A DNA stretch of 64,000 nucleotides. Origin: Cupriavidus pauculus (GTDB lineage Bacteria; Pseudomonadota; Gammaproteobacteria; Burkholderiales; Burkholderiaceae). A program made the position numbers and the translations under genes. Under the pieces are notes generated by a model. The model did no database searches. It had not been told where the DNA came from and worked only from the letters and a program-made list of their open reading frames with translations. Of this stretch, positions 1 to 64,000 are shown piece after piece. The number at the start of each line of letters is the position of its first letter. Positions within the stretch are counted from its first letter, which is position 1. The stretch is from assembly GCF_002858765.1 (NCBI RefSeq), contig NZ_PJRP01000003.1:62001-126000 (forward strand). The letters run 5' to 3'.

Positions 1-198
1 GCTGGCGCCGGTGGGCAACAGCAGTCGCGTGAACTTGCCGGTGCCGGCGCCCAGGTCAACCACGGTCTTGCCGGGCGCCAGCCCTAGCGTGTCGCGCAGC
101 CAGGTGCCGAGTTCGGCGGGATATTCGGGACGCCCGCGGGCGTAGGTGTCGGCCTGGGACGAGAAGCCCTGGGCCGCGGCATGATGGATGGTCGTCAT
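1..198 (-). CDS. Class I SAM-dependent methyltransferase, N-terminal part
   Basis: Reading leftward from an ATG at 198, the first 66 residues include [15 protein letters not shown]. This is the glycine-rich SAM-binding motif I of class I (Rossmann-fold) methyltransferases, and the preceding ARGRPEYP stretch is typical of the UbiE/COQ5-like Methyltransf_11 group. The rest of the gene lies beyond the window, so the substrate cannot be named. It follows the ABC-transporter genes on the same strand after a 67-bp gap and could be read through from them. The family assignment is good; the function is open. Confidence 0.8.
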
Positions 199-265
199 GA
201 CCCCGCACGATACGCCGGCGCCGTGACATCGGCAAGTCGCACCGCCGCAGGCGGCACCCATTCTT

Positions 266-1135
266 TCAGTGCTGCAGGCCCCAGCGGCGTACCGTCAGGC
301 GTTCCAGCGTGGTGAACACCAGCCCCTCCACCGCCAGCCCGATCAGGATCACCGTGGCCAGCCCGGCGAAGACGCGGTCGGTGTACAGCTCGTTGCGGTT
401 CTGGAAGATGTACCAGCCCAGCCCGCCCTTGCCGGACGACGCGCCAAACACCAGTTCGGCCGCGATCAGCGTGCGCCAGGCAAACGCCCAGCCGATCTTG
501 AGGCCCGACAGGATGGCCGGCAGTGCCGCCGGCACCAGGATCAGCACCACGTAGCGCAGGCCACGCAGCCCATAGTTGCGGCCCGCCATGCGCAGCGTTT
601 CGGGCACGCCGCGAAACCCCGCATAGGTGTTCAGCGCCAGCGGCCACAGCACCGAATGAATCAGCACGAAGACCAGGCTGCCCGTACCCAGCCCGAACCA
701 CAACAAGGCCAGCGGCAGCAGCGCAATGGCCGGCAGCGGGTTGAACATGGCCGTCAGCGTATCCAGCAGGTCGCGCCCGATGCGTGTCGACACCGCCACC
801 GTGGTCAGCGCGAACGCCAGCACGATGCCCGCCACATAACCCTGCAACAGGATGGACAGCGACACCACGGCCTTGCCGGGCAGTTCGCCGCTGGCCATGG
901 CGTCCACGAAGGCACGGGCGGTGGCCAGGAAGGTCGGCAGCAGCAGGTCGTTGTCCTGCACGCGGGCGACGATTTCCCACGCCACGGCCAGCACCAGCAG
1001 GATCGCGGCCTTGCGCAGCCAGCCCTGCTGCCACAGTTGGCGATACCACGGCAGCGCGCGGGACAACGGCACGGCGGTGAAAGGTTCGAGTTCGCGCTCG
1101 TATTCGGGGCGCAGGGCGGGGAGGATCGTCGACAT
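266..1135 (-). CDS. ABC transporter permease, SsuC/TauC type
   Basis: This 289-residue inner-membrane protein has about six hydrophobic helices. The first is around residues 43-60, and the inner-membrane-complex region carries the EAA-like segment that touches the ATPase ([17 protein letters not shown]). Length and layout fit the BPD_transp_1 permeases of nitrate, sulfonate and taurine importers. It is the last transporter gene of a leftward tauD-binding protein-ATPase-permease group and starts 26 bp after the ATPase gene ends. The tauD-like gene in the operon points to an organosulfonate ligand, but the permease sequence alone does not identify it. Confidence 0.9.
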
Positions 1136-1161
1136 GGTTCAGGCGGGGGACGGTGGGGCGT

Positions 1162-2037
1162 TCAGTGCGTGGCGGCGTGGTGGGTGCGGCCGGGCGCGGG
1201 GCCAGTGGTGGCGCCAGTCTCCTCTGGCGTGTCGAACAGCATCGCGTGGATACGCTGGGCAGCCTGCTGGAATTCCGCGCTGCCCTGGCTGGCCAGCGAG
1301 AACTGGTGGCTGTTCAGCTCCGCGCGCACCCGGCCCGGATGCGGCGACAGCAGCAGGATGCGGCTGCCCACCACCAGCGCCTCTTCGATCGAATGGGTCA
1401 CGAACAGCAGCGTGAACGCGGCCTCGTCCCACAGCGCCAGCAGTTCCTCCTGCATGCGCCGGCGCGTCAGTGCGTCCAGCGCGGCGAACGGCTCGTCCAT
1501 CAGCAGCACCTTGGGCCGCGTGGCCAGCGCGCGGGCAATGGCCACGCGCTGCTTCATGCCGCCGGACAACGTATGCGGGTAGGCATCGGCAAAGCCTGCC
1601 AGGCCCACCTTGCCCAGGAAATGCATCGCCACGTCGCCGGCTTCGGCCTTCGACAGGCCACGCGCCTGGCGCAGCGGAAACATCACGTTCTGCCTGACCG
1701 TCTTCCACGGCGGCAGCTGGTCGAACTCCTGGAACACCACGATGCGGTCCGGTCCGGGCGCCTGCACGCGCTGCCCTTCGAGCCGGATCTCGCCCTCGGC
1801 GGGCGGCACGAAGCCGGCAACGGCCTTGAGCAGCGTCGACTTGCCGCACCCGGACGGCCCCAGCAGCACGAAGCGGTCCGACGCATGCACGTCGAAGCTC
1901 ACGCGGTGCGTGGCACGCACCACGCGCGTCGGCGTACGGTACTCGAGCGACACGCCATCCACCTGCAGCAGCGGCTGCGGATGGGGCACCACGCGCAGGT
2001 GCGGGTTTCCGTGATTTCCGTGATGGCTGTCGGCCAT
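1162..2037 (-). CDS. ABC transporter ATP-binding protein, SsuB/TauB type
   Basis: This 291-residue cytoplasmic ATPase has a complete set of ABC motifs: Walker A GPSGCGKST (residues 60-68), signature LSGGMKQR (157-164) and Walker B LLMDEP (178-183), followed by the D-loop and a switch histidine in VTHS. It powers uptake with the neighbouring permease and binding protein. The 25-residue His/Asn-rich N-terminus before the ABC fold is longer than in most SsuB proteins, so a shorter start is possible. The stop codon of the upstream binding-protein gene lies 1 bp before this start, so the two are very likely translationally coupled. Confidence 0.93.
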   Translation of the reverse strand: MADSHHGNHGNPHLRVVPHPQPLLQVDGVSLEYRTPTRVVRATHRVSFDVHASDRFVLLGPSGCGKSTLLKAVAGFVPPAEGEIRLEGQRVQAPGPDRIVVFQEFDQLPPWKTVRQNVMFPLRQARGLSKAEAGDVAMHFLGKVGLAGFADAYPHTLSGGMKQRVAIARALATRPKVLLMDEPFAALDALTRRRMQEELLALWDEAAFTLLFVTHSIEEALVVGSRILLLSPHPGRVRAELNSHQFSLASQGSAEFQQAAQRIHAMLFDTPEETGATTGPAPGRTHHAATH

Positions 2038-2038
2038 G

Positions 2039-3088
2039 TCAGCTCCCCTGCGCGGTGGCCGGGTCCTGGAAGAAGTAGTCCTGCCAGGACGCCGGGCGGT
2101 TCTTGATGGCGCCCACGCGATGCATGAAGTCGGCCAGCGGATAGGTGTTCTGCGGCGCGACCTTGAACTGCACCTGCGGGTTCTGGAGGATCTTTACCAG
2201 CAGCGCGCGGTCGATCTTTGCCTTGTTCACGCGGATGTAGACGTCGGCGGCGGCCTCGGGGTTCTTCGTCGCAAACGCGGCGGCCTCGGCCAGTGCATCG
2301 ACAAACGCGCGATAGGTCTTGGGGTTCTCGTTGCGGAATTTCTCGGTGGCGTACAGCACCGTGGCCGAGCTTGGGCCGCCGAGCACGTCATACGAGTTCA
2401 GCACGATGCGGGCGTTCGGGTTGCCGGCCAGTTCCTGCTCCTGGAACGGCGGATTGCCGAAGTGGCCCGTGATCTCGGTACCGCCCGCGATGATGGCGGC
2501 AGCGGCATCGGGGTGCGGCACGGCCACGGTCCATTTGTCGAAGCGGTTGAATTCCTTGTCGCCCCACTGCTTGGCCGCGGCAAGCTGCAGCACGCGCGAC
2601 TGCACCGACACGGTCACCGCGGGCAGTGCGATGCGGTCCTTGTCCGAGAAGTCGGCAATCGACTTCACCTTGGGATTGTTCGAGACCAGGTAGTACGGGA
2701 AGTTGCCCAGCGACGCCACGCCCTTCACGTTCTGGCGGCCGTGCGTGCGGTCCCACAGCGTCAGCAGCGGGCCCACGCCGGCACCGGCGATATCGATGGC
2801 GCCCGACAGCAGCGCGTCGTTCACCGCCGATCCGCCCGACAGTTGCGTCCATTCCACCTTGACGTCGATGCCCTGCTGCTTGCCGTGCTTCTCGATCAGT
2901 TGCTGGTCACGCGCCACGTTGAGCAGCAGGTAGACCACGCCGAACTGCTCGGCAATGCGGATTTTTCCCTCCGCGTGCGCGGTGCCGGTCAACGCCATGC
3001 CGGCGGTCAGGACAGCCAGCGTGGCGCGGCGGGCGAAGGAGTTGGCAAAGGGGCTGGCGAACGAGAAAACTGACTTGCGGACTGACAT
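2039..3088 (-). CDS. ABC transporter periplasmic substrate-binding protein, NitT/TauT family
   Basis: This 349-residue protein has a signal peptide: a basic N-terminus, a hydrophobic stretch at residues 20-34, then AHA as a cleavage site before EGKIRIAEQ. The mature part has the two-lobe NMT1/SsuA-like fold seen in binding proteins for sulfonates, taurine, nitrate or pyrimidine precursors. It sits between the tauD-like gene and its ATPase on the same strand. It differs clearly from the second binding protein at 4219-5202, so the locus may serve two ligands. The ligand is not visible in the sequence. Confidence 0.88.
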   Translation of the reverse strand: MSVRKSVFSFASPFANSFARRATLAVLTAGMALTGTAHAEGKIRIAEQFGVVYLLLNVARDQQLIEKHGKQQGIDVKVEWTQLSGGSAVNDALLSGAIDIAGAGVGPLLTLWDRTHGRQNVKGVASLGNFPYYLVSNNPKVKSIADFSDKDRIALPAVTVSVQSRVLQLAAAKQWGDKEFNRFDKWTVAVPHPDAAAAIIAGGTEITGHFGNPPFQEQELAGNPNARIVLNSYDVLGGPSSATVLYATEKFRNENPKTYRAFVDALAEAAAFATKNPEAAADVYIRVNKAKIDRALLVKILQNPQVQFKVAPQNTYPLADFMHRVGAIKNRPASWQDYFFQDPATAQGS

Positions 3089-3131
3089 GCAAAGGGCTCC
3101 GGGGACGCGTGGTATTGGAATCGGATGAGGC

Positions 3132-4010
3132 TTAGAACGGCGTATCGCCTTCGATCGTGGTGCGGAACATCACGCGGCGCAGGTGGTCGGGCGTGCCGGC
3201 CGCCAGATGCAGCAGCGAGCGGTTGTCCCAGAACACCAGGTCGTGCGCGCGCCACGGGTGGCGGTAGACGTACTCGGGCCGCACGCTGTGCGCGAACAGT
3301 TCATCGAGCAGCGCACGGCTTTCGTCGTCAGGCAGGCCCACGATCTTCGTCGTGAAATGCTCGCTGACGAACAGGGCGCGGCGCCCGGTCTCCGGATGGG
3401 TGCGGACCACCGGATGCACCACGGGCTTGACCTGCGCGATCTGCTCCGGTGTCAGGTTCGGCCGCCACGGACTGCGCTTCTGCAGTTCGGCGTAGCGCGC
3501 CAGGTAGGTGTGTTCGGCGGTCAGCCCTTCGATCTTCTGCTTCAGCGCCGCCGGCAGGCCGTCGTACGCGGCGTGCATGTTGGCGAAGAGCGTGTCGCCG
3601 CCTTCCGCCGGCAGTTCGATGGCATGGAGCAGCGACCCCAGGCTGGGCGTTTCCTTGTACGACAGGTCCGAGTGCCAGAAGTGGCCCGCGTCGCCCAGCC
3701 CGATCGGCTTGCCGTCCTTCAGCACGTTGGACACGATCAGGATCTCGGGGTGATCGGCCAGCTGGAACTGGTGCAGCACGTGGATCTGCAGCGGGCCGAA
3801 GCGGCGGCTGAACGCAATCTGCTGGGCCGGCGTGATGCGCTGGTCGCGAAACACCACCACATGGTGATCCAGGTGAGCGCGGTGGATGCGCCGGAAGTCT
3901 TCGGCGGAAAGGGGCTGATCGAGGTCGAGCCCGATCACTTCCGCACCGAGTGCGGCATCCAGCGGTCGGATCTCGAAATCCTGCACGGTCTCTACGTCGG
4001 CAATCGTCAT
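3132..4010 (-). CDS. TauD/TfdA-family alpha-ketoglutarate-dependent dioxygenase
   Basis: This 292-residue Fe(II)/2-oxoglutarate oxygenase carries the metal-binding H-x-D as HSD at residues 113-115. The distal histidine is in NRSLLHLA (about H268), followed by the RRVMFRTT stretch whose arginine binds 2-oxoglutarate. Such enzymes release sulfite from taurine or alkylsulfonates (TauD, AtsK) or cleave aryloxyalkanoates (TfdA). The adjoining sulfonate-type ABC genes favour a sulfonate or sulfate ester. I chose the ATG at 4010; an in-frame ATG nine codons upstream (4037) lacks family sequence. It is the first gene of the leftward operon. Confidence 0.9.
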   Translation of the reverse strand: MTIADVETVQDFEIRPLDAALGAEVIGLDLDQPLSAEDFRRIHRAHLDHHVVVFRDQRITPAQQIAFSRRFGPLQIHVLHQFQLADHPEILIVSNVLKDGKPIGLGDAGHFWHSDLSYKETPSLGSLLHAIELPAEGGDTLFANMHAAYDGLPAALKQKIEGLTAEHTYLARYAELQKRSPWRPNLTPEQIAQVKPVVHPVVRTHPETGRRALFVSEHFTTKIVGLPDDESRALLDELFAHSVRPEYVYRHPWRAHDLVFWDNRSLLHLAAGTPDHLRRVMFRTTIEGDTPF

Positions 4011-4095
4011 GGCAATTTGTGGCCTTGGGGGAAGCACAAGCCTTGCACTCTAGGGAGCCCGGATGCGGCACACAACGAATCAAATCGCGCGCCGT

Positions 4096-4112
4096 TATGC
4101 GGTCAGCGCATA
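4096..4112. promoter_or_regulatory. Inverted repeat TATGCG-N5-CGCATA between divergent transport genes
   Basis: The 208-bp gap between the tauD-like gene (start 4010) and the ssuA-like gene (start 4219) contains perfect arms TATGCG and CGCATA spaced by 5 bp. A further CGCATA half-site lies at 4133-4138. It is placed where a regulator could control both directions. The protein is unknown; sulfur-starvation regulators of the CysB/Cbl type are the obvious candidates by context only. Confidence 0.4.
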
Positions 4113-4218
4113 TGCACCCGTTGTGCGACCGACGCATAAGCAAGCGCACTTTCCTTCGTTCCCGCAGCACGCCACGTTGCGTAGGCTGACAGGTTGGTTC
4201 TCTCGAAGGATTGCCGCA

Positions 4219-5202
4219 ATGTCATTCCCCAACACCACCCGCCGGCGCATCGTGCTGGGCGGCATGGCCGGCCTGGGCGCCATCGTTGCGCCCGCCATCT
4301 CGTCCACGGCCGCGCTGGCCGCCGACACGCCCGAGACGCTGCGCATTGGCTACCAGAAATCGTCGACGCTGATGATCTGGCTGAAGTCGCGGCAGGTACT
4401 GGAACAGTCGCTGGCGCCGCGCAAGGTCAGCGTGCAGTGGCACGAATTCACGTCGGGGCTGCCACTGCTGGAATCGCTCAACGTCGGCAACCTCGACCTG
4501 ACCGCCGACGTGGCCGATGCCGTGCCGCCGTTCGCGCTGGCCGCAGGCGCCAGCATGACGTACTACGCCATCGAATCGCCGTCGCCCACGGCGCAGGCCA
4601 TCGTGGTGCGCAGCGACTCGTCGATCCGCTCGGTCGCGCAGCTCAAGGGCCAGCGCGTGGCGTTCTCGAAAGGCGCCGGCGCGCACTACCTGCTGCTGGA
4701 GGCCCTGAACGAGGCGGGCCTGTCGATGCGCGACATCGAACCTGCGTACCTGACCCCGGCCGACGCCCGCGCGGCGTTCGAGCGCGGCAGCGTGGCCGCT
4801 TGGGTGATATGGGACCCGTTCCTGGCGGCGGTGCAGCGCCAGGCCAACGCGCGCATCCTGCGCGACGGCGCGAAGCTGTCGAGCTACCGGCGCTTCTATC
4901 TGGCCGCCACGCCGTACGCCAAACGCCGGCCCGACGTGCTGGCCACCGTCTATGGCGAACTGCGGCGCGCGGGCGAATGGGTCAAGGCCAACCCTGCCGA
5001 GGCCGCCGCATGGCATGCACCGCTGATCGGCCTGGACGCCGCCACCGTCGAAGCCGCCAACGCACGGCGCACCTATCAGGTACAGCCCGTGGACGCCGCC
5101 GCGCTCGACGAACAGCAGCGCATTGCCGACGCGTTCGCCGGCCAGTCCATCCTGCCGCGCAAGGTCACCGTGGCCACGTCGCCGGTCTGGAAGCCGGCGT
5201 AA
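4219..5202 (+). CDS. ssuA: Sulfonate ABC transporter substrate-binding protein, SsuA type
   Basis: This 327-residue secreted protein begins with TRRRIVLGGMAG followed by a hydrophobic stretch and ALA, a signal with a twin-arginine-like character. The mature part (LRIGYQKSSTLMIWLK, then FTSGLPLLESLNVGNLDL) is typical of aliphatic sulfonate-binding proteins. I chose the ATG at 4219 because the open frame further upstream (to 4063) has no signal-like or family-like sequence. It is divergent from the tauD-like operon and has no permease of its own here. It may share the neighbouring transporter or be an orphan receptor. Confidence 0.85.
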   Translation: MSFPNTTRRRIVLGGMAGLGAIVAPAISSTAALAADTPETLRIGYQKSSTLMIWLKSRQVLEQSLAPRKVSVQWHEFTSGLPLLESLNVGNLDLTADVADAVPPFALAAGASMTYYAIESPSPTAQAIVVRSDSSIRSVAQLKGQRVAFSKGAGAHYLLLEALNEAGLSMRDIEPAYLTPADARAAFERGSVAAWVIWDPFLAAVQRQANARILRDGAKLSSYRRFYLAATPYAKRRPDVLATVYGELRRAGEWVKANPAEAAAWHAPLIGLDAATVEAANARRTYQVQPVDAAALDEQQRIADAFAGQSILPRKVTVATSPVWKPA

Positions 5203-5218
5203 ATCGATCGGGTCTTCT

Positions 5219-5251
5219 CCCCTCTCCCGCAACGTGGGTGAGGGGTTGGGG
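5219..5251. repeat. Dispersed intergenic hairpin repeat, copy 1
   Basis: Arms CCCCTCTCCC and GGGTGAGGGG (one mismatch) flank a short loop just after the ssuA-like gene. Related CCCCTC...GAGGGG hairpins occur at 9727-9755 and 23054-23089, so this looks like a dispersed extragenic palindrome. It may also end transcription, although no T-run follows. Confidence 0.5.
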
Positions 5252-5472
5252 AAGCCGGCATCGGGGCGCGGCTTGCCGACATCCCGTAGCTTGAACTGCC
5301 GGCACGCTTCCCCATTCCTCTTCCACCATGCTGAGGCGGGGCGAAAAGCGATACCTCGCGCCGTGCGCCAGCGCACGCCCCATCCCCTGTTCCGTGCCCT
5401 ATAGTCGAAGGCAGCAGCGTCCACAAGATGCTGCGCCGCACAGGACACAGCGAACCACAAGGGGACCACCAC

Positions 5473-6564
5473 ATGGGCACTGTTGCGCGCTTTGACATCG
5501 GTTTTACCCGCTACCTTTCTCCCGAGGGCGCGCCTGCCCCGGACCTTCCCGCCTTCGCCCGCGACCCGGCCGCCCTGCTGCCGCTGTATCGCGCCATGGT
5601 GCTCACCCGGCAGTTCGACCTCAAGGCCATCGCCATGCAGCGCACGGGCCAGATCGGCACGTTTGCGTCCGCGCTGGGCCAGGAGGCGATTGGCGTGGGC
5701 ACGGCCACGGCCATGCGGCCCGACGACGTACTGATACCGTCCTACCGCGACCACGCCGCGCAGTTTGTGCGTGGCGTCACGATGACGGAGAGCCTGCTGT
5801 ACTGGGGCGGCGACGAACGGGGCAGCGGATTTGCGGCAGTGCCGCATGACTTCGGCAATTGCGTGCCCATCGGCACCCAGGTGGGCCACGCGGCCGGCGT
5901 GGCCTATGCGTTCAAGCTGCGCCAGCAGCCGCGCGTGGCGGTCTGCATCATTGGCGACGGCGGCACGTCCAACGGGGCTTTCTACGAAGGCATGAACATG
6001 GCCGGCGCGTGGCAGGTGCCGCTGGTCATCGTCATCAACAACAACCAGTGGGCCATCTCGATGCCGCGGGCCAAACAGACAGCGGCGGCCACGCTGGCGC
6101 AGAAGGCGATTGCAGCCGGCATCCCGGGCGAGCAGGTTGACGGCAACGACGTGATTGCCGTGCGTGATCGCGTGGGCGACGCCATCGAACGGGCGCGCGA
6201 CGGGGCCGGCCCGGCCCTGATCGAGGCCGTCACGTATCGGCTGGGCGACCACACCACGGCCGACGATGCCTCGCGCTATCGCGACGACGCCACGGTCAAG
6301 GAAGCCTGGCTGCACGAACCCGTCAAGCGGATGCGCGACTACCTGGCCAGCGTGGGCGCGTGGGATGCCGGGCGCGAGGAAGCGCTGATCCGCGAATGCC
6401 AGCAGGCCGTGGCCGCCGCCGTGGAGGCCTACCTGCAACTGCCCCACCCCGACGTCTCGGCGATGTTCGATTGCCTCTACGAGACGTTGCCGGCCGCCAT
6501 GGCCGACCAGTTCGACACCGCGCAGCGCTACGCCGCCCAGCACAAGGAGACCCAGCATGGCTGA
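5473..6564 (+). CDS. pdhA: 2-oxo acid (pyruvate/branched-chain) dehydrogenase E1 component, alpha subunit
   Basis: This 363-residue subunit carries the thiamine-diphosphate motif starting GDGGTSNG at residues 161-168 and ending in NNN at 189-191. It also has the E1alpha phosphorylation-loop-like region LGDHTTADDASRYRD. It decarboxylates a 2-oxo acid and passes the acyl group to the E2 lipoyl arm. I chose the ATG at 5473 because it follows AAGGGG closely; an ATG 15 codons upstream gives an unlikely leader. It overlaps the beta-subunit gene by 8 bp. The substrate (pyruvate, acetoin or branched-chain keto acids) cannot be fixed by eye, so the symbol is provisional. Confidence 0.88.
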   Translation: MGTVARFDIGFTRYLSPEGAPAPDLPAFARDPAALLPLYRAMVLTRQFDLKAIAMQRTGQIGTFASALGQEAIGVGTATAMRPDDVLIPSYRDHAAQFVRGVTMTESLLYWGGDERGSGFAAVPHDFGNCVPIGTQVGHAAGVAYAFKLRQQPRVAVCIIGDGGTSNGAFYEGMNMAGAWQVPLVIVINNNQWAISMPRAKQTAAATLAQKAIAAGIPGEQVDGNDVIAVRDRVGDAIERARDGAGPALIEAVTYRLGDHTTADDASRYRDDATVKEAWLHEPVKRMRDYLASVGAWDAGREEALIRECQQAVAAAVEAYLQLPHPDVSAMFDCLYETLPAAMADQFDTAQRYAAQHKETQHG

Positions 6565-7537
6565 ACTGCATATGGTGGAAGCGGTCAACCTGGCGCTGGC
6601 CCACGCGCTGGAGCACGACCCCGACGTGGTGCTGCTGGGCGAGGACATCGGCGTCAACGGCGGCGTGTTCCGCTCGACGGCGGGCCTGCAGCAGCGCTTT
6701 GGCGAGGGGCGCGTCATCGACACGCCGCTGGCCGAAGGCGGCATCGTCGGCGCGGCCATCGGCATGGCGGCGATGGGCCTCAAGCCCGTGGCCGAGATCC
6801 AGTTCGCGGGCTTCATCTATCCGGCCATCGACAACATCCTGAACCACGCCGGGCACCTGCGACACCGGACGCGCGGCCGGCTCAGCTGTCCGCTGGTGGT
6901 GCGCGCGCCCAGCGGGGCCGGCATCCACGCGCCCGAGCACCATTCCGAAAGCCCCGAGGCGCTGTTCGCGCATATCCCGGGCCTGCGCGTGGTCATGCCA
7001 TCGTCGCCGGCCCGCGCCTACGGCCTGCTGCTGGCCGCGATCCGCGACCCCGATCCGGTGATCTTCTTCGAGCCCACCCGGCTCTATCGCCTGTTCCGGC
7101 AGGAGGTGGAGGACACCGGCGAGGCGCTTCCGCTCGATGCCTGCTTCACGCTGCGCGACGGCACCGATATTACGCTGGTCAGCTGGGGCGCGATGGTGCA
7201 GGAAACGCTGGCCGCCGCCGACCAGCTGGCCGACGATGGCATTTCTGCCGCCGTGATCGACGTGGCCACGCTGAAGCCGCTGGACATGGAGACGATCCTG
7301 GAATCGGTGGCGCAGAGCGGCCGCTGTGTGATCGTGCACGAGGCGCCGCGCACGGCCGGGGTCGGCGCAGAGATTGCCGCCAACCTGGCCGATGCCGGGC
7401 TGTATTCGCTCAGCGCGCCGGTGCAGCGCGTGACCGGCTACGACACCGTGGTGCCGCTGGCACGGCTGGAACACAGCTACCTGCCGTCGGTGGCACAGAT
7501 CGTGGACGCGGCACGGCGCGCGCTGGACGCCGGCTAA
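6557..7537 (+). CDS. pdhB: 2-oxo acid dehydrogenase E1 component, beta subunit
   Basis: This 326-residue subunit pairs with the E1alpha product. It begins with the transketolase-like pyrimidine-binding domain (GEDIGVNGGVFRSTAGL, then DTPLAEGGIVGAAIGMA) and ends with the transketolase C domain (HEAPRTAGVGAEI). The start overlaps the alpha gene by 8 bp, a sign of translational coupling for a 1:1 complex. The gene ends 23 bp before the E2 gene. No E3 (lipoamide dehydrogenase) gene follows, so that partner must come from elsewhere in the genome. Confidence 0.9.
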   Translation: MAELHMVEAVNLALAHALEHDPDVVLLGEDIGVNGGVFRSTAGLQQRFGEGRVIDTPLAEGGIVGAAIGMAAMGLKPVAEIQFAGFIYPAIDNILNHAGHLRHRTRGRLSCPLVVRAPSGAGIHAPEHHSESPEALFAHIPGLRVVMPSSPARAYGLLLAAIRDPDPVIFFEPTRLYRLFRQEVEDTGEALPLDACFTLRDGTDITLVSWGAMVQETLAAADQLADDGISAAVIDVATLKPLDMETILESVAQSGRCVIVHEAPRTAGVGAEIAANLADAGLYSLSAPVQRVTGYDTVVPLARLEHSYLPSVAQIVDAARRALDAG

Positions 7538-7560
7538 GCACTGCCAACCAGGAGACAACG

Positions 7561-8694
7561 ATGCGGATCTTCAAGCTGCCCGACCTGGGCGAAGGCCTGC
7601 AGGAAGCCGAGATCGTGACGTGGCATGTCAAGCCCGGTGACGCCGTGCAGGCCGACCAGCCGCTGCTGTCGGTGGAAACGGCCAAGGCTATCGTCGAGAT
7701 TCCCTCGCCGTTCGGCGGCCAGGTGGCCAAGCTGTTCGCGCAGTCCGGCGACATCGTCCACCTGGGCGCCCCGCTGGTGGGCTTCGAGGGGGCGGGCGCC
7801 ACCGACGATGCGGGCACCGTGGTGGGCAACGTCAAGGTGGGCACGCACGTGGTGCGCGAAGGCGAAACACGCGTGGGGGCCGCCGGCATCCAGGGCGGGC
7901 ACGGCCTCAAGGCCACGCCGGCGGTGCGGGCGCTGGCGCGCAAGCTGTCGGTGGACCTGGCCATGGTGACGCCTTCGGGCCGCGACGGCGTGATTACCGC
8001 TACCGATGTGCAGCGGGTGGCCACCACGCTGGCGGAGGTCGGCCCTGCCGAAGTGGTGCGCGGCGTGCGGCGTGCCATGGCCCAGAACATGGCGCGTGCG
8101 CAGAGCGAGGTGGCCGCGGCCACCGTCATGGACGATGCCGACCTGCACGCCTGGCAGACCGTGGGCACCACGGCGAGCGGGCACGACGTCACGATCCGGC
8201 TGGTGCGGGCGCTGGTGGCCGGGGTACGGGCCGAGCCCGCGCTGAATGCCTGGTACGAGGGCCGCACCGGCCGCCGCCATCTGCTTGAACGCATCGACGT
8301 GGGCATTGCGGCGGACCTGCCCGAGGGGCTGTTCGTGCCGGTGCTGCGCAATGTGGGCAAGCGCGATGCCGCGGACCTGCGCAACGGGCTCGACCGCATG
8401 CGGGCCGACATCAAGGCCCGTACCATCGCCCCCGAGGAAATGCGCGGCAATACCATCACGCTGTCGAACTTCGGCATGATTGCCGGCCGCTATGCGGCGC
8501 CGATCGTGGTGCCGCCCACGGTGGCCATCCTGGGCGCCGGCCGCATCCGCGACGAAGTGGTGGCCGCCGGCGGCCAGCCGGCCGTGCATCGCGTGATGCC
8601 GCTGTCGCTGACGTTCGACCACCGCGTGGTCACCGGCGGCGAGGCGGCGCGCTTCCTGCGTGCGGTCATTGCCGACCTGGAACGCCCGGACTAG
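7561..8694 (+). CDS. Dihydrolipoamide acyltransferase (E2) of a 2-oxo acid dehydrogenase complex
   Basis: This 377-residue protein has one lipoyl domain (lipoylated Lys42 in VETAKAIVEIP). A peripheral subunit-binding domain follows near residues 115-155 (KATPAVRALARKLSVDL), then the acyltransferase core. The catalytic signature near the C-terminus reads DHRVVTGG, with His354 in place but Thr358 where most E2 proteins have Asp (HxxxDG). An AAGGAG-like site is replaced by AGGAGACAACG upstream of the ATG. With the two E1 genes it forms a three-gene operon. Confidence 0.88.
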   Translation: MRIFKLPDLGEGLQEAEIVTWHVKPGDAVQADQPLLSVETAKAIVEIPSPFGGQVAKLFAQSGDIVHLGAPLVGFEGAGATDDAGTVVGNVKVGTHVVREGETRVGAAGIQGGHGLKATPAVRALARKLSVDLAMVTPSGRDGVITATDVQRVATTLAEVGPAEVVRGVRRAMAQNMARAQSEVAAATVMDDADLHAWQTVGTTASGHDVTIRLVRALVAGVRAEPALNAWYEGRTGRRHLLERIDVGIAADLPEGLFVPVLRNVGKRDAADLRNGLDRMRADIKARTIAPEEMRGNTITLSNFGMIAGRYAAPIVVPPTVAILGAGRIRDEVVAAGGQPAVHRVMPLSLTFDHRVVTGGEAARFLRAVIADLERPD

Positions 8695-8851
8695 GGAGTG
8701 ACGCGCGCGATACCGGGCAACAATCCGCCATCGGAAGGAGCGCGTTCGTCACCGGGTGTCCCTATACTGGATAGTTCCGGCCACGACGGCTGCCGCGCCT
8801 GGCCGGACGATCCCATCCGATAACTGCAAACTACCCTGAAGGAGCCTGACC

Positions 8852-9508
8852 ATGGCCATTCGCATTGGCGAGACCGCCCCCGACTTCACCGCAGAGACCA
8901 CCGAGGGCAAGATCAACTTCCACGAATGGATCGGCGACAGCTGGGCCATCCTGTTCTCGCACCCCAAGGACTTCACGCCGGTCTGCACCACCGAACTGGG
9001 CTACATGGCAAAGCTGAAGCCCGAGTTCGACAAGCGCAATACGAAGATCATCGGCCTGTCGATCGACCCCGTGGGCGACCATTCGCGCTGGGCCAAGGAC
9101 ATCGAGGAAACGCAGGGCACCGCCGTGAATTACCCGATGATCGGCGACCACGACCTGGCCGTGGCCAAGCTCTACGACATGATCCACCCCGAGGCCAGCG
9201 GCAGCGGCCCGCGCACGGCCGTGGACAACGCCACGATCCGCTCGGTGTTCTGGATCGGCCCGGACAAGAAGATCAAGGCCATGCTGGTCTATCCGATGAG
9301 CGCCGGCCGCAATTTCGACGAGGTGCTGCGCCTGCTCGATTCGCTGCAGCTCAACGCCAAGCACGCGGTAGCCACGCCCGTAAACTGGAAACCCGGCGAC
9401 GACGTGATTATCCCGACCTCAGTTTCTGACGACGACGCAAAGAAGAAATATCCGGACGGATTCAAGACCCTGAAGCCGTACCTGCGTACGGTGGCCCAAC
9501 CGAAGTAA
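8852..9508 (+). CDS. Peroxiredoxin, 1-Cys/Prx6 type
   Basis: This 218-residue thiol peroxidase reduces hydrogen peroxide and organic peroxides. The peroxidatic cysteine is C45 in PKDFTPVCTTE, the P-x3-T-x2-C active site. The extended C-terminal domain (VNWKPGDDVIIPTSVSD) is that of the Prx6/AhpC-TSA 1-Cys group and no conventional resolving cysteine is evident. A good ribosome site (AAGGAG) precedes the ATG. It has its own 157-bp upstream region and is convergent with cheV, so it is probably monocistronic. Confidence 0.92.
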   Translation: MAIRIGETAPDFTAETTEGKINFHEWIGDSWAILFSHPKDFTPVCTTELGYMAKLKPEFDKRNTKIIGLSIDPVGDHSRWAKDIEETQGTAVNYPMIGDHDLAVAKLYDMIHPEASGSGPRTAVDNATIRSVFWIGPDKKIKAMLVYPMSAGRNFDEVLRLLDSLQLNAKHAVATPVNWKPGDDVIIPTSVSDDDAKKKYPDGFKTLKPYLRTVAQPK

Positions 9509-9554
9509 CGCACGCCCACTGGCGCGGTATACCTGTTTGAGTTAGTCCATATGG

Positions 9555-9574
9555 CCTGTGGAACTATCCACAGG
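9555..9574. repeat. Inverted repeat CCTGTGGA-N4-TCCACAGG with DnaA-box-like sequence
   Basis: Perfect 8-bp arms lie in the gap between the convergent peroxiredoxin and cheV genes, followed at once by GTGGATAAT. The strands contain CTATCCACA and TTATCCACG, each one base from the DnaA box TTATCCACA. The remaining 285-bp gap holds a hairpin repeat and a T-run near 9642 but no gene that I can support. Confidence 0.45.
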
Positions 9575-9726
9575 TTGCGTGGATAATCGCCCTCTTGACA
9601 GCCCGCAAACCCGCGCCAGCATTGAAGGGAGCTGGACTGCCTTTTTTTTGGGCAAACGTCGTTGCGGGGGTTTTATTGCCTTCGGCGGCGATTTATGCAG
9701 GGCGCTGCCGGACACCAAAATGACGC

Positions 9727-9755
9727 GCCCCTCGCCCGTGGAACGGGAGAGGGGC
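9727..9755. repeat. Dispersed intergenic hairpin repeat, copy 2
   Basis: Arms GCCCCTC and GAGGGGC enclose CCCGT/ACGGG-like inner pairing, between the convergent peroxiredoxin and cheV genes. It is the same type of element as at 5219-5251 and 23054-23089. It may act as a bidirectional terminator. Confidence 0.5.
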
Positions 9756-9793
9756 ACAAACCTCCGGAAGCTGAAACCGACCGCGCCTGGCGC

Positions 9794-10756
9794 TTACGGA
9801 TGCCGCGCCAGCACGCCGCGGATCGTATCGGCCAGGTCCTTGGCCAGGAACTTCGATACGTAGGCGTCGGCGCCCACCTTGCGGACGTGTTCCTCGCTGG
9901 CCTCGCCCGACAGCGACGAATGGATGATCACGGGCAGCGACTTCAGCCGTGCATCGGCCTTGATCTTGCGCGTCAGCGTGAAGCCGTCCATCTCCGGCAT
10001 TTCCAGGTCGGTCAGCACCAGCGCCACTTCATCGCGGATCGGCTTGCCCTGGCTGGCCGTCAGTTCGGCGATCTGGCCAAGCATCTCCCAGGCTTCCTGC
10101 CCGGTCTTGGTCATCACCACCTGCACGCCCATGGCCTTGAGGCCGTTCTCGATCAGCCCGCGCGCCAGCGCCGAGTCGTCGGCGCACAGGATCTTGCTGC
10201 CCGGCCGCAGGTTCAGCTGCGGGCCCACCGTGGCGGGGTCGACGTCCGGCTGGCGGGTCGGCAGTACGTCGCGCAGGATCTGCTCGACGTCCAGTACCTG
10301 CACCAGTCGCGGGCTGTCGCCACCGACGTCGAGCTTGGCAATGCTGGTCACCAGCCCGCCCTTGACGCTGTTCTCGGCCGAGATCACCTGGCTCCAGTCC
10401 AGTCGTACGATCTCTTCGACGGCCTCGACCGCAAAGCCCTGCGTGGAGCGTGCGTACTCGGTCACCAGCATGATGTTCAGGCCCGACTTCGGCGAGCATT
10501 CCAGCAGGCGCGGCAGGTCGATGACCGGAATCACCTGGCCGCGGATGTCGGCCATGCCCAGGATCGACGGCTCGGCCCCCACCACCGTGGTGACCGGCGG
10601 CATGACCAGGATTTCCCGGACCTTGAAAACGTTGATGCCGAACAGTTCGGACTGTCCGCTATGCGTCGCATCGCCAAGTCGGAACAACAGCAACTCGAAC
10701 TGGTTGTTGTTGGTCAGGTTGGTGCGCTCATCGATGTCTCTCATCGCGCTGGTCAT
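9794..10756 (-). CDS. cheV: Chemotaxis protein CheV (CheW-like domain plus receiver domain)
   Basis: This 320-residue cytoplasmic coupling protein links chemoreceptors to CheA and adapts the signal by phosphorylation. The N-terminal half is CheW-like (FRLGDATHSGQSELFGINVF, VIPVIDLPRLLE). The C-terminal half is a receiver with acidic residues in ILCADDSALAR, the phospho-acceptor Asp in VLTDLEMPEMDG and the conserved Lys in SKFLAKDL. I chose the ATG at 10756 (MTSAMRD); the frame continues upstream without family sequence. No other chemotaxis gene is nearby. Confidence 0.9.
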   Translation of the reverse strand: MTSAMRDIDERTNLTNNNQFELLLFRLGDATHSGQSELFGINVFKVREILVMPPVTTVVGAEPSILGMADIRGQVIPVIDLPRLLECSPKSGLNIMLVTEYARSTQGFAVEAVEEIVRLDWSQVISAENSVKGGLVTSIAKLDVGGDSPRLVQVLDVEQILRDVLPTRQPDVDPATVGPQLNLRPGSKILCADDSALARGLIENGLKAMGVQVVMTKTGQEAWEMLGQIAELTASQGKPIRDEVALVLTDLEMPEMDGFTLTRKIKADARLKSLPVIIHSSLSGEASEEHVRKVGADAYVSKFLAKDLADTIRGVLARHP

Positions 10757-11233
10757 GCTCTGGCTCCGCTTCGGCTCGGTATGTGTGGATATGGGTGTTG
10801 CCAAGGGGCTATCGGCGCCCCTGCCGTGACCTTTAGCCCGACATGCGCCACCGGCGCCGGTTGTGACGCATCGGTGGCCCCTTTTGCAGCACTTCACGGC
10901 CGGCGGACGACCCATGGCGTGGATCGAGGGAAATCCCTGAGCCGTCCCAGGCACCGGCCAGCCGTGGTTATTCGGGCGACGGCATGTTCCGCATGCGGCG
11001 CCGATGATGAACGTGGCGGATCCCTCGCCTACCTTTGAGCCTCGCCAGATCCCGCCCGTCAGAGGCATCGGACCGGCACCCGGCCCGAGTGGCCGGACAC
11101 CGAGGAACGAGACACCCGCACCTTGCCCGATGCCAACGGGATCTCCGCCCTCGCACACCCGGAACCACGTGAGACGAGGCTGACGCCCGATCCGTACGCG
11201 GACGCGCGCAGCGCCCCTGCAAGGAGACAGACC
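10757..11233. other. Divergent intergenic region, cheV / purine permease
   Basis: This 477-bp region separates the start codons of cheV (leftward) and the AzgA-type permease (rightward) and must hold both promoters. I see no gene with a credible start and no purine-riboswitch-like element. A ribosome site AAGGAG lies at its right end. Nothing else could be supported. Confidence 0.4.
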
Positions 11234-12616
11234 ATGATCGAACAGCCGTATCCGTCCGTCACGGACGTGGACGCTGCGCCGCCGCCGGCCAGCGGCAAGC
11301 TCGACCAGTATTTCGAGATCAGTTCACGCGGCAGCACGCAGCGCCGCGAAGTGCTGGCTGGCGTGACCACCTTCATGGCGATGGTCTATGCCGTGTTCGT
11401 CGTGCCCGGCATGCTGGGCAAGGCCGGCTTCGACACCAGCGCCGTATTCGTGGCCGTTTGCCTGACCACCGCCTTCGGCTCGCTGTTGATGGGCCTGTGG
11501 GCCAAGCTGCCCATTGCCATCGGCTGCGCCATTTCGCTGACGGCCTTCATGGCCTTTGGCCTGGTGCTGGGCCAGAAGCTGTCTCCCGCCGTGGCGCTTG
11601 GCGCGGTGTTCCTGATGGGCGTGGTGTTCACGGCCATCTCGGTCACCGGGGTGCGTTCCTGGATCCTGCGCAACCTGCCCGCCGGCGTGGCGCACGGCGC
11701 GGGCATCGGCATCGGCCTGTTCCTGCTGCTGATCGCGTCCAACGACGTGGGCCTCGTGGTGAAGAACCCCGGCCCCGGCCTGCCGGTGGCGCTGGGCCAC
11801 ATCACGGCCTTCCCGGTGATGATGTCGGTGCTGGGCCTGGCCGCGATCTTCGGCCTGGAACGCCGTCGCGTGCCGGGCGGCATCCTGCTGGTGATCGTCG
11901 CGATCTCCGCGCTGGGGCTGCTGTTCGATCCGGCCGTGAAATACACGGGCGTGTTCGCGCTGCCGTCGCTGTCCGCACCGGGCCATGCGTCGCTGATCGG
12001 CGCGATGGACATTCGCGGTGCCCTGTCGGCCGCCGTGCTGCCCAGCGTGCTGGCCCTGGTGATGACCGCGGTCTTCGACGCCACCGGCACGATCCGCGCC
12101 GTGGCCGGTCAGGCCAACCAGCTCGACGCAACAGGCCGCATCCACAATGGCGGCCGCGCACTGACCGCCGACTCGGTCAGCTCGATCTTCTCGGCGTTCT
12201 TCGGCGGCGCACCGGCCGCGGCCTATATCGAATCGACAGTCGGCGTGGCCGCCGGCGCGCGTACCGGCCTGGCCGCCGTCACCGTGGGCCTGCTGTTCCT
12301 GGCCGTGATGTTCTTCTCGCCGCTGGCCGGCCTGGTGCCGTCGTACGCCACGGCGCCGGCGCTGATGTACGTGGGCCTGCTGATGCTGTCCAGCGTATCG
12401 CGCCTGCATATGGACGATATGGTCGACTCGCTGTCGGGCCTGGTCTGCGCCGTGTTCATCGTACTGACGTGCAATATCGTCACCGGCATCATGCTCGGCT
12501 TCTGCACGCTGGTCATCGGTCGCATCGTCGCGGGCGAATGGCGCAAGCTTAATGTCGGCACGGTGGCCATTGCAGTGGCGCTTGCCGGGTTTTACGCAGG
12601 CGGCTGGGCTATCTGA
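11234..12616 (+). CDS. NCS2-family purine permease, AzgA/PbuG type
   Basis: This 460-residue inner-membrane protein has about 12-14 hydrophobic segments. It has hallmarks of the AzgA-like subgroup that imports adenine, guanine and hypoxanthine with protons: an early cytoplasmic [13 protein letters not shown], then [20 protein letters not shown], and the substrate-region motifs [16 protein letters not shown] and [16 protein letters not shown]. The ATG at 11234 follows AAGGAGACAGACC. A rho-independent terminator lies about 120 bp downstream. Purine specificity is a family inference. Confidence 0.88.
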
Positions 12617-12733
12617 CCGTACGTCGACAGCCCGCCATTACCAGTCGGATATCCGCCAATAAGCGTCCGCCACCCGGACGCCCGCTATCGCGGCAACGAG
12701 GTCTCCTCCACCTGGATGACCGGTGGATTTGAT

Positions 12734-12769
12734 GGCCCTCGGGGACTTTCCCCCCGGGGGCTTTTTTTA
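12734..12769 (+). terminator. Rho-independent terminator after the purine permease gene
   Basis: A GC-rich stem formed by GGCCCTCGGGGA and TCCCCCCGGGGGC, with small bulges, is followed by a run of seven T residues. It lies about 120 bp past the permease stop codon and points rightward. Confidence 0.7.
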
Positions 12770-12780
12770 TTGGGCGACGC

Positions 12781-12810
12781 CATTCGCTGCCATTCGCTGC
12801 CATTCGCCAC
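12781..12810. repeat. Short tandem repeat, 10-bp unit CATTCGCTGC
   Basis: Two exact copies of CATTCGCTGC are followed by a third ending CCAC instead of CTGC. It lies in the AT-richer intergenic region just past the terminator. No function is evident. Confidence 0.7.
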
Positions 12811-13345
12811 CGGCGCCATATGGATCCGTTTCCAAGCCGCTCCGGTAACCCTCGATAAACTGGCGCGGATCGCCTGTTTCATTTGGCGTTAACGTTCGCC
12901 GCCCCGCTTCAGCCAGAAACATGCCAAAAATATCATCGCTGACAATCATGTAACTTGAAGCCCCATCCGTGAATCGCGGAACGAAAGCGGATAGGAACGG
13001 ATGGAAGCGAAAATCCACGTCGGGTAAAAAATGCAATCGACTTGCCGGGATTGTTCGCACATGGATTTACGCGAATATCCGGGTGTCCACGGTTGCTTCC
13101 CATTACTGATTCTGGTTAGGATGCGGACCGGCGCCATTGAGAAACGCCGCGTTGGCGCCAAAACAATCTGGAAGAACCCGATAACAAGCTAGAGGGCATG
13201 CCGGTTTGATGCCAAGAGGGTTACGATTTCATTCCAATTCGCGTTTGAATCGTGCTTTTCCGGATAATTCTTGTAATATTTTTGTTATGCGGGCCGCTTT
13301 GCAGTCGTACACAACAGCGCCGCCAATCTGAACGGGGATCCAAAA

Positions 13346-13660
13346 ATGCCAACTTACAAGCAACTGCTGGCTGAAAAAGAAGCACTGGAAGCAAAGCTCA
13401 GCGAAGTGCGTGCCAATGAAGTGGCCAGCGTGATCGAGCAGATTCGCCAGTTGATGGCCGATTATGATCTGACCGCCGAAGACATCGCCCCGAAACGCCG
13501 TCGTGGACGTCCGGCCGGTAGCGGCGCGGCACACAAGGCAGCCTCGGCACTGCCGCCCAAGTATCGCGATCCGAAGACCGGCAAGACGTGGTCCGGCCGT
13601 GGCCGCGCCCCGGCATGGCTGGGCAAGCGCCCGGAGCGCTTCCTGATCGAACAGGCCTGA
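13346..13660 (+). CDS. H-NS-family nucleoid-associated protein
   Basis: This 104-residue protein compacts DNA and silences AT-rich genes. Residues 1-45 form a coiled-coil oligomerisation segment (LLAEKEALEAKLSEVRANEV). A basic KRRRGRPAGS stretch follows, like an AT-hook. The C-terminal DNA-binding domain has the beta-proteobacterial signature YRDPKTGKTWSGRGRAPAWL. Length and order match the short H-NS homologues of Burkholderiales. It is preceded by AT-rich DNA and stands alone. Confidence 0.93.
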   Translation: MPTYKQLLAEKEALEAKLSEVRANEVASVIEQIRQLMADYDLTAEDIAPKRRRGRPAGSGAAHKAASALPPKYRDPKTGKTWSGRGRAPAWLGKRPERFLIEQA

Positions 13661-13688
13661 TCGCCCACCAATTCGCGGGACGCGCCGC

Positions 13689-14300
13689 CTAGCGCGTCCC
13701 CGCTCCCGTCCCCGCCCCTGCCTTCGCTCCGGCACCTGCCCCGGCCTCGCACAGATACTCCGGCCGCAGCGCCCTGAACCCTTGTTGCGTCGGCTCCTGA
13801 ACCACCGTTGCCCCGCCTTCCGCATCCGGCTGCAGCCGCAGCACGCGCGCCGTGCATTGCGTCGCGGTGTCGTCGCGCATGTATCGGATTTCATACTGGC
13901 CGCTGACCTGCGGGACGAACGACACCCCGGTCGCGCAGCGCGCGTCGTCAGCCGGCGGCGCCGCGTACGATGTCACCGCGATATAGATCCGCTTGCCCGG
14001 CAGCACCTTGCGCTCGCGCGTGCGCGACGGCGGCTCCGGCGGCATGCCGGCCATATCCAGCGTCGAGTCGCGCCCCATCGAGGCCAGTTGCTTGCCCATG
14101 CCGGCCAGCACCTGCGGACGCGGCGCCGGACACTTGGCGGGGTCCAGCACGTTGAACGTCGTCCGGTCGTCGGTACTGGTCATCAGGCGCACGCTGGCAT
14201 ACGGCGCGTCCGACGGGATGCGGTAATATGACACGCAGCCCCCCAGCGGCAAGGCCAGGGCGATGGCAACAGGCACGGCGGCAATCGGAATCCTGCACAT
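13689..14300 (-). CDS. Putative lipoprotein of unknown function
   Basis: This 203-residue protein starts at the ATG at 14300 (MCRIPIAA), followed by a hydrophobic segment and the lipobox LPLGGC, so it is predicted to be lipid-anchored after signal peptidase II cleavage. The middle part has two or three cysteines. The tail is a low-complexity Ala/Gly/Lys run (AGAGAGAKAGAGTGAGTR). I do not recognise the family. An in-frame ATG at 14345 is possible but would push the signal peptide inward. A 29-bp perfect palindrome lies about 87 bp upstream. Confidence 0.65.
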   Translation of the reverse strand: MCRIPIAAVPVAIALALPLGGCVSYYRIPSDAPYASVRLMTSTDDRTTFNVLDPAKCPAPRPQVLAGMGKQLASMGRDSTLDMAGMPPEPPSRTRERKVLPGKRIYIAVTSYAAPPADDARCATGVSFVPQVSGQYEIRYMRDDTATQCTARVLRLQPDAEGGATVVQEPTQQGFRALRPEYLCEAGAGAGAKAGAGTGAGTR

Positions 14301-14386
14301 AGCGGGCGCGAAGCGGACAGTTGACCGAGGTTGGTGCCAGAGCATAGCCTTTCAACGACCGCGCCGACGTGGGCTGGACCACGTTG

Positions 14387-14415
14387 AGGATATCCACAGA
14401 TTCTGTGGATATCCT
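14387..14415. promoter_or_regulatory. 29-bp near-perfect palindrome, candidate operator
   Basis: Fourteen-base arms AGGATATCCACAGA and TCTGTGGATATCCT are separated by a single T and pair without a mismatch. It lies between the lipoprotein gene (start 14300) and the lysR stop (14526). Each arm contains TATCCACA, close to a DnaA box and also present in the inverted repeat at 9555-9586. No T-run follows, so an operator or protein-binding site is more likely than a terminator. Confidence 0.55.
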
Positions 14416-14525
14416 GCCATGTCGCCCCGGCGAGGCCCAGTCAGTGCGGCATCGCACCGGACTGCCCAAGAATTAGGCAACCCCAGGGCATCTTCCGACA
14501 CACGGCCGCAACAAATGACTGTAGG

Positions 14526-15455
14526 TCAGGTTCGCGCCGAACCCAAGTCCGACATGCCTGGCGGCGTTACGCTCCAGTGTTCGGCCAGGAAATCCACGAA
14601 CGCCCGCACGCGCGGCGGCACCAGCCGGCGCTGCGGCATGACCGCGTAGATGCCCGTGACCGCGATGGGATGGTCGGGCAGAACCTGCACGAGCCGACCC
14701 GCCCGCAGGTCATCGCACACGTGCCAGGTGGAATGCATGGCGATACCGAACCCGGCCAGCGCCGCGTCGGCCAGCAACTCTCCTGTATTGGCCTCCACCC
14801 TCCCGCGCACCCGCACCGCAATCTCGCCGCCCTTGCCATCGTCGAAACGCCAGACATCCGATCGACCCTGTGCGCCCACCAGGACCAGGCACTGGTGCCG
14901 GGCCAGATCCTGCGGCGCCAGGGGCCAGCCGTGTTCGCGCAGGTAATCGGGCGACGCGCATAACAGGCGCTGGTTGTCCGCCAGCTTGCGTGCCACCAGC
15001 GTCGAATCCTCCAGCGCCCCGATGCGGATGGCCAGATCAAAGCCGCTGCTGACCAGGTCCAGCACATGGTCGGTCAGGTTGATGCTGACGTTGACCCCGG
15101 GATACCGCCTCAGGAATGCCGTCAGCAGCGGCGATACGTACTGGCGCCCGAACGATGCCGAGGTGGTCACGCGCAGCGTGCCCGTGATGCCGGTTCCCGA
15201 CTGCCGCAACGCCCCCGACAACGCCTCCAGGTCTTCCACCAGTGCCCGCCCCTGTTCGGCCAGCACCGCGCCTTCCGGCGTGGCATGCAGGCGGCGCGTG
15301 GTGCGATGCAGCAACCGGACGCCAAGATCGCGCTCCAGCCGCTGCAGGCGCTGGCTGGCCACGGCCACCGAAATGTCCAGGCTGCGCGCCGCCGCGCTGA
15401 TCGATCCCTGATCCAGTACCCGCAGAAAGAGCCCGATGTCTGCAATGCGATCCAT
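14526..15455 (-). CDS. LysR-family transcriptional regulator
   Basis: This 309-residue regulator has an N-terminal winged helix-turn-helix (residues 1-60: GLFLRVLDQGSISAAARSLD, then VASQRLQRLERDLGVRLLHR) and a LysR substrate-binding domain. It resembles the subgroup beside efflux or dehydrogenase genes in proteobacteria. I chose the ATG at 15455 because the HTH begins within 10 residues of it. It is divergent from the MFS gene at 15586 across a 130-bp AT-richer gap, the usual layout in which the regulator controls its neighbour in response to an effector. The effector is unknown. Confidence 0.92.
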   Translation of the reverse strand: MDRIADIGLFLRVLDQGSISAAARSLDISVAVASQRLQRLERDLGVRLLHRTTRRLHATPEGAVLAEQGRALVEDLEALSGALRQSGTGITGTLRVTTSASFGRQYVSPLLTAFLRRYPGVNVSINLTDHVLDLVSSGFDLAIRIGALEDSTLVARKLADNQRLLCASPDYLREHGWPLAPQDLARHQCLVLVGAQGRSDVWRFDDGKGGEIAVRVRGRVEANTGELLADAALAGFGIAMHSTWHVCDDLRAGRLVQVLPDHPIAVTGIYAVMPQRRLVPPRVRAFVDFLAEHWSVTPPGMSDLGSART

Positions 15456-15585
15456 GATTCTCAACAAATTCTTGAAACTGATTATTGATCTTGCCCGTTT
15501 TTCAGAAGATAGGAAAGGCCGACACTGCGGCCTTCCCTGCCATCCCATCGTCGGCTCAATGCCGGCCACCACCGGAGAAATCGCC

Positions 15586-16818
15586 ATGGCTGCGCCCCCT
15601 TCCACCCCTGCCGCAGGGTCCCGCACACGGATGCCTGCGGCCCTGTACGCCCTGACGGCCGGCTCGTTCGGCATCGGCTGCGCGGAGTTCGTCATCATGG
15701 GCCTGCTGCTGCAGGTGTCGGCCGACCTGGGCGTCACCATCGCCTCGGCCGGCATGCTGGTTTCCGGCTACGCACTCGGCGTATTTGCCGGTGCGCCCGT
15801 GCTGACGCTGCTGACACGCCGCATGCCACGCAAGGCGGTGCTGATGGCGCTGATGATGATCTACACCGTCGGCAACGCGGCCTGCGCGCTTGCGCCCGAC
15901 TACACCACGCTGATGATTGCGCGCGTGGTGACATCGCTGACGCACGGTACGTTCTTCGGCGTGGGCGCCGTGGTGGCCACGAGCCTGGTGCCTGCCAACC
16001 GTCGCGCTTCGGCCATTTCGGTGATGTTCTCCGGCCTGACGCTGGCCACGCTGCTCGGCATGCCGGCCGGTGCATGGCTGGGCCTGCAGTTCGGCTGGCG
16101 CTCGACGTTCTGGGCCATGACGGCGATCGGGCTGGTGTCGTTGACGGTTATCGCGCTGCTGGTGCAAACCAGCCGTGACGACGCCGCGCCCGTGCGGCTC
16201 GTCGACGAACTGAAGACCATCGGGCGTCCGCAGGTACTGCTGGGCCTGCTGATGACTGTGCTGCAGGCGCTTGGCACGTTCGCCGTCATCACGTACATCC
16301 AGCCGATGTTGACGCGCGTCACGGGCTTTGGCGAAAGCGCGGTGTCGCCAATCCTGCTGCTGTTTGGCGGCGGCATGATCATCGGCAACATTCTCGGCGG
16401 ACGCATGGCCGACCGTCGCCCCACGGGTGCCCTGCTTGGCGCGCTGATCGCGCTGACGGTGGTGCTGGCCAGCATGACCCTGTCGCTGCACAACCATGTG
16501 GCCGTCGTGGTCTTCGTCGGCGTGCTCGGCATCGCGGCTTTTTCGACGGTATCGCCGCTGCAGTTGCGCGTACTGCGCCACGCCCAGGGTGCCGGCCAGA
16601 ACCTGGCGTCGAGCTTCAACATTGCCGCCTTCAACCTGGGCAACGGTCTCGGCGCCTGGATGGGCGGCGCGGTGGTGGATCACGGGCCGGGACTGCAGGC
16701 CCTGCCGTGGATCGCGGCCATCGCGCCACTGGCGGCGCTGGGCATCGCGCTGCTGGCCGTGCGCATGGAACGCAGCGCATCGGGCAAACCCGGGGCGTAC
16801 CATCTCGATCCTGCTTGA
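15586..16818 (+). CDS. Major facilitator superfamily transporter, DHA1/AraJ-like efflux type
   Basis: This 410-residue inner-membrane protein has 12 predicted helices. The first carries the DHA1-type signature GSFGIGCAEFVIMGLLLQVSA, and the loop between helices 2 and 3 contains the conserved basic LLTRRMPRKAV segment. The second half starts near ALGTFAVITYIQPML. Relatives export sugars, drugs or small metabolites. The ATG at 15586 follows GGAGAAATCGCC; the frame upstream overlaps the lysR gene and lacks membrane sequence. The divergent LysR regulator probably controls it. Confidence 0.88.
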   Translation: MAAPPSTPAAGSRTRMPAALYALTAGSFGIGCAEFVIMGLLLQVSADLGVTIASAGMLVSGYALGVFAGAPVLTLLTRRMPRKAVLMALMMIYTVGNAACALAPDYTTLMIARVVTSLTHGTFFGVGAVVATSLVPANRRASAISVMFSGLTLATLLGMPAGAWLGLQFGWRSTFWAMTAIGLVSLTVIALLVQTSRDDAAPVRLVDELKTIGRPQVLLGLLMTVLQALGTFAVITYIQPMLTRVTGFGESAVSPILLLFGGGMIIGNILGGRMADRRPTGALLGALIALTVVLASMTLSLHNHVAVVVFVGVLGIAAFSTVSPLQLRVLRHAQGAGQNLASSFNIAAFNLGNGLGAWMGGAVVDHGPGLQALPWIAAIAPLAALGIALLAVRMERSASGKPGAYHLDPA

Positions 16819-16828
16819 CGACCGTCAA
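16815..16828. promoter_or_regulatory. FNR/Dnr-like palindrome TTGAC-N4-GTCAA
   Basis: A perfect 5+5 palindrome, TTGACGACCGTCAA, overlaps the MFS stop codon, 133 bp before the NirDL-type gene. It deviates from the FNR consensus TTGAT-N4-ATCAA at one symmetric position per arm. The spacing is right for FNR/Dnr-family proteins, and the downstream gene belongs to anaerobic tetrapyrrole metabolism. The distance to the start codon is rather long. Confidence 0.35.
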
Positions 16829-16960
16829 CAAGGCCTCGACCGAACTTCACGATCATGCCCGCATGCTGCGGGCGTGCTCCGGTTCGTCGCAATACATGGC
16901 GCCTGCGCATCGACCCTGTGCGTTCCCCTCGCACCGCTCCGATTGCACAACCCGCTCGCC

Positions 16961-17971
16961 ATGTCCGACGCCATGCTCGACGAAAACGATCTCTACAACC
17001 GCATTCAGGACGATTTCCCGCTGCACACGCGGCCCTACCAGACCGCCGGCGAGGCGTTCGACCTGTCCGAGCGCGCCATGCTCAGCCTGCTGGCGCGCGA
17101 CGTGGGCAACGGACGCATCAGCCGCATCGGCGCCGTCTTCGCGCCCAACACCATCGGTGCCAGCACCGTGGCGGCGCTGTCCATCCCCCTCGCACGCATC
17201 GATCGCGTGGTCGAGCGCATCAACAGCGATCCCGATATCAGCCAGAGCCATGCCCGCGAGGGCCATCGCTACAACCTGTGGTTCGTGGCCGGTGCGCGCG
17301 ACCGCACCACGCTCGATGGCGTGCTGTCGCGCCTTGCCATGGATATCGGGCAACGGCCCATCGACCTGCCCCTGGAACGCGAATACCGTACCGACCTGGG
17401 CCTGCCGCTGGGCGTCACCCGCAGCCCGCGTCGCGCGCCGCAGCAACCCTTGCAGATGTTGAATGCCCCCTTGCGGCCCGACCTCGACGAAGCAGACTGG
17501 CGGCTGGCCGCCGCGCTGGAGTCCGGCCTGGCGCTGACGCCGCAGCCGTATCACGCGCTGGCGCGGCGTACGGGACTGGCGCTGTCGGAAACACTGGCAC
17601 GGCTGGCCAGGTGGCGAAGCGCGGGCGTGATCCGCCGCTTCGGCGCCATCCTGCGGCACCGCCCGTTCGGCTATACCCACAACGTGATGTGTGTCTGGAA
17701 CGTGCCCGATGCCCGTGTGGATGCGGTCGGCCTGCGGCTTGCCCATGTGCCGCACGTCACGATGTGTTTCCGGCGTACGCGACGGCTGCCCGCGTGGCAG
17801 TACAACCTGTTCGCGATGATCCACGCCCGCAGCGCCAATGAACTGCACACCACGCTGGCGCGCTTCGACGCCGTGGGCGGCCTGGCTGACGCGCCGTGCG
17901 CGGTGCTGCAAGCCAGCCAGTGCTACAAGCAGCGCGGCACCCGCTTCGGGGGTGCCATGCCCGAGTTCTGA
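16961..17971 (+). CDS. Siroheme decarboxylase-type protein, fused NirD-NirL-like Lrp/AsnC domains
   Basis: This 336-residue protein consists of two tandem AsnC-like halves. The first begins around DLYNRIQDDFPLHTRPY and the second around LDEADWRLAAALESGLALTP. Each has an HTH-like part followed by the ferredoxin-like fold. This is the structure of NirD/NirL/NirG/NirH and AhbA/AhbB proteins, which decarboxylate siroheme to didecarboxysiroheme for heme d1 or heme b. The histidine- and arginine-containing segments AREGHRYNLWFV and HRPFGYTHNVM match the family core. It converges on ubiT with 1 bp between them. No other nir gene is present, so pathway membership is inference. Confidence 0.82.
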   Translation: MSDAMLDENDLYNRIQDDFPLHTRPYQTAGEAFDLSERAMLSLLARDVGNGRISRIGAVFAPNTIGASTVAALSIPLARIDRVVERINSDPDISQSHAREGHRYNLWFVAGARDRTTLDGVLSRLAMDIGQRPIDLPLEREYRTDLGLPLGVTRSPRRAPQQPLQMLNAPLRPDLDEADWRLAAALESGLALTPQPYHALARRTGLALSETLARLARWRSAGVIRRFGAILRHRPFGYTHNVMCVWNVPDARVDAVGLRLAHVPHVTMCFRRTRRLPAWQYNLFAMIHARSANELHTTLARFDAVGGLADAPCAVLQASQCYKQRGTRFGGAMPEF

Positions 17972-17972
17972 T

Positions 17973-18425
17973 TCACGCGCCGCGCGGCTCCGGGAACAGC
18001 AGCGACAGCCGCTGCGCAAGCGCGCCCAGCCACTCGGGCCGTGGCGCCGCATCGAGCCAGTACTTGACCTCAAGGCCCAGCGCCGTGTCGCCGCGGATCG
18101 ACAGGCGGCGCTGGAAGAACAGCGTGTCGGTGTCGGCATCGCCGCTGATCAGCCGCAGGTAGCTCAGCGCCGCCGCATGCAGCGTCAGGTCGGTTTCCCG
18201 GCCATCGAACGGCCCCGGCAGGAATCGGCCATTGGCGCACTGGAAGCGCACCTCCAGCCCCACATCGTCCACCGTCAGCGAGAACGTGCGGCCGTCCAGC
18301 GCCGCAGGCGGCTCCATCCAGCCGGCGCGGCGCATGGCCTCCAGCGCCACGACCAGCGGCGCGGCACGCATCGGCGCGGGCATATGCCGATGCACGCGCG
18401 TCATCATGGATTTCAGCATCGTCAT
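17973..18425 (-). CDS. ubiT: Ubiquinone anaerobic biosynthesis accessory factor UbiT (SCP2 domain)
   Basis: This 150-residue protein carries an SCP2-like lipid-binding domain (LDGRTFSLTVDDVGLEVRF, then ETDLTLHAAALSYLRLISG). In E. coli UbiT binds quinone precursors and works with UbiU and UbiV in oxygen-independent ubiquinone synthesis. Its ATG overlaps the ubiV stop by 4 bp (ATGA). It is the last gene of ubiU-ubiV-ubiT. The three-gene context makes the assignment much safer than the domain alone. Confidence 0.87.
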   Translation of the reverse strand: MTMLKSMMTRVHRHMPAPMRAAPLVVALEAMRRAGWMEPPAALDGRTFSLTVDDVGLEVRFQCANGRFLPGPFDGRETDLTLHAAALSYLRLISGDADTDTLFFQRRLSIRGDTALGLEVKYWLDAAPRPEWLGALAQRLSLLFPEPRGA

Positions 18426-19348
18426 GCCACGGCCCCTTCCTGCGTCAGCCAGTGAATGCCAGGCTTGCCGCTCCAGTACCCGTTGCTCGGCGTCGCGCCG
18501 GCCGGCATCACGGCACTTGGCGACGCGGCCCGTTCTCCGCGCCGGATGGCATCGAGATGGGCAATCGCTTCGAGCGTGCCTGTGGCATGCGGACTGACAC
18601 GTGCGTACTCGATGCCCCCCTCGGCCATCTGCGACACCTGTGCGCACAGATCCAGGCAGGTAGCTGATTGCGTCTGGATGCCGTTGAGCGTGAAGAAATC
18701 CTGCCCTTCGCCTGTCCGGGCGACCAGGCCATCGGGATACTCGATGCAACGGAATTCGCAGGCGTCCTTGCGCAGCCGATGATGCCGGGCCGTGAAGCAG
18801 CGCGCCGAGAATGCCAGCGGCATGCGACCCCAGACCATGGCTTCCAGCGCCAGCCCTGCCGGGCGGGCCGCCGCCAGCGCCGCCATCGTGGTGCCATCCA
18901 TCTCCACCGGCACCACGCATCCCTGTGCGCCCAGCCCGGCCAGCCACGCCAGCGTATCGGCGTGATAGACGTTCAGGTGCGGACCGCCCACGAAGGGCCG
19001 ACCCGCCAAGGCGCGCACGGCGCCAAGGTCGTTGGCCTCCACCAGAAAATCCTCCTGGGCACAGACCCGGCGCATCACCGCGATATCGCTGTCCGACTCG
19101 ACCAGTACCGGGGTGGACAGCACCACCTGCTTGCCCGCGTCGCGCAGCATCTGCGCCACCTCGATCCAGTCGGCCAGCCGCATTTCATGCCGGCGCGTGC
19201 AGACGGCCTCGCCCAGATAGACGCGCTCGACCGCGGTGTCGGCGATCGACGCATAGAACTCCAGCACCGTCGTGCGCGGCCAGTAGTACAACAGGGGGCC
19301 GAGCGCGATGCGGAACGGCTCGGGATTCAGTGGGATGATCGTTGCCAT
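18422..19348 (-). CDS. ubiV: UbiV, U32-family protein for anaerobic ubiquinone hydroxylation
   Basis: This 308-residue U32 (collagenase-like) protein has the four cysteines of the UbiV Fe-S cluster: one in LGEAVC (residue 50), then C-x12-C-x3-C in ARCFTARHHRLRKDACEFRC, the spacing of E. coli UbiV. UbiU-UbiV carry out the oxygen-independent ring hydroxylations that replace UbiI/UbiH/UbiF during anaerobic growth. I chose the ATG at 19348 because IIPLNPEPFRIALGPLLYYW is the normal family N-terminus; the open frame extends much further upstream into non-family sequence. It lies 71 bp after ubiU and overlaps ubiT by 4 bp. Confidence 0.9.
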   Translation of the reverse strand: MATIIPLNPEPFRIALGPLLYYWPRTTVLEFYASIADTAVERVYLGEAVCTRRHEMRLADWIEVAQMLRDAGKQVVLSTPVLVESDSDIAVMRRVCAQEDFLVEANDLGAVRALAGRPFVGGPHLNVYHADTLAWLAGLGAQGCVVPVEMDGTTMAALAAARPAGLALEAMVWGRMPLAFSARCFTARHHRLRKDACEFRCIEYPDGLVARTGEGQDFFTLNGIQTQSATCLDLCAQVSQMAEGGIEYARVSPHATGTLEAIAHLDAIRRGERAASPSAVMPAGATPSNGYWSGKPGIHWLTQEGAVA

Positions 19349-19419
19349 GATGGGCTGGAATGGGTCGGGTCTTGGAGAAAAACGGACCGGCGGCGCGGTG
19401 GCCGCCCAGGAGAATGGAT

Positions 19420-20448
19420 CTACCGCCAAGGGCGGTCGTAGGCGCCTTGCGTCACCTGGTCGCCCTCGGCATGGCGGCCCAGCGTGGCCTGCCAGTCCTG
19501 GCGCGGGACAAAGCGTTTCGGGTCGCGGCAGGCATCGTCGATGGCCGCGCGCAGCACGCCCACCACATCGGCCACGTAGCGCGGGCTGCGCTGACGGCCT
19601 TCGATCTTGATGGCCGCGATGCCCATATCGATCAGCGACGGCAGCAGCGACACCGCATTGAGGCTGGTGGGTTCCTCCAGCACGTAGCCGCGCTCGTCTT
19701 CCACGGTGAATCGCCCCTTGCACAGCGTGGGATAGCCGGCCGGCTCGCCCGGCGCATAGCTGTCGATCAGGATGCCCGACAGCCGCGCGTGCATGGTGCC
19801 GTCCTGCTCGTCCCAACGCACCGCATGGGCCGGCGAACAGACGCCCTTGTTGTTGGGCGAATCGCCCGTGGCATATGACGACAGCAGGCAGCGGCCTTCG
19901 GCCATCACGCACAGGCTGCCAAAGCCAAAGACTTCGAGTTCGACATCGGTCTGCCGGGCCAGCCGGGCAATCTGGGGCACGGCCAGCACCCGGGGCAGCA
20001 CCACCCGGCGGATACCGAACTGCTCGCGCATCAGCTCGATGGCGTCGGCATGCGTGGCGGAACCCTGAACGGAGAGGTGGATGCGCAGCGACGGGTGCCG
20101 CTTCGCGGCGTAGGCGATCAACCCGGCGTCGGCCATGATGACCGCATCGGCACCCAGGGCGGCGGCGGCGTCCACGGCATGGTGCCAGCGCTCCACATGG
20201 CCCATCTGGGCAAACGTGTTGATGGCGAACAGCACCTCGGCGCCGCGCGCATGCGCTTCGGCCACGCCGGTGCGGATATCGTCCTCGCTGAAGTTCAGGC
20301 CGCCGAAGTTGCGGGCGTTGGTGGCATCGCGCAGGCCCAGGTAGACCGCGTCGGCGCCGTGCTGCAGCGCCATGCGCAGCGCCGCGAGCGATCCGGCCGG
20401 CGCTACCAGTTGGGGGCGGCGAACAGGGTTCGCCGTAGATTGTGTCAT
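19420..20448 (-). CDS. ubiU: UbiU, U32-family protein for anaerobic ubiquinone hydroxylation
   Basis: This 342-residue partner of UbiV begins with the U32 signature LVAPAGSLAALRMALQHGADAVYLGL. Its cysteines in GSLCVMAEGRC, NNKGVC and YPTLC give spacings of 7, 17 and about 39 residues, as in the E. coli UbiU 4Fe-4S site. The heterodimer hydroxylates ubiquinone precursors without oxygen, using prephenate as oxygen donor according to published work on the family. It is the first gene of ubiUVT, and an FNR-type box lies 77-90 bp upstream of its ATG. Confidence 0.92.
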   Translation of the reverse strand: MTQSTANPVRRPQLVAPAGSLAALRMALQHGADAVYLGLRDATNARNFGGLNFSEDDIRTGVAEAHARGAEVLFAINTFAQMGHVERWHHAVDAAAALGADAVIMADAGLIAYAAKRHPSLRIHLSVQGSATHADAIELMREQFGIRRVVLPRVLAVPQIARLARQTDVELEVFGFGSLCVMAEGRCLLSSYATGDSPNNKGVCSPAHAVRWDEQDGTMHARLSGILIDSYAPGEPAGYPTLCKGRFTVEDERGYVLEEPTSLNAVSLLPSLIDMGIAAIKIEGRQRSPRYVADVVGVLRAAIDDACRDPKRFVPRQDWQATLGRHAEGDQVTQGAYDRPWR

Positions 20449-20524
20449 CGCGTGATGATCCGGGAAGGGGAACCCCCGGATGCTAGCGATTCAACGAGAT
20501 TGGGCCTTTGACCCTACGCAAACG

Positions 20525-20538
20525 TTGAGAGGGATCAA
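20525..20538 (-). promoter_or_regulatory. FNR/Anr-type box upstream of ubiUVT
   Basis: TTGAGAGGGATCAA matches the FNR consensus TTGAT-N4-ATCAA at 9 of 10 positions. It lies 77-90 bp before the ubiU start codon and overlaps the 3' end of the iclR gene. A box centred at about -41 would place the transcript start some 45 bp before ubiU, normal for a class II activated promoter. Anaerobic induction of ubiUVT fits its role. Confidence 0.7.
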
Positions 20539-21401
20539 CGCGCCGCCGCTGCCAACGTTGTCGATGCGGGCGCGCCCAGCCGGGCCGAAAGGCGGTCGGC
20601 CAGCGCGCGTACCTGCTGGCCGATGCGCTCGCCGGTGGCCGTGTCGATCTCGCTGGTCAGGTAGCTGACGGCGATGGCGCCGGTCGCGCGTGTCGCCTGC
20701 GCATCGAACACCGGCGCGCCGAAACAGGTCATGCCTTCGCGCATCTGGCCGTTGTCGACCGAATAGCCCGCCGCACGCACCTGCCGCAGTTCATCGGCCA
20801 GGGCGTCCGCCGAGGCCACGCTCGCCCGCGTGAGCGGCGGCGGCAGGCCATCGGCAAACAGCCGCTGGACATCGGCGGCAGGCATGGTGCTGAGCATGGC
20901 CTTGCCCGTGGCCGTGTAAGGCGCCGGCAGCCGCATGCCGATACGGAAGGTCACGCCCAGCGGACGGTCGCCGTTCTGGCAGGCCAGGTAGACCACGGCG
21001 TCGCCCTCCAGCATCGACAGCGTGACCGTGGCGTCGTGGAACGCGTCGGTTTCGTCCCACAGCGCACGGAATTCCTCGGTGATCTGCGTCTGCGCCAGGA
21101 AGGCGTTGGCCCAGGTCATCACGTGCGGCCCCAGCGCCATCGCCCCGCTGGGCAGCCGCTTGACCAGCTGCAGCTGGACGAGCGTGTCGCACATGCCATG
21201 CAGCGAACTCTTGGGTGCCCCGGTCAGCCGGGTCAGATCGGCCAGCGTCAGCGGATCGGGCGACGCGGCGATGGCATCGAGCACCTGCACGGCCCGTACC
21301 ACGGCGGGAGACGTCGGCCGGTTGCCGGTGCCGCCCAGGGCGTCGGGATCGCCGGAAGTGGCGGAAGGGGTGGCGTAGGCGGATTTGGGCATGACGGACA
21401 T
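20535..21401 (-). CDS. IclR-family transcriptional regulator
   Basis: This 288-residue regulator has an N-terminal winged HTH near residues 32-95 (SPAVVRAVQVLDAIAASPDP, TGAPKSSLHGMCDTL) and an IclR effector-binding domain (GMRLPAPYTATGKAMLSTM). IclR proteins usually repress a divergent catabolic operon until a small acid binds. Here the divergent genes are a succinate-semialdehyde dehydrogenase and an iron alcohol dehydrogenase, and a strong palindrome lies between (21519-21534). The first 25 residues are variable, so the start may be the ATG three codons in. Confidence 0.92.
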   Translation of the reverse strand: MSVMPKSAYATPSATSGDPDALGGTGNRPTSPAVVRAVQVLDAIAASPDPLTLADLTRLTGAPKSSLHGMCDTLVQLQLVKRLPSGAMALGPHVMTWANAFLAQTQITEEFRALWDETDAFHDATVTLSMLEGDAVVYLACQNGDRPLGVTFRIGMRLPAPYTATGKAMLSTMPAADVQRLFADGLPPPLTRASVASADALADELRQVRAAGYSVDNGQMREGMTCFGAPVFDAQATRATGAIAVSYLTSEIDTATGERIGQQVRALADRLSARLGAPASTTLAAAAR

Positions 21402-21518
21402 TCACTATCAGAAGGAACAGACGGGACGAACCTGACCGCGTACGGAACGCGGGAGACCTACTGGCGGTCTCCCCAGCATGCGGGTATGATCGCGTCATCG
21501 TTCGACATACGGAATATA

Positions 21519-21534
21519 GTTCAATCTATTGAAC
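21519..21534. promoter_or_regulatory. IclR-type operator candidate GTTCAAT-CT-ATTGAAC
   Basis: Perfect 7-bp arms around a 2-bp centre lie in the gap between iclR (start 21401) and gabD (start 21590), 56 bp before gabD. The sequence is AT-rich against its surroundings and placed to overlap a promoter, as expected for the regulator's binding site. Confidence 0.65.
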
Positions 21535-21589
21535 GCAGGCAAGTCTTTTAGCGACCGAGCCTGTATTCGTGACTTCGGGGAATTTCGCC

Positions 21590-23038
21590 ATGCAACTCAA
21601 GGATCCTTCACTGTTTCGCCAACAGGCCTATGTCGATGGCCAATGGCTGTCCGCCACGTCGGGCGCCACGTTCGACGTGACCGACCCCGCCACGGGCGAG
21701 GTCATTGCCAAGGTGGCCGACCTGGGTGCGGCCGAAACCGAGCGCGCGGTAGCCGCCGCCGAAGTGGCCCAGAAAAGCTGGGCCGCGCTGACCGGCAAGG
21801 CGCGCGCCAACATCCTGCGCCGCTGGTTCGATCTGATGGTGGCCAATACCGACGACCTGGCCTACCTGATGACCCGCGAGCAGGGCAAGCCGCTGGCCGA
21901 AGCCAAGGGCGAAATCGCCTATGCCGCCAGCTTTATCGAGTGGTTCGCCGAGGAAGCCAAGCGCGTGGATGGCGAAGTGCTGGCCAGCCCCGCCGCCGAC
22001 AAGCGCCTGGTCACGCTGCGCCAGCCGGTGGGCGTCTGCGCCGCCATCACGCCCTGGAACTTCCCGGCCGCCATGATCACGCGCAAGGCGGCGCCGGCAC
22101 TGGCAGCCGGCTGCGCCATCGTCATCAAGCCCGCCGAACTGACGCCGCTGTCGGCGTTTGCGCTGGCCGAACTGGCCCATCGCGCCGGCGTGCCGGCCGG
22201 CGTGCTGCAGGTGGTGACTGGCGATGCAAAGACCATCGGCACCGTGCTGACGGGCAGCCCGATCGTGCGCAAGCTGTCGTTCACGGGATCGACCGAAGTG
22301 GGCCGCATCCTGATGGCGCAGTCGGCGCCCACGGTCAAGCGCCTGTCGCTGGAACTGGGCGGCAACGCGCCGTTCATCGTGTTTGACGACGCCGATGTCG
22401 ACGCCGCCGTCGAAGGTGCCATCGCCGCCAAGTACCGCAATGGCGGCCAGACCTGCGTCTGCGCCAACCGCTTCTATATCCAGGACGGCATCTACGATGC
22501 CTTCGCCGCCAAGTTCGCCGAGCGCACCAGCCAGCTACGCGTGGGTAACGGCCTGGAAGACGGCGTGGTCATCGGCCCGCTGATCGAGGACGCCGCCATC
22601 GACAAAGTGGTGTCGCTGCTGGACGACGCCACGTCCAAGGGCGCCCGCGTGCTGACCGGCGGCGGCAAGCACAAGCTGGGCGGCACCTTCTACACGCCCA
22701 CCGTGATCACGGGCGCCACGGCCGACATGCGCGTGGCGCGCGAGGAAATCTTCGGGCCTGTGGCACCGCTGTTCCGCTTCAAGACCGATGAAGAAGCCGT
22801 GGCCGCCGCCAACGACACCGAATTCGGCTTGGCCGCCTATCTCTACACGCGCGATATCGCCCGCGCGTGGCGTACGGGCGAGGCACTGGAGTACGGCATG
22901 GTGGGCCTCAACACCGGCCTGATCTCGAACGAGGTGGCGCCGTTTGGCGGCATCAAGCAGTCGGGGGTCGGCCGCGAAGGCTCGCGCCACGGCATCGAGG
23001 AATACCTCGAGATCAAGTATCTTTGCCTGCAGATGTAA
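21590..23038 (+). CDS. gabD: NAD(P)-dependent succinate-semialdehyde dehydrogenase
   Basis: This 482-residue aldehyde dehydrogenase oxidises succinate semialdehyde to succinate. It shows the cofactor motif FTGSTEVGR (231-239), the general base E255 in LELGGNAP and the catalytic cysteine C289 in NGGQTCVC, with the paired cysteine seen in GabD enzymes. The ATG at 21590 starts the normal family N-terminus (LKDPSLFRQQAYVDGQW). It is the first gene to the right of iclR and is followed after 79 bp by the iron alcohol dehydrogenase. Together they could oxidise 4-hydroxybutyrate to succinate. Confidence 0.9.
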   Translation: MQLKDPSLFRQQAYVDGQWLSATSGATFDVTDPATGEVIAKVADLGAAETERAVAAAEVAQKSWAALTGKARANILRRWFDLMVANTDDLAYLMTREQGKPLAEAKGEIAYAASFIEWFAEEAKRVDGEVLASPAADKRLVTLRQPVGVCAAITPWNFPAAMITRKAAPALAAGCAIVIKPAELTPLSAFALAELAHRAGVPAGVLQVVTGDAKTIGTVLTGSPIVRKLSFTGSTEVGRILMAQSAPTVKRLSLELGGNAPFIVFDDADVDAAVEGAIAAKYRNGGQTCVCANRFYIQDGIYDAFAAKFAERTSQLRVGNGLEDGVVIGPLIEDAAIDKVVSLLDDATSKGARVLTGGGKHKLGGTFYTPTVITGATADMRVAREEIFGPVAPLFRFKTDEEAVAAANDTEFGLAAYLYTRDIARAWRTGEALEYGMVGLNTGLISNEVAPFGGIKQSGVGREGSRHGIEEYLEIKYLCLQM

Positions 23039-23053
23039 AGTTCCACTGTTGGA

Positions 23054-23089
23054 GGACGCCCCTCTCCCGCGCACGGGAGAGAAGCGTCC
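23054..23089. repeat. Dispersed intergenic hairpin repeat, copy 3
   Basis: Sixteen-base arms GGACGCCCCTCTCCCG and CGGGAGAGAAGCGTCC pair with two mismatches around a 4-base loop, filling most of the 79-bp gap between gabD and the alcohol dehydrogenase gene. It is the longest of the three related elements here. It could attenuate or stabilise the shared transcript. Confidence 0.6.
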
Positions 23090-23117
23090 CGCGATAAAAA
23101 CTCATCCCGGAGACACC

Positions 23118-24275
23118 ATGAACCCGTTCCGCTTCCAGACCGTGCCGACGGTCGTCGTCGAATCCGGCGCGGCACGCCGGCTGGGCGCGCTGCTGCGCGA
23201 GGCGTTCCCGCAGGCACAACGCCTGTGCGTGATCACCGATGGCTTCCTGGCGAAGAGCGGGCTGCTGACGCCGGCGCTGGAAGACCTGGGCAAGCACGAC
23301 TGGCAGGTGACCGTGATCGACGACGTGGTGGCCGATCCGCCCGAGCATGTCGTGCTGGAAGCCACCGAACGGGCCCGCCAGGCCAATGCCGAAGTCGTGC
23401 TGGGCCTGGGCGGCGGTTCGTCGATGGACGTGGCCAAGCTGATTGCCGTGCTGCTGCCGGCCACGCAGTCCATCAAGGACATGTATGGCGTGAAGAAGGT
23501 CACCGGCACGCGGCTGCCGCTGGTGCAGATGCCCACCACGGCGGGCACGGGCTCCGAAGTCACGGCGGTATCGATCGTCACCACGGGCGAGACCACCAAG
23601 ATGGGCGTGGTCGCGCCGCAGCTGTTCGCCGACCTGGCCATCCTCGATGCGGAGCTGACGCTGGGCCTGCCGCGTGGCGCCACGGCGGCCACCGGCATCG
23701 ATGCGATGGTGCATGCCATCGAGGCCTACACGAGCGCGCATCTGAAGAACCCCGTCTCCGACATGCTGGCCGTGCGGGCACTGGAACTGCTGTCGCAGAA
23801 CCTGATGCGTGCCTGCGACAACGGCCACGACCTGGCTGCGCGCGAGGCCATGCTGCTGGGCGCGATGTTCGCGGGCCAGTCGTTCGCCAATTCGCCCGTG
23901 GCGGCGGTGCATGCGCTGGCCTATCCGATCGGCGGCATCTTCCACGTGGCGCACGGCCTGTCCAATGCGCTGGTGCTGCCGCACGTGATGAAATTCAACG
24001 CCCCGGCCGCCTGCAAGCGGTATGGCGAACTGTGCGATGTGGTGTTGCCCGGCACCACCGGCAGCGACGAGACCAAGGCCGCCGCGCTGATCGCGCATAT
24101 CGAGGGCCTGATCGAAGCGACCGGCATTCCGCGCACGCTGCGCGACGTGGGCGTCAAGGAGCCGGACCTGCAGCGGCTGGCCAGCGATGCGATGCTGCAG
24201 ACGCGCCTGCTCGTCAACAATCCGCGCGAAGTCACCGAAGCCGACGCCTTCGGCATCTACCGCGCGGCGTTCTGA
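23118..24275 (+). CDS. Iron-containing alcohol dehydrogenase, group III
   Basis: This 385-residue enzyme has the nucleotide-binding GLGGGSSMDVAK near residue 97 and the metal-ligand regions GIDAMVHAIEAYTS and VHALAYPIGGIFHVAHG. These supply the Asp and three His that bind Fe(II). Such enzymes interconvert alcohols and aldehydes. The neighbouring succinate-semialdehyde dehydrogenase suggests 4-hydroxybutyrate as substrate, by inference only. I chose the ATG at 23118 because the frame before it overlaps gabD and the hairpin repeat. Confidence 0.88.
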   Translation: MNPFRFQTVPTVVVESGAARRLGALLREAFPQAQRLCVITDGFLAKSGLLTPALEDLGKHDWQVTVIDDVVADPPEHVVLEATERARQANAEVVLGLGGGSSMDVAKLIAVLLPATQSIKDMYGVKKVTGTRLPLVQMPTTAGTGSEVTAVSIVTTGETTKMGVVAPQLFADLAILDAELTLGLPRGATAATGIDAMVHAIEAYTSAHLKNPVSDMLAVRALELLSQNLMRACDNGHDLAAREAMLLGAMFAGQSFANSPVAAVHALAYPIGGIFHVAHGLSNALVLPHVMKFNAPAACKRYGELCDVVLPGTTGSDETKAAALIAHIEGLIEATGIPRTLRDVGVKEPDLQRLASDAMLQTRLLVNNPREVTEADAFGIYRAAF

Positions 24276-24498
24276 GGCAGGCCCCGTGCCGGCCCGGCCC
24301 CATGATGCGCCTCAGGCGTCGTGCGGCCGGGCTTGTCTTGCAGGACGCCATCGCAGGCGTCGTCTTATTCCTACACCCATATCAGCCCCTGCCCGCCTCT
24401 GGGCGGAGTGGTGCTGTCCTAACCTGCAATAACAGGGACAGGCGCGCGGCGGCCTTGAAAACCGCAGCGCAGCCAGCACCACAACAAAGGAGCGCACC

Positions 24499-24657
24499 AT
24501 GGGTATCGGCACCATTCTTCTGATCGTCCTCATCCTGCTGCTGGTTGGCGCACTGCCAACCTGGCCGTACAGTTCCGGCTGGGGCTACGGGCCAAGCGGC
24601 GGCCTGGGGCTGATCGTCATCATCGTCGTGCTCCTGGTGGTGTTGGGCCGGATCTAG
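24499..24657 (+). CDS. DUF3309-type small membrane protein
   Basis: This 52-residue protein begins MGIGTILLIVLILLLVGALP, continues with a Trp/Tyr/Gly-rich turn (TWPYSSGWGYGPSGG) and ends with a second hydrophobic helix and LGRI. That is the complete pattern of DUF3309 proteins. A strong ribosome site AAAGGAG precedes the ATG. The function is unknown; the family is common near stress genes in proteobacteria. It opens the island of small stress-type genes, about 220 bp after the alcohol dehydrogenase. Confidence 0.85.
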   Translation: MGIGTILLIVLILLLVGALPTWPYSSGWGYGPSGGLGLIVIIVVLLVVLGRI

Positions 24658-24719
24658 CCGATCCGGGCCGTGGGTCGCGTGCCTCACCGCGACCCTAACC
24701 GCGAACGAAGGAGATCGAC

Positions 24720-24908
24720 ATGCCAGCCAAATCCAAGGCACAGCAGATGGCGGCCGGAGCCGCCTTGTCAGCGAAGCGCGGCGAACGCAAGTCCGGTTCG
24801 CTCAAGGGCGCATCGAAGTCGATGGCCAAGTCGATGAGCGAAGGCGAACTCGAGAAGATGGCCAGCACGAAGCAGAAGGGCAAGCCCATGCACAAGTCCA
24901 GGAGCTAG
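24720..24908 (+). CDS. DUF3008-type small basic protein
   Basis: This 62-residue, Lys/Ser/Met-rich soluble protein (MPAKSKAQQMAAGAALSAKR, with KGKPMHKS near the end) matches the DUF3008 pattern. It has no membrane segment. GAAGGAGATCGAC precedes the ATG, and a strong terminator follows. It is 62 bp after the DUF3309 gene and probably shares its transcript. Role unknown. Confidence 0.82.
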   Translation: MPAKSKAQQMAAGAALSAKRGERKSGSLKGASKSMAKSMSEGELEKMASTKQKGKPMHKSRS

Positions 24909-24928
24909 GGCTGGCTGGCCTTCGACAC

Positions 24929-24977
24929 ACGCCGCGGACGGGCGCTCCGACAACGGGCGCCCGTCCGCGGCGTTTTT
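24929..24977 (+). terminator. Strong rho-independent terminator
   Basis: Arms CGCCGCGGACGGGCG and CGCCCGTCCGCGGCG pair perfectly around a short loop and are followed by TTTTTT. It closes the DUF3309-DUF3008 transcript. Confidence 0.9.
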
Positions 24978-25031
24978 TGCGTGCATCAGCGTTCGCGCGA
25001 TCCCAAGCGCCCTCTCTGAGCGCCCTCCCCC

Positions 25032-25652
25032 TCAGCGCCCCTCCCGCTCGCACTTGCCCACGAAGCCCGGCAGCCGCTTGGCCTTGCTGCTGCGCGCCAG
25101 CTGGATGGCCTGGGTCATCGCCAGTGCAAAGCCCGGAATGCTTTCCATGTCCTCCGCCACGTGCCGGCGGAAGAACGCCGCCCAGCGAAAGTCGCCGTAC
25201 GCGTTGCCCGGCTTGCGGTACGCGCCCGCATTGCGCGTAAAGGCGGCCAGGCTGCGGTACGGATCGTCGCGCATGCCCATCACCGTGGCGGGCAGGTCTT
25301 TCTCGGAAAGATGCTCGCCGTGTTCGTCGTAGGGATGCACATGGCCCAGCGCACGCATGCGCTTCCAGAACTTGCCGGGCGGCAGATGGCTCAGGTCGTC
25401 AAGGATGGCGACCGGCGCTTCCTGCCAGCCCAGCTCCAGCCAGGCACGCGCCCAGTGATGATGGTCGGCGATGTACAACGCCCCGCCTGGCCCGGCAATC
25501 GTCTGGATGCGGTGTTCCTCCAGAAACCGGCCTAGCGCCTTGGCGCTGCGTGGCCTGGCCGCGACGTCCATCTTTTCGTGGACCTGATAGAGGCCCAGCG
25601 TGATCTGCGTGGGTCGAAGCGTGCCCAGTTCCGCCTTGGCATGCGTGGCCAT
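25032..25652 (-). CDS. ParBc_2-like protein, paralogue A
   Basis: This 206-residue soluble protein has the pattern of the ParBc_2 (ParB-like nuclease-fold) family: TLRPTQITLGLYQVHEKM at the start, ALYIADHHHWARAWLELG in the middle, then MRDDPYRSLAAFTRNAGAYR and FRWAAFFRR. The DHHHW motif and the Arg/Asp block are shared with a paralogue at 27268-27918. Despite the family name there is no sign of a partition role. It ends a leftward group (SDR, AGRF-type protein, this gene) with gaps of about 18 bp. Activity unknown. Confidence 0.78.
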   Translation of the reverse strand: MATHAKAELGTLRPTQITLGLYQVHEKMDVAARPRSAKALGRFLEEHRIQTIAGPGGALYIADHHHWARAWLELGWQEAPVAILDDLSHLPPGKFWKRMRALGHVHPYDEHGEHLSEKDLPATVMGMRDDPYRSLAAFTRNAGAYRKPGNAYGDFRWAAFFRRHVAEDMESIPGFALAMTQAIQLARSSKAKRLPGFVGKCEREGR

Positions 25653-25670
25653 GGGTGCGTCCGTCCGTCG

Positions 25671-26150
25671 TCAGTTGTGGCTGGCGACCTGGCGGTCGAC
25701 GTAGTGTTCGAGTTCGCTGCCGGGATCTTCGTTGCCGGTGCTGTCCTCGGCCACGGCTTCCTCCGCCACCGGCGCCGCATGCGCGGGCCGGGCATCGCCA
25801 TCGGCCCCCTTGGCGGCACCCTGGCCGGGGATGGGCCAGCATTCGCCCTCGGCCGCATCCACGAGCGCGGGCGCGTGCGCCGGGTTGAAATCGGTCCACT
25901 GGCCGCCCTCCCACTTGCCCTTGGCCGCTTCACAATCGCTGGCGCCGCCTTCGCGCAGCACGTCCAGCACCTCGTCACGGCGGTCGCCCTTGGCGCGTGC
26001 GGCGAGCAATACCCCCGGAGGGCGGGCGCCGCCCGGGTCCACCGACATGATCGAGACGTCCCACACCGAGAACCCGCGCGCATACAGCTTCTGCGCGGCG
26101 TGCTCTGCCTCGGGAATGGACGCAAAGCGCCCGGCAACTATCGAAGACAT
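25671..26150 (-). CDS. AGRF/WxDFxP-type hypothetical protein, short form
   Basis: This 159-residue protein starts MSSIVAGRF, as does the protein at 34442-35011. It shares with it the block GVLLAA...LREGGASDCEAAKG followed by W-x4-W-x-DF-x-P. It lacks the central glycine-rich membrane stretch of that paralogue and instead has a hydrophilic Ala/Glu-rich tail. I chose the ATG at 26150 because it gives the shared N-terminus; another ATG lies seven codons upstream. The layout (18 bp to each neighbour) puts it in one operon with the SDR and ParBc_2-like genes. Function unknown. Confidence 0.7.
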   Translation of the reverse strand: MSSIVAGRFASIPEAEHAAQKLYARGFSVWDVSIMSVDPGGARPPGVLLAARAKGDRRDEVLDVLREGGASDCEAAKGKWEGGQWTDFNPAHAPALVDAAEGECWPIPGQGAAKGADGDARPAHAAPVAEEAVAEDSTGNEDPGSELEHYVDRQVASHN

Positions 26151-26167
26151 GATGTTTCTCCCTGTGT

Positions 26168-27025
26168 TCAAGCGTTGACCACTTCACCTCCGTTGATATG
26201 GAGGATCTGCCCGGTGATATAGCTTGCGGCTTCGGACGCCAGGAACACGTAGCCCGCAGCCACCTCGAACGGCTGGCCCGGACGGCCCATCGGCGTCTTC
26301 TTGCCAAACTCCGCCACTTCGTCGGCGGTAAAGGTCGACGGAATCAGCGGCGTCCAGATCGGCCCCGGCGCCACGCCATTGACGCGGATGCCGCGCTTGA
26401 CCACCTGCAGCGCCAGCGAGCGCGTGAACGCCACGATGGCGCCCTTGGTAGCAGAGTAGTCCAGCAGATGCGCACTGCCGCGATACGCGGTCACCGAGGT
26501 CGTATTGAGGATCACGCCGCCCTGCGCCAGATGCGGCAGGGCCGCGCGGGTCACGTGGAACATCGCGAACACGTTGGTCCGGAAGGTGTTCTCCAGCTGC
26601 TCGGTGCTGACATCCTCCAGAGATTCCTGCGGATGCTGCTCCGCCGCATTGTTGACCAGCACGTCGAGCCGGCCGAACGACTTCAACGTGTCGGCGACCA
26701 GCTTGTCCGCATGCTCCACGTTGGCGATGTCCCCGGCGATGGCCAGCGCCCGCTGGCCGGCCTCGGCCACAAGCCGTTCGGTCTCCCTGGCATCGTCGTG
26801 TTCGTCCAGGTAGGCGAACGCGACGTCGGCCCCCTCTCGGGCAAATGCCACGGCAATGGCGCGGCCGATACCGCTATCGCCCCCCGTCACCAGGGCCACC
26901 TTGCCCTTCAGGCGGCCGCTGCCGACATAGTCTTCGGCGCCGCTGTCGGGCCTGGGCACCATTTCGCTTTCCAGGCCAGGCTGGCGGTCCTGATGCTGTG
27001 GCGGGAGTTTGCTCGGGGTAGACAT
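26168..27025 (-). CDS. Short-chain dehydrogenase/reductase, YghA-like long-leader type
   Basis: This 285-residue oxidoreductase has the cofactor motif TGGDSGIGRAIA near residue 47, NNAAEQ, and the catalytic YSATKG (Tyr-x3-Lys) with the upstream Ser in TTSVTAYRG. The about 40-residue N-terminal leader rich in Pro/Gln (PSKLPPQHQDRQPG) is typical of the stress-associated glucose/ribitol-dehydrogenase-like SDR group (YghA, general stress protein 39). The substrate is unknown. I chose the ATG at 27025; a strong -24/-12 promoter lies 43-58 bp upstream. It is the first gene of a three-gene leftward operon. Confidence 0.87.
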   Translation of the reverse strand: MSTPSKLPPQHQDRQPGLESEMVPRPDSGAEDYVGSGRLKGKVALVTGGDSGIGRAIAVAFAREGADVAFAYLDEHDDARETERLVAEAGQRALAIAGDIANVEHADKLVADTLKSFGRLDVLVNNAAEQHPQESLEDVSTEQLENTFRTNVFAMFHVTRAALPHLAQGGVILNTTSVTAYRGSAHLLDYSATKGAIVAFTRSLALQVVKRGIRVNGVAPGPIWTPLIPSTFTADEVAEFGKKTPMGRPGQPFEVAAGYVFLASEAASYITGQILHINGGEVVNA

Positions 27026-27067
27026 GGCCGCTTCGCTTTCAGTGCAATCGTCAATGCTGTCGGGGTG

Positions 27068-27083
27068 CGCAAATTCCGTGCCG
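27068..27083 (-). promoter_or_regulatory. Sigma-54 (-24/-12) promoter for the SDR operon
   Basis: On the minus strand the sequence is CGGCACGGAATTTGCG. It matches the consensus TGGCACG-N4-TTGCW at all core positions except the first T and the last base, with exact GG-N10-GC spacing. The predicted transcript start near 27057 leaves a leader of about 32 bases before the SDR ATG. It is back to back with a second such promoter at 27213. Confidence 0.8.
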
Positions 27084-27212
27084 CGCCTGTGCATTTGCGC
27101 GGCCCCGGCGCCATGCGGGCCAGCGGCGGTGCCCGCGCGCCGGAGATGCGTAACGGTTACAAGCGGTGGCAACGATTGCCGGAAGCGGAGCGCCTGCGAC
27201 GCAGCCACAGCA

Positions 27213-27228
27213 CGGCACAAACCTTGCT
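27213..27228 (+). promoter_or_regulatory. Sigma-54 (-24/-12) promoter for ParBc_2-like paralogue B
   Basis: CGGCACAAACCTTGCT matches TGGCACG-N4-TTGCW with only the first and seventh bases differing and GG-N10-GC spacing. The predicted start near 27240 gives a leader of about 28 bases to the ATG at 27268. The 130 bp between the two divergent promoters would hold shared activator sites; GTAACGGTTAC at 27150-27160 is a palindrome there. Confidence 0.78.
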
Positions 27229-27267
27229 GCTTGCTGGCCAGTTCCTTGTCCTGGAGATCAGACACCC

Positions 27268-27918
27268 ATGGCGAAACGCACACGGCGGCTTGGCAAGGAT
27301 GCGGCACTGATGGTGCCCATCGGTCACCTGCACCCCACGCAGATCACGGTCGGGGCATACCACGTCGCGCAGAAGATGCATGTCACCCGGCGCCTGGCCC
27401 ATTCCGACGTGCCGGGCTTCCTGGACCAGCACCGCGTGCATATCGTGATCGGCCCCGAGCAGGCGCTGTATATCGTCGATCATCACCACTGGGTGCGTGC
27501 TTGGCAGGACATGGGCATCGACATGGTGCCGGCGCTCGTCCGCAACGACTACAGCCATCTGTCGGTCCGCGCGTTCTGGAAGCGGATGACCGACGAACAC
27601 ATGGTGCATCCGTACGACGAACGCGGACGGCGGCGGCCGATCAGCGAACTGCCATCGGACGTCCACAGCATGCGCGACGATCCTTACCGTAGCCTGGAAG
27701 CGTTCGTGCAACTGGCGGGCGGCTATCGCAAGGTCAAGACCGCATACTCCGACTTTCGCTGGGCCGACTTCTTCCGCAAGCAGATCAAGGGGCCACTGGA
27801 CACGCACCACACTTTCGCGGCGGCACTTGCCAAGGGATTGCAGCTTGCCACGAGCCCGAAGGCGCGTGACCTGCCCGGATACCTTGGGCCGTGCAGGAAG
27901 ACACGCCAGAAACGCTAG
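27268..27918 (+). CDS. ParBc_2-like protein, paralogue B
   Basis: This 216-residue paralogue of the product at 25032-25652 shares LHPTQITVGAYHVAQKM, ALYIVDHHHWVRAW, AFWKRM, MVHPYDE, MRDDPYRSLEAF, GGYRK and the FRWADFFRK block. The start at 27268 (MAKRTRRLGKD) adds a basic N-terminus and is supported by the sigma-54 promoter 40-55 bp upstream. The strict conservation of the HHH and Arg/Asp motifs suggests an enzyme-like site, but no activity can be named. It converges on the gene at 27947-28510. Confidence 0.78.
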   Translation: MAKRTRRLGKDAALMVPIGHLHPTQITVGAYHVAQKMHVTRRLAHSDVPGFLDQHRVHIVIGPEQALYIVDHHHWVRAWQDMGIDMVPALVRNDYSHLSVRAFWKRMTDEHMVHPYDERGRRRPISELPSDVHSMRDDPYRSLEAFVQLAGGYRKVKTAYSDFRWADFFRKQIKGPLDTHHTFAAALAKGLQLATSPKARDLPGYLGPCRKTRQKR

Positions 27919-27946
27919 TGCCGTTCTGGCGGCGTTCTCGTCAACA

Positions 27947-28510
27947 TCACGCGACCGCTCCGCGCCGCGCGCGATCCCGCGCGTTGTCGCGCGCCAGCGT
28001 CAGCACGCAGCACAGCAACAGGTAGGCGCGCTTGAATTCGCCGGCGGCCTCGCGCGGGCTACCGCTGCGCGCGTGGCGAAAGCCGGCATCGAGCCTCGCC
28101 TCGATACCGCGCTCCACGTCGGGCTGGGTGTAGAGGGATCGTGTACGGTTCTGCCACAGCGCCATGGTCGCCGTATGCCGGCTGTCGAGCGCAGCCGGGG
28201 AAAGTGCGTCCTCGCGCTTGCTCAACGCCAGGCGCATCTCGCACAGCGCCTGCATCAGCACGCGCGCCTGGCGCAGGTCATTGCCACGCGGCGCCCGGGC
28301 CGTCGCACCCTTGCCATGCAGCGCCTTGGCGGCCAGCCGCGCGGGCGATACATGCAGCGCTGTACCGATGCCGACGCAACTATCGTCGGCATCGTCGGCA
28401 TCAGATGTTGAGAAATTCCCAGCAGTGGGTAGCGACTGACGCGCTTCCGTGAGATAGGTTGCCGGGCTGCTGCTGTCAGCCTCAAGGAAACCGATGACTG
28501 CGTGTTCCAC
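27947..28510 (-). CDS. Hypothetical protein, sigma-54 promoter upstream
   Basis: This 187-residue protein probably starts at a GTG at 28510 (reading M-EHAVIGFLEADSS). The C-terminal half is helical and basic (ARVLMQALCEMRLALSKRED, then AYLLLCCVLTLARDN). I do not recognise the family. Against it: no clear homology by eye and an equally long frame on the other strand. In favour: the best -24/-12 match in the window lies 52-67 bp upstream in the right orientation, and it fills the space between flanking genes. Confidence 0.55.
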   Translation of the reverse strand: MEHAVIGFLEADSSSPATYLTEARQSLPTAGNFSTSDADDADDSCVGIGTALHVSPARLAAKALHGKGATARAPRGNDLRQARVLMQALCEMRLALSKREDALSPAALDSRHTATMALWQNRTRSLYTQPDVERGIEARLDAGFRHARSGSPREAAGEFKRAYLLLCCVLTLARDNARDRARRGAVA

Positions 28511-28561
28511 CTTGGACCTCGATTGCTATGCTGTTCTGCTTGTTGTTGGTACAAGCATCGA

Positions 28562-28577
28562 TGCAATAGCCGTGCCG
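28562..28577 (-). promoter_or_regulatory. Sigma-54 (-24/-12) promoter, best match in the window
   Basis: The minus strand reads CGGCACGGCTATTGCA: GGCACG, four bases, TTGCA, identical to the consensus apart from the first base. The predicted start near 28550 leaves a 40-base leader to the GTG of the hypothetical gene. It lies in the 95-bp gap after the topoisomerase gene. Confidence 0.82.
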
Positions 28578-28605
28578 GTTTGCAAAGGCGCCGACGCCCG
28601 CTGTC

Positions 28606-29733
28606 TCAAGCCGCTCTCCGGGTGGGTCGCGCCAGCGGGGCGGTACTTTCCAGCAGGGCCAGCAGGCGCGCCTCGTCGGTACGCAGGCGCATGCCTGCAC
28701 GGGGTGCCGGTAAAGCCTGCAATGCGCCAGCCATGAACGCGGCCAGCACATCCGGATGCACATAACACTTGCGGCAAACCGCCACCGTGTTGCGTAGCCG
28801 CTGCGCCACGTTGCGGATCACGTCGACCATCGCCTTCTTGCGGGCTGCCTCCGTATCGGCCGGGGTCTTGCGCAGCAGCGCCAGCGCATGCACGCTGCCC
28901 GCCCATGTGCGGAAGTCCTTGGCCGTGAATTCGCCGCCCGTGACCTCCTGCAGATAGGCGTTGACGTCGACCGAGCCAATCTCGCGCACCTCGCCGTCGC
29001 TGTCCTTGTACTTGAACAGCCGCTGGCCCGGCAGGTCCGCGCAATTGCGCACCACCCGCGCCAGCCGCGCGTCGTTGACCGACACATCGTGCGTGACGCC
29101 GCTCTTGCCAGTGAACTGAAAGCGCAGGCGGCTACCTTGCACGGCCACGTGTTTGCGCTTCAGCGTGGTCAGCCCGTAGGTGCGGTTCTGTTCCGCGTAG
29201 CGAGGCGTGCCCACGCGCACCAGCGTGGCATCGAGCAACGTCACCACCGCAGCCAGGACCTTCTCGCGCGGCATGCCATTGCGCGCCAGGTCGCGTGTGA
29301 CACGGCCCCGCAGATGCGGCAGCGCCTGGCCGAAGGACATCAGCCGCGCGTACTTGTCGGCGTCGCGCAGCGCGGCCCAGTCGGCGTGATAGAGATACTG
29401 CTTGCGGCCGCGCGCATCGCGGCCCGTGGCCTGCAGATGGCCGTCGGGGTCCATGCAGATCCAGACCGATTCGTAGGCGGGCGGAATCGCCAGCGCATCG
29501 ATGCGCGCCTGCGTGGCGGCGTCCACGCGCTTGCCGTCGGGCCGGACATAGGTGAAGCCCTTGCCGGCCCGGCGTCGGGCGATGCCGGGCTCGCTGTCGT
29601 CGACATGATGCAGACCCGCCTTGCGCAGCGCTGCATCAAGGGTTGGGGTCGAACTCGGCGTCGAAGTCTGCCTGTCCGGATCGGCAACAGTGGTCTGGGT
29701 CATGTGCATGCGCGTACGCATGAGCCATGCCAT
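28606..29733 (-). CDS. DNA topoisomerase IB, bacterial poxvirus-like type
   Basis: This 375-residue enzyme relaxes supercoils by a transient 3'-phosphotyrosine bond. The N-terminal region (GKGFTYVRPDGKRVDAATQ, IPPAYESVWICMDPDGHLQATGRDA) and catalytic domain (RLRFQFTGKSG, FRTWAGSVHAL) match bacterial topo IB. The active-site Tyr is in CRKCYVHPDVL. Several ATG codons lie close together at the start (29733, 29721, 29709, 29703); the real start may be the last, MTQTT. No -24/-12 element was found upstream. Such enzymes are accessory and often sit in stress or repair islands. Confidence 0.9.
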   Translation of the reverse strand: MAWLMRTRMHMTQTTVADPDRQTSTPSSTPTLDAALRKAGLHHVDDSEPGIARRRAGKGFTYVRPDGKRVDAATQARIDALAIPPAYESVWICMDPDGHLQATGRDARGRKQYLYHADWAALRDADKYARLMSFGQALPHLRGRVTRDLARNGMPREKVLAAVVTLLDATLVRVGTPRYAEQNRTYGLTTLKRKHVAVQGSRLRFQFTGKSGVTHDVSVNDARLARVVRNCADLPGQRLFKYKDSDGEVREIGSVDVNAYLQEVTGGEFTAKDFRTWAGSVHALALLRKTPADTEAARKKAMVDVIRNVAQRLRNTVAVCRKCYVHPDVLAAFMAGALQALPAPRAGMRLRTDEARLLALLESTAPLARPTRRAA

Positions 29734-29836
29734 CCGACTTCAACGCGCCACGGCTAGGTGGCGCATCGCGCGCTTGCAGTATTTACCGATCCAAATGGGC
29801 TTCGGCAGGCGCGCATTGCAAATTCTGCCGTCCGAC

Positions 29837-29852
29837 AGGAATGCTTCTTGCG
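29837..29852 (+). promoter_or_regulatory. Possible sigma-54 promoter before the DUF4142 gene
   Basis: AGGAATGCTTCTTGCG has exact GG-N10-GC spacing and a full TTGC, but the -24 half is only GGAATG instead of GGCACG. It is 63-78 bp before the ATG at 29915. Position and orientation fit; sequence alone is not decisive. Confidence 0.4.
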
Positions 29853-29914
29853 CGATCCGGCGACGTACCTGCCGCCCATCCCTCTCCCCGCATGGCATAT
29901 GAAGGAGCCTCCTC

Positions 29915-30556
29915 ATGCCAGAACGTATAGAACGTAGCTGCAATCGTGATCGAACCTCCCAGCGCATGTCACGCCGCTGGCCGCTTCATGTCGTGGCCAT
30001 TGCCATGGCCTGCTGCGGCGCAGCAGGCGTCTCGCTGGCGCCAGCCGCTCCGCCGGTAGCCGACGCGCCGCTGGCCCCCACCCCGCCAAAGCCGGCCAAG
30101 CCGCCCGCCACATCGCTGTCCACCGACGACCTGCGCTTCGTGGACGAGGCGCAGATGACCACCCACCTTGAGATCTCGGCCGGCGAAATGGCGCTGGAAG
30201 TGTCCAGGGACCCCAAGATCCACGCCTTCGCGCGCCAGATGGTGGAGGACCACAAGGAAGCGCTGGGCGCCCTGCGCGGCATCGCCGCCGACAAGGGCAT
30301 CACGCCGCAGGATCGCGTGCCCGAGGCCCCTGAACTGACACGGTTAAAGTCTCTCAAGGCCGATGAATTCGACCAGGCCTATATCCGGACCATCGGCATC
30401 GACGCCCACGAGCAGGCCGTGCTGCTGTTCCAGAACCAGTCCACGCGCGGCAAGGATCCTGCCCTGCGCGCCTTTGCGTCGCGCCTGCTGCCCGCGCTGC
30501 GCGAGCACCTGAAGCAGGCGCGCGCAATGGACCAGCGCGTCACGGCGGGTCGCTAG
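29915..30556 (+). CDS. DUF4142 (ferritin-like) exported protein
   Basis: This 213-residue protein has a signal-like segment at residues 18-45 (RRWPLHVVAIAMACCGAAGV) and a Pro/Ala-rich linker. The DUF4142 four-helix domain follows: LRFVDEAQMTTHLEISAGEM, FARQMVEDHKEAL, and an Asp/His helix IGIDAHEQAVLLFQN. Relatives are periplasmic and often linked to oxidative or envelope stress; the role is not established. A strong ribosome site (GAAGGAG) precedes the ATG, and a possible -24/-12 promoter lies further upstream. Confidence 0.85.
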   Translation: MPERIERSCNRDRTSQRMSRRWPLHVVAIAMACCGAAGVSLAPAAPPVADAPLAPTPPKPAKPPATSLSTDDLRFVDEAQMTTHLEISAGEMALEVSRDPKIHAFARQMVEDHKEALGALRGIAADKGITPQDRVPEAPELTRLKSLKADEFDQAYIRTIGIDAHEQAVLLFQNQSTRGKDPALRAFASRLLPALREHLKQARAMDQRVTAGR

Positions 30557-30581
30557 CCGCATCGGCAGGCCACGGCCACCG

Positions 30582-31517
30582 CTACTCCGCCGCGCGCTCG
30601 GGGCGCGGCCGCGCGGCAATGACCTGCGGATCGTTCTCGTCGTCCCCGCCCGCCAGCACCGCCTCGCGCGCCATGTCCTCGCCACCGTTGCCCTTGCGCT
30701 CCGGTTCCAGCCCGTCGTCGTGATGCGGCGTCTTTTGCGCCGTCGATGCCTTGGACGGCCGGGCCGGCACGGCTGGCCCGGTACGGGCCTCGGTGACCAT
30801 CTCGCGCAGCCAGCCCAGCAGCAGCTTCGTGTACGCGCGCTGACTGTCCTCGCTGTTCAGCCCGTGGTCCGCACCCTTGAGCACGCGGTACGTGATCGAA
30901 CTGGCCTGGATGCAGGCATCCACGTAGCTCAGCACCGCCGTGTGCGGCACGATGTTGTCGTGCTGCGATTCCACCACCAGCACATCGCCCTTGAAATTGG
31001 TGCAGGCACGCAGCGCGCGATTGGTATCGGCAGCCACCACCTTGCGACGATAGGCCACCAGGTCCTGGTCGCGATGCAGTTGCCGCTTGGGCGATTCCCA
31101 CCCTTCGTCCATGTACAGCGCCGGCGCACGAAATGCAAGCCAGCGCACGGGCCTGAGTTCGCACAGCACGGCGGACAGATACCCGCCGTAGCTGCTGCCC
31201 ACCACCGCGATGGCGTTGCGGTCCACCTCGGGATGCCGCACCAGCATGTCGTAGGCGGACAGTACATCGGCCAGGTTGCGCATGCGGCTGACCGTCTCGT
31301 ATTGCGCCGACGTACCGGCGTGACCGGTCAGGTCGAAGGTCATGCAAACCGCCCCCAGGCCGGCCACTTCGCGGGCCCGGGCCAGGTACTGCTGCTGGCT
31401 GCCGCCCCAGCCATGCACGAACAGCACGCCGGGCAGCTTGGTGGCGGGAGAGATCACGGTGCCCGCGATCATCCCGCCTTCGGTATGGATCTGTATCGAT
31501 TCTTCATGGGTTGCCAT
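30582..31517 (-). CDS. Alpha/beta-hydrolase with a disordered acidic tail
   Basis: This 311-residue hydrolase has the nucleophile elbow GSSYGG, the catalytic Asp in VVESQHDNIVPH and the His in GADHGLNSED, giving a full triad. The oxyanion region is VHGWGGSQQ. After residue 240 the sequence becomes Pro/Lys/Glu-rich and disordered (PARPSKASTAQK, then GGDDENDPQ), unlike most relatives. Its start overlaps the DUF3182 gene by 14 bp, so the two are coupled. Substrate unknown; dienelactone-hydrolase or acyl-esterase-like activity is possible. Confidence 0.85.
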   Translation of the reverse strand: MATHEESIQIHTEGGMIAGTVISPATKLPGVLFVHGWGGSQQQYLARAREVAGLGAVCMTFDLTGHAGTSAQYETVSRMRNLADVLSAYDMLVRHPEVDRNAIAVVGSSYGGYLSAVLCELRPVRWLAFRAPALYMDEGWESPKRQLHRDQDLVAYRRKVVAADTNRALRACTNFKGDVLVVESQHDNIVPHTAVLSYVDACIQASSITYRVLKGADHGLNSEDSQRAYTKLLLGWLREMVTEARTGPAVPARPSKASTAQKTPHHDDGLEPERKGNGGEDMAREAVLAGGDDENDPQVIAARPRPERAAE

Positions 31518-32697
31518 CGGAAACGGACTCCAGTCTCGCGTATTTGGTCAGTGCACCGACACTGCGGTCTTCTCCCTGGAAATAGACGTCCGCATCTTCC
31601 GGTACGGTTGCGCCCTCGCCATAGATCTCGCGCGTACACGCGGTGGCACGCACGCATTGCGGATCGTCGCGGAACGCGGCCAGTGCCGCCAGTTCCGCGC
31701 CCGTGGCACCACCCACGCGCCACGACTGTTCCAGCACACCGAGTCGCGGCTGGCCGTTGTCGCTGCCAAACGCCACGTCGTAGTTGCAGCGCGACATCAG
31801 CACACCCGGAAAGCACTCGACGGCAGCCGCGTGATACGCCATCGCGGCCAGCACGGCATCGCGCAGGTGGACTTCGAGCGGATGCGCCAGCAGGTCTTTC
31901 AGCGTGCCACGCACCACGCGCAGCGTAGACCCGCCATAGACCTTGCGGCCGGTGTTGTCGGGCGTCAGGTCCTGCGTGCCGCAGTAGCTGGCGCACAGTT
32001 CGCCGATCTGGATCTGCCCCACGCTGAACGTGAGCACATCGTCGAGATTGCGTTCCAGCACCAGCCCTTCTCGCTCCACACGCGCCGCATCCAGCGTCTG
32101 CAGCGCCTGGTCCAGTTCCGCATCGTTCGCCACCACCTGCTGGCCTAGCCCGCCAATCCCGCACGGCTCCTTGACGCGTACCTTGCCATCGCGCAGCATC
32201 GCACGCCCGGCGCGGCGGGCGTCGTCGAGCGAGAACGCCGTGAACCCCGGCAACACGTGCCCGCGAATGCGCGCGGCGAACGTATCGTTCCAGCCCGCGG
32301 GGGCGGCGGCGTCGGGCGCCACCCGCCCGTGCGAGATCGCCTTGGTGGCGATGAACGCGTGCGGCACCACGCCGCCCAGCAGGTCATCCAGACCAGCGAT
32401 GCCAAGCTGGCGCGCGCTGTCGACGCCGGTCAGCGTGTCGGCCGGCACGAAGTAAAGCCGGCCGTCCGCGGGCCGGTGCGTGGTCGCGTCGTAGCTGCCG
32501 GCAAACGTGAAGCCGGCCAGCTTGGCCACCCGCTGGGCGATGCCCTTGAGCGTGGCACCCTGGTGGCTGTCCGGGTCATCGCAATCGGCACGGCCGTACA
32601 CCACCACGCGCACGTCGCGTTGCTGCGGATCGGGGGCCGGGGCGGCATCCATGGCCACCGCGGTAGCTGCTGCATCGGGAGTCACTGGGGTTGCCAA
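31504..32697 (-). CDS. DUF3182 family protein (ATP-grasp-like)
   Basis: This 397-residue soluble protein matches the DUF3182 pattern, including HAFIATKAISHGRV, RVKEPCGIGGLGQQVV and an acidic site near VLERNLDDVLTFSVGQIQIG. The glycine-rich loop and the later Glu/Asn motifs recall ATP-grasp ligases, but no substrate is known. It overlaps the hydrolase gene by 14 bp and lies 77 bp after the iron-permease-family gene on the same strand. A conserved pair with a hydrolase suggests linked activities, by inference. Confidence 0.82.
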   Translation of the reverse strand: MATPVTPDAAATAVAMDAAPAPDPQQRDVRVVVYGRADCDDPDSHQGATLKGIAQRVAKLAGFTFAGSYDATTHRPADGRLYFVPADTLTGVDSARQLGIAGLDDLLGGVVPHAFIATKAISHGRVAPDAAAPAGWNDTFAARIRGHVLPGFTAFSLDDARRAGRAMLRDGKVRVKEPCGIGGLGQQVVANDAELDQALQTLDAARVEREGLVLERNLDDVLTFSVGQIQIGELCASYCGTQDLTPDNTGRKVYGGSTLRVVRGTLKDLLAHPLEVHLRDAVLAAMAYHAAAVECFPGVLMSRCNYDVAFGSDNGQPRLGVLEQSWRVGGATGAELAALAAFRDDPQCVRATACTREIYGEGATVPEDADVYFQGEDRSVGALTKYARLESVSDGNP

Positions 32698-32774
32698 GTC
32701 GGGCTCCTCTGCGGCCAGGCCGCGTTTGTCGTTTCAGCGTTTCAGGATCCGGTGGTCGCCTGTCGCGCCTGCCA

Positions 32775-33284
32775 CTACGCCGTGGCTGACGCCTGACGGT
32801 TGTCCTCCGGCTTGCGCCGTGCGTGCCGCACGCGGGACTTTTCGGCGTGGTTCTCGTTGGCTTCGTCGATCGAATGGCTGCATTTGACGTCGCCCTCCTC
32901 GTCGGCCAGTTCGGCCAGATGGCGATAGAACTTCACCAGCTGGCGCAGTTCCTCCTCGTCAAGATCCTCGATGGACACCAGGTGGTTGCTGGCCTCGCGG
33001 TGCGACGCCAGCAACTCGTTGAGCTTCAGGTGGACCGCCATGGCGTCCTTGTTCTGGCTCTGCTGGATCAGGAACACCATCAGGAAGGTGACGATGGTGG
33101 TGCCGGTGTTGATGACGAGCTGCCAGGTCTCGGAGTAACCAAAGAGCGGCCCCGTGACGGCCCAGGCCAGGACGACAAAGACGGCGAGCGCGAAGGCCAC
33201 CGGCGAGCCGGCCTGACGCGTCGCGGCGCCGGCAAAGTGGTCGAACAGGTGGAACAGGCGGCGATGCGTGGGCTGCTGTTGCAT
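32775..33284 (-). CDS. Low-affinity iron permease family protein
   Basis: This 169-residue membrane protein has two helices (VAFALAVFVVLAWAVTGPL and NTGTTIVTFLMVFLIQQSQN) and the family motif QNKDAMAVHLKLNEL. A long charged cytoplasmic tail (EDLDEEELRQLVKFYRHLAE) follows. Homologues are annotated as low-affinity iron permeases from fungal Fet4 relationships, but transport is unproven in bacteria. I chose the ATG at 33284 because GGGAG lies 8-12 bases upstream; an ATG six codons earlier has none. Confidence 0.85.
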   Translation of the reverse strand: MQQQPTHRRLFHLFDHFAGAATRQAGSPVAFALAVFVVLAWAVTGPLFGYSETWQLVINTGTTIVTFLMVFLIQQSQNKDAMAVHLKLNELLASHREASNHLVSIEDLDEEELRQLVKFYRHLAELADEEGDVKCSHSIDEANENHAEKSRVRHARRKPEDNRQASATA

Positions 33285-33431
33285 GAAACGCTCCCGTGGC
33301 AAGGCAGGACTGTCTACATTGTAGGGAGCGCCTCAACGCAGTTTCAGTCGGTGGCGTCCTACAAGGATGTCATCCGGCACCGTGACATGTCGTTTTTACA
33401 AGCAACGATCCGGAGGCCGGGGCGCTGCGGT

Positions 33432-33447
33432 GGGCATGGCGATTGCG
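33432..33447 (+). promoter_or_regulatory. Sigma-54 (-24/-12) promoter for the BON-domain gene
   Basis: GGGCATGGCGATTGCG keeps GGCA, the G at position 7, TTGC and the 10-base spacing. The predicted start near 33458 gives a leader of about 57 bases to the ATG at 33515. A palindrome CTACA-T-TGTAG lies about 110 bp upstream (33314-33324). Confidence 0.7.
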
Positions 33448-33514
33448 TCTCACCGGCATTCCGGGCGCGGCGTTGCCGCCGCGCGCCATCACCTACCAGA
33501 CGAGGACCGCCATC

Positions 33515-33868
33515 ATGCAAACGGAAAGCGAAGCACCACGCCGCACCAGCCCAGACGACGATGACGAACTGCTGCGCGAGCGTGTCGGCACCTGTATCGC
33601 TGAATTCTGCGGCGGCGATATGCCCGACGGCGTGGCCGTGCATGTGGTGGAGCGCCGCGTGACGATTACGGGCCAGGTAGAGGACATCGATATCGCCCAG
33701 CGCATCGAAAAGGCCGCATCCACGCCCCCGGGCATCCTCGGCGTGTCGAACCAGCTCACCACGCGCGTACCCCCGCCGCGCGAGGTGCCCGGCCAGCCCC
33801 CGCTGGCCACGGGCATACGCGCCGATCCAGCGGAAAAGCCGGCCGGCCAGATCAATCACAAGGTTTGA
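33515..33868 (+). CDS. BON-domain protein
   Basis: This 117-residue protein has one BON domain at about residues 20-85 (LLRERVGTCIAEFCGGDMPDGVAVHVVERRVTITGQVEDID, with the conserved Gly of the TGQV turn). BON domains bind phospholipid or potassium-type ligands and occur in osmotic-stress proteins such as OsmY and Kbp. No signal peptide is visible from the chosen ATG, so it is probably cytoplasmic. A GC-rich hairpin at 33879-33908 may end its transcript. Confidence 0.8.
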   Translation: MQTESEAPRRTSPDDDDELLRERVGTCIAEFCGGDMPDGVAVHVVERRVTITGQVEDIDIAQRIEKAASTPPGILGVSNQLTTRVPPPREVPGQPPLATGIRADPAEKPAGQINHKV

Positions 33869-33878
33869 CAATGCATAC

Positions 33879-33908
33879 GGCGCCGGCCCCTGGAGCGGGG
33901 GCGGCGCC
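33879..33908. terminator. Possible bidirectional hairpin after the BON gene
   Basis: Arms GGCGCCG and CGGCGCC, with inner CCCC/GGGG pairing, form a strong stem between convergent genes but have no T-run. A 14-bp direct repeat TTCACCCCGGCCCG follows at 33930-33943 and 33947-33960. Confidence 0.4.
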
Positions 33909-33961
33909 GCGCAAACCTGCACCGGGGCATTCACCCCGGCCCGCATTTCACCCCGGCCCGG

Positions 33962-34441
33962 TCAGGCCCACGGGTCGTACCGGTCCTTCTCCCAGTATGG
34001 CGAGATGCCGTAGTACTCGTGGATGCTCGTGGCCCACTCCGAATTCGCCATGGTGGGCCAGTGCTCCTTGTCGAATCCCGGCGCGGCCTTGATGCGTTCC
34101 TTTTCGATCCCCAGCACAAAGCACTTGCGGCGCGTGTCCAGCGTCAGAGCCGACCACGGCAGCGCATGGAGCTTTTCGCCAATGCCGAGGAAGCCGCCCA
34201 TCGCCAGTACCGCATAGGCAATACGGCCGCCCAGCACGTCGACCATGATGTGGTCGATGGTGCCGATCTCCTCGCCGGACGGGTCCACTACCTTGTTGCC
34301 TTCCAGCGTGTCGGACGCCATCACGAACGGCCCGCATCCGGCCGTGGTCTGGTCAACGTCCCCAATAATTGACGCGCCGCGCGGCGGCGTACCGGCGGGC
34401 GGGGTCTGCGGGTCCATGGGCTTCATGTGCGGTTCCCACAT
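33962..34441 (-). CDS. PRC-barrel domain protein
   Basis: This 159-residue protein has a PRC-barrel around residues 40-110 (DTLEGNKVVDPSGEEIGTID, VDVLGGRIAYAVLAMGGFLG, LHALPWSALTLD). The tail is aromatic and acidic (EHWPTMANSEWATSIHEYYG). This longer form with the Trp/Tyr tail is common in proteobacterial stress clusters. It starts directly after the upstream gene's stop codon; the ATG five codons further in (34426) is also possible. Role unknown, probably protein or RNA contact. Confidence 0.82.
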   Translation of the reverse strand: MWEPHMKPMDPQTPPAGTPPRGASIIGDVDQTTAGCGPFVMASDTLEGNKVVDPSGEEIGTIDHIMVDVLGGRIAYAVLAMGGFLGIGEKLHALPWSALTLDTRRKCFVLGIEKERIKAAPGFDKEHWPTMANSEWATSIHEYYGISPYWEKDRYDPWA

Positions 34442-35011
34442 TCATCGGCTCGCCGGCACTGGCGCCGCCAGCGGATCGAAATCCTCCCAATGGCCATCGC
34501 GCCACTGGCCCTCCGCGCGCTCCACATCGCGCGCGCCGCCGCGACGCAACTCGCCCGCCACCAGGGCCGTATTGGCGTCACTCACATGAGCCGCCAGCAG
34601 CACGCCGGCGTGTCGCACCGGCCCGGCGCTGCGATCGGTGCCGGCCAGCGCGCCCATCAAGGATCCGGCATAGGCGCCAACCCCTGTGGCAAAGGCCATG
34701 ACCAGTACCAGTACCCACGGCTGCAGAGACGCCGCGGCGAACCATGCGCGCGCGGCCGCAACCAGGCAGACCCCGACGGCAAAGCCGATGACGGCGCCGA
34801 TCAGGATGCCGCGCCCGGCGCCGGGTCCGGCGTCGCGTGCGCCGGGGTCCACAGCCTCGTCACCCCCTATCGGAAAGGTGGCGTGCTGGCCCGGCGGGTT
34901 GACATAGAACATGGTCAGATCGTCCTGCCTGACGCCCTTGGCCATCAAACGTGATGCAGCAGTCTCGGCCCGGGCAAACGTTTCAAATCGTCCTGCGATG
35001 ATCGTAGACAT
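34442..35011 (-). CDS. AGRF/WxDFxP-type hypothetical membrane protein, long form
   Basis: This 189-residue protein starts MSTIIAGRFETFARAE and has the block FYVNPPGQHATFPIGGDEAVDPGA. Two glycine-rich hydrophobic segments follow (GILIGAVIGFAVGVCLVAAA and LVMAFATGVGAYAGSLMGA), forming a glycine-zipper-like membrane region. It ends with GVLLAAHVS...LRRGGARDVERAEGQW and W-x-DF-x-P. The flanks match the protein at 25671-26150, which lacks the membrane part. Its stop touches the PRC-barrel start, so the pair is coupled. The ATG at 35011 gives the shared N-terminus. Confidence 0.75.
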   Translation of the reverse strand: MSTIIAGRFETFARAETAASRLMAKGVRQDDLTMFYVNPPGQHATFPIGGDEAVDPGARDAGPGAGRGILIGAVIGFAVGVCLVAAARAWFAAASLQPWVLVLVMAFATGVGAYAGSLMGALAGTDRSAGPVRHAGVLLAAHVSDANTALVAGELRRGGARDVERAEGQWRDGHWEDFDPLAAPVPASR

Positions 35012-35136
35012 CCTGAGGCTCCGTTCAAAGGCATGTTGCAGTGCAAGGGTGGGGCAGCGATCACATGGCGATCGGAAGGTGCCACGGGATGTGCCCCGAA
35101 GGGGTGACCTTGGCCTTCCTTCAGCCCCTGCCTTGC

Positions 35137-36518
<1,382 letters not shown>

Positions 36519-36648
36519 GTTCAGCCATTGGATCGGCAATCATTTCGGGAACGATCATGTTCCGAACACGCAAGAACCATGCGCTGGCATCGCCAGCCCG
36601 TCTTGCGCGCCACGTCGCATGCGTCCGCAGCCTTGGCCCGACACCCCG

Positions 36649-38052
<1,404 letters not shown>

Positions 38053-38378
38053 AGGAGAGTCGGGTCGCGTCGTGAATAGCGTCGTATGACCGGCGTCTGT
38101 TTGTCATGGGCCCGCAGGTGGCGGCTGATTGGCCAGGGCGCATGCGGACGGCACACGCCTGAGAATAGGCTGAAGTGTAACGACAGTCCCCTGGCCATTA
38201 TGCCGGTGTCCGTCTGACACGCCTGTGGGACCATGCCGCGACAGCGTTTCAGGCGGTAGCCACCCGGCGCGTGAACAGATAGCATGATAGACATCTTCCA
38301 CCATTGCGACGCGCCTGCGCGCCCCGGCCGCCCCCGAATTTGCTTTTCACGCGCCGGACAGCAGGCTCCATCGACCCC
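38053..38378. other. Divergent region between the two sigma-54 activator genes
   Basis: This 326-bp gap separates the NtrC-type gene (start 38052) from the second activator (start about 38379). I found no good -24/-12 element on either strand, so the activators are probably not under their own sigma factor. No additional gene is supported. Confidence 0.4.
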
Positions 38379-39395
38379 GTGTCAACCACTGCCACGCTCC
38401 CTTCCGGCCGCCCCGCCGCGCCGCCCCGCCCTGCGGGCCGCCGCGCCGCACCCGCGCAGGTTTCGCTGCTATGGGAAAGTACCTCGCCAGCCATGCAGCG
38501 GCTGATCGGCCAGCTGAATCGCGTGGCCGCCACCGACGTGACCATGCTTGCGGTCGGAGAAAGCGGCAGCGGCAAGGAGGTGGTGGCGCGCGCGGTGCAT
38601 GAGCGCAGCACCCGCCGGTCGGGGCCGTTTGTCGCGGTCAACTGCGGCGCCATCGCGCCCACGCTGATCGAATCCGAACTGTTCGGCCACGAGAAAGGCG
38701 GCTTCACTGGCGCGCTGGAGCAGAAGGCCGGCTATTTCGAGCAGGCCCAGGGCGGCACGCTGTTCCTGGACGAAGTCACCGAAATGCCGCTGGAGATGCA
38801 GATCAAGCTGCTGCGCGTGCTGGAAAGCCGCTCGTTCCATCGCGTGGGCGGCGACGCTCCGATGGTCAGCGACGTGCGCATCCTGGCCGCCACCAACCGC
38901 GACCCCATGGACGCCGTGCGCGGCGGCCAGTTGCGCGAAGACCTGCTGTACCGCCTGGCCGTGTTCCCGCTGCATATCCCGCCGCTGCGCGAGCGCCCGG
39001 AAGACATCATTCCGCTGGCGCGCCATTTCCTGGACGAGTTCAACGCCATGGAGCAGACGGAAAAGTCTTTCTCCCCCGGCTCGCTCGAACGGCTGGTGCG
39101 CTACGACTGGCCCGGCAACGTACGCGAGCTGAAGAACTCCATCTACCGCGCCTACATCCTGGCCGACCGTCAGGTGGAGATCGGCAATCCAGGCCTGGCC
39201 AGCCAGCCGCCGCGCCCCACCACGGTGGACGGCGTGGTCAGCGTGCGCGTCGGCACCACGCTGGCCGACACCCAGCGCGAGATCATTCTGGCCACGCTGG
39301 CCAAGTACGATGGCGACAAGCGCCAGGCCGCCAAGGCACTGGGTATCAGCCTCAAGACGCTGTACAACCGCCTCGACGTCTACCGGGCAAGCTGA
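38379..39395 (+). CDS. Sigma-54-dependent activator without a sensory domain, PspF-like architecture
   Basis: This 338-residue protein consists of a Pro/Ala-rich leader, an AAA+ domain (GESGSGKE near residue 60, GGFTGA near 107, then [12 protein letters not shown]) and a Fis-type HTH ([19 protein letters not shown]). It has no receiver or GAF domain, so control must come from expression or a partner protein, as PspF is held by PspA. The start is uncertain: I chose the GTG at 38379; a TTG at 38304 and an ATG at 38493 (which would cut the AAA+ domain) are in frame. It points toward glgE and lies 372 bp from it. Confidence 0.88.
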
Positions 39396-39767
39396 AGCGC
39401 GTTTCCCAAGGCATCGCCCATCCTGCTGGTCTGCCGTGTGGTGGGCCGGCGCCTTGCTCACCCCTCGCTCATTCCCTGGCTGACGCCTTCGCGATTCCCC
39501 GCGCCGGCACCCATTCGGGTGTCCTGAAAGCCAGCATTCCGACCGCCGGGCATTCCTACGCCCCAGCCGTTTCGACCCTGTATTTCTTACATAGCTGACT
39601 GCGCAGCGGTGTTGTCCGACATCCGCGCGATCCCTTGCTGCACCGCACGTCGGGCGTGACGACAAGGCTGGCGCCGTCGCTGGCATGCCCTCTGCATGTC
39701 CTCATGGAATTGACATGACGCGCGCCCGCCTGCCCCACGGGCGCCCCACGGCCAGAGGACGTGTGAC
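39396..39767. other. Upstream region of the glgE operon
   Basis: This 372-bp gap contains a -24/-12 promoter at 39681-39696. There is room upstream for activator sites and a bending protein. TGTATTTCTTACA near 39578 has TGTA/TACA arms but no clear partner site. No gene is supported. Confidence 0.45.
39681..39696 (+). promoter_or_regulatory. Sigma-54 (-24/-12) promoter for the glgE operon
   Basis: TGGCATGCCCTCTGCA differs from TGGCACG-N4-TTGCA at two positions and keeps GG-N10-GC. The predicted start near 39707 leaves about 60 bases to the GTG start of glgE. A sigma-54 activator gene ends about 290 bp upstream. Confidence 0.75.
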
Positions 39768-42700
39768 GTGCGCATTTGCCAAATCAACCTGACGGAATCG
39801 CGGGCACTGGACAACGACGCACTGGTGCGCGCTGCCAGGCTCGGATTCGACCATATCCTGCTGGCCGGCTGGTCGGCCTCTCACTCCCGCCCCGACGCCC
39901 TGAAAGCGGCGTTCGACACCTGCCGCAAGCACGGCCTGGCGCCGCTGCTGGACCTGGCGCTCGATCGCTTGCCCAAGGACACGGCGGCCATGCACGACGG
40001 CTGGGTCGACCATGCCCGGCCTGCCGGCAGCCCCAGTGCCACCGATAACCACCTGCCCGGCGTGCGCGTGCGCTGGTTCGACGACGCCACGGCAGGCCAG
40101 TTGCTGGCCTGGTGGAGCGCCCAGTTGGGCGATGCGCTGGCCGCTGGCGCGGCGGGCTTCTGCTGCAGGGCACCATCACGCGTGCCCGGACGGCACTGGG
40201 CCGCGCTGATCGAGACGCTGCAGCGCAACAGCGGGCAGAACAAGGACGCCAATGGCGGCAGCGGCGGCAGCACGCCGCTGTTCCTGGCGTGGACACCCGG
40301 CACCACGCCGCAGCAACTCGATGACCTGGCCACCGCGCCCTTCGACGGCGCCTTCTCGTCATTGCCGTGGTGGGACTATCGCAGCGCCTGGCTGACCGAG
40401 GAAATCGCCCGTCTGCGACGCTTTGGCCGGGTGCTGGCGGCGCCCGCACTGGCGCCGGACGGCGTCGACGTGCTGGCCGCGCGGCGGGCACTGTGGACGG
40501 CCGCCGCCATCGGCGATGGCTGGATGGTGCCGGCCGGATACGAGACCGGCGCTGCTGCCGCGCATGGCGCACCCGGCGCCGCGCTCGATGCATCGCCCAG
40601 CGCGCAGGCCGACGGCCATCCCGACGATATCGTCGACGCGCCCTACGATCTGACCCATGAACTGATGCAGGCCAACGCCTGGCTGGCGGCGCGCGACGAC
40701 GAGCCCGCCGTGGCGGTGCGGCAGGTCAGCGGCCCCGACGCCCCGCTGACCGTGCTGGCGCGCGTGCCGCGCCACGCGGCCAACGGCGCGGCCGGCGAGC
40801 CCGCGCTGACCGTGGTGCTGAACCCCTGCCCCGTGCAGCCGGCATCGTTCGGCGTCGACCGGGTGCTGAGCGGCCTGCCGCAACCATCGGCCACGCTGAC
40901 ACCCGTTGACGGCGGCCCCGGCGGCACGCTCGAAGACGGGCTGGACAACCTGAGCCCCTGCAGCACGATCACGCTGCCGCCCGCGGACATCCGCCTGTTC
41001 GAGGCCGTGCCGGCGCCCGTCGTCACGACGACCGGGCGCAAGAATGCGGGCAATGGGGCGCGCAAATCAGCAGACCGGGCGCCCGACCGCACGCTGGCCG
41101 CCGCCATGGAAGCCCCGCGCGTGGCCATCGAGAACCTGTCGCCCACCACCGACAACGGCCGCTTTGCCGTGCGCCGCACCGTGGGCGAACGCGTGGAAGT
41201 CAGCGCCGATATCTGGATGGACGGTCACGACAAGCTGGCCGCCGTAGTGCTCTGGCGCGGCCCGGGCGAACAGGCGTGGCGTGCCGCCCCGATGGTCCAC
41301 ATCGTCAACGATCGCTGGCGCGGCAGCTTTCCGATGGTGGCCATGGGCCGTCATGAATTCACGGTCGAGGCCTGGCGCGATACCTTCGCCAGCTGGCTGG
41401 ACGAAGTCGGCAAGAAGCGCAAGGCCGGCGTCGACATCAAGCTGGAGATCGAAGAAGGCGCGCGACTGGTGGCGGCCACGCTCGGCACGCCGGACGCGAG
41501 TGCCATCGCCGATGCCGGCGCGGTCATGGCCGATCTGTCGGCCGCCGCCGACGACGCCCTGCGCCTGGAGATCCTGCTCTCGCCGCGCACCGAGGCGGCC
41601 ATGCGCGCGGCGATGGAAACCCCGGCTGGCCGCCCATTCGCCAGCCGCTATCCGACCACGATGCCCATCGAGGCCGACCGCCTGGCTGGCCGCTTTGCCA
41701 GCTGGTACGAACTGTTCCCGCGCTCGGAGAGCGGCGACGTGAGCCGCCACGGCACGTTCGACGACGTGATCCGCCGCCTGCCCGCCATTCGGGCGATGGG
41801 CTTCGACGTGCTGTACTTTCCGCCCATCCACCCCATCGGGCAGGCGCACCGCAAGGGCAAGAACAACAGCCTGAAGGCCGAGCCCGGCGATGTGGGCAGC
41901 CCGTACGCCATTGGCAGTACCGAGGGCGGCCATGACGCCATCCATCCGCAACTGGGCACGCTGGAGGACTTCCAGCGCCTGCGCCAGGCGGCTGCCGACA
42001 TGGGCATCGAACTGGCGCTCGACTTCGCCATCCAGTGTTCGCCGGACCATCCCTGGCTGCGCGAGCGCCCCGAATGGTTTTCGCACCGGCCGGACGGCAC
42101 GCTGCGCTATGCCGAAAATCCGCCCAAGAAGTACGAGGACATCGTCAACGTCGATTTCTATGCGGCGCCACCCGGCGGCGAACAGCTCTGGCAGGCGCTG
42201 CGCGACGTGGTGATGTTCTGGGCCGACCAGGGCGTACGCATCTTCCGCGTGGACAACCCGCATACCAAGCCGCTGCCGTTCTGGGAATGGATGATCGCGG
42301 ACGTGCGCGCGAAGCACCCGGACACGCTGTTCCTGGCCGAGGCCTTCACGCGGCCCAAGATGATGGCGCGGCTGGCCAAGCTGGGCTTCTCGCAGTCGTA
42401 CACGTACTTCACCTGGCGCAACACCAAGGCCGAGCTGATCGAGTACATGACGGAGCTGACGCAAAGCCCGCTGCGCGAGTTCTACCGCCCGCACTTCTTC
42501 GTCAACACGCCGGACATCAACCCGTTCTTCCTGCACGATGGCGGGCGCCCGGCGTTCCTGATCCGTGCCGCGCTGGCCACGCTGCTGTCGGGCCTCTGGG
42601 GCATGTACAACGGCTTCGAGGTCTGCGAAAGCGCCCCGTTGGTGCTGAACGGTGTGGAGAAAGAGGAATACCTCGACTCCGAGAAGTACGAACTGCGCGT

Positions 42701-43121
42701 GCGCGACTGGCAGGCGCCGGGCAACATCGTGGCCGAGATTTCGCGGCTGAACCAGATCCGCGCGAACCATCCGGCCCTGCAGAACCACCTGGGCCTGCGC
42801 TTCTATCACGCCAGCGACGACGCCGTGCTGTACTTCGCGCGCTTCGTGCCCACCGGGGCCGAACACGCGGGCGCATTCGGCGACGACGTGCTGCTGGCCG
42901 CCATCAGCCTGGACCCGCGCGCCCCGCGCGAGACCGACATCGAACTGCCGCTGTGGGAATGGGGCCTGCCGGACAACGCCGCGCTGGATGCCGAGGACCA
43001 GATGTTCGGCACCCGCTTCACCTGGCACGGCAAGCGCCAGCGCATCCGCCTGAATCCGCAAGAGCTGCCGTTCTCGCTCTGGCACGTCAGGCCCCAACGA
43101 CAACCGGGAGACCCGGCATGA
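39768..43121 (+). CDS. glgE: GlgE, alpha-1,4-glucan:maltose-1-phosphate maltosyltransferase, long form
   Basis: This 1117-residue protein extends alpha-glucan using maltose 1-phosphate. The C-terminal two thirds is canonical GlgE: domain N starting near IENLSPTTDNGRFAVRRTVG, the GH13 barrel with FPPIHPIGQAHRKG, nucleophile D829 in FRVDNPHTKP and acid E858 in FLAEAFTRP (29 residues apart, as in Streptomyces GlgE). The first 430 residues form an extra barrel-like domain starting ICQINLTESRALDND that lacks these catalytic residues. The GTG start follows AGAGGA. The stop overlaps treS by 4 bp (ATGA). Confidence 0.92.
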   Translation: MRICQINLTESRALDNDALVRAARLGFDHILLAGWSASHSRPDALKAAFDTCRKHGLAPLLDLALDRLPKDTAAMHDGWVDHARPAGSPSATDNHLPGVRVRWFDDATAGQLLAWWSAQLGDALAAGAAGFCCRAPSRVPGRHWAALIETLQRNSGQNKDANGGSGGSTPLFLAWTPGTTPQQLDDLATAPFDGAFSSLPWWDYRSAWLTEEIARLRRFGRVLAAPALAPDGVDVLAARRALWTAAAIGDGWMVPAGYETGAAAAHGAPGAALDASPSAQADGHPDDIVDAPYDLTHELMQANAWLAARDDEPAVAVRQVSGPDAPLTVLARVPRHAANGAAGEPALTVVLNPCPVQPASFGVDRVLSGLPQPSATLTPVDGGPGGTLEDGLDNLSPCSTITLPPADIRLFEAVPAPVVTTTGRKNAGNGARKSADRAPDRTLAAAMEAPRVAIENLSPTTDNGRFAVRRTVGERVEVSADIWMDGHDKLAAVVLWRGPGEQAWRAAPMVHIVNDRWRGSFPMVAMGRHEFTVEAWRDTFASWLDEVGKKRKAGVDIKLEIEEGARLVAATLGTPDASAIADAGAVMADLSAAADDALRLEILLSPRTEAAMRAAMETPAGRPFASRYPTTMPIEADRLAGRFASWYELFPRSESGDVSRHGTFDDVIRRLPAIRAMGFDVLYFPPIHPIGQAHRKGKNNSLKAEPGDVGSPYAIGSTEGGHDAIHPQLGTLEDFQRLRQAAADMGIELALDFAIQCSPDHPWLRERPEWFSHRPDGTLRYAENPPKKYEDIVNVDFYAAPPGGEQLWQALRDVVMFWADQGVRIFRVDNPHTKPLPFWEWMIADVRAKHPDTLFLAEAFTRPKMMARLAKLGFSQSYTYFTWRNTKAELIEYMTELTQSPLREFYRPHFFVNTPDINPFFLHDGGRPAFLIRAALATLLSGLWGMYNGFEVCESAPLVLNGVEKEEYLDSEKYELRVRDWQAPGNIVAEISRLNQIRANHPALQNHLGLRFYHASDDAVLYFARFVPTGAEHAGAFGDDVLLAAISLDPRAPRETDIELPLWEWGLPDNAALDAEDQMFGTRFTWHGKRQRIRLNPQELPFSLWHVRPQRQPGDPA

Positions 43122-46100
43122 AGCCACTCTCCGAGCGCGCCAACGCCGCCCTGCTCAACGCCGATCCGCTCTGGTACAAGGACGCGGTGATCTATCAGCT
43201 GCACATCAAGTCGTTCTATGACGCGAATGGCGACGGGGTGGGCGACTTTGCCGGCCTGCACGCCAAGCTAGACTACCTGGTCAGCCTGGGTGTCGACACG
43301 ATCTGGCTGCTGCCGTTCTACCCGTCGCCGCGCCGCGACGACGGCTACGACATTGCCGACTACCGCAATGTCCACCCCGACTACGGCTCGCTGGCCGAGG
43401 CGAAGCGATTCGTGTCGGCGGCGCACGCCCGCGGCCTGCGCGTCATCACCGAACTCGTCATCAACCACACGTCCGACCAGCACCCCTGGTTCCAGCGCGC
43501 CCGTCGCGCCAAGCCCGGGTCCGCCGCGCGCAACTACTACGTATGGTCCGACAACGACCAGAAGTACACCGGCACCCGCATCATCTTCTGCGACACCGAG
43601 AAGTCCAACTGGAGCTGGGACGCCGAGGCCGGCGCGTATTTCTGGCACCGCTTCTACTCGCACCAGCCGGACCTGAACTTCGACAATCCGCAGGTGCTCA
43701 ATGAAGTGCTGTCGGTGATGCGCTTCTGGCTCGACATCGGCATCGACGGCCTGCGCCTTGACGCGGTGCCGTACCTGGTGGAACGCGAAGGCACCAGCAA
43801 CGAGAACCTGCCCGAAACGCACGAGGTGATCCGCAAGATCCGGCGCCACCTGGATGACCGGTATCCCGGCCGCATGCTGCTGGCCGAGGCCAACATGTGG
43901 CCCGAGGACGCCCAGCAGTATTTTGGCGGGGCCAGTGGCGGCGGCACCGCCGACACCACGGGCGCGGCCAGCCCGGACGGCGGCATCCAGGGCGACGAAT
44001 GCCACATGTCGTTCCACTTTCCGCTGATGCCGCGCATGTACATGGCCATCGCCCGCGAAGACCGCTTCCCGATCACCGACATCATGCGGCAGACCCCCGA
44101 GGTACCGCCGAACTGCCAGTGGGCCATCTTCCTGCGCAACCACGACGAACTGACGCTGGAAATGGTGACCAGCAGCGAGCGCGACTACCTGTGGGAGGTC
44201 TACGCATCGGACCGCCGCGCGCGCATCAACCTTGGCATCCGCCGCCGGCTGGCGCCGCTGATGGAACGCGACCGCCGCCGCATCGAACTGATGAACAGCC
44301 TGCTGTTCTCGATGCCGGGCACGCCCGTGATCTACTACGGCGACGAAATCGGCATGGGCGACAACATCCACCTGGGCGACCGCGACGGCGTGCGCACGCC
44401 GATGCAGTGGTCGCCCGACCGCAACGGCGGCTTCTCGCACGCGGACCCCGAACGCCTGGTGCTGCCGCCCCTGCAAGGGCCGCTGTACGGCTACGAGGCC
44501 GTCAACGTCGAAGCGCAGACGCGCGACCCGCATTCGCTGCTGAACTGGATGCGCCGCATGCTGGCGCTGCGCCGCCAGCACCGCGCCTTCGGCCGCGGCA
44601 CGCTGCGCTTCCTGTTTCCGGGCAACCGCAAGATCCTGGCGTACCTGCGCGAATACGATGGCGAGCACATCCTGTGCGTGGCCAACCTGTCGCGCGCGCC
44701 GCAGGCCGTGGAGCTTGACCTGTCCCAGTTCAATGGCCGCGTGCCCGTGGAAATGCTGGGCGCCACGCCCTTCCCCGCCATCGGGCAACTGACGTATCTG
44801 CTGACGCTGCCGCCGTATGGCTTCTACTGGTTCGCGCTGAGCGAGGACGCGCAGCCGCCGTCGTGGCACGTCAACGCGCCGGAGCAGATGGTGGATCAGG
44901 TCACGCTGGTGCTGCAGAACCTGGGCGGCCGTTCCGAACTGACCGACTCGGCACGCCGCGTACTGACCACCGAGGTCTTGCCCAACTACCTGGCGCGCCG
45001 CCGCTGGTTCGCGTCGAAGGGCGAGCGCATCGAACGCGTGACCGTGGCCTATGCCTGTCCGGTAGCGCGCATCGGCACCAGCGAGGAGGTCTGGCACTGC
45101 GAGGTCGAGGTATCGCTGCCGGGCCGCACCGAGTGTTACCAACTGCCGGTGGCCCTGCTGTGGGACCGCGAAAGCACCGACGGCATGTCGCAACTGATGA
45201 CGGGCCTGTCGATGGCCCGCATCCGGCGCGGCGCCCGCGTGGGGGTGGCCACCGACGGCTTCGTGGTCGAATCCTACGCCCGCGCCGTCGTGCAGTCGCT
45301 GCGCGACAACGCCAGCGTCGAGACGTCGCACGGCACCATCCGTTATCTGGCCGAACCGGGCCTGGCCGATGCCCAGCTCGAAGACGAGCCGGTGCAATGG
45401 ATGTCGGCCGAACAATCGAACAGCTCGCTGGCTTTCGGCAACACGGGCGTATTGAAGCTGGTGCGGCGCGTGGCCGGGGGCATCCACCCCGAAGCCGAGA
45501 TGACGCGCTACCTGACCAGCCACGGCTACACCCATTCGGCGCCACTGCTGGGCGAAGTCGTGCGCACCGGCGCCGATGGCACCCCGCACACACTGATGCT
45601 GCTGCAGGGCTACATCCTCAACCAGGGCGATGGCTGGGACTGGACGCTGGACTACCTGGGCCGGTCGATCGACGACGCCCTGCCGGCCACCGAAACCGAC
45701 AACGACGACGAGTTCGGCGAAGCCATGGCCGGCTACGCCACCATGGTCGGCACGCTGGGCCGGCGTCTGGCCGAACTGCACGCGGTACTGGCGCAGCCGG
45801 CCCACGAAGACGCCTTCGCGCCGGTGGCCGCCACCGAGGCGCAGGCCACCGAATGGGCCGAAGAGGCGCTGCGCGCGCTGGAAGAAGCCCTGGCCCTGCT
45901 CGAAGCGCGCCGCGCCAATGCCACCGGCGCCTTCGCCCGCGACATCGACACGCTGCTGGCCGCGCGCGGCAAGCTGCCGCATCTGGTGGCGCGCCTGGCC
46001 GCCGCCGCGCCCGACAGCCTGCAAACGCGTATTCACGGCGACTTCCACCTGGGCCAGGTGCTGATCGCCCAGAACGACACCTACCTGGTCGACTTTGAAG

Positions 46101-46534
46101 GCGAACCGCGCCAGCCGCTGGCCTTCCGCCGGCGCAAGACATCGCCGCTGCGCGACGTGGCCGGGCTGTTGCGGTCGATCGATTACGCCGCCGCCACCGT
46201 GGGCACCGACCGGCAGGAACGTACGCACGCCGCGCTGCCGCCCGCGCAGGCCGAACGCCGTGCCGCACTGCTGGACCGCTTCCGCACCACCGCCGGCGAC
46301 GCATTCCTGAACTGCTACCAGCAGGCCATGGCGGCCGCGCCGCAGCCCTGGGCCGCCGCCGGCCAGCTGCAACCGCTGCTGGACCTGTTCCTGCTCGAAC
46401 GTGCGGCCTATGAAGTGGGCTACGAGGCAGCCAACCGCGTGGCCTGGATCGACCTGCCGGCCAGTGGCCTGGCGCGCCTGGTCCGCAAGCTGCTGGGCGA
46501 CGAGCCGCAAGGAGACGACCATGGACAGGAATGA
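43118..46534 (+). CDS. treS: Trehalose synthase-maltokinase fusion (TreS-Pep2)
   Basis: This 1138-residue protein joins two enzymes. Residues 1 to about 580 are TreS, which interconverts trehalose and maltose: [20 protein letters not shown], nucleophile D215 in [10 protein letters not shown] and acid E257 in [11 protein letters not shown]. From about 590 onward a maltokinase domain phosphorylates maltose to maltose 1-phosphate, with [10 protein letters not shown] near 973 and VDFEGEP near 991. The product feeds GlgE. The gene overlaps glgE by 4 bp and glgB by 14 bp, so supply and use of maltose 1-phosphate are coupled in translation. Confidence 0.94.
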
Positions 46535-48794
46535 TGCCGCCATGCTCGAATCCCCCGCGCCGACACTGCCCGGGCCGGTCATCGATGCGCTGCGCGAGGC
46601 CCGTCTGGCCGATCCGTTCGGCGTACTGGGCCCGCATCGCGACGAACACGGCGCGGTGGTGCGCGCCATCGTGCCCGGCGCGGCGGCGATCCAGCTGACC
46701 GGCGCCGACGGCGAATTCCTGGCCGACATGACGCGCCTGCATGCCGATGGCGTGTTTGCCGGCCGCCTGCCCGGCTTTTCGGACCGGCAACCCACCGCCC
46801 CCGATTACCGGCTGCGCATCCGCTGGCCGGACGGCAGCGAGCAGATCGGCGCCGACCCGTATGCGTTCGGGCTGCTGCTGGGCGAACTCGACCTGCACCT
46901 GTTCAACGAAGGCCGCCACCTGGAACTGGGCAAATGCCTGGGCGCGCAATGCCTGACGATCGACGGTGAACCGGGCGTCCGGTTTGCCGTATGGGCACCG
47001 AATGCGCGGCGCGTGTCCGTGATTGGCGAATTCAACGGCTGGAACCCGGCGCGGCACCCCATGCGGTTGCGGCACGGCTCAGGCGTCTGGGAACTGTTCG
47101 TGCCGCAGGGCATGGGCGTGAGGCCGGGCAGCCGCTACAAGTACGACATGACCGGCCCGCAGGGCGAAGCACTGCCCGACAAGGCAGACCCGGTGGCGCA
47201 GGCCACCGAACTGCCGCCGGCCACGGCATCGGTGGTGGCGTGCGCGGGGCATGCCGCCCCGCCGTTCGGCTGGAACGATGCCGCATGGATGGCGCAGCGC
47301 GCCAGCACCGATCCCTATGCCGCGCCGATGTCGGTCTACGAGCTGCACGTGCTGTCCTGGCAGCGCGCGGCCAACGACAGCGGCCGGGGCTGGGACATCC
47401 TGGCCGAACGGCTGGTGCCCTATATTCGCGACCTCGGCTTCACGCATATCGAACTGCTGCCCATCACCGAACACCCGTTCGGCGGATCGTGGGGCTACCA
47501 GCCGCTGTCGCTGTTTGCCCCCACGGCGCGCCTGGGCTCGCCCGAGCAGTTCGCAACGTTCGTCGATCGCTGCCACCAGGCCGGCATCGGCGTGATCCTG
47601 GACTGGGTGCCGGCGCACTTTCCGACCGACCCGCACGGGCTGGCGATGTTCGACGGCACCGCGCTGTACGAACACCAGGACCCGCGCGAAGGCTATCACC
47701 AGGACTGGAACACGCTCATCTACAACCTGGGCCGCAACGAGGTGCGCGGCTTCCTGCTGGCCAACGCCGTCCACTGGCTCGAACACTTCCACGTCGACGC
47801 GCTGCGCGTGGACGCGGTGGCGTCGATGCTCTATCGCGACTACAGCCGCGAAGCGGGCCAGTGGGTGCCAAACCGCTTTGGCGGCCGCGAGAACCTGGAA
47901 TCCGTGGCGTTCCTGCGCGAGATGAACACCGTGGTGCACGAACGCTGCCCTGGCGCGCTGACCATCGCCGAGGAATCCACGGCATGGCCCGGCGTCACGG
48001 CCAGCGTGGAATCGGGCGGACTGGGCTTCAGCTTCAAGTGGAACATGGGCTGGATGCACGACACGCTGCGCTACCTGGGCCACGCGCCCATCCATCGCCC
48101 CTGGCACCACGGCGACATGACGTTCGGCATGGTCTACGCGTGGTCGGAGGCGTTCGTGCTGCCGCTGTCGCACGACGAAGTGGTGCATGGCAAGGGATCG
48201 ATGATCGGCAAGGCGCCGGGCGACGACTGGCAGCGCTTTGCCAACCTGCGCGCGTACTACGGCTTCATGTGGACGCATCCCGGCAAGAAGCTGCTGTTCA
48301 TGGGCGGCGAGTTCGCGCAATGGCGCGAATGGAACCACGACGACGAACTGGACTGGGGGCTGCTCGACCAGCCCGCGCATCGGGGCGTGCATTCGCTGGT
48401 GCGCGACCTGAACCGGCTGTACCGCGACCTGCCGGCGCTGCACGCGATGGATCACCGTCCCGAGGGCTTCCAGTGGATCGTGGGCGACGACCACCAGAAC
48501 AGCGTGTTTGCGTACCTGCGGCGCGCCGGGCCCGACAGCGAAGACGTGGTGCTGGCCGTCGTCAACATGACGCCGGTGCCGCGCCACGGCTATCGCCTGG
48601 GCGTGCCGTTCGCCGGAACATGGGAGGAATGCCTGAATACGGATGCCGAAATCTACGGCGGCAGCAATCTGGGCAACGGCGGGCGCGTGCAGGCCGACGC
48701 GACGCCGTCGCACGGCCAGCCCGCGTCGTTCTCGCTGACGCTGCCGCCACTTGCCACGCTGATCCTGCGGTACGCACCGGAGCCTGCTGCCTGA
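46521..48794 (+). CDS. glgB: 1,4-alpha-glucan branching enzyme
   Basis: This 757-residue GH13 enzyme cuts alpha-1,4 chains and rejoins them as alpha-1,6 branches. Order: an N1 domain ([14 protein letters not shown]), a CBM48 domain ([20 protein letters not shown]), the barrel with [10 protein letters not shown], nucleophile D431 in [17 protein letters not shown] and acid E484 in [12 protein letters not shown], then the C-terminal beta domain. The ATG follows AAGGAGACGACC and lies inside the end of treS, overlapping by 14 bp. It branches the chains made by GlgE and GlgA. Confidence 0.96.
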
Positions 48795-48870
48795 CACCCG
48801 GAAGTCCCGACACTGCCAGCAGGACGAGCCATCACCACACACATAACCAGAACAACGAGGAGCTTCACGC

Positions 48871-51014
<2,144 letters not shown>

Positions 51015-51018
<4 letters not shown>

Positions 51019-53339
51019 GCGAAGACGACCCGCTCCATCTGCTGGCCGAGCGCGCCGGGCTGCAAGTGCGCTGGCGCGACGCATGGAACCAGCCACAGAC
51101 GCTCTCGCCAGATGCGCTGCGCACGGTGCTGACGGCGCTGGACCTGCCCTGCGGCACGTCCGGCGAGTGCGAAGCATCGCGCGCCCGGCTCGCCGCCGAC
51201 GATGGCGCCCATGCGTTACCGCCGCTGATTACCGCAGACCAGGGCCGGCCCGTGGTGGTGCCATGGGCGCACACCCTGCCGGAGCGGCCTTATCGCCTGG
51301 AATGCGAGGACGGCACGATGATCGAAGGCATCGCCCGGCGCACCGGCGACGGCACGCTGGAGATGGCCCCGGTGTCGCAGTGGGGCTACCACCATCTGTT
51401 GCTGGGCGATGTGGAGACCACCCTCGCAGTGGCGCCGCCGCGCTGCTTCAGCGTGGCCGATGCGCTGGCGGCGTCGCCGCGCACGGTGCTCGCCAGCAAG
51501 CCTTGGGGGCTGTCCGTGCAACTGTACGGGCTGCGGCGCGGCACCGATGGCGGGCCAGGCGGTCTGGGCGACCTGACCACGCTGGCGCTGATGGCGGAGG
51601 CGGCAGCAGGCGCCGGCGCCGATGCCATCGCGATCAATCCGCTGCACGCGGGGTTTCCGGCGCTGCCCGAGCGTTTCAGCCCCTACTCGCCGTCCAGCCG
51701 CATCTTCTTCAACCCGCTCTACGCGGACCCGGCGCGTGTGTTTGGCCAGGCCGCCGTGGACCACGCAGTGGCCGCGCTGGGCATTGGCGCGGCGCTGGCC
51801 GAAGCCGAGCGCCGCACCGAGATCGACTGGCCGGCCATCGCCAATGTACGGCTGCGACTGCTGCACTGGCTCTGGCAGCATCACGACACCCTGCTGCCCG
51901 CCGCGCAGCAACAGGCATTTGCCACCTTCCGCGCACGCGGCGGCAAGGCCCTGCTGGCCCACGCGACATTTGAAGCCATTCAGGCGGAGCGATTGGCCGC
52001 CGCCACTGGCGATGACGCCATCCGCGATGCGGCCGACTGGCGACGCTGGCCCGCCACGCTGCGCAGCCCCGAGGGTGCGGCGGCCATGGCCATGGCCACG
52101 ACGGCCGCCGATGCCGTCGGTTATCACGCCTTCCTGCAATGGCTTGCAGCCGACGGGCTGGCAGACGCCCAGCAGCGGGCCCGCGCGGCCGGCATGGCGA
52201 TTGGCGTGATCGCCGACCTTGCTGTCGGCACCGACCCCGGCGGCAGCCACGCGTGGACGCGCCAGGCCGAGATCCTGAACGGCTTCCACGCCGGCGCGCC
52301 GCCGGACCTGTACAACCCGCTGGGGCAGGACTGGGGCGTGGCCGTGTTCTCGCCGCGCGGCCTGCGCCGCAACGGCTATGCCGCCTTTGTCGAGATGCTG
52401 CGGGCCAACCTGGCCCATGCCGGCGGCCTGCGCATCGACCACGTGCTGGGTCTGGCGCGCATGTGGCTGGTGCCTGAAGGGGCGCCGGCCAGCGCGGGTG
52501 CCTACCTGACCTATCCGCTCGACGACCTGCTGCGCCTGGTGGCCATCGAATCGTGGCGGCACCGCGCAATCATCATCGGCGAAAACCTGGGCACGGTGCC
52601 GGAGACGCTCGATACCGCACTGGCAGCGCGTGGCGTACTGGGCATCGACGTGCTGTGGTTCGTGCGCGAAGCCGAGGACAAGGCCGGGGCCGGGGCCGAG
52701 GACGACAAAGGCGTCGACGCCAGGGCCGACGCCCTGCCCGACGTCCCGCCCTCGCCACCCGCCCAGGCACCCAGCGAAAGCCCGGTCGCCGCCGAGCCCA
52801 TCAGCGCCGCGTTCTTGCCGCCCGAGCGCTGGCCCGCGCTGGCCGTGGCCACCACGACCACGCACGACCTGCCGACGATCGCGGGCTGGTGGGCGGGCCG
52901 CGACATTGCCTGGCGCGCGCGGCTGCACCAACTGGCCGCCGACGAGACCGAGGCCGGGCTGATGGCGCTGCGCGCCGCCGAACGCAGCGCGCTGTGGCAA
53001 GCCATGCGTGACGGCGGCGTGGCGCACGGCGCCGAACCCTCGGCCGAGGCCGAGGCCGCGCCCGTCGAAACCGTGTTGCGCTGGCTGCATCGCGCGCCCT
53101 GCCCGTTGCGGCTGGTGCCGGTGGAAGACCTGCTGGCGCTGCGTGAGCAGCCGAACCTGCCGGGTACGGTATCCGGCCATCCAAACTGGCAGCGGCGGCT
53201 GGATGCCGATCCGCGCGACCTGTTCACGCGTCCGGAAGTGGCGCGGCGGGTGACGGCCCTGCGCGACGGGGACGAAGGGGATGACCGTGACGATGCGGAC
53301 GATGGGAACGATCGGGCCGGCGGAGATCGCGATGCGTGA
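51015..53339 (+). CDS. malQ: 4-alpha-glucanotransferase (amylomaltase) with acidic tail
   Basis: This 774-residue GH77 enzyme transfers alpha-1,4 glucan segments between oligosaccharides. It carries WGLSVQLYGLRRG, PLHAGFPALPERFSPYSPSS, nucleophile Asp in GGLRIDHVLGLARMWLVPEG and acid Glu in IIGENLGTVPETL. It is longer than usual through a Pro/Ala/Glu-rich insert near residues 555-595 and a C-terminal Asp/Gly/Asn-rich tail (DEGDDRDDADDGNDRAGG). It is the last gene of the glgE operon; its stop lies 4 bp from the stop of the convergent hybrid kinase. Confidence 0.93.
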
Positions 53340-53343
53340 CGCC

Positions 53344-55353
53344 TCAGGAAGCGTGCAGATCGGCCAGCGCCCGGCAGAGCGCCTCGACGGTCAGCGGCTT
53401 GACCAGGTGCGCGTCGAAGCCGGCGGCCTCGGTACGCCGCCGGTCGTCGGGCGAACTCCGGCCGGTCAGCGCGAAGACACGCAGTCCCAGGCCGGTCTGG
53501 CGCAGCGCATCCAGTACCTCGTAGCCGCTCATGTCCGGCATCTCCAGGTCCAGCAGCACCACATCGGGCGCGAAGCTGCGCACCGCTTCCACGGCGCGCA
53601 TGCCGGTGTAGACCGGCTGGGCGTGATGCCCGAGCACGGTCAGCAACTCGGCCATGCTGTCGGCCGAATCGGCACTGTCATCGACAATCAGGATGCGCTG
53701 GCCCGCGCACTGCGCCGTGCCCGGGCGCGGCACGCTGGCGCCGTCCATCTGCACCTCGGGCAGCATGACCGTGAACGTGCTGCCGTGGCCCTCGCCCGCG
53801 CTGCTGGCCTGGATGGCGCCGCCGTGCGCCTCGATCACGGCCCGCGCCAGGGCCAGGCCGATGCCCAGCCCGGAGCGCGCGGTTTCGTCGCCTTCCTGCG
53901 CGAACAGGTTGAAGATGCGGTCCAGCGCCTCCGGCACGATACCGCGCCCCGTATCGCTGATCGTGGTCACCACGTTGCCGGCGTCCGCGCGCACGCGTAC
54001 CGTCACCGTGCCGCCGCGCTGCGTGTACTTGGTGGCGTTGCTGAGCAGGTTCGACAGCACCTGCTCCAGCCGTGCGGCATCGCCATTGACGAAGACGGGA
54101 TCGGCTGGCAGCACCACCTCGAACTTCTGGCTGGCACCGTCCAGCGCGGGCCGCATTGCCTCGATGGCGGTGGCGACCACCTCGTTGTAGAGGATGGGCA
54201 CCGGCTGCACCTTGAGCTTGCCCGATGTCACGCGACCCACATCCATCAGGTCGGTCACCAGTCGCGTCAGCAACTGCAGTTGCCGGCCGATGATTTCGGC
54301 GCAATGGCGGATGCGGGTGTCGGCCACCGGTGTCAGCCGGATCACGTCCACGGCATTGCGGATCGGGGCCAGCGGATTGCGCAGCTCATGGGCCAGGATG
54401 GCCAGGAACGACTGCACGCGTCGCCCCGCGTCTTCCAGATCGGCCAGGCGAGCCGCGTCGGTGAGATCGCGCGCGGTCCACAGCACGCCCGATACGCCCT
54501 GGTCGGCATTGCGCAGCAGCGCCTGGCGGACATGGCACCGCACCAGCGTGCCGTCATGACGCTGCAGGCGTTGCTCGCCGGACCACGCGCCGCTGGCCCG
54601 CACGGCCTCGAGCAAGCCGGGGGCGCTGGCCGGCGGGTTGCCGGAGGCCCCATCGGACGCCGTGGCCGGCGCCATGTCCGGCGCCATATCGGCCCGGGGA
54701 GGCCGGGGAGGCCGGGGATACAGCAGCGACAGCGACTGCCCTACCGCTTCCGGCGCCGTGTAGCCGAACAGCGCCTGGGCGCCGGCGTTCCAGCTTCGGA
54801 TCTGCCCTTCGGGGCCAAGCTCGCAGATGGCACTGTCATCGATCGTGTCGAGCAGGTCGTGCCAGCGCGCCTCGACCACCCTGACATGCTCTTCGGCGGC
54901 GTACTGGATCGTGATGTCGCGGTAGACCACGGCAAAGCCGTCGGGCCCGACACTGCGGTCACTCGGCCGGCGACTGTCCTGGTCACCATCCGGCCCGGCC
55001 AGCGCCACGATCACCACGCTGGCATAGAACACGCTGGCGTCGCGGCGCATGCGCCACCCCTTGTCCTCGGCCCGTCCGTGCGCCCGGGCCGTCGTCAGCA
55101 ACTGTTCGGCGGTGGCGGCCCCGTCGCCTGGAAAGGCGGGATCGGCGGGATCGGCGGGGTCGGTCGGATTGGCGGGATCGGCGGGATGAAAGCGCGACAG
55201 CGGCGAACCGATCACCTCGTCGGCGGTGAACAGCAGTACACGCCGCGCGGCCTCGGTCCACGCACTGACACGGCCATCCCTCGACAGCACGAAGATCGCG
55301 GTGTCATCGACGGCATCGAGCGCATCAAGCAATGCGGCACCCGGCAGGGTCAT
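53344..55353 (-). CDS. Hybrid sensor histidine kinase with two PAS domains and a receiver
   Basis: This 669-residue cytoplasmic kinase has two PAS-like domains (around VDDTAIFVLSRDGRVSAWTE and IDDSAICELGPEGQIRSWNA), HisKA with the H-box ILAHELRNPLAPIRNAVD, and an ATPase domain (N-box LSNLLSNATKY, G-boxes ISDTGRGIVPEA and GLGIGLALARAV). A C-terminal receiver follows (DDSADSADSM, phospho-acceptor in VLLDLEMPDMSG). No membrane segment is visible. In-frame DNA repeats encode PADPANPTDPADPADP in PAS1. The start at 55353 follows AAAGGAG. It separates the two glycogen gene blocks and may sense cell energy or redox state. Confidence 0.92.
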   Translation of the reverse strand: MTLPGAALLDALDAVDDTAIFVLSRDGRVSAWTEAARRVLLFTADEVIGSPLSRFHPADPANPTDPADPADPAFPGDGAATAEQLLTTARAHGRAEDKGWRMRRDASVFYASVVIVALAGPDGDQDSRRPSDRSVGPDGFAVVYRDITIQYAAEEHVRVVEARWHDLLDTIDDSAICELGPEGQIRSWNAGAQALFGYTAPEAVGQSLSLLYPRPPRPPRADMAPDMAPATASDGASGNPPASAPGLLEAVRASGAWSGEQRLQRHDGTLVRCHVRQALLRNADQGVSGVLWTARDLTDAARLADLEDAGRRVQSFLAILAHELRNPLAPIRNAVDVIRLTPVADTRIRHCAEIIGRQLQLLTRLVTDLMDVGRVTSGKLKVQPVPILYNEVVATAIEAMRPALDGASQKFEVVLPADPVFVNGDAARLEQVLSNLLSNATKYTQRGGTVTVRVRADAGNVVTTISDTGRGIVPEALDRIFNLFAQEGDETARSGLGIGLALARAVIEAHGGAIQASSAGEGHGSTFTVMLPEVQMDGASVPRPGTAQCAGQRILIVDDSADSADSMAELLTVLGHHAQPVYTGMRAVEAVRSFAPDVVLLDLEMPDMSGYEVLDALRQTGLGLRVFALTGRSSPDDRRRTEAAGFDAHLVKPLTVEALCRALADLHAS

Positions 55354-55548
55354 GGCTACGCTCCTTTCTGTCTTGTTGCAGCCGCCGTTCTTGGAGGCGG
55401 TCAACGCATCCGGCGCTCCGTCCCGGCGGCCCGGGACGTGTGCGTCGTTTCCCACATCGTTTGCATCATGGGCACGGGCTGTCGCGCCACGTCCGGTACA
55501 TGCCAGCGCAGTGCGGTTTGCAAAAACTACAACGGGATGCCGAAAGCG

Positions 55549-55710
55549 CTAGCCGTGTTCGCGCGCGGTCTTGCTGACCGATGGCGGCGGCGGATGCTTG
55601 TCCGGCAGGTTGCGGGCGGGCTGGTCCCCTTTTTCCTTGTTGTGATCGGGGCTCTGGTCGGGCCGACGGTCCGGCCGGCGCACGGGGTCATGCGGGATGT
55701 GGGTAGCCAT
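55549..55710 (-). CDS. Small hydrophilic ORF, 53 residues
   Basis: This leftward frame encodes MATHIPHDPVRRPDRRPDQS followed by a Pro/Lys-rich part and SKTAREHG. It is charged, repetitive (RRPD twice) and likely disordered. It resembles the small stress-locus proteins further left only in character, not in sequence. No strong ribosome site is present. A possible -24/-12 element lies 66-81 bp upstream in the right direction. It fills part of the 516-bp gap between the hybrid kinase and glgP. Real but minor, or spurious. Confidence 0.45.
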   Translation of the reverse strand: MATHIPHDPVRRPDRRPDQSPDHNKEKGDQPARNLPDKHPPPPSVSKTAREHG

Positions 55711-55737
55711 GGCGCGTCTCGCAGTGGTTTGCAGGAT

Positions 55738-55753
55738 GGGAAGGCCCCTTGCG
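55738..55753 (+). promoter_or_regulatory. Possible sigma-54 promoter for glgP
   Basis: GGGAAGGCCCCTTGCG has a full TTGC and exact GG-N10-GC spacing but only a partial -24 half (GGAAGG). It lies 117-132 bp before the glgP ATG, so the leader would be about 105 bases. Context supports it more than sequence does. Confidence 0.45.
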
Positions 55754-55775
55754 CTGCAGTTTTCATACCAGCACC

Positions 55776-55791
55776 GGCAACAGTGCTTCCC
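55776..55791 (-). promoter_or_regulatory. Possible sigma-54 promoter for the 53-residue ORF
   Basis: The minus strand reads GGGAAGCACTGTTGCC, with GG-N10-GC spacing and TTGC but a weak -24 half. The predicted leader to the ATG at 55710 is about 54 bases. It faces the glgP candidate promoter. Confidence 0.35.
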
Positions 55792-55869
55792 CGGTGCCGC
55801 CTGATTTCTTTTCTAGCCTGAAACCATCAAGAAGTCTCCCTCCATGTTGATCTGCCCAGGAGTCAAGTG

Positions 55870-58485
55870 ATGACCGATGCATCCCGGCTGCGGCCGGCCC
55901 CAGCCGATGCAACCCGCGGCACCCAGACCGCCGCGACTGCCGTGCCCGAGAGCGCGGACGACACGCGCACCGCGATGTCCAGCGCCACCATCCGGCGCGC
56001 CTTCCTGGATCACGTGTTCTACACCCAGGGCAAGCTGCCCGGCCATGCCAGCGGCAACGATCTCTACCAGGCGCTGGCGCACACGGTGCGCGACCGGCTG
56101 GTGCAGCGCTGGATCAGCACCGCCGAGACCTACCAGACGCAGCCGTCGCGCACGGTGGCCTACCTGTCGGCCGAATTCCTGATGGGGCCGCACCTGGGCA
56201 ACAACCTCGTCAACCTGGGCATCGTCGACGAGGTGCGCGCGGCCATGACCACGCTGGACCTGGATCTGGACGACATCCTCTCGCACGAGGAAGAACCGGG
56301 GCTGGGCAACGGCGGCCTGGGCCGGCTGGCCGCCTGCTTCATGGATTCGCTGGCGACGCTGGAAATTCCCGCGCTGGGCTACGGCATCCGCTACGAGTAC
56401 GGCATCTTCCACCAGAACATCATCGACGGGCAGCAGGTGGAAACCACCGATACCTGGCTGCGCCATGGCAACCCGTGGGAGATCCAGCGATCCGAATGGG
56501 CCGTACAGGTGCGGCTGGGCGGCCACACCGAGCACTACACCGACGACCGCGGCCGCTACCGCGTGCGCTGGGTACCCGACAAGACCGTGGTGGGCGTGCC
56601 GTTCGATTCACCGATCCTGGGCTACCGGGTCAACACGGTGAACACGCTGCGCCTGTGGCGCGCCGAGGCCACCGAGGCGTTCGACTTCCACACCTTCAAC
56701 CGGGGCGACTACCTGGGCGCGGTCAGCAAGAAGGTGACGTCGGAGAACCTGACCAAGGTGCTGTACCCGAACGACGAAACGCAGCAGGGCAAGGAACTGC
56801 GGCTGGAGCAGCAGTACTTCTTCGTGGCCTGCTCGCTGCAGGACATGCTGCGGCTGCTGGCCTCGCACGGCATACCGGTGTCCCGCTTCCACGAGAAGTT
56901 CGCCGTGCAACTCAACGACACCCACCCCGCCGTGGGCATCGCCGAACTGATGCGGCTGCTGGTGGACGACCACGGCCTGGGCTGGGACGATGCCTGGCAC
57001 ATCACCCGCAACGCCTTTGCCTACACGAACCACACGCTGCTGCCCGAGGCACTGGAACAGTGGCCGCTGGAACTGTTCAAGCGCGTGCTGCCGCGCCACC
57101 TGGAGATCATCTACGAGATCAACGCACGGTTTCTGGACGAGGTGCGCATCCGCTTCTACGGCGACGAATCGCGGCTGGCGCGGCTGTCGCTGGTCAACGA
57201 GCAAGGCGGACGCTTCGTGCGCATGGCGGGGCTGGCCTGCGTGGGCAGCCACGCCATCAACGGCGTGGCCGACCTGCACTCGCGCCTGATGCGCGAGGAC
57301 GTGCTGCAGGATTTCTACGCCATGTGGCCCGACAAGTTCACCAGCATCACCAACGGCGTCACGCCCCGGCGCTGGCTGGCGCTTTCCAATCCGCGCCTGA
57401 CCCGACTGGTCAGCGACGCCATTGGCGATGGCTGGATCAAGGACCTGAGCCAGTTGCAGGCGCTGGAGCCATACGCCGACGATGCCGGCTTTCGTGCCCA
57501 GTGGCAGGCCGTGCGCCGCGACAACAAGCGCGACCTGGCGCAGCTGATCCGCGATACCACCGGCGTGACGGTGGACCCATCGTCGATGTTCGACGTGATG
57601 GTCAAGCGTATCCACGAGTACAAGCGCCAGCACCTGGCCGTGCTGCACATCATCGCGCTCTACCACCAGATCAAGTCCGATTCGCGCGCCGACATCCCGC
57701 CGCGCACGTTCCTGTTCGCGGGCAAGGCCGCGCCGGGCTACCACTACGCCAAGCTGATGATCCGCTTCGTCACGTCGGTGGCGGAGGTGATCAACCGCGA
57801 CCCGCACGTGCGCGACCGGCTCAAGGTGGTCTTCCTGCCGAACTTCAACGTGACCTATGGCCAGAAGATCTACCCGGCGGCGGACCTGTCCGAGCAGATA
57901 TCGCTGGCGGGCAAGGAGGCCTCCGGCACCGGCAACATGAAGTTCGCCATGAACGGCGCCATCACCATCGGCACCATGGACGGCGCCAATATCGAACTGC
58001 GCGACGCCATCGGCGCGGACAACTTCTTCCCGTTCGGGCTCAATGCGTCAGAGGTCTATGCGCTGCGGGCGGCCGGCTACCATCCGTCCACCTACTACGA
58101 ATCGAGCCCCGAACTGCGCGCGGTGGTGGACCTGATCCAGCACGGCTTCTTCTCGAAGGGCGACGCGGCCGTGTTCCGCCCCTTGTTCGACGGGCTGCTG
58201 CTGCACGACCCGTACATGCTGATGGCCGATTTCGCGTCGTACCTGCAGTGCCAGCGCGATGTGTCGGCCGCCTATGCCGACCCGGCACGCTGGCAGCGCA
58301 TGTCGGTCCTGTCGACCGCGCGGTCGGGCCGGTTCTCGTCGGACCGGGCCATCCGCGAGTACTGCGAGCGCGTCTGGCATGTCGACCCGGTGCCCGTGTG
58401 CCTGCTGCGGCGGTCCAGCGGCCAGGTCCAGGGGCCGCGCCGCGCCGGCGACGCCATCGGCAGCTTCAGCGAGCGCTGCCAATAG
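55870..58485 (+). CDS. glgP: Glycogen/starch phosphorylase
   Basis: This 871-residue GT35 enzyme releases glucose 1-phosphate from glycogen ends. Landmarks include TVAYLSAEFLMGPHLGNNLV, EEPGLGNGGLGRLAACFMDS, the NDTHPAVGIAELMR loop, VKRIHEYKRQ and the pyridoxal-phosphate lysine in EASGTGNMKFAMNGA. A 35-residue Ala/Thr-rich leader precedes the conserved part. I chose the ATG at 55870 because AGGAG ends 7 bases upstream; a GTG one codon earlier is too close. It starts the second, rightward block of glucan genes, separate from the glgE operon. Confidence 0.95.
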   Translation: MTDASRLRPAPADATRGTQTAATAVPESADDTRTAMSSATIRRAFLDHVFYTQGKLPGHASGNDLYQALAHTVRDRLVQRWISTAETYQTQPSRTVAYLSAEFLMGPHLGNNLVNLGIVDEVRAAMTTLDLDLDDILSHEEEPGLGNGGLGRLAACFMDSLATLEIPALGYGIRYEYGIFHQNIIDGQQVETTDTWLRHGNPWEIQRSEWAVQVRLGGHTEHYTDDRGRYRVRWVPDKTVVGVPFDSPILGYRVNTVNTLRLWRAEATEAFDFHTFNRGDYLGAVSKKVTSENLTKVLYPNDETQQGKELRLEQQYFFVACSLQDMLRLLASHGIPVSRFHEKFAVQLNDTHPAVGIAELMRLLVDDHGLGWDDAWHITRNAFAYTNHTLLPEALEQWPLELFKRVLPRHLEIIYEINARFLDEVRIRFYGDESRLARLSLVNEQGGRFVRMAGLACVGSHAINGVADLHSRLMREDVLQDFYAMWPDKFTSITNGVTPRRWLALSNPRLTRLVSDAIGDGWIKDLSQLQALEPYADDAGFRAQWQAVRRDNKRDLAQLIRDTTGVTVDPSSMFDVMVKRIHEYKRQHLAVLHIIALYHQIKSDSRADIPPRTFLFAGKAAPGYHYAKLMIRFVTSVAEVINRDPHVRDRLKVVFLPNFNVTYGQKIYPAADLSEQISLAGKEASGTGNMKFAMNGAITIGTMDGANIELRDAIGADNFFPFGLNASEVYALRAAGYHPSTYYESSPELRAVVDLIQHGFFSKGDAAVFRPLFDGLLLHDPYMLMADFASYLQCQRDVSAAYADPARWQRMSVLSTARSGRFSSDRAIREYCERVWHVDPVPVCLLRRSSGQVQGPRRAGDAIGSFSERCQ

Positions 58486-58786
58486 CCCCGGCAGTAGCGC
58501 TGTCATCACATGCCCGGCGGGCCGACGCCATCGATTGCAGATTGGTGGATGGCCGGCCCGCCCGCGGCAGTTTCTACAACGGCGGCGGCACCTTATACAT
58601 CGGCGTTGCTCGCGCGCGGCCCCGCCATGGCAGCGGCCTCAGGCGTCACGCGGCACGCCGGCCGCCGGCCGGGCTGGCACAAAGTTCGCATTGCAATGCT
58701 TCTGCGTCCGGCGGCGCCCTGTGTGCGGCGCCGCACGGACCGTCCAGTACATCCCAGCAGAACGGCAAACCAGCGGGAGTCTCTCC
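58486..58786. other. Upstream region of glgA
   Basis: This 301-bp gap holds a strong -24/-12 promoter (58675-58690) and the ribosome site for glgA. CTACAACGG at 58574-58582 also occurs at 55527-55535 upstream of glgP; this may be chance. No gene is supported. Confidence 0.45.
58675..58690 (+). promoter_or_regulatory. Sigma-54 (-24/-12) promoter for glgA-treZ-treY
   Basis: TGGCACAAAGTTCGCA matches TGGCACG-N4-TTGCA at all but two positions and keeps GG-N10-GC. The predicted start near 58702 leaves a leader of about 85 bases to the TTG start of glgA. Confidence 0.75.
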
Positions 58787-60400
58787 TTGAACGCGAACAC
58801 CTTGTTTGTGGCGGCAGAAGCCCAGCCCCTGGCCAAGACAGGCGGCCTGGCTGACGTGGTAGGCGGACTCGCGCAGGCGCTGCTGCAGCGCGGCGCCGAT
58901 GTCACGATCCTGATGCCGGGCTACCCTCGCGCGGTGGCGGCGGCACGCGACGTGCACAGCCTCGGCGCCATCCACCTGCCAATGGCCCTGCCTCCCGGAC
59001 ACAGCCCTGCGCGGCTGCTGCAAGGACTGATGCCGGACAGCGGCGTGCGCGTGGTGTTCCTTGACTGCCCGTCGCTCTACGACCGGCCGGGGTCGCTGTA
59101 CGTTGACGCCACCGGCCGCGACTTCTGCGACAACGCCCAGCGCTTTGCCGCGCTGGCGCATGCCGCCACGGCCATCGCGGCGGGCGAAACGCCGCTGCCG
59201 GTGCCGAGCCTGGTGCATGCACACGACTGGCACGCCGCGCTGACGCCGCTGCTGATGCACGCGCGTGGCCTGCGCATCCCCACCGTCTGCACGATCCACA
59301 ACCTGGCCTTCCAGGGCGTGTTTCCGATGGCCGCGGCCGGGCCGCTGGGCCTGCCCCCGCAATCGCTGACGCCGGACGGCATCGAGTTCTGGGGCAAGAT
59401 CAACTTCCTGAAGGCCGGTATCCGCTATGCCGACCGCGTCACCACGGTCAGCCATACCTATGCGCGCGAAATCCTGACGCCGCACTTTGGCCATGGGCTG
59501 GACGGCCTGCTGGCGCATCGTGCGGCCGTGCTGGGCGCGATCCCGAACGGTGTCGATACCGACGCCTGGTCGCCACGGACCGACCGCCTGCTGCCGCAGC
59601 GCTACGACGCCCGCAGCCTGACGGGCAAGCGTGCCTGCAAGGCCGCCCTGCAGGCGCGCCACGGCCTGCCGGCGGACGCCGACCGCCCGCTGATCGCCAT
59701 GGGCAGCCGCCTGACCCACCAGAAGATGGCCGACGTGGCGCTCGACGCCATCGACCTGGCGCTTGCCGCGCACGCCGATGCGCAGTTCGTGGTACTGGGT
59801 TGCGGCGATCCGAAGCTGGAAGCGGCGTATGGCGCGCTGGCCCAGCGGCATCCGCAGCGCGTGGGCGTGGCCATCGGCTATCGCGAGGAAGATGCGCACC
59901 TGCTGCACGCGGGCGCGGACATGCTGCTGCACGGCAGCCGCTTCGAGCCCTTCGGCCTGACGCCGGTCTATGCCATGCGCTACGGCACCGTGCCGATCGT
60001 GTCGCGCGTGGGTGGCCTGGCCGACACCGTGCGCGACGTGGGCGAGGGCACCGCACCGGCCGCACGCGCCAACGGCATCGTTTTCGATGGCGAATCGGCC
60101 GAGGCGATGTGCGCCGCCATGGCCCGTGGACTAGGATGGTATGGCCGCCAGCGTCACTGGCGCAGCCTGCAACGTACCGGCATGCAGACCGACTTCGGCT
60201 GGGAAGGCCCCGCGCACCAGTACCTGGCCCTGTACGGCGCGTTGGCGCCGGCCCTGGCGCATGTACCGGCAGTGGCCGCCGAACCCGTGGCCACGGCGCC
60301 GACGGTACAGCCGGCGCGCGGTGGTCGCCGTCCGGTGGCCGTGCCCGACGCACCGGCACTGTCGCCGGCCGATGCCGGCGCGGCCGTGACGCCCGCCTGA
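58787..60400 (+). CDS. glgA: Glycogen synthase, ADP-glucose type
   Basis: This 537-residue GT5 enzyme adds glucose from ADP-glucose to alpha-1,4 chains. The N-terminal substrate loop is KTGGLADV at residues 17-24. The C-terminal half has GSRLTHQKMADVALDAID and the catalytic HGSRFEPFGLTPVYAMRYG. I chose the TTG at 58787 because GGGAG lies 8-12 bases upstream and the family start (NANTLFVAAEAQPL) follows directly; no ATG or GTG fits. A disordered Ala/Pro tail of about 50 residues is extra. It leads into treZ after 59 bp. Confidence 0.92.
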   Translation: MNANTLFVAAEAQPLAKTGGLADVVGGLAQALLQRGADVTILMPGYPRAVAAARDVHSLGAIHLPMALPPGHSPARLLQGLMPDSGVRVVFLDCPSLYDRPGSLYVDATGRDFCDNAQRFAALAHAATAIAAGETPLPVPSLVHAHDWHAALTPLLMHARGLRIPTVCTIHNLAFQGVFPMAAAGPLGLPPQSLTPDGIEFWGKINFLKAGIRYADRVTTVSHTYAREILTPHFGHGLDGLLAHRAAVLGAIPNGVDTDAWSPRTDRLLPQRYDARSLTGKRACKAALQARHGLPADADRPLIAMGSRLTHQKMADVALDAIDLALAAHADAQFVVLGCGDPKLEAAYGALAQRHPQRVGVAIGYREEDAHLLHAGADMLLHGSRFEPFGLTPVYAMRYGTVPIVSRVGGLADTVRDVGEGTAPAARANGIVFDGESAEAMCAAMARGLGWYGRQRHWRSLQRTGMQTDFGWEGPAHQYLALYGALAPALAHVPAVAAEPVATAPTVQPARGGRRPVAVPDAPALSPADAGAAVTPA

Positions 60401-60459
60401 CCCGCGTGCAGCCTGCCACGTAACTGGATGTGCGATTGCCTGCCCGAAGGTAGCTCCCG

Positions 60460-62412
60460 ATGATGACTGCTACGCCATCCCCGCCGCCCCGTGACGGCCT
60501 GCCGGTCCACTCGAACTGGCAAACCCTGGGCGCCGATGCCCGGCTGCTGCCCTGCGGCGACGAAGCCGCCACGGGTTACTGGTTCGGCCCGGTCCGCCTG
60601 GCGGACGGCCGCGTCCGGTTCCGCCTGTGGGCGCCCGACGCCGCCGCGCAAGGCCATGCGGTACGGCTCGAAGTGGCGGGCATGGCACCGGTGGTGATGA
60701 TGGAAGGCAAGCACGGCTGGTTCGAGGCGGTGGTGCCTTGCTGCCACGGCGTGCGCTACTGGTTCCGGCTGGACGACGGCACGATCGTGCCCGATCCGGC
60801 TTCGCGCCTGCAGGCCGACGACGTCCATGGCGCCAGCGTGCTGTGCCTGCCCGAGAACGGCGCCGCCTACGCCTGGCAGCACACCGAATGGCGCGGGCGC
60901 CCCTGGCACGAAGCCGTGATCTACGAGCTTCACGTGGGCCTGTTCGGCGGCTACACGGGCGTGATGTCCGAGCTGCACCGCCTGGCGGCACTGGGCTTCA
61001 CCGCCATCGAACTGATGCCGCTGTCCGAGTTTCCCGGCGCCCGCAACTGGGGCTACGACGGCGTGTTGCCGTTCGCGCCCGAGCGCAGCTATGGCTCGCC
61101 CGACGAACTGCGGGCGCTGATCGACGCGGCCCATGGGCTGGGCATGATGGTGTTCCTGGACGTGGTCTACAACCACTTCGGGCCCGAGGGCAACTACCTG
61201 CACCAGTACGCCAGCCCCTTCTTCCGCACCGACCGGCAGACGCCATGGGGGCCCGCCATCGACTTTCGTCGCGCGGAGGTCCGCCGCTTCTTTGGCGAGA
61301 ACGCGCGCTACTGGCTGGAATCGTTCCGCTTCGACGGCTTGCGGCTCGACGCCGTGCACGCCATCGAGGACGAAGGCTGGCTGCCGCAACTGGCCCACGA
61401 CCTGCGTGCCTGCCTGCCCGACCGCCATGTGCATCTGGTGCTGGAAAACGACCACAACGATGTGGCGCTGATGCAGGCCGGCTACGACGCGCAGTGGAAC
61501 GACGACGCCCACCACGCGCTGCACGTGCTGCTCACGGGCGAGCACGACGGGTACTACCGCGAATACCAGGCCGAACTGCCGGGCGCCACGCCCGCGAAGG
61601 CCGTCGGCACGCCAGCGTTGCATCACCTGGTGCGCGTGCTGGGCGAAGGCTTCGCCTGGCAGGGCGAGGTATCGCCGCACCGCAGTGGCGACCAGAACGG
61701 CCCGCTCCAGGGCCGCGAGGTGCGGCGCGGGCAGCCCAGCGCGGCGCTGCCCCCTTCATCCTTCGTGATGTTCCTGCAGAACCACGACCAGACCGGCAAC
61801 CGCGCGTTCGGCGAGCGCCTGACGACGCTGGCCGCCCCCGACGCCCTGCGGGCGGCCGTGGCACTGCAACTGCTCTGCCCGCAGATACCGCTGGTGTTCA
61901 TGGGCGAGGAACATGGCGCGCGCACGCCCTTCCTCTACTTCACCGACCATCCGCCCGAACTGGCGCAGGCGGTGCGCGACGGCAGGCGCCGCGAATTCGC
62001 CGCGTCGGCGGCCTTCCGCGACGACGCCCATGCCGCGCGCATCGCCGACCCGAACGCGCCGCAGACGTTCGACGCCTCGCGCCCGGTCTGCGACGACACC
62101 GACGGCGATTGCCGCGCGTGGAACCACTACTACGGCGAACTGCTGTCGATCCGCCGCAACGAAATCATGCCGAGGCTGCGCCACTGCCAGCCCGATGGCG
62201 TCACGCCGCTGGCCGACCGCGCGCTGGTGGCGCGCTGGCGCCTGGGCGACGGCAGCCGGCTGTCGATCTGGCTCAACCTTGGCGCCGAGCCGGTGGAAGC
62301 AGACTGTGCCGGGGGCCGGATGCTGCATGCCAGCCAGGCTGGCGCCATTGCATCGCTCAATGCCGGCATCCTGACCGAACGCTGCTGCGTCGCCTGCCTG
62401 CATCCGGCCTGA
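60460..62412 (+). CDS. treZ: Malto-oligosyltrehalose trehalohydrolase
   Basis: This 650-residue GH13 enzyme releases trehalose from maltooligosyl-trehalose. It has a CBM48-like N-domain (GRVRFRLWAPDAAAQGH), the barrel with YELHVGLFGGYTGV and FLDVVYNHFGPEGNYL, nucleophile Asp in [12 protein letters not shown] and acid Glu in LVLENDHND. The late motifs FLQNHDQTGNRAFGER and FMGEEHGARTPFLYFTDHP are typical of TreZ. It lies 59 bp after glgA and 54 bp before treY, so the three form one operon. GAAGG precedes the ATG. Confidence 0.95.
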   Translation: MMTATPSPPPRDGLPVHSNWQTLGADARLLPCGDEAATGYWFGPVRLADGRVRFRLWAPDAAAQGHAVRLEVAGMAPVVMMEGKHGWFEAVVPCCHGVRYWFRLDDGTIVPDPASRLQADDVHGASVLCLPENGAAYAWQHTEWRGRPWHEAVIYELHVGLFGGYTGVMSELHRLAALGFTAIELMPLSEFPGARNWGYDGVLPFAPERSYGSPDELRALIDAAHGLGMMVFLDVVYNHFGPEGNYLHQYASPFFRTDRQTPWGPAIDFRRAEVRRFFGENARYWLESFRFDGLRLDAVHAIEDEGWLPQLAHDLRACLPDRHVHLVLENDHNDVALMQAGYDAQWNDDAHHALHVLLTGEHDGYYREYQAELPGATPAKAVGTPALHHLVRVLGEGFAWQGEVSPHRSGDQNGPLQGREVRRGQPSAALPPSSFVMFLQNHDQTGNRAFGERLTTLAAPDALRAAVALQLLCPQIPLVFMGEEHGARTPFLYFTDHPPELAQAVRDGRRREFAASAAFRDDAHAARIADPNAPQTFDASRPVCDDTDGDCRAWNHYYGELLSIRRNEIMPRLRHCQPDGVTPLADRALVARWRLGDGSRLSIWLNLGAEPVEADCAGGRMLHASQAGAIASLNAGILTERCCVACLHPA

Positions 62413-62445
62413 AACCCGGCCTGAAATCCGGCCCGAAATCCGGCA
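62406..62445. repeat. Imperfect 12-bp tandem repeat between treZ and treY
   Basis: Units of the form GGCCTGAAATCC (GGCCTGAAACCC, GGCCTGAAATCC, GGCCCGAAATCC) run from the end of treZ into the gap. They include the treZ stop codon. Probably slippage-derived; no function evident. Confidence 0.6.
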
Positions 62446-62466
62446 TCACATCCGCCCGAGATCGCC

Positions 62467-64000
62467 ATGACCACACCCGCCGACGTGAATCACGCCGACC
62501 TCGATCACGCCGGGGTGCCCCGTGCCACGGCGCGGCTGCAGTTGCATGCCGGCTTCACCTTTGCCGATGCGGCGGCGCTGGTGCCCTATTACGCCGGCCT
62601 TGGCATCAGCCACCTGTACCTGTCGCCGGTCACCGAAGCGCGCCCGGGGTCCACGCACGGCTACGACGTCACCGATGGCACGCGGATCAGCGCGGCGCTG
62701 GGGGGCGAGGACGGCTTCGTGGCGCTGGCCACCCAGGCGCGCGAAGCAGGCCTGGGCATCGTGCTGGACATCGTGCCCAACCACATGGCCGCCGATGCCA
62801 CGCACAACGCATGGTGGCGCGATGTGCTGGCGCAGGGCGAGCGCAGTGCCTTTGCCCACTACTTCGATATCGACTGGCAATCGCCTGACCCGGAACTGCG
62901 CGGCAAGGTGCTGCTGCCGATTCTGGGCGACCCGTACTGGCAGACGCTGGCGTCGGGCGCGCTGACGGCGCAGCGCGACGGCGATGGCCGGGCGACGTTG
63001 CGCTACGGCGACCACGACCTGCCGCTGGCCATGCCGGACGGGTCAGCCATTCCCATTGACCCGCAGGCGCTGCACGCGCTGCTGGAAGGTCAGTCCTACC
63101 GGCTGGCATGGTGGCGTACCGGGGCGGCCATGCTGAACTGGCGTCGCTTCTTCGAGATCACGGACCTGGTGGGCGTGCGCCAGGAATGCGAGGACGTGTT
63201 CGAGGCCACGCACGCGCTGCCGTTCCGGCTTTACCGCGAGGGCTGGATCGACGGGCTGCGCATCGACCATGTGGACGGGCTGGCCGACCCGGCCGGCTAC
63301 TGCCGCCGCGTACGCGCGCGGCTGGACGCGCTGCGGCCGGGAAGGCCCGCCGCATTGGCGCTGGCGCATCCATGGCTGGTCGTCGAGAAGATCCTGGGCG
63401 AGCACGAGCCGCTGCCGTGCGACTGGCAGGTGGATGGCACCACCGGCTACGACTTCATGGACGAAGTGGGCGCCGTGCTGCACGACCTGCACGGCGCGGC
63501 CGGGCTGAACATGCTGTGGCTGCAGATCAGCGGCGACGACCGCACGTTTGCCGAACAGGTACATGCCGGACGGCATCGCGTGCTGGCCCGCCACCTGGTC
63601 ACGGAGGTCGAGTCGCTGTGCGCGCGGCTGCTGGCGCGGGCGCGCGGCGACGTGGCCACGCGCGACCTGTCGCCGCACGCGCTGCACCATGCGCTGACGG
63701 CGTTCATGACGGCCATCCCCGTGTACCGCTGCTACTACGTGGCCGACGACGATGGCCGGGACCGCACGTCTGACGACGACATGGTGTCGGCGGCCGCCGA
63801 TGCCGCGCGCCACCACCTGGCGCCGGACGAGTCGGCCGCGCTCGACTTCATCGTGGCCGCGTTGCGCGCCGACAGCCCGCTCGACAGCCCGGACGGGCAG
63901 TTGCGCACCAGACTCCAGCAACTGATGCCGGCGCTGGCGGCCAAGTCCACCGAGGACACGGCGTTCTACCGCTATGGGCGGCTGCTGTCCCGCAACGAGG
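62467..64000 (+). CDS. treY: Malto-oligosyltrehalose synthase, N-terminal 511 residues
   Basis: This GH13 enzyme turns the reducing end of a maltooligosaccharide into a trehalose unit, the substrate of TreZ. The open frame runs off the window. Visible landmarks are TARLQLHAGFTFADAAALVP, YLSPVTEARPGSTHGYDV, IVLDIVPNHMA, the nucleophile region GLRIDHVDGLADPAGY and acid Glu in LVVEKILGEHEPLP. The ATG at 62467 opens a 16-residue Asp/His-rich leader before the family start. It is the last visible gene of glgA-treZ-treY. Confidence 0.94.
   Translation, partial: MTTPADVNHADLDHAGVPRATARLQLHAGFTFADAAALVPYYAGLGISHLYLSPVTEARPGSTHGYDVTDGTRISAALGGEDGFVALATQAREAGLGIVLDIVPNHMAADATHNAWWRDVLAQGERSAFAHYFDIDWQSPDPELRGKVLLPILGDPYWQTLASGALTAQRDGDGRATLRYGDHDLPLAMPDGSAIPIDPQALHALLEGQSYRLAWWRTGAAMLNWRRFFEITDLVGVRQECEDVFEATHALPFRLYREGWIDGLRIDHVDGLADPAGYCRRVRARLDALRPGRPAALALAHPWLVVEKILGEHEPLPCDWQVDGTTGYDFMDEVGAVLHDLHGAAGLNMLWLQISGDDRTFAEQVHAGRHRVLARHLVTEVESLCARLLARARGDVATRDLSPHALHHALTAFMTAIPVYRCYYVADDDGRDRTSDDDMVSAAADAARHHLAPDESAALDFIVAALRADSPLDSPDGQLRTRLQQLMPALAAKSTEDTAFYRYGRLLSRNE

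Follow-up and report, generated by a model that had tools for sequence, protein, structure and literature searches.

Here, we analyze the 242-bp gap between two divergently oriented transcription units in a 64-kb stretch of Cupriavidus pauculus DNA, referred to as the window. On the minus strand, the gap is followed by the genes for an SDR oxidoreductase, a 159-aa protein and the ParBc_2 paralogue B, which are separated by 17 and 18 nt; on the plus strand, it is followed by the gene for the ParBc_2 paralogue A (Table 1), the product of which shares up to 95% identity with its counterparts in named Cupriavidus loci. The 159-aa protein has no family match in Pfam or NCBIfam, and its label GS17M is a presumptive one that does not come from a match. 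Using a simple consensus scan, we found no sigma-70-like promoter in the region from 24600 to 28700 (0.4 expected) and neither a sigma-70-like promoter nor a minus-strand terminator-like site between the genes of the SDR operon. Because of this and the short distances between the genes, ParBc_2 B would be the last gene transcribed from the SDR promoter, and both ParBc_2 paralogues would therefore be induced together. Downstream from ParBc_2 B, there is a very strong hairpin with 19 pairs (24929-24973), the T run of which is confined to the plus strand. We rejected this hairpin as the end of the SDR transcript because it is not followed by a T run on the minus strand; moreover, terminator-like matches near the hairpin are no more common than in shuffled sequences (2 versus 2.3). 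A search of Rfam gave no match within the 64-kb window.

By direct reading of the sequence, the gap holds two −24/−12 elements, CGGCACGGAATTTGCG and CGGCACAAACCTTGCT, that face outward, as a preliminary description of this DNA had proposed, and are 129 bp apart. They begin 58 and 55 nt 5' of the start codons of the SDR gene and ParBc_2 A, respectively, i.e., at distances suitable for sigma-54 promoters. Between them lies a putative activator site with the structure GTAACGGTTAC-N8-GCAACGATTGC (27150-27179). Its two dyads are both of the type GYAA-N3-TTRC, and the tandem is located 67 to 96 bp upstream from the −24 element of SDR and 34 to 63 bp upstream from that of ParBc_2 A. The palindrome GTAACGGTTAC, which the preliminary description had placed at exactly this position as a possible activator site for both promoters, is one half of the tandem. 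Beyond what had been described, further candidate promoters with −24/−12 elements and the genes for two sigma-54 activators, RR54 and EBP2, lie within 13 kb.

Table 1. Genes and sequence elements discussed in the text, with positions in the window
Feature	Position	Strand	Remark
ParBc_2 paralogue B	25032..25652	-	Pfam E 7e-49
159-aa protein (GS17M)	25671..26150	-	Second gene of SDR transcript
SDR oxidoreductase	26168..27025	-	First gene of minus transcript; Pfam E 5e-64; NCBIfam PRK06701 above cut-off
−24/−12 element CGGCACGGAATTTGCG, SDR operon	27068..27083	-	Direct reading
Putative activator dyad 1, GTAACGGTTAC	27150..27160		Footprint
Putative activator dyad 2, GCAACGATTGC	27169..27179		Center 19 bp from dyad 1
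−24/−12 element CGGCACAAACCTTGCT, ParBc_2 A transcript	27213..27228	+	Direct reading
ParBc_2 paralogue A	27268..27918	+	Pfam E 5e-54
−24/−12 element CGGCACGGCTATTGCA, upstream of o187 (27947-28510)	28562..28577	-	14/14 loci
Dyad GCAGTATTTAC, upstream of DUF4142 element	29776-29786		
−24/−12 element AGGAATGCTTCTTGCG, upstream of DUF4142 (29915-30556)	29837..29852	+	By eye
−24/−12 element GGGCATGGCGATTGCG, upstream of BON-domain gene (33515-33868, Pfam)	33432..33447	+	14/16 loci
−24/−12 element TGGCCCGGCGTTTGCA, upstream of o35 (35137-35481)	35545..35560	-	15/16 loci
Second tandem putative activator site GCATTTTTTAC-N8-GCACAATCTGC, upstream of o35	35661..35690	-	
Histidine-kinase-like protein	35691..36518	-	Intact H-box, degenerate ATP-binding part; adjoins RR54
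RR54	36649..38052	-	Receiver, sigma-54 activator and Fis-type HTH; GSFTGA loop
EBP2	38379..39395	+	Sigma-54 activator and Fis-type HTH, no receiver; GGFTGA loop
Dyad GTATTTCTTAC, upstream of GlgE-type gene's element	39580-39590		
−24/−12 element TGGCATGCCCTCTGCA, upstream of GlgE-type gene (39768-43121)	39681..39696	+	12/13 loci

The score that we used for −24/−12 elements is our own weighting of a consensus, and motif counting by itself is weak evidence. With up to two mismatches, the consensus occurs 123 times in the window compared with 103 expected (SD, 10.7), and 4 of 100 shuffled sequences reach 123. With the stricter score, there are six sites, whereas 100 simulated windows have 2.3 on average; an outward-facing pair spaced by 60 to 300 bp is present once in the window and in none of the 100 simulated windows. 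In the complete genome, the exact −24/−12 pattern has 33 matches and the reversed pattern 15. The loose doublet GYA-N5-TAC-N8-GCA-N5-TKC is not enriched in the genome (nine versus eight in the control), and the claim for a doublet therefore rests on its strict form.

Conservation of the gap in Cupriavidus

The gap was compared in 14 loci, i.e., that of our own genome and those of 13 relatives. In 13 of them, three blocks are conserved, namely the two promoter elements and a middle block with the dyad; the exception is L018, in which another gene lies between, and in L017 the plus-strand element is located further down. In the promoter elements, the GG at −24 and the GC at −12, which are 10 bp apart, are kept while the spacers vary. 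Both elements are phylogenetic footprints in this sense, which supports the −24/−12 identity assigned to them previously. The middle block consists of GTAA-N3-TTACAA and, after it, GGCAA-NN-ATT or a similar sequence, and the palindrome between the promoters is likewise a conserved footprint.

Among the Cupriavidus SDR orthologues, 48 of 48 have NGGCAYG-N4-TTGCG at most 180 nt from the start codon. Based on score, the element was detected at 48/48 loci compared with 6/48 for the reversed sequence and 8/48 for the opposite strand. In G013, G028, G029, G037, G044, G051 and G059, the score is that of another, stronger site nearby, and CGGCATGGAACTTGCG is also present in each of these genomes. An outward-facing partner element is found at 41 of the 48 SDR loci (reversed control, 1/48), and a GTA-N5-TAC dyad lies between the two elements at 38. 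The strict doublet occurs at 32 places in 31 of 60 genomes (reversed pattern, none) and is absent in the other 29; at 28 of the 32 places, it is located 111 to 211 nt upstream from the SDR start codon. In G002 and G053, it lies in the same island with the SDR gene missed or broken at the threshold used; the remaining ones are in G057, at 1,972 nt from the SDR gene, and in G024, elsewhere. Thus, the strict doublet is close to one per genome at the SDR locus. Because the species are related, all these counts show conservation and not independent events. Altogether, the gap has a conserved dyad between two putative promoters and at looping distance from both, as for a shared UAS, and from this position we infer that the one site is used by both promoters.

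Seven genomes (G001, G015, G019, G031, G033, G040 and G042) have kept RR54/EBP2 and the −24/−12 element and have no GTA-N5-TAC dyad at SDR. A decayed doublet can be seen by eye in most of them, and an outward element with a score of 18 is missing in six and marginal in the seventh. Judged by ParBc_2 identity, these genomes are probably C. gilardii and relatives. The earlier proposal that each of the two transcripts carries one ParBc_2 paralogue holds for this species and near relatives. Two C. necator-like loci that we inspected closely, L053 and L055, retain the doublet and both outward elements, but ParBc_2 A starts ∼1.3 kb further on. In L053, a BON-domain gene (3378-4943, plus strand) comes first on the plus side of the putative shared enhancer and is followed by ParBc_2 A.

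Further −24/−12 elements and the activators RR54 and EBP2

We compared 20 kb around ParBc_2 A from 20 genomes. Gene order is largely common to 15, and the counts for this island are based on these 15 largely syntenic loci and the window; L054 and L056 to L059, which have a split island or activator genes located elsewhere, were left out. Where a gene has fewer than 16 rows, some loci do not contain it or have it too near the locus end, and in L046 most of SDR is lost. Five further conserved −24/−12 elements were found within 13 kb, i.e., before o187, DUF4142, BON, o35 and GlgE, and similar dyads are present upstream from three of these (DUF4142, o35 and GlgE). The element was detected in 15/16 loci for SDR and 12/16 for ParBc_2 A (for the others, see Table 1), with 0 to 1 per gene in the reversed control. 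For DUF4142, RGGAATGCTTYTTGCG is present by eye in seven of seven loci, none of which reaches the score threshold of 18. The loci that fail the score for ParBc_2 A are L047, L049, L053 and L055; the outward element is ∼1.3 kb upstream in L053 and L055, and L049 has an element at −231. No −24/−12 element was detected for ADH (0/13), ParBc_2 B (0/16), the hydrolase (0/15), the iron permease (0/16), o34 (0/16) and RR54 (0/16). Other nonmember genes have one in few loci, i.e., DUF3182 (5/15), topoisomerase IB (3/15), GS17M (2/16), and PRC, HK and EBP2 (1/16 each).

A GYA-N5-TAC dyad lies 20 to 140 nt upstream from the −24 element in 15/15 loci for SDR, 11/12 for ParBc_2 A, 13/15 for o35 and 12/12 for GlgE (∼1 expected in each case); the upstream dyads of o187 (4/14) and BON (1/14, in a variant form only) are weak or variant. 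In our own genome, a dyad accompanies five of the seven island elements versus 2 of 31 exact −24/−12 matches elsewhere, two sets that were chosen by different rules; two island elements match the exact pattern, and the dyad is present at only one of these. On the same strand as the gene for the GlgE-type maltosyltransferase, and after it, are genes of the GlgB, 4-alpha-glucanotransferase and starch-synthase types. Outside the island, a further GCATTTTTTAC dyad is located at 13024-13034 on the minus strand in a long intergenic stretch, with TGGCATGTTTCTGGC ∼100 nt downstream, and is a possible extra member of the regulon.

RR54 and EBP2 both have the features of bEBPs, i.e., an AAA+ sigma-54 interaction domain, Walker A, variants of the GAFTGA-type loop and a Fis-type HTH. 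Of 60 genomes, 52 have an orthologue of RR54 and 51 an orthologue of EBP2. Both occur together in 51; the two genes lie on one contig within ∼2 kb in 50 of these (by eye) and on two contigs in the remaining one. The recognition helix SLKTLYNRL is common to RR54 and EBP2 in 15 of 15 islands. The SDR site also persists in some Cupriavidus, e.g., G007 and G043, in which the genes for the two activators are not linked to SDR. The presence of the site does not depend on that of the activators in all cases, as G023 and G058 keep it and lack RR54/EBP2 at E ≤ 1e-90 and 1e-110; G058 has the SDR promoter and the dyad, and G023 the SDR promoter and, by eye, a variant doublet. Our own genome contains 17 strong sigma-54 activator genes and one rpoN gene. 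In a comparison of RR54/EBP2 with named sigma-54 response regulators, including AtoC, NtrC, ZraR and the PEP-CTERM regulator, the best 25 of 95 NCBIfam models were all below their cut-offs, and the highest among the models listed was AtoC (383 bits versus a cut-off of 714).

A search of 299 genomes from the family, Cupriavidus included, yielded relatives of EBP2 in 154 at E ≤ 1e-110. We analyzed 20 kb from each of 12 loci in eight genera outside Cupriavidus that were picked by their EBP2 match. RR54 is near EBP2 in all 12. In nine (L187, L188, L189, L191, L192, L193, L194, L195 and L196), the same 20 kb contain OtsA, a trehalose-6-phosphate synthase (Pfam Glyco_transf_20 in five of five tested of the nine). 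A −24/−12 element lies 40 to 70 nt upstream from OtsA in 9/9 and a tandem doublet ∼460 to 520 nt upstream in 5/9. Strict doublets number five in these 240 kb compared with 0.0 expected, and they come from two genera. Because the island genes are mostly not found in these loci, the site and the activators seem to travel together while the targets change. This apparent comigration provides the strongest support for the dyads as the site of the activators. In 7 of the 12 loci (L188, L190, L191, L193, L194, L195 and L197), a GYA-N4-TTAC dyad is located between RR54 and EBP2 and could serve in self-control. In L189, a complete sigma-54 gene (AID, CBD and DBD; 3409-4926, plus strand) lies ∼2.4 kb from RR54.

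A shared enhancer as a model, and its alternatives

Based on these sequence comparisons, we consider it very likely that the gap contains a shared enhancer for two divergent sigma-54 promoters, and that its site is better conserved than any other in a regulon that spans the island. According to this model, sigma-54 RNA polymerase would be inactive at the promoter of the SDR operon, which would end in ParBc_2 B, and at that of ParBc_2 A; RR54 and/or EBP2, encoded 9 to 12 kb away, would bind the tandem dyads, and the bound activator would loop to either promoter. The regulon would comprise seven candidate promoters across the island, including the one before the GlgE-type gene. Its products look like stress protectants, i.e., an oxidoreductase, alpha-glucan enzymes, and BON-domain and DUF4142 proteins; because of the GlgE-type target and the alpha-glucan genes, we take the regulon to be a protectant program. 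The elements, their conserved sequence and spacing and the linkage of the activator genes are seen directly in the sequences; the presumed parts of the model are the dependence on sigma-54, the identity of the activator, the looping and the stress signal.

We can envision that only one of the two activators does the work, either because EBP2 is constitutive and is regulated by RR54 or because EBP2 is inactive through its GGFTGA loop. The loops of both proteins, GSFTGA and GGFTGA, deviate from GAFTGA, EBP2 has no receiver, and the dyad between RR54 and EBP2 in 7/12 loci of the family fits one controlling the other; however, the joint conservation of the two proteins and their common recognition helix fit joint use equally well, and we regard a single working activator as possible but somewhat doubtful. 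An alternative in which the sigma-54 promoters are real but the tandem dyad binds another activator or a repressor, with RR54/EBP2 being mere neighbors, is improbable. In its favor, the genome has 17 strong sigma-54 activator genes, and sites persist in G023 and G058, for which the thresholds used gave neither activator. However, tandem sites of this kind also accompany RR54/EBP2 in other genera, where most of the adjacent genes are different; the site is kept in genomes without linkage between SDR and the two activator genes; and the SDR promoter of G057, in which the nearest RR54 homologues are 56 to 59% identical, lacks a dyad. Finally, although matches with two mismatches occur at close to the expected frequency and the simple sigma-70 consensus scan does not reach other promoter types, the conservation at 48/48 SDR loci, the outward pair in 0/100 simulations and the lack of a sigma-70-like site in 24600-28700 make it highly improbable that chance alone produced the elements in a GC-rich genome and that expression depends on sigma-70 or RpoS.

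The shared RR54/EBP2 enhancer, if true, would assign a likely target set and a DNA site to an activator pair. Because the site is short and well defined and its strict form is near unique per genome, this idea is directly testable.

Known systems and a possible stress-protectant program

In Pseudomonas syringae, the two sigma-54 activators HrpR and HrpS act together on one regulon, and both lack a receiver. RR54 differs from them in having one; by analogy, our guess is that RR54 and EBP2 may act jointly in a similar manner. Divergent sigma-54 promoters that are controlled from a common gap are a known arrangement. In the orp operons of Desulfovibrio vulgaris, as reported, two divergent sigma-54 promoters are controlled from the DNA between them, in which IHF sites were shown experimentally (PMC3897727); SDR/ParBc_2 A resembles this system, but here the sites between the promoters are predicted tandem activator dyads instead of IHF sites, and the genes are unrelated. 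Multiple dyad sites are likewise known for receiver-type activators. QseF/GlrR of Escherichia coli, which like RR54 is a receiver-type sigma-54 activator, is described as having several dyad sites upstream from the glmY promoter with the consensus TGTN12ACA (PMC6075780), whereas the sites here are GYA-N5-TRC in tandem, 19 to 21 bp apart. RR54 scores 273 bits against the GlrR model, well below the cut-off of 763. BerB of Burkholderia cenocepacia, which controls berA, is like EBP2 a sigma-54 activator from the Burkholderiaceae without a regulatory N-terminal domain (PMC5552954). We rejected the identity of EBP2 with BerB based on the position of the loop, which is GGFTGA at 107 in EBP2 and is given as GAFTGA at residues 208 to 213 in BerB; EBP2 adjoins RR54. 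Our search, which mostly covered literature outside subscription journals, did not turn up a description of the regulon, the site or the activators.

Trehalose and glycogen-type protectants are usually credited to general stress sigma factors, and the regulon, if true, would put them under an activator-gated switch. A more far-reaching version of the model is that a stress-protectant program of the Burkholderiaceae, comprising trehalose, alpha-glucan, envelope and DNA-linked proteins, is run by sigma-54 and not by RpoS or an ECF sigma factor, that two activators with the same helix act jointly on tandem dyads, and that the kinase-like protein without an ATP site is a phosphotransfer or phosphatase partner; we put this forward tentatively and consider it unlikely in its entirety. 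In Paraburkholderia phymatum, treS is reported to be down in a nifA mutant (PMC8305402); NifA is another sigma-54 activator. The main texts of three papers on RpoN/NtrC regulons (PMC5979394, PMC5491218 and PMC3162934) do not contain the words "trehalose" or "glycogen".

In the histidine-kinase-like protein encoded beside RR54, all 16 aligned rows have the H-box HDLRSSLN without any change. By eye, the N-box Asn and the DxGxG box of an active kinase were seen in 0 of the 16 rows of this alignment. This protein may pass on or remove phosphate rather than make it and is possibly a partner of RR54, either in phosphotransfer or as a phosphatase. Its predicted structure (mean pLDDT, 73.5) matches histidine kinases, including DivL and RetS, which are atypical histidine kinases.
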